The notes below the pieces were generated by a model. The model worked only from the letters and a program-made list of their open reading frames with translations, was not told the origin of the DNA and did no database searches. Position numbers and translations under genes: made by a program. Shown here piece by piece: positions 1-28,903 of a stretch of 28,903 nucleotides of DNA (position 1 is its first letter; every line of letters begins with the position of its first letter). The stretch is taken from contig NW_004457313.1 in assembly GCF_000313135.1 (NCBI RefSeq), positions 742,187 to 771,089 on the forward strand, read 5' to 3'. This stretch comes from Acanthamoeba castellanii str. Neff. Taxonomy: Eukaryota > Discosea > Longamoebia > Acanthamoebidae.

Positions 1-3000
1 TGTGCCCTCCGGGGGCGTGGAGCGGCCTCACGGGTTGGCCCGCGGCGAGGAGAGCCTTGACGGCTTCTGCGCGTTCCACAACGGCCTGAGGAATCCCGGA
101 GAGCTGCCCCACATAGTGTCCGTAGCTTTGTCTCGCGCTGCCGGGCCTCAGCCTAATGACGGAGAGAGAAAATGGGGAAGGCGTACGTAAGCCTGCCGGC
201 TTGGCGGTTGCTGCTAGGGATGGCGCAGTGGAGGGAAGGGCGTACTTGTACAGAAAGACGACATCTCGTTGGGCGTCATCTTCCTTGACAAAGACGTCCA
301 TGTGCACGAAGGAGAGGGCGCGGGTCTCCGGCAGAAGGGTTTGGTTGTCGAAATACTCGCCGAGATGAGTGCTGACGATGGCCTTGGGGGTTTCCTCGCG
401 CGATAGCAGATGGTGAAGTGCTCCGCCCAGTACCGACACGCCATCAACGACGTTGGTCCCCTTGCCGAATTCGTCCAGAAGCAGCAGAGACCGGCCCGTA
501 GCATGGCGCAGCATGGCGGCCACTTGGTTGAGATCTTCACCAGACCGACCCATTAGTGATGCCGCCAAAAGAAAGTTGGCAAGCCATACCAATCATGAAG
601 CTCGAGACCTGGACTGATGCCGTTTCTCTGGAGACAGACAATAAGCAGTGTGCATACTACTTGTCCGGCCCTCAAGAGAGGGACGTACCTGCTGTAGATG
701 CGGGAGAAAATTTGGTCCGTGAGTCCGATCGTGGCCTCATCAGCCGGTACAAAGCTCCCGATGTGAGCCAAGAAGACAATGAGCCCCACTTGTTTCAGAT
801 ACACTGAAAGGAAGGCGCTTAGAACATCCGTCTCACACACAAGTACTAATGGCCGTTCACATTAATGAGGGGTACCTGATTTCCCCGAGCCATTCGCACC
901 GGAGAGGAGCAGCACGTGGCTGTCGTCCCCTACAGCCACATTAGTCAGCTGGCTAATCGCACACGGCGAAGGATGTTTGGGTTTTATCGCACCACCAAGT
1001 TCCGCGTCATTTGGGATAAATGTTCCTAGATCGTCACACAGCTCTTGCAGAGGATGGCGCCCATTCTGAGACCGACAGATTAGCCTTCGGCGGCAGCTGG
1101 CGGGAGCAAATAAAAGGTACCTTGATGCGGATGCAGTTTGATTCGCAGAGTGTCGGCGCGCACCACTTGTACTGGTTGGCGCACGAGGCCATCGCAGCAA
1201 TGCTGGGGCGGGAAAAACTCACGAATAAGTGGGTTCATATGCGGTGCTTGGGTGGCGAGGGGTGTCTACCAATCCAGTTCAGCTACAAGGTTTGCCACTT
1301 CAGAGAGCTGAGCCACTTGTGCAACAACCATGGCCTCCAAGGCGAGGATGAGCGAAGTCTCCGTGTCTACTTGCCACAATTAGCTTGACGATCGCTTTCT
1401 CTGGCTGTTAGTCAGTACCTGTTATTCTTCCCCATATGTCTGTGCGCCGGATGCGAGAGTGAGCGGATAGGAACTACCGTTGCGGCTGAGAAAGGACGCA
1501 CCTCCGAGTTCGTCGCTCTGGTCGAGTTCTCTCATGAAACTGTTCTTGAAATAGGCGTACTTGGTCGTGTGAAACTGTGCGCTGTTATAAATCTGGTCTG
1601 GACGCGACTGTGAAGCATGAGACGCAAAGTACCTGATACTCGAGAGTGGCGCATTTGACCAATTCGCCTAGCGCCACGTCAGGTCTCTGCGGTATGACCA
1701 CTTGATAGCCCACCTGCTTGCGCGAGTTAGCCAAGTGCATAAACAAGGTTACCGGCCGATGTGTTACCTGGGGGTAGTAAACGATCGATAGGCTCGTAAC
1801 CAACGGACTGGCCAGCGTGGTTAGCTCTTCCTTGGCAAACGAAGTCTGAATGAAGATGAGGTTTAGCACCCGCTCTGACGCCACACTCAGATTGCACTTG
1901 AGCATGTCGGGTCCAGACGTACCAGCAAGCTGTCGAGATTCTGGTAGATGCTCCTAGTGCGGTAAAAGAAAGGTAAAAACGGGATAAAGCACGAAAATGT
2001 CGTCGTACCGCAGCTCGTCCAGTGAGGGGCACACACCCTCCTTGATGGTGAGACGGCCGAACTCCTTCGATGCCTCGAAGTCTATCGTTGAAGCGAGCGT
2101 ATGCACCAAATCATAGAGGGGCTCGTTGAAGCTCGCCACAACCTGAAAGAGTGTTAGTTTGCTCCGAACGCTTTGTCCATAAGCTGCGCACGTTACAAGG
2201 CTACCTGCTTGAACAAACGAAGCTCGTGTGGCTCGCAGAGCTCCTTGATTCGAATACACCCGATCAAAGATTGGAACAGACCTGTCCAATCTGAAACAGA
2301 CGAAGAGGCCGCCTGGATTCTGGCCGTGCATGTGAGTGTGGTCCCAAGGCGGGCGCTGTTGGCTAGGTCAGAGATTACCTTGTGAGGAGCCGCGGGACGT
2401 CTTTGATATATTTGGCCGCCACAGTGCCTATTTCCTGCAGCGTGGCACCGTCTCTTGTACGGGTCAAGTAGTCGATGTGCTGCAGACGGTCATGGAGGAG
2501 CGCGGTTGTCGTCTGAGGCAACAAGAACCACTTCCTGATGTCTCCATGTTTAACAAAGCTGACAGAACGCATAATGAAAGAACCATACCTTAACAGGCGC
2601 TTGCCCAGTGGCGTATGTGGGCGATAGAGCGAGAATAACGAAAAGCCTTCCTTCGGCTTACCGATACCGTGCGAGCTGTGGCACGTTGAGAATTAGGGTC
2701 GAACGCAATAGAGGCGCAGTACTACGGCGTACCTGGGGTGGGTTTCGGTACTGAAAACGGACAGTGCCTGGAGGAGTAGAAGGGATGTGAGAAATATGCA
2801 GCAGTGAAATGGGCGAGGCTCATACCTTGAGCGTATCCATGTCGATCCGCATGGCGCCCGCTACGGGCAACAGCGAGAGCTTGCCTATAGCTATCGGCTC
2901 GTCGTTGGACTCGAGCTCATTGACGATCTAGAGATGAAAGGGTTTACTTGCACCTCCTATGTGGCTTGCATCGATGCTTAACACGTGGAGGGCTGAGGAG

Positions 3001-3999
3001 GGCTTACTCTGCTCTTAAGAAGGTGGAAAATGAGGCCGCCCAAGCTGCGGACCTACCATGCAAAGAGAGTGAGTATGCATGATTGCACCAGCACAAAGGT
3101 GGCGGTGAACCATTTGCGTTTGATCGAGCGGCACGAGAGATGAGAAAAACTGTAGCCTGTCCTGCTGCGTAAGGTCGGATGGCATGCCGGGTAGCTTCAG
3201 CAAGAGCATCTTCCGCTTGGAAGCCTCGTAAGCGTATTCACTAGACTTGATAAACTCGACGGGGAAGATGTGTGTCTCATTCTCCACTGCGTGCATGGTC
3301 AATCACTCATATGCCACGCTTGCGAGATTGCGATCAAAATGATGGCTACGGTACCGTCTTTCGTGAGTGCATCAACAAAGTGTTCGCACCGACCTGCTGA
3401 GCTGCAAAGATAGGTGGGATCAGGCGGCGCATACTCTGCTAAGTCCGGGAAGCGTACTTACCTGTTTGTCACGATCAAGGTCGGCTGCACTTGAAATTTG
3501 ACTGCGGTAGGGTAAACGGGTAAGCACAAAGAGTTCTTGAAACTGTCGGTGGGAGCCTTCGTACGTAGCTGAAGACGAGAGAAATCTTCCTCATGCTCAA
3601 AGACCTCGCACAGGCTGAGTTCGCTTGTTGATTCGCTGTATGCCGCCTTTGGCCGAAGCGTGAGCTCTACAGGAGGTAGGGGATGGGAAGAAGTTCTTAC
3701 CACACCAAGCCTGGCGAACGAGCAAAGGCGAGACAGCAAGTGAGCAATGTGGACATCAGAAAAACTGCAACCACGATGCACAGAGCCTTGTTGGTACCTG
3801 TTCTGGCAATAAACGACCGACATGATGACCTGGCACCCACGCCCATATTCAGCCAGATTTCAGAAACGTAGAAGAATGGAAGGTGTACCCGTTCTTGGCC
3901 CTGTTCACTTTCCGGCCCCACTCGAGGAGACCGTACTGCCGGCCGCGCTGCAAGCTCCTCATCATGGAGATCGAGCAGCATGGATCCTTCAGCATCCAT
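1..3999 (-). CDS. MSH5: MSH5, meiotic MutS homologue (C-terminal end cut by window edge)
   Basis: MSH5 pairs with MSH4 as a nuclear clamp that stabilises Holliday junctions and promotes meiotic crossovers. I could chain 25 in-phase exons (about 799 aa to the edge; human MSH5 is about 834): 3999-3889, 3829-3798, 3710-3701, 3646-3565, 3501-3462, 3401-3355, 3286-3111, 3052-3008, 2927-2826, 2767-2733, 2675-2589, 2534-2379, 2319-2205, 2142-2009, 1953-1923, 1845-1768, 1713-1633, 1574-1502, 1366-1270, 1202-1121, 1065-876, 803-689, 627-590, 534-246, 152 to the edge. Landmarks: [10 protein letters not shown] near residue 539, Walker [10 protein letters not shown] (594-601; Ala where MutS proteins usually have Pro), [23 protein letters not shown]-signature segment SSFMIDLNQVA, Walker [12 protein letters not shown] (669-679). 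The MutS mismatch-recognition domain I is absent, as in MSH4/MSH5. The ATG at 3999 is the first in frame after a stop. Introns are mostly 54-93 bases and base composition is less GC-rich than in the neighbours. Divergent from the CLU gene. Confidence 0.93.
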
Positions 4000-4293
4000 C
4001 TTGCTCTGCTCTACGTCGCGTGTCGTAGTGCGTGCTCACACGAAGAAAGAGCGCAGCGGGCGTACGGGCACGACACCATGGCGGCCTGCAACGTTTGCCT
4101 GCGTTTGTGTTGGCGCCACACCCCTTTTTAGTCGCATTTTCTCCTTTCTTTTCTCTTGGCCTTGCACAGGTTCGAGGAAAAGAGTAGTGACCTTTTGTCA
4201 TCTCCGCCTCGTCAGGTTCTCCACGTTCGAGAGGTCCTCCTGCATACATCTGCTCCAGAAGCGTTGTTCCATCAACCAAGCACAGCACACGCC
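4000..4293. promoter_or_regulatory. Shared upstream region of divergent MSH5 and CLU genes
   Basis: The 294 bases lie between the start codons of the minus-strand MSH5 gene and the plus-strand CLU gene, so both promoters must be here or overlap the coding ends. A perfect palindrome TTGGCGCCA sits at 4110-4118, followed by a pyrimidine-rich tract. It resembles an E2F-type core but lacks the full TTT lead-in seen upstream of the CKAP2-like and TACC genes. No TATA box is obvious. Confidence 0.45.
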
Positions 4294-7200
4294 ATGAGCA
4301 CTGACGACGCCTCCTCGCTCAATCCTGCGGCTGCCGATCTCGATAGCCTGGTCGCTCCGGAGGATGCCGTAGCTGCTCCCGAAGGAGAGACCAAAGGTAC
4401 TCTTGAATCCTCTGGCCTCTGCACTCCCAATTATCTCTCTCTTTCGCGCACGATTTTTGGTCAAATTTATGTGCCAATCTTAATCTTAATCTTTCCTACC
4501 TTCCTTTCCGATCGTGTTGGCTCGTCGCAGAGCTGGCGGCCTTCACCATCTCTGTGAAGACTCTGCACGGAGGGAGCGTGTCGCTGCAGGTTAGTCCTCT
4601 GGATACGGTGCAGGACGTGAGGCAGTACCTCTTTGAAACGCCGGAAGCCTCCGACCTCACCTCCTACACGCTCCTGCTCGAAGGCAAGCCCATCAACGAC
4701 TATGCCGAACTGTCCGAACTTCCTCACTTGAGGCCTGACTCCTCTTTGGTCATGGCGCCGGGTACTTTGCCCCCACCCCCTCCGGATGTCGCCCCAGTCG
4801 TATCTTGCCTCGATGCGTTGTCGCCGGAGGGCCGCCCTTTCTGACATCTGCGCGCTCCCCCCCCCCCGGTTGTGCCATCGCAGCGGCGTACAACAAGCGG
4901 ACGTCGTTGCTGCACATCAGGCGGCTTCGGGAGATTTTGAGTTTCCATCTGGTCAACTTTGCCAACACGCCCTCTCCTTCGCTCTTCTCGCACTACTGCC
5001 CCGCCGATGAAGAGGAGGAGACTCGCGAGCCTGCTGTGGCGGACCAGGGCACGGCTGCCAAGGGGAGCAAGCCCGCCGGCGGGAAGAAGAAGAACGGCGG
5101 AGCGCAAAAGCCCAAGGCTGGCGGCAACGAAAGCGGCAACAGCTCCAAGGCGGCGGCCACCACCGCCAAGGGCAAGCGCAGCGAGGATCTCGTCGACCTC
5201 AAGTCTCCCATGTCACTGCAGAGCTTCTACCCGAGCGTGAGCGCAAGCGAGCCCCAGTGCGTGAAGAGCATCGAGTTTGCTGGCTGGAACCCTCCGCCCG
5301 GCAACCGAGCCCTGTTGGGTGCGTTCTCACAGCCCCCCCCCCCGCACCACCAGCCACCACGAGCGCATTCACGATCGCCAGCCGCCGGAAAGCGCCCTTT
5401 CGAGCCCCCCCCCAAAGCGATTTTCTCCTCTCATCTCCTCTTCTCCTCTTCGCCTTTTCTTTGTGGAACGGTGTCGTGCGGTGGCTTGGGCGTGTGCAGG
5501 TGATCTCTACTACCTGCAGGTCACTACCCTCGAGGGTGCGACCATTTTCATTACTTCGTGGACCCATGGCTTCTACGTGAACTGCTGCACCGAGACGACC
5601 TTCAACCCGAAGCCCGCTCCCAAGTCCTGCTCCTCCCACAGCTTGTCGGGCGTACTGTCGCAGGTAGGATCCTCTCCGTTCCTCCGCGCCACTGCCGCGC
5701 GACTTTCGTTTTCACACACTGCACCGGTGTCACCACCTAGGTGAGCCCTCAGTTCAAGAAGAACTTCCAGCACGTGCTCAAGAGTGGCCAGTTCGGGCGC
5801 CACCCTTTCGAGCTCATGCCGGTTCCGATCCCGCTCACCCCGTGGGTGGGCCTCGACACGCCCCACGTGAACGACAAGAACCGCGCCGAATACGCTGTCC
5901 TCTACACCGAGATGGAGTACGCCTCCTTCCTCCTCTGGATCATGATCCGTCGTGCCCTTGTTCGTTTTTGAGCACGTGCCTCGCAACACGTACATTGGGG
6001 GGAGGCGAGGCAAGGGCGATGATGGCGATGGTGGCGATGATGATCATTGGCTCATGGTTATGCGCGGTGTTCGCCCGTGTATACAGCTTCGCCGGCAACA
6101 TGCGCGACTGGAACGAAGAGTATCAGGCCTGCAAAGAGTTGCCATCCGGTACCGTCCAGGAGAGAATCATCCGCGATCGTGCTGTCCTCAAGGTCCACAA
6201 CGATTTCGTTGACGCCGCCACGCGTGGCGCCATGTATGTACACCTCTTTTGACCCGTTTCCCCGTCGTGCACGGCGTTGCCCCCCCCCAATAATCTCACC
6301 TGGTGCGGATGGTGGCTGGTGGCTGGTGCATTTCAGGGCGATCGCCAATCAGGCGGTGCCTCCCATCAACCCGCACGAGGAACCCCGCATGCACCTGTTC
6401 GTCTACAACAACATCTTTTTTTCCTTCTGCTACGACCACCGCGACCCCGACTTCAAGCCGCTGCAGCCCCCGACGCCCACCACAAAGGACGCGGCCATCA
6501 AGGACGAGGACAAGGACAAATACGCCGAACAGGCCACCTACGTGTCTGCCAACAACGACCTCAAGGGCATCAGGTGGGAACACACGCCCACCACGCCTCT
6601 CCTCCCTGTTCTGCTCGCGGTGAACTGACCACCTCCACTCCTCCACCGGTGCGCGCACCCACAGGCTGTACAACGACGCCGACGTGTCTGGCCTCGGAAC
6701 AGTGCTGACAGCCGTGGTGGACTATCGCGGCTACCGACTTCTGGCGCAGAGCCTCATTCCTGGTTCGGGCTCGCCTCCAAATCCCCCCCCCTCTCTTCCA
6801 ATTACCAATTCTCCGACCCCGCGTTGGGTGCACACTACACGCGTGCTTGCTAAGCCGGTGATATGCGTCGGCGGTGTGCAGGCGTGCTGCAGAGAGAGGA
6901 GACGAACCTGGCCTACGGGTCGATGGACAACGGTAAGACCGTCCACGCCGACCCGCAGTTCCACGAGCTCATGCGCAAGGCCGCCCTGCACATGCACATC
7001 AAGGAACACGAGCTCACCGACGGATCGGGCAACACGGGTACCTGGCAGCCTCACCCCCCCACCACCACCACCACCTCCAATTCCTCCCTCGCCTTTCTTT
7101 CTGCTTCTCTCGGCCTGTGGTGCCTGCCCGCCTGCCCAACCCTCATCGTGATGTCGCTGGTGCACCGGCCTTCCAGCCCAGTTGGCGTGCCCCATCAACG

Positions 7201-9624
7201 CCAAGGGCATCGTCGGCACGGATGGACGCCGCTACCTCATCGACCTGGGCAGGGCCACTCCTCTCGACACCAACTGGAGCGATGCACCCGTTGAGACCCA
7301 GCAATCCGAGGAATCCGTACTCTCCTCAATCTCCCCCCCCCCCTCAATCTTCCCCCTCGTTCAAATGGGAGCGAAGCTGCCTCGGCAATACGCACCGGCC
7401 CTTTGGTTTGGTTTTTGGTTTGGTTTGTGTGGCAAACAACCGGTTGCGATCAGATCGCTGACGACGATCGTTCGGCCGTGTCGGTCGCCTCGTCGTCCAC
7501 ACATGGGCAGGGGCTGGTGCTGCATCCCTCGAGCGAGCCTCTTCTCCGACCCGAGCTGGTCTCGGTCTTCTGCGACGCGCTGGAACTGCGTCTCCAGCAC
7601 CAGGGAGGCGACAACCCCAACCTCACCATCGTGCTCAAGGAGGAGGCGGCCGCAGCGGAGGGCGAAAGCGCCAAGGCCACCACCATCGACCTCTCCTCGG
7701 CCGTCAAGGTCATCCACGACGAGCCCGCTACTGCCGGTTCCGAGAAGCTCGTGAGCGAGGAGGTCGAGCAACCGTCCGCCACAGTCACCAAGGAGACCAA
7801 GGAGGAGGAGGAGGAAACCGAAGCCAAGGGCCAGGCCGAGGCCGATGCGGCGGCGGCGGCGTCGGAGGAAAAGAAGGACGGCAAGCGCTACGTCATCACC
7901 ATCAACCCCAACGTGCTGCACGCCCACGCCAACTTCACGCTCACCGCCCCCAAGGAAGAAACCGAGAAGGACGAGGCCCTTGTCAAGACCCTCAGCGCCT
8001 TCCTCAAGGACAGCATCCTGCCCCGCATGGTTCGTTGTTCTCTCTTCTCTCTCTCAATTTTTATTCTTCCCCTTTGGCCCTGCGACTTGTGCTGACGCGT
8101 GTTTTCTTTTCTTTTTCTTTTGGGCGTTGGACAGGCCGAGGAGTTTGTGCACCTGCTCTCTACGCCCGTCGATGGCCAAACGCTGGCGTCGATCATGCAC
8201 AGGAACGGAATCAATCTGCGCTACCTCGGCCGCCTCGCCAACCTCTGCAAGGGCCGCCCGTTCCTCGTGGTACCCCCGCCCCGCCCCATCCACCGACAGC
8301 CACACACGACACACGACGCGCGCGACGGGAAAAAGGGGAGAACTGACCCGTGGGGGGGGGGGTCGACCCACGCGAGTGCAGCGCCTCTGCGAGCAGGAGA
8401 TGATCGTGCGCGCGGCCAAGTATGAGTTCAACCGGTATCTGCGTGAGACCGAGGACCACCTGCTGAGCTTCGCCATCTCCCACTTCCTCAATTGTCTCTT
8501 TGGCGACGCCAAGGCTCTCCCGGAGGGCGTGGACCTCCACACTTTCGAGGACGACGCCACCGCCCCGGATGGTGCGTCTGGCCATTCCAACGGAGTTGCC
8601 ACCACCACCACCGGCGGCGGCGGCGGCGGCAAGAAGAACAAGAAGAACAAGGGCAAGGGCGGCGAAACGGCGCACAAGTCGCTGGCCACTCTGCCCAAGG
8701 CCAAGATCTTCGCCCTCACCTCGCAGCAGCTGTGGCAAACCCTCCAGCAGCTTGTGCAGAAGCGGTTCGGCTACGACATCTCGCTCAAGGGCGGAGCCGT
8801 CATCCCACGGAACCCTGCCGGTACCACCTGCGCCCGCGCTCTTGCTCCCTCCATGTGCACACCTCGTCGTCGTCGTCGTCGTCGTCGTCGCATGTCTTCT
8901 CCTTCTCACTCCTCCTCCCGCCGGGTGGCAGGAGTGGACGAGGCGACGCTGAACACCCGCCAGCGACTAAGGTCGTTGGCCGGCGTGCGGTCGTTCTGCC
9001 AGAAGGTGGGCATCCAGGTCGTGGCGCGCAACTACGAGCTGTCCTTCAACGAGCCCTTCAAGCGCAGAGACATCCTCGACGTGTTCCCTCTCGTCAAGCA
9101 CCTCAACGTACACTCACCCACCTCCACCTCGATAGGGGGGGAGAGACTCACGGCAGCTGGCCGGTGCTTGTCGGGCGTGGGGGTGGGTGTGCAGCCCAAG
9201 AGCAAGGACGGGCAGCAGCTGCTGGACGCCGGCAAGGTGTTCCTGGGCCAGGGGCGTCTGGACGTGGCCTTCGAGCTGTTCAACGAGGCCCTCGCCATCT
9301 TCCACCAGGTCTACGGACCCCTCCACCCGGACACCGCTCTCTGCTACGGGTGTGTGCTCCTCTCCCTCTCCCTCTCCCTCTCCCATGGGGTGCGGATTTC
9401 TGCCGTAGCGTCTACTCATTGGTCCCCGGTGGGATGCGCGCCGCGTTGCATTGGATGAAGGAATCTCGCGATGGTGCACTACCATGCCAACGACACAGCG
9501 CAAGCTCTGGTCCACCAGAAGAAAATGGTGATCATCAATGAGCGCGTGCACGGCCTCGACCACCACGACACCGCCCACAGCTATGTACGCTCTCCCTGCC
9601 TCCCTGCCTCCCTCCCGCATTACC

Positions 9625-9661
<37 letters not shown>

Positions 9662-10908
9662 CACGACTGCCCACAAACGGAACCAAATAATATATACCAA
9701 TATATATATATATATTATTTCTATATGAACCAAATAAGACACGAACCAAGAGCTATTTTCTATCCTTTTTCATATGCCGCGGCTGAAAGCTTTCGGCGGC
9801 CGCCTCTCGTTCTCACTCTCCGCTGGTGGTGCGGTGCAGGGTAATCTGGCGTTGTTCACGAGGGACCTCAAGAAGGACACCCTGATCCCGGCTGCCCTCA
9901 GGTGCCTCCAGCGCGCCCACTACCTGGCGTCGCTTGTCTGCGGACCCCACCACCCGGACTCTCCCAACACCCTGGTACCTACCCCCGATACGGCCACGCA
10001 TGCGCGCACACGCGCGCCTTTCATCCGCATGAAGCTGGTGGTGGGCGGGGCGCGCGCTGATGGTCCGCATTGGGCTGTGTGTTGTGTCGTGTCGTATGTC
10101 GTGTGACACGTCAGATGCACATGGGCACCATGTACCAGGACATGGGGCGTGCCGAGGTGGCGCTCAAGTACTACCAGGAGGCCCTCAAGAGCAACCAGTA
10201 CTTCTTTGGCACCGAGGAGAACCTGCAGACCGGCCAAATGTACGCCGCATCCCTCTCTCACCTACTCCCCACCCCACCCACCCCACCCCACCCTCTCTTC
10301 CACGCCCCTCGGACGGTACCGTGGCAGACACACCACTCACCCCATACCTCCGCCTCCGCCGCCGGCGCCGCCTCCTCCTCCTCCTTTGTTCCGCTCGACT
10401 CCGCAGCTGCCACTGCATCGCACTCGCGCATAGCACACTCGACAACTTCAAGGAGGCCCTCAACTGGGAGAAGAAGAACTACACCATCCTCTCCAACCTG
10501 CTCGGCGAGAAGGATTTCCGCACCAGCGAGTCCAACATTTGGCTCAAGCAATTCACCCGCAAGGCCGTCCAGGTACGCGCCCGTCCGTGCATACACCCAC
10601 CCACCCACCCACGTCGTATACGACGGCCGCCGCCGTCATCGCCACCGCCACCGCCACCGCCATCACCTCCTCTTCCCGCCCCACGAAGGGCAACTTCTCG
10701 CCACTCATACCACTCCTCTCCACTCCAGATGCAGATCGAAGCGAAGAAGGCCCAGCGGGACATCACCAGCAACCTCTCCCAAGAGAAGTTCGAGAAGCTC
10801 ACCCAGCAGGCCGGCGCCGCACGCGCCTCGGCCGGCGGCAGGGGCAAGAAGCCTGCCTCGTCATCCCTCCCTTCGGCCGCCCAGGCCAAGCCGGCCTTCA
10901 AGATCTGA
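4294..10908 (+). CDS. CLUH: Clustered mitochondria protein (CLU/CLUH/cluA family)
   Basis: CLU proteins are cytosolic RNA-binding factors that keep mitochondria dispersed and support translation of nuclear mRNAs for mitochondrial proteins. Twenty in-phase exons give about 1365 aa, close to human CLUH: 4294-4396, 4531-4761, 4884-5318, 5500-5663, 5741-5916, 6087-6233, 6337-6573, 6665-6762, 6882-7037, 7177-7316, 7454-8029, 8135-8269, 8382-8820, 8932-9107, 9195-9349, 9461-9584, 9840-9974, 10115-10239, 10407-10572, 10729-10908. Order of parts: CLU-N ubiquitin-like region (about 36-115), a Gly/Lys-rich insert, the CLU core with [26 protein letters not shown] and [13 protein letters not shown] (about 370-630), an acidic Ala/Glu/Lys-rich stretch (about 690-780), a helical middle with a [16 protein letters not shown] insert, and C-terminal TPR repeats (about 1071-1306), for example [19 protein letters not shown]. 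An in-frame upstream ATG at 4156 exists; 4294 is preferred because the family N-terminus is short and acidic. Confidence 0.95.
9585..9839. repeat. Longest CLU intron, with GCC-triplet and AT tracts
   Basis: This 255-base intron is the longest in the CLU gene. It holds a pure CCG/GCC triplet run near 9627-9654 followed by an AT-rich stretch with alternating TA near 9688-9725. Both are simple-sequence tracts without other signal. The AT-rich block is out of character with the GC-rich surroundings. Confidence 0.6.
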
Positions 10909-11059
10909 GGGGAACCATTACAACCGCGGTGGTGGTGGTGGTCGCTCGTGAGGAAGTCAAACGCAAGAAGAATCAGATTTTTTGCGCAACCGGAAAAAAA
11001 AGGCAAAAAAATCCGTTGATCGAAAATTTCAGATTGGATCCAAATCACTCCTCGCATGT

Positions 11060-14000
11060 ATGGAAGAAGGAACCAGCCTTCCTCCTGTCCTCTTCCTCAC
11101 CGGCGAAGATGAGGACGATGACGAGGATGAGGAGTACATACAGAGTCCCCAGGTGCAGCACCACCCCATCCCACCCTTGACGCATCTTCTTACCCCCCAA
11201 ACCACATCTTCGGCAGGCTGCGAGTGGTGAGGACGACTATGACGAAGGCCCGGCGGCAGCAGGCGGGGTTCTAGGGTGCGTGGTGGAGGAGGATGAAGAG
11301 GCCATCGCACACCGCACCCGAGGTACGGCCTCGAGCGTTTTCCCCTCTTCCCCTCCACGCCATGGCGTGGTGTAATGCCCTGCCATGTGGCTGACTCTGC
11401 GGTGGGCTGTCTGTATTTCTGTTTGGATGGCAGCGCGCTACCGGGTGGAGGACATCGACTGGGCGGCACTCGATGGTACACTCCTCCCGCTCTCTTTTTA
11501 TAGCTCTGCCCCTCCCGCCCACTTCGGCGCCGATGCCACTATGGTGGAGAGGGAGGAGGGTACGAGATGGCTACTACGACTACTACTACTACTGAACTTC
11601 TCTCTCTCTTCTCTCTCGGGGTGGGTGGTGGGTGTGGCGGGGAACAGCGTTGTTGATGCAGGAGTGGCACGAGGAGGAGGAGGCGGCGGCGTCGGGAGCC
11701 GACGAGGCAGATCCCGCCCTGGAGGAGTATATCCACTTCCTCTCCTCCCTGCAGCACGTCGACCACGCCGCCCTCGCAACCGGTACCCGCGCTGCTGCTG
11801 CCGCCGCCGCCGCCGCCGCCGCCGGGTGGTGGGCGGCACAGTCGCGTAGCTGAGCAGGGACACGTACCACATCTACCACAGAGGCGGCCGGTGAGAGCGG
11901 GGCCAGGGGAGGCGGGGAGGAGGAGGAGGAGGAGGAGGAGGAGGAAGACAACGACCCCGACTACCGGGAAAGCGAGAGCAATGACGGAGAAAGCCACGCC
12001 CTCCGGGCCNNNNNNNNNNNNNNNNNNNNNNNNNNNNNNNNNNNNNNNNNNNNNNNNNNNNNNNNNNNNNNNNNNNNNNNNNNNNNNNNNNNNNNNNNNN
12101 NNNNNNNNNNNNNNNNNNNNNNNNNNNNNNNCACCCACCCACCCACACCCGTAGGGGTGGGGGAGAGCTCACGCCATTGCAATGGGTGTTGACTTCATTT
12201 CTATCCGTTCGGGGGGGGGTCGGTGTGTGTGTGTCGGGTCGGGCGTGGCGCGGGAGCAGAGAAGGAGCTAGAGGCCCTCCTTGCACAAGCGCGGGAAGAC
12301 GGGTCGAAGGATGCAGATCATCGGCGGGCGCTGGTTCCCATCCTCCCGGCTTGGCCTCCCCTTAGCAGCGGCGGCCACCATGATGTGGTGGGTCCCTTCA
12401 CCGCAGCCCAGTACGAGGAACTCCGCACCCAGTTGGCCCAGCACACGCAGCTCCTGGCCCAGGTGTGCGCCCTCGCCCTGTCCGGCCCGGCCCACCTCCG
12501 CCCGTTCGCTCAGCCCACGATCTCCCTGCTCGTACACACACCGCCACCAGCCACCACCATCCCCACGACTAACAACGCGCGTGCATTGTTGTTCGACCAC
12601 GACCACGACCACCACGACCACCACGACGACCACGACCACCACGACCACCACGACGACCACGACGACCACAACCACCACAACCACCACGACCACCACGACC
12701 ACCACAACCACCACGACCACCACGACCACCACGACCACCACGACCACCACGACTACCACACGACCACGACCACCACGACCACGACCACCACGACCACCAC
12801 GACCACCACGACTACCACGACGACCACGACCACCACGACCACGACCACCACGACCACCACGACCACCACCACCACCACCACCACCACGACCACCAAAAAT
12901 TTATGGTCGGCGGGTGCAGGTGCAGCTCCGTTGCCTGCGTGACCAGCGTGGCGGGTCGGGTCAACGAGCGCAGTCTTGGTCCCCCCAGGGGACAGCCGCC
13001 TCGCGAACCACCGCCCCTCCCCCCAGCCCTCCGCTCTCGCCACGCGCACGCGTACGCCCCACCCCCTCCCTCTTTAAGCGAAGGACACACACCGTGTGTG
13101 TGTGTATGTCCCCCACCCTCCTCTTCAAGATGCGGCGGCGTTGCACGTGCTCACGCGCGGGTGTGTGCTGTGTGTCGTGTGTATGCGGCGCCGTGCAGCA
13201 GGCGGGGGTACTCACGCGGCGCATGGCTATGCGACAGCGGGCCTGCGCGCAGACGGAGACCTCGGCCGACCGAGGAGAGGAGCCGAGGCTTCCTGCCCTG
13301 TTCGATCTTCCGGCCCTCCGCGTGTTGCCTCGGCTCGAAGCTGCGCTGGCCCAACTCGTGCCAGCTGCCACTCCGCCTCCTCCTTCTCCTGCCGGCGGAG
13401 ATGCTGATGATGCTCCTCCGCCTCGTGTCGGCGGCGCCGGCCCGCCTCTTGCGGGCAGGGACGAGGGACTGTCTCTCGTGCACGCGCGAGTCCAGTCCCT
13501 CCTGGCGCCTACTCCGCCGCAGTTCGACCCGGCCTTGGCCCTCGCCTTCCCGCTCCACTCCTCCCGGCGCCTTTTCACCCCTGCCGAGGACAGGTGCGCA
13601 CTCCCACCACACACAACCCCAACCCCCCAACCCCCCCGACCCCCAACCCCCCACTTTCACAATCTCTCGCCCGCCTCCCGCCCGCCCGTAGCGGCACGCC
13701 CGATGTCCGCTGGGCCGCTTCCTCTCTCCCTCACTCCCTCACTCCCTCACTCCCTCACTCCCTCCCTCTCCCTCTCTCACGTTCGCTGATGCTCAATGGG
13801 TGCGCGTGCGTGCGTGCGGTTCAGGCTGCTCGCGATTGGGCTTGAGCGGTTTGGGAGGCGGGGACTCGCGCAGGTGCACGAGCAATACCTGTCCACCAAG
13901 ACCTTCAACCAGGTCCACAACCGCTACAAACACCTCACCCTCGCGTCCACCACCTGGAACCCCGTCAAGGTACCCACCCACCCACCGGCCCACCGGCCCG

Positions 14001-15604
14001 CTCAAGATCCCCCCCCCCGAGCATTGGCGGTTAGCCCGCTTGTCTCTGTGTATCTCCCTCTGTCGGTGGCCAATCAAACCTGACCCCCCAATCCCCGCGG
14101 CACGGCTTTCCCCACCCTCCGGGCAGGCGGTGCGGGCGGGCTGGCAGTGGGTCGAAGGTGCCCAGCTCAGCGGTGACGAGCAGCTGCTGGTGCGGGAGGG
14201 CATTGCCGCGTACGGCTACCAATGGGAGCAGATCTCGCGCCACCTCCTGCCACACCGCGCTCCCGCGCGCCTGCAGAAGCTCTGGACGGATCTCCACGCC
14301 TCACCCGATCCCTCCTCCCTGCTCTCGCCCTCACCAGTGCCCCTGCCCCCCGTACATGCCCCCCACCACCACCCACCCACCCACCCTACCACCACCACCG
14401 CGACAGCAGCAGCAGCAGCCACCGCCGCCGCCGCCGTCGACACGCACTCTCCCTCTCCCCGTGCCCTTCAACAACGAACTGCGTGTGTCGCGTTTGCGTG
14501 TTGCGTGGCAGTGTGGTCCTCTCTCGAGAGGGGACCAGGGCGCACCCACCTACATCGTGTACTGTCCCATGGGCCTGGTGCCCACCATTTCCATGGCCGG
14601 ACATCTTCCGGCCATGGCCCCGTGCGGCGGCGACGACCCTCGTGGTGCACCGCCGCCGCCACCACCATCACCATCACCACCCGTTGCCGTTGTTCTTCCG
14701 TCGGTTCATCGGCAGCCTGCGACCTCGCGCCAGCTGCCCGCCCGTGGTGCGGTGATGGCGGCGGCGACATCGTCGCGGGCAAAGCGCCGGCGAGTGGAAG
14801 GCTCAGGAGCGGAGGTACCGTCAAGGCTGCCCTGCCCCGTAGCGATCGAGCAGCCGCCGCCGCAGCATTTCGACCAAGAGGAGCTCTCCGATTCTGATTC
14901 GGAAGAAGTGGACGACGAAGCCGAGGCTCCCCCCGCTCTCCCTGCGCTCCCGTCTTCGTCGCCCTCCTCCCAGACGAGTCTCGCCTCGCTGCTCCCCGCC
15001 GACGTACGTCGCCACCACCCGCCACCGCATTTTTTCTATTTTCTATTTTCTATTTTCTCCAATCCCTTCGTCCCGGTGCGTACAGATGTTCGAGACCGTA
15101 TGCCTCTCGGACTCAGGCTCGGACTCGGAGGATGACTGGCCTGACTCCGATCCCGAGTCTCACTCTGCCTACGACCACTACGCTGCTGCTGGTAGTGGTG
15201 CTGGTGGTGCTGGTGGTGGTGCCTCGTCCCTCAGCCCCAGGGGGAGCGTTGATGTTATCGTTCAAGGTCCGCTTTCGCCCGATGTTCGCGTACGCCCGCC
15301 CGCCTTCATGCCCCTCACCCCGGGTACGAACCGTTATTGACGACAATCGAGAGGGGGTGGCGGTGGTTTGGGCTCTGAATGCCAGCCCTGGACGCGGGAC
15401 GAGGACAAATGGCTTCTGGAGCGTATTCGAGCGGAGGCCACGGGTCCCCGTGGTGTCCCAGTCACACCGCAACAACAACAACACCGGCACCACCACCAAC
15501 AAAGCGGCCACAGTGTCCCTCGCGAACTCGCCGTCCGCTCTCCTGCGGAGGTGGCACGCCGTCGCCACTATCTCCTCGCGCTCCTCGACCACGCCGCCTC
15601 GTAG
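11060..15604 (+). CDS. GON4L/YARP-like nuclear protein with three SANT/Myb-like segments
   Basis: GON4L-type proteins are nuclear cofactors linked to chromatin and transcription. Exons I can support: 11060-11152, 11217-11322, 11434-11559 (or to 11475), 11648-11782, 11882 into the gap, 12260-12531, 13199-13593, 13825-13969, 14127 onward (3' limit unclear), an exon ending at 15003, 15086-15266, 15354-15604. Features: acidic N-terminus (GEDEDDDEDEEY), YRVEDIDWAALD, a poly-Glu run followed by NDPDY, FTAAQYEELRTQLAQHTQLL, a first SANT-like segment from FTPAED through RLLAIGLERFG to YLSTKTFNQVHNRYKHL, a second with LSGDEQLLVREGIAAYGYQW, acidic Ser/Asp patches (ELSDSDSEEVDDE), and a C-terminal Myb-like PWTRDEDKWLLERI. 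This order matches GON4L/YY1AP1 relatives. Start: ATG 11060 is preferred; 10982 is in frame upstream and cannot be excluded. Structure between 14300 and 14870 is unresolved, so total length is uncertain. Confidence 0.62.
12010..12131. other. Assembly gap (122 N) inside the GON4L-like gene
   Basis: A run of 122 N follows a GAG-rich exon encoding poly-Glu and precedes CCCA repeats. Part of the acidic exon and of an intron are therefore missing. Gap length may be an estimate rather than a measured distance. Confidence 0.98.
12596..12893. repeat. CCACGA-type microsatellite, about 300 bp, in an intron of the GON4L-like gene
   Basis: About 300 bases are built almost entirely from CCA and CGA triplets in varying order, ending in CAC repeats. 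It lies between well-supported exons ending at 12531 and starting at 13199, so it is intronic. The long His/Asp-rich, Thr-rich and Val-rich open frames across it are by-products of the triplet repeat. Confidence 0.9.
13721..13768. repeat. CTCACTCC tandem repeat in an intron
   Basis: Several copies of the octamer ctccctca occur in tandem, followed by ctccctct. The tract lies in the intron between the exons ending at 13593 and starting at 13825 of the GON4L-like gene. Confidence 0.75.
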
Positions 15605-15660
15605 AGGGCCAGGTACGCGCAACGCTGCCCGCGTGGCGTGCTTAAAATTCCGCTGCTAAC

Positions 15661-15723
15661 CGCCAAAATTTTTTGGCGCGAAAAGTGTGCTTGGCGCCAA
15701 AATTTGTTCTCGTTTTTGGCGGT
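15661..15723. promoter_or_regulatory. Cluster of E2F-type elements upstream of the CKAP2-like gene
   Basis: Within about 60 bases are CGCCAAAA (15661-15668), TTTTGGCGCGAAAA (15671-15684), TTGGCGCCAAAA (15691-15702) and TTTTTGGCGG (about 15713-15722). The E2F/DP consensus is TTTSSCGC on either strand. The cluster ends about 35 bases before the ATG at 15756 and 57 bases after the stop of the preceding gene. That E2F/DP regulates this gene is inference. Confidence 0.75.
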
Positions 15724-15755
15724 GTTGTGGACGGGTTTACTATCAGAGACCAAGG

Positions 15756-18700
15756 ATGCAACAGGCCACGCGGGGAGATGGCCTCGATATCGCAGGCAAG
15801 GAGAACGCCCAGTCGACGAGCAACAAAAAGGAGCTCTCAAGAAGGGAGCAGCTAGAACTGTGGAAGCAGCAACGAAAATCCAACGACCCGACAAGCGCGA
15901 GGAGAGCGCACATTCCCGATGCGCGAAGTCTCTTACGAGCTGCCGATCAATCGAAGCCTCCCACCCGCGCCAGATCGGCACCGAAACCCGCGGTGCAGCA
16001 CCAAGAACATGCGAGGACAGCCGCTCGAAAACCGATGCAAGAGATTCCCAAGACGGCCAAGGTGGCAGAAGGCGATCCAGAGAAGACGGCCTCAGCCGCA
16101 GCCCTCATAAATCATAAGAAAACGACGATCACTGCGCCGCACGGGCACGTGGCCTCGGACACCGCAGCCGTGACCCGCGTAGAACGGCTCAAGCAGTATC
16201 GTGAGGGCCAGCAACGCATCAAGGACCACGCCGCAAGGTATGCTCTCTCCAAACTCTGTCAAGTCCTAGATCGCTCCACCTTGTGCTCTACCCCACCAAC
16301 ATGTTGCTACTCTCTTTACAGAGTCGCCGGGCCGCCGAAGAAGCAGGCGAGCAGCAGAACCGCTCAGCCTCCGAGCAAGGCCCACAGGTCGACCAACTCA
16401 AGTGGACCAGCTACGGATCTCGAGCTCCAGCGCTTTCGCAGCAAGATAGAGAAAGCGATGCGATACTCTCAGGTACTACCCGCCTTATCGGCACAAAACG
16501 ACTCTCTCCGACCAAGTCTCGATGTACCTTTGTCTCCCAGCTGGGCAAACAAGAGGAGGCGAGGGCGATCTTCAAGACTCTGCAAGGGCAGGAGCGGTTT
16601 AGTCGATTCCGTAGCACCAGCGAGTATTGGGTGGCTCTCGCTCGCTTCGAGGAGGAGTGTCAGAACTTTGCCGGTACGCACGCCATGCTGCCTTTTCAAA
16701 CGCAATCTCCGCGCGTACTCACCACCACTCAAACCACCGCCCTTGAATCCTCTCCCCCGTTACAGAGGTGATTCGTTTGCTCGATACTGCTTCGCTGGCT
16801 TGCGCCAACAAGGTGGGCTCTCCCCCCCCCTCCCTCGCAATGTCCTCAGTCTATCAGTCTTGGCGCGGAGTAAACTTACTTGGTTGCCACTTCCACGCGG
16901 TGAGCCAGGTGGAGGACTCGTTCCACCTAGGCAACGCTCTTGCCGGCTTCTTAATCCGCGTAAACGACAATTCAACGAACGCTATGCGGCCCGCGCACGA
17001 GGAGGATCAAGCCGTAATGCTCCTCCCACAGACGCCCCGCACTCCCACGCAGCAGCTTCCCAGCTCTTCCTCTGTCTCGCCGTCCCCTTTCTTCTTCAAC
17101 GAACTGGCTCCGGAGAGCGAAGAGTTCCTCTACGAATGCCTGCAGAAGGCGCGGCCGCTCGACCGATCCCAGCAGCAGCACGAGCCGAGGCCTTCCACAG
17201 CTGCCACCACCTGCAGCAGCGGGCTGTCCCCTTACCACAGGCTCCGGCAGGTGGTGGAGACCATTAGATCTTCGCCGCGCTCCGCACACCTTCCGAACAA
17301 GTCGCCAGGCCTGTCGCGGTCCATCCCGCGCTCCATCGTCCTGATGAGCCCCTACAGCTCAGCTGAGCCTCCCGCGACAACAACCCGGGCTGCGCTCAAC
17401 TTGTCCCCGACCCCGGACGCCGACAGACCAGCTGCGGACCAGCTGCCCGAGGAGGGTCTTCCTCTACCTGCGTTTGGACCATCCGAGTCCGCTTCGCCGT
17501 CGCGACGAGATAATCATCAATCCCCTCCTCCTCCTCCTCCTCCTGGCCGCGACCTTGCTGCTGCTGCCTCTACGCCCCGGCTCTCGACGAGCGTTGTCCC
17601 AGCCTCCCCTTCACCGCCGGAGCTCTCCGAGTCCTTCCACCAACTCACTTCGTCCGGCCGCAACAAGAAGCAGCTCCTTCAGTCTCCTAGCGCACCCAAG
17701 CTGACGCTGACTACACGACTCGCGCTCGGCGAGGCGTTGCCTGATGACGACCACGTCGCCCTCGACGTCGAGTCTGGCCCGTGCGTGAGTCGTGCCTGTT
17801 CTTCCAGCGCGCGTGGCATTGAGTGGGAGAAAGAACTGCCAGCAGCCACCCCCATCACCATGGATGGTACGCACACGCCTCGCGTCTGATAGACACCACC
17901 CACCCACCACGACCACATCTGAAGCGATCTTCCCTCGTCGAGTCCTTCCGCTGAATTCACTCATTCATTGGTTGTTCGACTCAGCTCACTGCAGGGCGGT
18001 GGCGCCACCATCGTCAAGCGGGCGTGCCCTCTCTCCACACTTGACCAACCCCCAGAGGGTTCTGCAGCAGCCGCTCTCGCCCTCGACAGCCACGCGACAG
18101 ACGGCCAAGAGGCGGCCGTCTTTGCCCAATGCGGCCGCGAAGACGTTCTCATCGCCTACGGTGTCCTCTTCTCAGCGAGCCGTGGCGGCGAGCGTATCGC
18201 GCTTCCCCCACCACACAGAGCGCCGGCTGGCGGCCAGCAGAGGAGATCATCTCATCCGGCTCGCTGTGCATAACCGATCCGAGCTGCGCTTCGCCACTCC
18301 GCAATCTCTTCGCCAGGCCTCCCCCCAGCGCGCGGGCATTTCTACTGCCACCACCGCGCCTGTGGAGGACGTCGACTCCAGCAGCGAGAGGACCTGCGGT
18401 ACCGCGAGCAGTCGAGGCCACCGAGAGAGCGCCCATCAGCATCACGACGACGACGATGCGGGCACGGATCTACTACTGAGCGACTTCGCCACTCTCAGCC
18501 TGTCGTCTGCTGACGTCTCCCTCTCCAGCGAGAGCGAGTCCGCTCTCAATGGTGAGGGGGAGGAGGAGGGGGAGGAGGAATCCAAACACGACCGCGCCCC
18601 GCAGCTGCCAAGCGAAGGCCAAGTGTCCCTGACCCCCCTGTTCGTCGTCAAGCCCAGAAATACGAGGTACGCCACCCACCGCGCAAACAGTTACTTGGCC

Positions 18701-19506
18701 ACGATGCAATACTAGTCCTTTACTTGTTGTGGCTAACCCTAAGGTTTGCTTTTCCGCAGGGCTTTTGTGCGGGCATCGGAGATCCAACCAACAACACCCG
18801 GATACGGCCGCTTCGACACCTACGCCCCAGTCAGGTATGAATTAACCCGTTCCTTTTATTGCTCTGCGTAACGCCCTGTTCTCTCAGTTTCTCTCTTTCA
18901 ACCAGTACAACTCTCAAAAACAATTTGCATTTCTCATCTCCCTCAAAATGCAGACGTACGAGCTCGATGCGTAACGCCGAGCTAATGGATGTGACCGTCG
19001 CACTTTCTCCGATCGGCACGCCGAGCCGGTCGATTGTGGGCACCCCCGTCAGCACTCCGGGCATCAACCCGTTGACCCCCTTTCACGGAGCGGCCGAAAG
19101 TGTATCGGGCGAGCAGGCCGAGTCATCTAGCCGCCCGTGTCAAGAGGAGCAGAAGAACGGCGGACTCACGTTCACGCCCGTTCGGCGGAGCCTACGACTG
19201 AACAACAAATCTACAACGCCAATGGCCAAGATGAACACCCCGTTCCCGTTCGGCAGGGACCGCCACCTACGAAGTAACGAGGTCAGGACTGATGCCCACC
19301 CTGAGGGCGAGGGTGCCGCCACCATCACCGCTCCAGCTGGTCAGACTGCCGCCACACCTGCGGAGACGCGCCTTCGCGTTAATACCAAGGACACGACGCC
19401 AACCGCCAAGATGAACACCCCGTTCCCGTTCGCCAGGAGACGCTTTGCCAGCAACCAGCCCGCCGTGGTGCTGCTCGCCAACCCGCATCTTACCAGCAAT
19501 CACTGA
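15756..19506 (+). CDS. CKAP2-like mitotic spindle protein with KEN box
   Basis: CKAP2 and CKAP2L are animal spindle proteins destroyed by APC/C. Eight in-phase exons give about 1026 aa: 15756-16237, 16322-16472, 16541-16673, 16766-16812, 16909-17866, 17985-18666, 18760-18834, 18954-19506. The N-terminus has a KEN box (GKENA, residues 14-18) followed by a basic, Gln-rich segment. Residues about 197-292 form a helical block: RSKIEKAMRYSQLGKQEEA, YWVALARFEEE, EVIRLLDTASLACANKVED. I recall this pattern from the CKAP2 C-terminal domain, where short helical repeats include YWICLALIE-like and EEVIALYE-like pieces. The rest is Ser/Pro-rich and disordered, with many SP/TP sites (SPIGTPSRSIVGTPVSTPG) and TFTPVRRSLRL, like the TPVRRS motif of CKAP2. 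A 28-residue segment containing TTPxAKMNTPFPF occurs twice. The domain is near the N-terminus here, unlike in animals. Start chosen at the first ATG after the E2F cluster. A BUB1/Mad3 TPR origin is a weaker alternative. Confidence 0.55.
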
Positions 19507-19582
19507 GACCCAGGCTGGTATTCTCTCTGTACAGCAAACAAAACGAATACACCCACCCGCAGCAAAGCGACGGAGTTTGACA

Positions 19583-19595
19583 TTTGGCGCCAAAA
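19583..19595. promoter_or_regulatory. Perfect E2F-type palindrome TTTGGCGCCAAAA downstream of the CKAP2-like gene
   Basis: The site lies 77 bases after the CKAP2-like stop, between two copies of CGGAGTTTGAC. No gene starts nearby on either strand, so its target, if any, is unknown. It may be part of the foldback-like element that follows. Confidence 0.45.
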
Positions 19596-19741
19596 CTGGT
19601 CGCGGAGTTTGACTAGGTTTTTTTGGGCTGAGGCACCGCGCATGACACACGCACTCACCGCACACGCTCGCGCGTACCGTAGTTGCCGCCGCTGTGAGCA
19701 AAGGCGCAGCCGGGCAGAATTTTTGTAGGAGCGCTAATGGG

Positions 19742-19935
19742 CGGAGTTTGGACTTAAATTTTTTTGCGGCCGTCACCACTCGAGCAAGATGACAGGCTTT
19801 CTCGCTTGCACAGTAAGCTCATGAGCTCGCAATAGCGTCAAAATGCGCCGCAGAGAACGGGCTTCAACATGTGATAGGATTCAGCCCTCTAGGATGCCTC
19901 ATTGGGCCGTACGAGCTGGACGTTCCCAATCACTT
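19742..19935. repeat. Left inverted arm of the foldback-like element
   Basis: Matches the reverse complement of about 21330-21558. Best-conserved pieces are the TTTCTCGCTTGCAC core near 19797-19811 and GATGCCTCATTGGGCCG at 19893-19909. Confidence 0.7.
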
Positions 19936-20060
19936 TGCGAATTATTATGTCATACAACCTAGAATTCCCTTCCGAAAACCAAGCGCATCAGTTTTCTCGC
20001 TTCCCTTGACACCTGCCAGCCTACGGGGATGCAACGAAAACGCGTAACACTCGTTAAACG

Positions 20061-20200
20061 CGTTTAACTAGTTTAACTAGTAAAACACTGATTAAACTCG
20101 TTTAACGACCTGCCCACTCGTTGAACGTGTGGGCCACTCGTGAAACGAGTGGAGAATGTGTGAAACGAGTAGAGAACGCGTGAAACGAGTAAAAACCGTT
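20061..20200. repeat. 20-bp-period minisatellite with hairpin units
   Basis: Seven units of exactly 20 bases can be stacked. The last three begin TGAAACGAGT at 20141, 20161 and 20181; earlier units are TTGAACGTGTGGGCCACTCG (20121) and TTTAACGACCTGCCCACTCG (20101). Unit junctions form hairpins, for example CCACTCGT-GAA-ACGAGTGG at 20134-20152 with perfect 8-base arms. Confidence 0.85.
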
Positions 20201-20701
20201 GCCTCGTAGGTAGGAGATGATGACGAGTAGGCATAGCACACGATTAAGATGACGATCAGACCAGCTGAGGTCAAACGAAGGAAAATTGTTCTGACTATCG
20301 GAGTTTAGACCTCTCAACTATTTCCGTATTTTCCAATCATCGGTGGAATACCTGCAAGGACCTACGCTTCCTTTGTTCTTATTAATCCTCTTTAATACAC
20401 TACATCTTCTCGCGTTGCTCGTCGCCTCCTGTTATATCCGACACTGACCTGACAGTCTCAGCAGCTGGGCGCTCCCCTTGCCTCTTTCTTTGCCCACAAT
20501 AAAATCCGATCTTTCACCAAATCGTTAGAGGTCTGCTCCAGAGCCGAAAAATGATTGTTCGATCGTTCTCGGCGCGTGGCTCGCGCGTATGTTACAGCTA
20601 GGTTTATTCAAGATCGGCGACAACTCGTATTTCAGCCATTTCAAACTGTTTTTTGCACTGCACGGCCACGAAGAAAATTGCCCTATAGAAGCTGGGGGGA
20701 T

Positions 20702-20872
20702 GAGTCGCCGGTCGCGATGTCCGCGGATGATTGCGATGTCCGCGGATAATCGCGACCTCCGCGGACATCCCGGACAGCCGGGATAATCGCGATCTCCCGC
20801 GGACTGCCTACTTATCCGCGGGAGGTCGCGATGTCCGCGGGAGATCGCGATGTCCGCGAAAACAAGCCATCC
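20702..20872. repeat. 19-bp-period minisatellite built around CCGCGG
   Basis: CCGCGG occurs at 20721, 20740, 20759, 20797, 20816 and 20835, with degenerate copies CCGGGA at 20778 and CCGCGA at 20854, so the period is exactly 19 bases throughout. A typical unit is CCGCGGATAATCGCGACCT. Units also contain the palindrome TCGCGA. There are no spacers between units and nothing coding. Confidence 0.88.
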
Positions 20873-21032
20873 CCTGGAGAACTCGTAGAATCGCGATTAT
20901 AGTGTTGTCCTTCGCTTGTCGTCCCTGCGTAGCCCACGCCTACCCGTAGCATACGCGCGACTGACGCGCGACCCACGCGTGGTCAACACCTTGACCGCTA
21001 AGCACTTTGTAGTTATGCGAAGAGCGCGCTGT

Positions 21033-21462
21033 AGAGCCCTGAGTCAGGCGCCATCTTGTAGCCCATGGTCTAATTGATATGGATATCTATTTTCAGGCCT
21101 CTAGCTATCCATGCAAGCGAGAAAACTAATCCGCTTTGTTTTCAGAAGTGATTTTACACGATTCGAGGTCAGGCGAACAGCGTGCCGCAGAGCCCTGAGA
21201 CGTGCGTCATCTTGTAGCCCGTGGTCTAATTGGTCTGGATATCATCTTGCAAGCAGCAAGCTATCGAGGCAAGCGAGAAACCGAGTGATCTTGTTAGCTT
21301 GGCGTTGGAACAATGGGACAATGGCAGCGAAACGGGGATGTTCCAGCGGCCCAATGAGGCATCCTGGAGGGCTGAGTCCTATCACATCTTGAAGCCCATG
21401 CTATGCGGCGCATTTTGAACGAAACGCGAGGCCAGGAGCTTACCGTGCAAGCGAGAAAAGTG
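21033..21462. repeat. Three diverged direct repeats beside and within the right arm
   Basis: Similar blocks begin near 21033, 21188 and 21366. Each runs from a GCCCTGAG or GGCTGAG start through CATCTTG(T/A)AGCCC to GCAAGCGAGAAA. The first two are clearly alike over about 95 bases and the third is shorter and more diverged. The inner inverted match to the left arm suggests the same unit multiplied on this side. Confidence 0.6.
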
Positions 21463-21558
21463 CACTTTTCACGCTTGAGTGGTGTCAGCAGAGCAAAAAG
21501 TTCTGAGTCAAAACTCCGCACTCTCCCGCTTCGAAAAAATTTTAAGTCAAAACTCCGG
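21330..21558. repeat. Right inverted arm of the foldback-like element
   Basis: Reads CGGCCCAATGAGGCATC at 21347-21363 and GTGCAAGCGAGAAAA at 21445-21459, both inverted relative to the left arm. It ends about 27 bases from the stop codon of the neighbouring minus-strand gene. Confidence 0.7.
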
Positions 21559-21584
21559 GACGTTAACGGTGGCGGTTGCGGCCC

Positions 21585-23486
21585 TTATTTCTTTTGCCCA
21601 AAATAAATCACTCCCTGAGGGCATTCCAGAGCAGAGGAGAGAGATTGGTGGGCTCGCAACCAGATGGGTATGCAACTTTGGGCATGCACAACCTTGTCGT
21701 GGTCTGTGGCACCTGCAGCCATTGAGATACGCCCCACCTCCACATTGATGTGCGCCAGCAACACCTGCACCATCTCCTCTCTGCTGATGGCTTGGCTTCT
21801 GTTGGTGTTGCGCGGGTTAACTAAAAAGTGATGACCGCGCATGAAGTGGGACTGGGCAGTACCGATAATGGCACACTTGTGCGTGAACAAGTGCTGATGC
21901 AATGTGGCATTCACCTGCCACCAGGTGCTGCGGTCTGCCCTCTGGTTCAACTGCCAGCTGGCCCAGTGTCCACAACCCCACCTGCTCAGTCCTTCGCAGG
22001 CACACATGACAAGCGGTTGTTTAGCAGGCACGCACCCAGAATGAGCATGTTTAGCGGCCGGGTGGGTGTACTGGGATGGCGCCAAGCCGCGGAGGAAAGC
22101 ACGGGCTCTCGCTGAAATGCGGTGGCCACGAGCATCATGCAAGTGACCCAGGTTCTGCCCTACAAAGCCTGCCAAGCCTGCAAACAGCGCCTTGTGCGGC
22201 GGACCATGTGCGTCAGAGATCTATCTAGCAATCTATCTATCTATCTATTAAAAAGTAACTCGAATGCTCAGAGGCAGAGTACCGTAAGTGATCGTGCGTG
22301 CCCAGTCTCAAGGCGAAGGTCGTCAGCGTATAGGGTTTCAAGCAACTGTGCGCACATACATACATTACATGCACCCGCTCATGAGCCATGGAGGGGGGGG
22401 GGGCTCCAGGGATGGAGGGAGAGCCAACCTGAAGGTGGGTCGCGGTGAAGCGAGAAAGGCGATGGAGCGGTGAATAGGCGCGAAGGACGTCGTTGTCGCG
22501 GAGGCGCATGGCGGGGTCCGCGTATGCCCACAGCCGCCCATAGGCTCGCGCCTCCGCGTCAGTCTGACCCTCCTCCTGCTCCTGCTCCTGCTGCTTCTCG
22601 TCTTCCTCAGCTTCCTCCGCCGGTTTCTGATCTCCTCCGAGAGTGCTGTTCGGTGGGTGGTGAAGCGCACGGGGTCCGAGTGGCAACTCCGGTGGTGGTG
22701 GTGGTGGTGGTGGAGTACGAGGATGGTGGCGATCGGTGGCGATGCAGTGCCGTTTCGGGTAGCCCCCTGCAACGGCGGTTGTGGATGGGGAGGACTTTCG
22801 CTTGAGAGCAAGGGAGCGCCTGACGCCGGCCCGTACCTCGAGAAGCGCCACCAGGGTACGCGCGTGAGCCCCCTCTCCGATGGCCCGCTGCGCCGCCCTC
22901 TGTATGCCGCGTGCGTGATTTCGCGTCAAAAAGAGAACATGTGAGGCCCTCGTGGCCAAGTGGTATGGCGCGTGCTGTGCTGGAGAGAGAGAGAGAGATG
23001 GGGATGTACGGTGCGCGTGGGAGTGATGGGCCACAGAGGCACAGGGTCGAGCCCGTGACGGGCACGGGCGGTCGGTGCGAGGATATTGGGATACCCGCAC
23101 TTGCCGCACCACGCCCAACCCTCCTCGCCGCGTTCGTTGCATGCGTCGTCGTTGCTGCCCTCTTCGCCTTCCTTCTGGGGCGGCGGGGCGCGTACCAGCG
23201 CACCGCAGCTCTCACACGGTAGGACCCAACCGCCACAGACCCCACTATTGATGCAGTGCGTGTGGGATGGGTGAGTAGGATTACGCCCATGTACGGGCGT
23301 GAGGTGAGGAGGGAGGAAAGGGGGGGGGTGATTATCAAACCATGCGAGGAAGTAGCCCACGCCAGCCTCGCCTTGCGCAGCCTGCAGGGACAGGGAAGGT
23401 GTCTCTCGTAGAGGGGTTGTCATCCCCGCCCTCTCGGGGCAGTCCACCCATGCACACACCATTCTCCGCCATCTGATTCCCTCCAT
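21585..23486 (-). CDS. Unrecognised multi-exon gene, zinc-ribbon-like N-terminus
   Basis: I do not recognise this protein. Eight exons fit with consistent phases from the ATG at 23486 to a TAA at 21585: 23486-23341, 23244-23010, 22974-22837, 22626-22429, 22345-22283, 22154-22072, 21991-21863, 21780-21585, giving about 395 aa. Residues near 49-110 carry three CxxC pairs: CGVC, CESCG and WCGKCGYPN, separated by a Glu/Asn-rich loop, which suggests a zinc-binding ribbon. Then come a helical segment (GIQRAAQRAIGEGAHARTLV), a Glu/Gln-rich charged linker, and a run of helices (RAYGRLWAYADPAMRLRDND, LLETLYADDLRLETGHARSL, EEMVQVLLAHINVEVGRISM). No signal peptide or membrane segment is seen. It is divergent from the small plus-strand gene at 23580 and convergent with the CKAP2-like gene. 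The last exon is the least certain: a donor at 21712 could shorten it. Function unknown. Confidence 0.5.
22219..22249. repeat. ATCT microsatellite
   Basis: Tandem atct units with one interruption, inside the proposed intron 22155-22282 of the minus-strand zinc-ribbon-like gene. Confidence 0.8.
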
Positions 23487-23579
23487 CAGCAGACGTGCAT
23501 GCTGGCATTAGTGTCGACGAGAAAACAAATGGCGGAGAAAAAGCCATTTTACTGCGATCGTGATTTTTTAAAATCAAAA
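23487..23579. promoter_or_regulatory. Short divergent promoter region
   Basis: Only 93 bases separate the ATG of the minus-strand zinc-ribbon-like gene from the preferred ATG of the plus-strand gene. It holds an A/T-rich block (TTTTTTAAAATC near 23564-23575). In-frame plus-strand ATGs at 23499 and 23529 fall inside it, so the boundary depends on the start used. Confidence 0.35.
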
Positions 23580-24336
23580 ATGATGATGCAGATGCTGCGG
23601 CGTAATGTGCGAGGGGGTATGTCACCGACCTGGGCTGCTGCATCGAGAGGGCTCCACGTGCATGCAAGCACTCCTCTCCTGGCTCGGCGACGCGAGTACG
23701 ATGAGGAGGCGCTCCGCGAAGCAGCTGCCGCCCTCTCCGTAGAGGGGCTCGCCAGCAACGAGGAAGAGTTGAGGTTGGCAAGGGCCGCCGTAGGCGCGCA
23801 CGATGATGCATCGGAGGAGACAAATGGCCACGGTGTCGCAGCGAGGCGGCAGCGCGAGACCGGAGCAGGTCCGGTGGTGGAGGAAGGCGAGGAAGTAGGC
23901 CACCTCAAGTGGCTGGCAGGAGAAGAGTTTGTGCTGCGCGAGATCCAACCAGGCCAACTGGCCTACGTTCGGATTCTTAAACCAGGCATTACGCCCCTCA
24001 TGGCGTTCGGACAAAAGCGTGGCAACAAGAGGAAGCGCTTTGCCTACAAGGGGCACGTCAGCCCCTACTTCCGCCTCTCGCCCAAGTCTCCCCTTTGGAA
24101 ACTCGTAATTGCCGAAAAGGACCTCATCGAGGAAGGCCGCGTACGCCATCTCTCAAATCATCTTACGAATTGGTTTTTATTTTTTTAAAAAAATCACTGA
24201 CCACAGCACCGCCTCTTTGTGTGTGTGTGTGTGTTGTATCTATGTGGTCTCTACGCAGCGCGCGCGTTTGGAGTATGAGCGGACGATGTGGCCCAAGTCG
24301 AAGAAGAAGCCGCAGAACTGGGGCGAAAATGTGTAG
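23580..24336 (+). CDS. Small basic protein with probable mitochondrial presequence
   Basis: Two exons, 23580-24140 and 24259-24336, join in phase to about 212 aa. The N-terminus MMMQMLRRNVRGGMSPTWAA is rich in Arg, Ala and Ser with no early acidic residue, as in mitochondrial presequences. An acidic, Ala-rich helix follows, then a compact C-terminal part: EFVLREIQPGQLAYVRILKP, AFGQKRGNKRKRFAYKGHVS, PYFRLSPKSPLWKLVIAEKD, and the tail WPKSKKKPQNWGENV. The small size and basic, Trp/Lys-rich tail suggest a lineage-specific mitochondrial ribosomal or assembly protein, but I do not recognise the family. ATGs at 23499 and 23529 are in frame; 23580 or 23592 gives the best presequence. The intron has a run TTTTTATTTTTTTAAAAAAA. 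Confidence 0.6.
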
Positions 24337-24411
24337 CGGAAACGCCTTTTCTTCATTTTCTTGCGAGAAGGAGAAGGATTTTTTTCGGCTTGAACGTTAG
24401 GAATTTAATGG

Positions 24412-24440
24412 TTTTGGCGCGAAAGAAAAGGCGCCAAAAA
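24412..24440. promoter_or_regulatory. Paired E2F-type elements upstream of the TACC gene
   Basis: TTTTGGCGCGAAA (24412-24424) and GGCGCCAAAAA (24430-24440) lie about 70-95 bases before the ATG at 24509. The first is the same 13-mer as in the CKAP2-like promoter cluster. Confidence 0.75.
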
Positions 24441-24508
24441 AGCAAGAAGATCACCAACATCCAACCGCAGGAGCCGTGTTCGGCAACAGCACCACATCTT
24501 CTTCACCC

Positions 24509-26793
24509 ATGGCCACAAGTCTTGCCCAAAACTCGGCGGTATGCACTCTTCCACTTGTTGCACCTTGCCGGGGCAAGCCACTAATTTTGATATTCATGTA
24601 TCTCCAGTTAAACGAGGGCAAAGAGAATGCTGAGCCCAATCTGCAGCAACATTCGCCTTCGCAAGCTTCTTCTTCTTCCAAAGCGCGAATGATTTCTGCC
24701 CGGCTCGCAGAGTGGAAGAAAAGGATGGGTGTGGAGCCTACTTCGGAACCGAACCCGTCGCCTTCATCCTCTGCGCGGACACCTCGCCGGGAGAATGGTG
24801 AAGACGAGCTACAGGGAGCAACGGACTTGGTGAAGGAGACTCATCCACCACATAGCACCGCCGCAAATGCTCCCGGGCAGCAGCCAGCGGGCGAACAGGA
24901 GGACCCAGCGAACGAGGCATCGGACGCCTCACTTCTCGTATTCGACTTTGGCGCGCCTTCCAAACCCACCGCACGGCCCGGGTTCGTTCCCGGCGCACAC
25001 AGCCGGCGCCTCCTCGCTGCCCGTGCTCAGAAAAAGCAGGACGAAGCCGCTCGCGTCGCTGCGGCCCAGCCCTCGGCATCGAGTACTCCTCTTACTCCTA
25101 CTCCTACTCCTACTCCTACTAGCACGGTGGACCTCCCCTCCACGCACGCCCTCTCGGACGATGGTGTCAGCAGCAGCGGCACTGGAAGCGACAAAGAGAG
25201 CAGCTCCTTCCGGACCCAGCCTCTTCATCCTACTCCCATCGAGACGCACCCCAAGCAGCTCTTAAGGTGACCCCCTTCCTCCCCCCCCCCGCTGGCGGGC
25301 TCTCACCTCAACGATTTCTTTTTCTGTCCACCCATTCACTGCGTAGTGCGGAGGAAGACTCGACTCTGGAGCCTAAGGCGCCCGCACCCGCTGCAACCAT
25401 CGCTGTCGAGCACAACACCGACCGCCCGATCGATAATGCGGGCGCCTTTGTGCCCTCGGCCGTCCACGTTTCTAGCCCGCCGAGTTCTGAGCCGGAGGAG
25501 CGCGGGCTTTTGACATCGGGCCACGTGGCGTCCGCATTTGGTATGATCACCATCAGACAGCTCGCCACTGCATCGTGTAGCTTATCGTGTGTTGTTTGTA
25601 CCACTACTTGTATTCCACGCCTCGTTTCGCTCGGTTTGCCCTACACACACCAGACATGCACGGCGGAGCCCTTGTTGCGGCGAGTGTCCATGATACGCAT
25701 CCCCTGCCAACCCTCGGAGATGTGGTGGATGACGCATTCGACCTGGACCTCTCCATGTGCGAGGACACTCTGCCTGCAGCGCCGTCGCCCGAAGAGAATC
25801 GCCAGGCCAGCATGGTGGCGCCACCATCTCCTCGGGAGGGCACGGAGAGCCGGGGCGGCGAAGCAGCAGCTCCCCTCCTCCTCCAAGCACAGCAGGCCAG
25901 GGAATGGGAACTACGCTACCGTGAGGAGCACACGAAGCTGGAGTCAGTGCAAGCGCTCTTGCGCGAATACGAAAGGGATCTCGAGCTCGTGCTGCGCCAG
26001 CACGAGCAGTTTGAGCACGAGCAGCGACTCCGCCTCCAAGGCGAGATGGAGGTAGGGCGCCCCTTCTCGTCTCTGCATTCTTCGCCTCAGCTCATTCCGC
26101 TGTGTGTGTGTGTGTGTTGTGTGGTGGCGGCGGCGGCTGGCGGTGGTGGCTGGTGGTATGGCCGGTCGCGCGGTTACTCAGCTGGGCGAGTTGAAGGCGG
26201 AGCTGGAGGGCATCACCGATTCGTTTGCGGACATCAAGCGGCGGTACGACGAAGCCAAGAACCTCAACGAAAGCTTGCGAAAGAACGAAGGCACGCTGGT
26301 GGAGGCTCTGCACAAAGCCGAGGAAGCTCGCGATGAGGCCGAGGCCCGCTTCGAGGCCCTGCGCGCGCACGCCGAGGAGAAGCTCGCCATCGCGGCGTCG
26401 GAAGTACAGAAGGTCTCCGAGGCGAGCCTGCAGGCTGAGTCGTCCCGACAGGCGTTGGACGCCGCTCTCGAGGAACAGAGCAAGCTCGCTGCGTTCTGGC
26501 AGGCGCGCGCCCTCATCGCCGAAGCTAAGCTGCCCGGGCTCACCCAGGCCATCGCCTCCAAGGAGCGGGAGAACCAGGAGCTGCTCGCCATCTGCGACCA
26601 GCTCGTCGCCTCCCTCCAGCCCCTCGGAGGAGAGGGTGGCAGCAGCAGCGGCGGCGGTGCCACCGCAGTGGTGGCGGCACCTCCCCCCCACAGCAGCTTC
26701 GAAGCCTCTCCCCACCACCCGACGCCCACCCCTGCAGGGGGAGGAAGGTCCGAGGATGACCCTAGCCCGTCATCGTCGTCTCTTCTCGCCTGA
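24509..26793 (+). CDS. TACC-domain protein (transforming acidic coiled-coil)
   Basis: TACC proteins act at spindle poles and microtubule plus ends, usually with an XMAP215/chTOG polymerase. Five in-phase exons give about 630 aa: 24509-24538, 24608-25266, 25347-25540, 25654-26051, 26182-26793. A KEN box (GKENA, residues 14-18) lies near the start, followed by a Ser/Pro/Thr-rich disordered region. A first coiled coil covers about 370-425 (EWELRYREEHTKLESVQALL). The TACC domain fills about 440-573: FADIKRRYDEAKNLNESLRK, ALRAHAEEKLAIAASEVQKV and KERENQELLAICDQLVASL match the family hallmarks (RY..LK..NE, ALK.HAEEKL, KENEEL..ICDELI). The tail is low complexity. The first exon is only 30 bases. The 3' end converges on the Vps18 gene 103 bases away. 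Confidence 0.85.
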
Positions 26794-26830
26794 GAGGCAG
26801 GCTCAAGCACATTTGTAATTCAAGCAAAAG

Positions 26831-26860
26831 AAAATAAATAAATAAATAAATAAATAAAAA
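26831..26860. terminator. Tandem AATAAA polyadenylation signals after TACC
   Basis: Six overlapping or adjacent AATA/AATAAA units lie 38-67 bases after the TACC stop codon. On the minus strand the tract is T-rich and lies just beyond the Vps18 stop, so the two convergent genes share a 103-base spacer for both 3' ends. Confidence 0.65.
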
Positions 26861-26896
26861 GCCACTCTGCTGCAGTTTACTCACCACTCCCTCGCA

Positions 26897-28903
26897 TCAG
26901 ATGAACCAGCTCTTCACCAGGTCCTGGTCGCGCACGTCGATGAAGGGCCGCGTGATCGAGTCGATGGTCAGCTTGCCGCAGGTGATGCACTGCGACGCCA
27001 CGAGGTCGTCCAGCTCGTTCTGATCAACACCACGACCACAGCAACCACCAGCCACCACCACCACCACCACCCAGCAGCAGCAGCAGCGGAAGAAGAGGCA
27101 TCAGCCCGCCGGATCGGGGTGAGCGGGGTGGGAGGGGGTGGTGGTGTTAAAGAGGCGTGAACCTTGAGCTGTTCGGTCTGGATGGGGGCGAGGAGGTCGA
27201 TGTCGGCCTTGGCTGCGGTGGCGGTGGCGGGGGCGTCGCCGGCGGGGGCGGGGACGGAGGACTTGGGGCGCGGCGCGGGGGCGCGTGAGTGTTCGGCGAC
27301 GAGGAGCTGTAGTTCGCGGAGGCGGAGGCGCTGGGCGTCGGTGAGGTGGCGGGTCATCTCGCGGGCCAGGCAGTCGGCGTGGAAGGTGTGCTGGCACGGG
27401 AAGAGGTAGAACTGGCGGGAGAGCACCGGGTAGGCGCACAGGTCGCACTTCTGGTTGCCGGCGACGAAGCCGCACTTGGAGCGCAGCTGCTTGATGTCGA
27501 GGCGGATGAGGTCGGCACTGTGGGTGGCGTCGTCCATCTCGTGCTTGAGGTCCTCGATGTGCCGGTTGTACTCCTCGAGCGAACCGCAGATCTCCTCCTT
27601 GAAGTCGTCGATCAGCACAAAGTCCGGGAAGAAGGGCAGGATGTCCTCGATCTTGAGCAGCTCGCAGTCCTTGAGGAAGGCCATGGCCTTCTTGATGTCC
27701 TGGTCCTCCTCCACCACGTGCCGCGCGATCCGCAGCCACAGCTTCTTGCGCACCTCGTCGTCCTGCGGCCGGTTCGCGTGCGCCTTGGCCAGGTTCACGT
27801 CCAGCCGGATGGCCAGGTCCACCGCCTCCTCGTGCAGCCCCATCGCCGAGTAGATGTCCACGCACGCGCGCCTCTTCTCGTGCCGCAGCGCCAGCCGCAG
27901 CGCGTACCGCAGATCGAACACCGCCTCCTCCCGCTGCAGGAACCCCAGCAGCGCCTCCTCGCTCCCCTGTCGTCGTCGTCGTCAATAATGATTGTTGATG
28001 ATTGATGATTGATGATTACGATTATGGGGATGCTGATGATGCCGTTGTCATGATAAAAGAGACACCATTATTTTATCACTCCAGACGCGGATTGCAATCA
28101 ATCGATTTGCCAACCAGCCACCAGGCGTCACCAGCCACCAGCCACCACCAGTCTCCACAAATTGATTGCCCCACCACCAGCCGCCACCAGCCGCCACCAG
28201 CCACCACCAGCCACCACCACCACCACGACCAGCAGCAGCCACGGCCTGGAGCACAGCGCTGTTGAAGGGGTACCTGCTGGGCGTACAGGGAGAGGAGGTA
28301 GTTGTGGATAGCCGGGTCCTGGTTGTTGCCCTTCTGGATGCAGTGCTCCAGGTACCGGATGGACTCGTTGGAACCCTGCACCCGCCGCCGCCGCCGCCGC
28401 CGCCGCCGCATCGCACCGTTCACACGCAGATACGCATGCACGCACGTAAGAGGGAGAACAGTCTGCTCGCAAGAAGTGGGGAATGTGGGGAATGTGGGGG
28501 GCAATGTGGTGGGGGTGGGGGTGCGTGCCTGGGCGGGAGAGGGCTGGTAGCGCATGAGGGCGGGGAGGAGCTTGCGGGGCTGGAGGGGCGTGCGGGAGCT
28601 GATCCAGGCGTCGACGGTGGGGCGCGGCACGTGGGCCATGAGGGTGGGGGAGAACTGGTAGTAGAGCTCCCCGGAATTGGCGCGCGCCAGCACCTCCAGC
28701 GCGTTGGCCCACTCGCCCCCGCGCACCAGGTCCCGCAGCACGCGTGCATCGTCCCCCACCGCCGCCGCAAAGTACCTGGGGGCGGACCGGCGGAACCGCA
28801 CCGAGCGAGCAGGGAGAGGACCGGATGAGCCAAGCCGGCGGGCAAGATTCGATGTGCGGCCATATGGCGGTGGTGGAATGGCGGTGGTGGAATGGCGGTG
28901 GTA
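26897..28903 (-). CDS. VPS18: Vps18, CORVET/HOPS subunit with RING-H2 finger (5' part outside window)
   Basis: Vps18 is a class C Vps core subunit that tethers endosomes and lysosomes or vacuoles for fusion. Exons visible: 28775-28529, 28375-28274, 27966-27163 and 27019-26897, giving about 425 C-terminal residues ending at the TGA at 26897-26899; the N-terminal beta-propeller lies beyond the right edge. The clathrin-heavy-chain-like helical region is clear: ALEVLARANSGELYYQFSPT, HVPRPTVDAWI, RYLEHCIQKGNNQDPAIHNY, RRACVDIYSAMGLHEEAVDL. The RING-H2 begins CDLCAYPVLSRQFYLFPCQH, FHADCL, and is completed after a linker of about 75 residues by CITCGKLTIDSITRPFIDV, as in other Vps18 proteins. The first intron (28376-28528) seems to start with GC rather than GT. 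Bases 28776-28903 look like intron. Confidence 0.92.
28103..28231. repeat. CCACCAG-type repeat in a Vps18 intron
   Basis: Imperfect copies of agccaccaccagccacc fill most of the intron 27967-28273. A TGATGATTGA tandem near 27988-28018 precedes it. Confidence 0.75.
28864..28903. repeat. 14-bp tandem repeat at the right edge
   Basis: Nearly three copies of atggcggtggtgga in tandem, running into the window end, in a probable Vps18 intron. The array may continue beyond the edge. Confidence 0.8.

What the first reader, a model, noticed from the sequence alone, without database searches (positions are those of the whole stretch)
15661..24440. Two spindle-protein genes share E2F-type promoter modules
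The CKAP2-like gene (sites 15661-15723) and the TACC gene (24412-24440) both have the 13-mer TTTTGGCGCGAAA paired with a GGCGCCAAAA-type element within about 100 bases of the ATG. TTTSSCGC is the established E2F/DP consensus. The other genes in the window lack such pairs. This suggests G1/S or mitotic co-regulation of spindle genes in an amoebozoan by a promoter code like that of animals and plants.
Basis: partly seen in the sequence, partly recalled or inferred. Interest (0 to 1): 0.75.

Follow-up and report, generated by a model that had tools for sequence, protein, structure and literature searches.

The report
E2F sites before amoeba division genes
Two cell-division genes lying close together in the soil amoeba Acanthamoeba castellanii carry the same paired E2F switch sites in front of them, and the same site occurs 67 times in the genome, mostly just ahead of genes and more often than expected ahead of cell-division genes, so this looks like the ordinary ancient E2F control system at work in a branch of life where it has hardly been mapped.

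Summary
TTTTGGCGCGAAA lies 72 bp before the ATG of the CKAP2-like gene and 84 bp before that of the TACC gene, each with a second E2F-type element 14-18 bp away. The genome has 67 copies; the reversed pattern has 0 and 1.6-2.9 are expected. Of 23 copies on gene models, 18 lie within 400 bp upstream of a start and none in coding sequence (random 14%, 52%). A second element accompanies 12 of 34 copies and 7 of 20 held-out loci (21 of 736 control windows), usually 13-24 bp away. Adjacent genes carry KEN boxes more often than neighbours (7/26 against 1/58; 0/6 in later loci) and include ORC1, EXO1, a CDK1/2-type kinase, TPX2, beta-tubulin, two kinesins, an SMC and a cyclin. Mitochondrial carriers: 0/50. 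E2F, DP and Rb genes are present. Best reading: an ordinary E2F/DP(-Rb) regulon for S-phase and mitotic genes, as in Dictyostelium. Not spindle-specific; some adjacent genes look unrelated to division; binding and expression are untested. A MYB co-element did not replicate.

The parts
15660..15668 (-). E2F-type half site CCGCCAAAA (TTTTGGCGG on - strand)
   Evidence: read; counted as a second element 16 bp from the 13-mer centre
15671..15683 (+). 13-mer TTTTGGCGCGAAA, containing the full palindromic E2F/DP form TTTSGCGCSAAA
15693..15702 (-). second E2F element GGCGCCAAAA, centre 18 bp from the 13-mer centre
15713..15722 (+). fourth E2F-type half site TTTTTGGCGG
15756..19506 (+). CKAP2-like gene, model of 8 exons (15756-16237, 16322-16472, 16541-16673, 16766-16812, 16909-17780, 17995-18666, 18760-18834, 18954-19506), 994 aa, KEN box near the N-terminus (GKENAQ)
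   Evidence: spliced open frame; weak CKAP2_C match
24412..24424 (+). 13-mer TTTTGGCGCGAAA
24430..24439 (-). second E2F element GGCGCCAAAA, centre 14 bp from the 13-mer centre
24509..26793 (+). TACC gene: N-terminus with KEN box (GKENAEP), C-terminal TACC coiled coil 26182-26790; first and middle exon boundaries not settled (four variants of the first intron fit)
19583..19594 (.). orphan E2F palindrome TTTGGCGCCAAA, 76 bp after the CKAP2-like stop codon, not near a recognised start

Best explanation
The elements are binding sites of the amoeba's own E2F/DP heterodimer, placed just upstream of the start codon, in about a third of cases as two sites, mostly 13-24 bp apart. They place both genes in a genome-wide E2F(-Rb) regulon that covers DNA replication and repair, chromatin, cell-cycle control and mitotic spindle genes. 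Probable working, inferred: Rb-bound E2F/DP keeps the genes low, and CDK activity releases a wave of expression. Acanthamoeba is reported to lack a substantial G1, so S-phase and mitotic genes may rise in one wave, as in Dictyostelium. Shown here: the sequence, genome-wide excess, promoter position, pairing and spacing, enrichment near cell-cycle genes, presence of E2F, DP and Rb genes. Not shown: binding, repression or activation, periodic expression.
For:: 67 copies against 0 of the reversed pattern; 1.6-2.9 expected under Markov models of order 1-3. TTTSGCGCSAAA 101 places against 3; 18 of 23 copies within 400 bp upstream of a predicted start (random 14.1%), 0 of 23 in coding sequence (random 52.3%); a second element within 60 bp at 12 of 34 copies and at 7 of 20 held-out loci, against 21 of 736 control windows; 17 of 22 spacings within 13-24 bp. 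KEN box in 7 of 26 motif-proximal genes against 1 of 58 neighbours (p 9e-4); 13-mer within 1.5 kb upstream of the first detected exon of 4 of 28 kinesin/MCM/SMC/cyclin genes, 0 of 50 mitochondrial carriers (p 0.014); 5 of 6 MCM genes have other E2F-type sites upstream, 4 as pairs 14-20 bp apart, against 2 of 39 and 0 of 39 neighbour promoters. E2F (RRIYDITNVLEG, marked box) and DP; Rb A-box exons; the E2F gene has TTTTGGCGCGAGA (one mismatch) 168 bp before an in-frame upstream ATG.
Against: No binding or expression data. 0 of 6 MCM genes carry the exact 13-mer; by eye, 0 of 2 B-family DNA polymerase genes and 1 of 4 tubulin genes do. Motif-proximal genes include ones with no evident link to the cell cycle: M48 peptidase, AhpC/TSA peroxiredoxin, carbon-nitrogen hydrolase, glutamate dehydrogenase (on the far side of the beta-tubulin site), IPP transferase, RlaP-like. 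None of 6 further proximal models of 100 aa or more from later, partly cut loci had KEN, so 7 of 32 overall. The KEN permutation NEK was also higher near sites (4 against 0 occurrences), and a D-box-like pattern was not enriched (9 of 26 against 13 of 58, p 0.18). Gene models come from a self-trained finder, not from transcripts; three of the 58 'neighbours' are in truth pieces of target genes (CKAP2-like, TACC, ORC1). MCM upstream stretches were longer (1.1-2.1 kb, two joined-end stretches for four of the genes) than the 400 bp used for neighbours, and not every MCM start is located. Kinesin, SMC and cyclin cases came from targeted searches.
Confidence: 0.82

Rival explanations
1. The sites are bound by another GCGC/CGCGAAA-binding factor (for example a KilA-N/APSES-type protein like fungal SBF), and E2F is not the main reader.
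For: The 13-mer contains CGCGAAA, and PMC4862756 (passages read) notes that the SBF site CGCGAA overlaps the E2F consensus.
Against: The palindromic form TTTSGCGCSAAA (101 places against 3) is the form expected of an E2F/DP dimer (recalled); E2F and DP with canonical DNA-binding domains are present; the same paper found SBF only in fungi. KilA-N proteins were not searched in this genome.
Confidence: 0.07
2. A general promoter or replication-origin element with no cell-cycle meaning that happens to precede these genes.
For: Several adjacent genes are metabolic; the sequence sits at promoters in general.
Against: 0 of 50 mitochondrial carrier genes and 2 of 39 neighbour promoters with any E2F-like element; KEN-box and cell-cycle family enrichment.
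Confidence: 0.08
3. E2F sites combined with a MYB element (YAACGG, like plant MSA) form a DREAM/MMB-type code at mitotic genes (an extension of the best explanation).
For: In the first 33 sites YAACGG lay within 100 bp in 15 of 33 against 24 of 317 flanking windows and 6 of 42 control promoters.
Against: The hypothesis, written down beforehand, failed on held-out sites: 4 of 20, p 0.41 against control promoters and 0.07 against flanks.
Confidence: 0.06
4. Copies of a repeat or transposon carrying the 13-mer.
For: An orphan E2F palindrome lies beside a foldback element in the window.
Against: Among the flanks of the 55 copies read, no two different loci share similar sequence at E 1e-3.
Confidence: 0.01

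Closest known systems
Dictyostelium RblA/E2F/DP network (PMC3386910; passages read)
   Same: Amoebozoan; the Rb orthologue represses S-phase and mitotic genes, including seven mitotic kinesins, condensins and spindle genes; E2F and DP genes present.
   Different: That work is expression in an rblA mutant; in its main text 'motif' and 'binding site' do not occur and 'consensus' occurs once, for a transposon. Here the cis-elements are mapped by sequence and expression is untested.
Animal and plant E2F/DP-Rb regulons (from general knowledge)
   Same: TTTSSCGC sites close to the start of replication, repair and some mitotic genes; E2F with marked box; DP partner; pocket protein.
   Different: Here the long palindrome is also found at spindle genes, and pairs prefer 13-24 bp. 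Whether animal and plant pairs share this spacing was not checked.
Fungal SBF/MBF
   Same: CGCGAAA core overlaps the 13-mer.
   Different: Unrelated proteins, found only in fungi in PMC4862756 (passages read).

Membership tests
E2F/DP-Rb cell-cycle regulon | TTTSSCGC-type sites close upstream of start codons | tested here: met
   18 of 23 copies of the 13-mer within 400 bp upstream of a predicted start
E2F/DP-Rb cell-cycle regulon | E2F protein with winged-helix DNA-binding and marked-box domains | tested here: met
   PF02319 64.5 bits, PF16421 110.6 bits; E2F4/E2F5 chains
E2F/DP-Rb cell-cycle regulon | DP partner | tested here: met
   PF08781 92.5 bits; DP-2 chain 1cf7_B E 1.6e-31
E2F/DP-Rb cell-cycle regulon | Rb pocket protein | tested here: met
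   three of four RB_A exons over the cut-off at C24; RB_B not searched
E2F/DP-Rb cell-cycle regulon | Sites enriched at cell-cycle genes | tested here: met
   4 of 28 against 0 of 50 family members genome-wide; KEN 7/26 against 1/58 in 20 loci and the window, 0 of 6 in later loci; moderate strength
E2F/DP-Rb cell-cycle regulon | Canonical S-phase targets (MCM) carry sites | tested here: met
   0 of 6 with the exact 13-mer; 5 of 6 with other E2F-type sites in the upstream stretches read, 4 as pairs; starts not all located
E2F/DP-Rb cell-cycle regulon | E2F binds the sites | not testable with these tools
   needs ChIP or EMSA
E2F/DP-Rb cell-cycle regulon | Target genes oscillate in the cell cycle | not testable with these tools
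   no expression data held
TACC family (gene 2) | C-terminal TACC coiled-coil domain | tested here: met
   PF05010 55.4 bits, cut-off 29.9; all 6 homologues listed carry PF05010
CKAP2 family (gene 1) | CKAP2_C domain above the curated cut-off | tested here: inconclusive
   14.2 bits at residues 238-274, cut-off 27, E 0.026; a TPVRRS motif near the C-terminus resembles CKAP2/CKAP2L from recall only
DREAM/MMB-type E2F plus MYB promoters | MYB element beside the E2F site | tested here: inconclusive
   15 of 33 in the first set, 4 of 20 held out
Fungal SBF-type regulon | KilA-N/APSES factor in the genome | not tested
   no search spent on it

The most novel reading that the evidence does not exclude
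In an amoeba without a substantial G1, E2F/DP works as a direct mitosis-and-spindle regulator as much as an S-phase one: the strongest palindromic sites stand before APC/C substrates and spindle genes, S-phase MCM genes have weaker paired sites, and a two-site module with 13-24 bp spacing is the functional unit. If so, direct E2F control of mitosis, without a separate MYB/FOXM1-type G2/M step, could be an old eukaryotic state.
Probability: 0.25. Interest if true: 0.65.

Novelty: new member of a known kind. Interest (0 to 1): 0.42.

Why it matters
It gives a short, checkable list of probable E2F target genes in a free-living amoebozoan (some strains of the genus infect people), in a lineage said to lack a substantial G1. 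That makes it possible to test, with reporters or ChIP, whether E2F originally governed both DNA replication and mitosis. The promoter pair with 13-24 bp spacing is a concrete, falsifiable promoter rule.

Tried and rejected
MYB/MSA co-element: enriched in the first 33 sites, noted as a hypothesis before new data, not replicated in 20 held-out loci; kept only as a weak rival. Repeat-borne motif: rejected, flanks unrelated. Viral-contig scan for the motif: considered and not run, since chance matches to a 14-mer in such a collection would swamp it. Spindle-only reading: rejected, since genes beside sites include ORC1, EXO1, a PIF1-like helicase, a CDK1/2-type kinase, a chromodomain and an SNF2 protein. 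Functional sorting of the genes beside the sites was not blind, so the KEN box and whole-family searches are given more weight. Pfam control scans took one exon each from 50 of the 58 control gene models; they showed an RPA_C gene, a polynucleotide kinase 3' phosphatase and a Cdc6_C exon (probably the ORC1 gene itself, split by my finder), so cell-cycle genes are not absent among neighbours.

Papers: searches (listings and abstract starts seen). Passages only were read of PMC3386910, PMC10113681, PMC4862756, PMC7098662 and PMC4758236. No described E2F target set of Acanthamoeba was seen in those listings; the library holds only part of the literature.
Full report
WHAT IS THERE. The window lies in contig C207 of a 38.4 Mb, 250-contig genome. 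The DP gene of the same genome is 96% identical to a protein that a source names as from Acanthamoeba castellanii, on a contig of identical length, 284,582 bases, so this is almost certainly Acanthamoeba castellanii, an amoebozoan. The exact 13-mer TTTTGGCGCGAAA occurs at 15671-15683 and 24412-24424, with GGCGCCAAAA partners at 15693-15702 and 24430-24439. Gene 1 also has half sites at 15660-15668 and 15713-15722. The 13-mer ends 72 and 84 bp before the start codons. TTTSSCGC by itself is not remarkable in the window (11 against 5.8 expected, 5 of 100 shuffles as high); the long form is (7 against 0.57 with up to 2 mismatches).

THE TWO GENES. Gene 2 is a TACC protein (PF05010, 55.4 bits; the six homologues listed all carry PF05010). 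Gene 1 could be spliced into a 994-residue frame with eight exons; its match to CKAP2_C is below the cut-off (14.2 bits, E 0.026), so 'CKAP2-like' stays a suggestion. Only two relatives turned up, unnamed. Both proteins have a KEN box, the APC/C degron, near the N-terminus.

GENOME-WIDE. The 13-mer has 67 copies; the reversed pattern has none; Markov models trained on 223 kb predict 1.6-2.9. TTTSGCGCSAAA has 101 places against 3. I read 55 of the 67 copies: 2 in the window, 21 in L012-L031, 2 beside kinesin genes, 9 in L048-L055 and 21 in L056-L075. No two different loci share flanks at E 1e-3, so this is not a repeat.

POSITION AND PAIRING. On gene models from a self-trained finder, 18 of 23 copies lie within 400 bp upstream of a start, 1 in an intron, 4 elsewhere and none in coding sequence; random positions give 14.1% upstream and 52.3% coding. 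A second E2F-like element lies within 60 bp of 12 of 34 copies, against 21 of 736 control windows. In 20 held-out loci it was 7. Spacing between centres is 13-24 bp in 11 of 15 and 6 of 7 cases; a 14-22 bp rule taken from the first set holds for 8 of 11 in held-out plus MCM pairs (p 5e-5 against a uniform spread). So pairing is real but affects about a third of copies.

WHICH GENES. Near the 21 copies of L012-L031: ORC1, EXO1, a CDK1/2-type kinase, TPX2, beta-tubulin, tubulin cofactor A and a formin with a KEN box, a chromodomain protein (24.9 bits, just under the cut-off) and an SNF2 protein with a KEN box, SAP-domain, kinase and unnamed proteins with KEN boxes. Others: a PIF1-like helicase; two kinesins (the best-matching structure chains, suggest kinesin-6-like and kinesin-14-like, but those subfamily labels rest on recall); an SMC gene and a cyclin gene. 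Against: M48 peptidase, carbon-nitrogen hydrolase, peroxiredoxin, glutamate dehydrogenase, IPP transferase and RlaP-like proteins, and several unidentified. KEN boxes: 7 of 26 proximal genes, 1 of 58 neighbours (p 9e-4). Of the other orders of K, E, N, NEK occurred 4 times against 0; the rest were 5 against 5, 0 against 1, 1 against 1 and 1 against 0; a D-box-like pattern was not enriched (9/26 against 13/58). None of 6 further proximal models from later loci had KEN. Three of the 58 neighbours are pieces of the CKAP2-like, TACC and ORC1 genes, which works against the test. Families: kinesin 2 of 12, SMC 1 of 3, cyclin 1 of 7, MCM 0 of 6, mitochondrial carriers 0 of 50 (pooled 4 of 28 against 0 of 50, p 0.014). 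By eye, tubulin 1 of 4 and B-family DNA polymerase 0 of 2. MCM genes carry other E2F-type sites: 5 of 6, four as pairs 14-20 bp apart, against 2 of 39 and 0 of 39 neighbour promoters (the MCM stretches were longer and not all starts are located).

READER PROTEINS. E2F: recognition helix RRIYDITNVLEG (read), coiled coil/marked box, and a C-terminal DYF..ESEGICDFF stretch that resembles the Rb-binding motif of animal E2Fs from recall only. DP: both domains. Rb: A-box exons. The E2F gene has TTTTGGCGCGAGA 168 bp before an in-frame upstream ATG (the finder itself chose a later ATG), and DP has one TTTCCCGC site some 440 bp upstream of its predicted start, suggesting feedback.

HOW IT LIKELY WORKS. 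E2F/DP bound just upstream of the start, in a third of cases at two sites mostly one to two helical turns apart, with Rb as the brake. Dictyostelium RblA represses S-phase and mitotic genes, including seven mitotic kinesins, at one point of the cycle, and that paper cites older work that Acanthamoeba lacks a substantial G1 (PMC3386910, passages). The same logic fits here; it remains inference. Conservation of E2F/Rb regulators in Amoebozoa is stated in PMC4758236 and PMC4862756 (passages).

VERDICT. Real, well above chance, and most simply an E2F regulon: a new member of a known kind. Its useful novelty is the mapped candidate target list and the spacing rule, not the idea of E2F in an amoeba. 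The MYB lead was tested on fresh sites and failed.

Noticed in passing
window 19718-21542: Non-coding foldback element of about 1.8 kb with inverted terminal arms (198 nt, 78% in BLAST; 112 nt core at 86%) and inner arrays of short palindromic repeats (20701-20877 and 20037-20190), after the CKAP2-like gene; no similar copy among the loci held.
   Followed up: partly
window 19583-19594: Orphan full E2F palindrome TTTGGCGCCAAA beside that element, 76 bp after a stop codon; the 20-mer reaching into it has one exact copy in the genome.
   Followed up: partly
window 4294-9458: Gene with an eIF3_p135 (CLU-type) domain; ordinary.
   Followed up: no
window 23499-24336: Gene between the two spindle genes, no Pfam match for its first exon; its stop is 172 bp before the TACC start, so the TACC promoter is short.
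   Followed up: no
L009 387-435: The E2F gene's own upstream region holds a near-perfect 13-mer and a second E2F-type site 37 bp apart, suggesting self-regulation.
   Followed up: partly
L018 4891-7303 and the gene beside the site in L021: Two E2F-site genes whose products share weak N-terminal similarity (E 0.001-0.003); the L018 one has a SAP domain and a KEN box. Possible small unnamed family.
   Followed up: partly
L029 3588 and 6088: Two 13-mers 2.5 kb apart in opposite orientation around poorly modelled genes.
   Followed up: no
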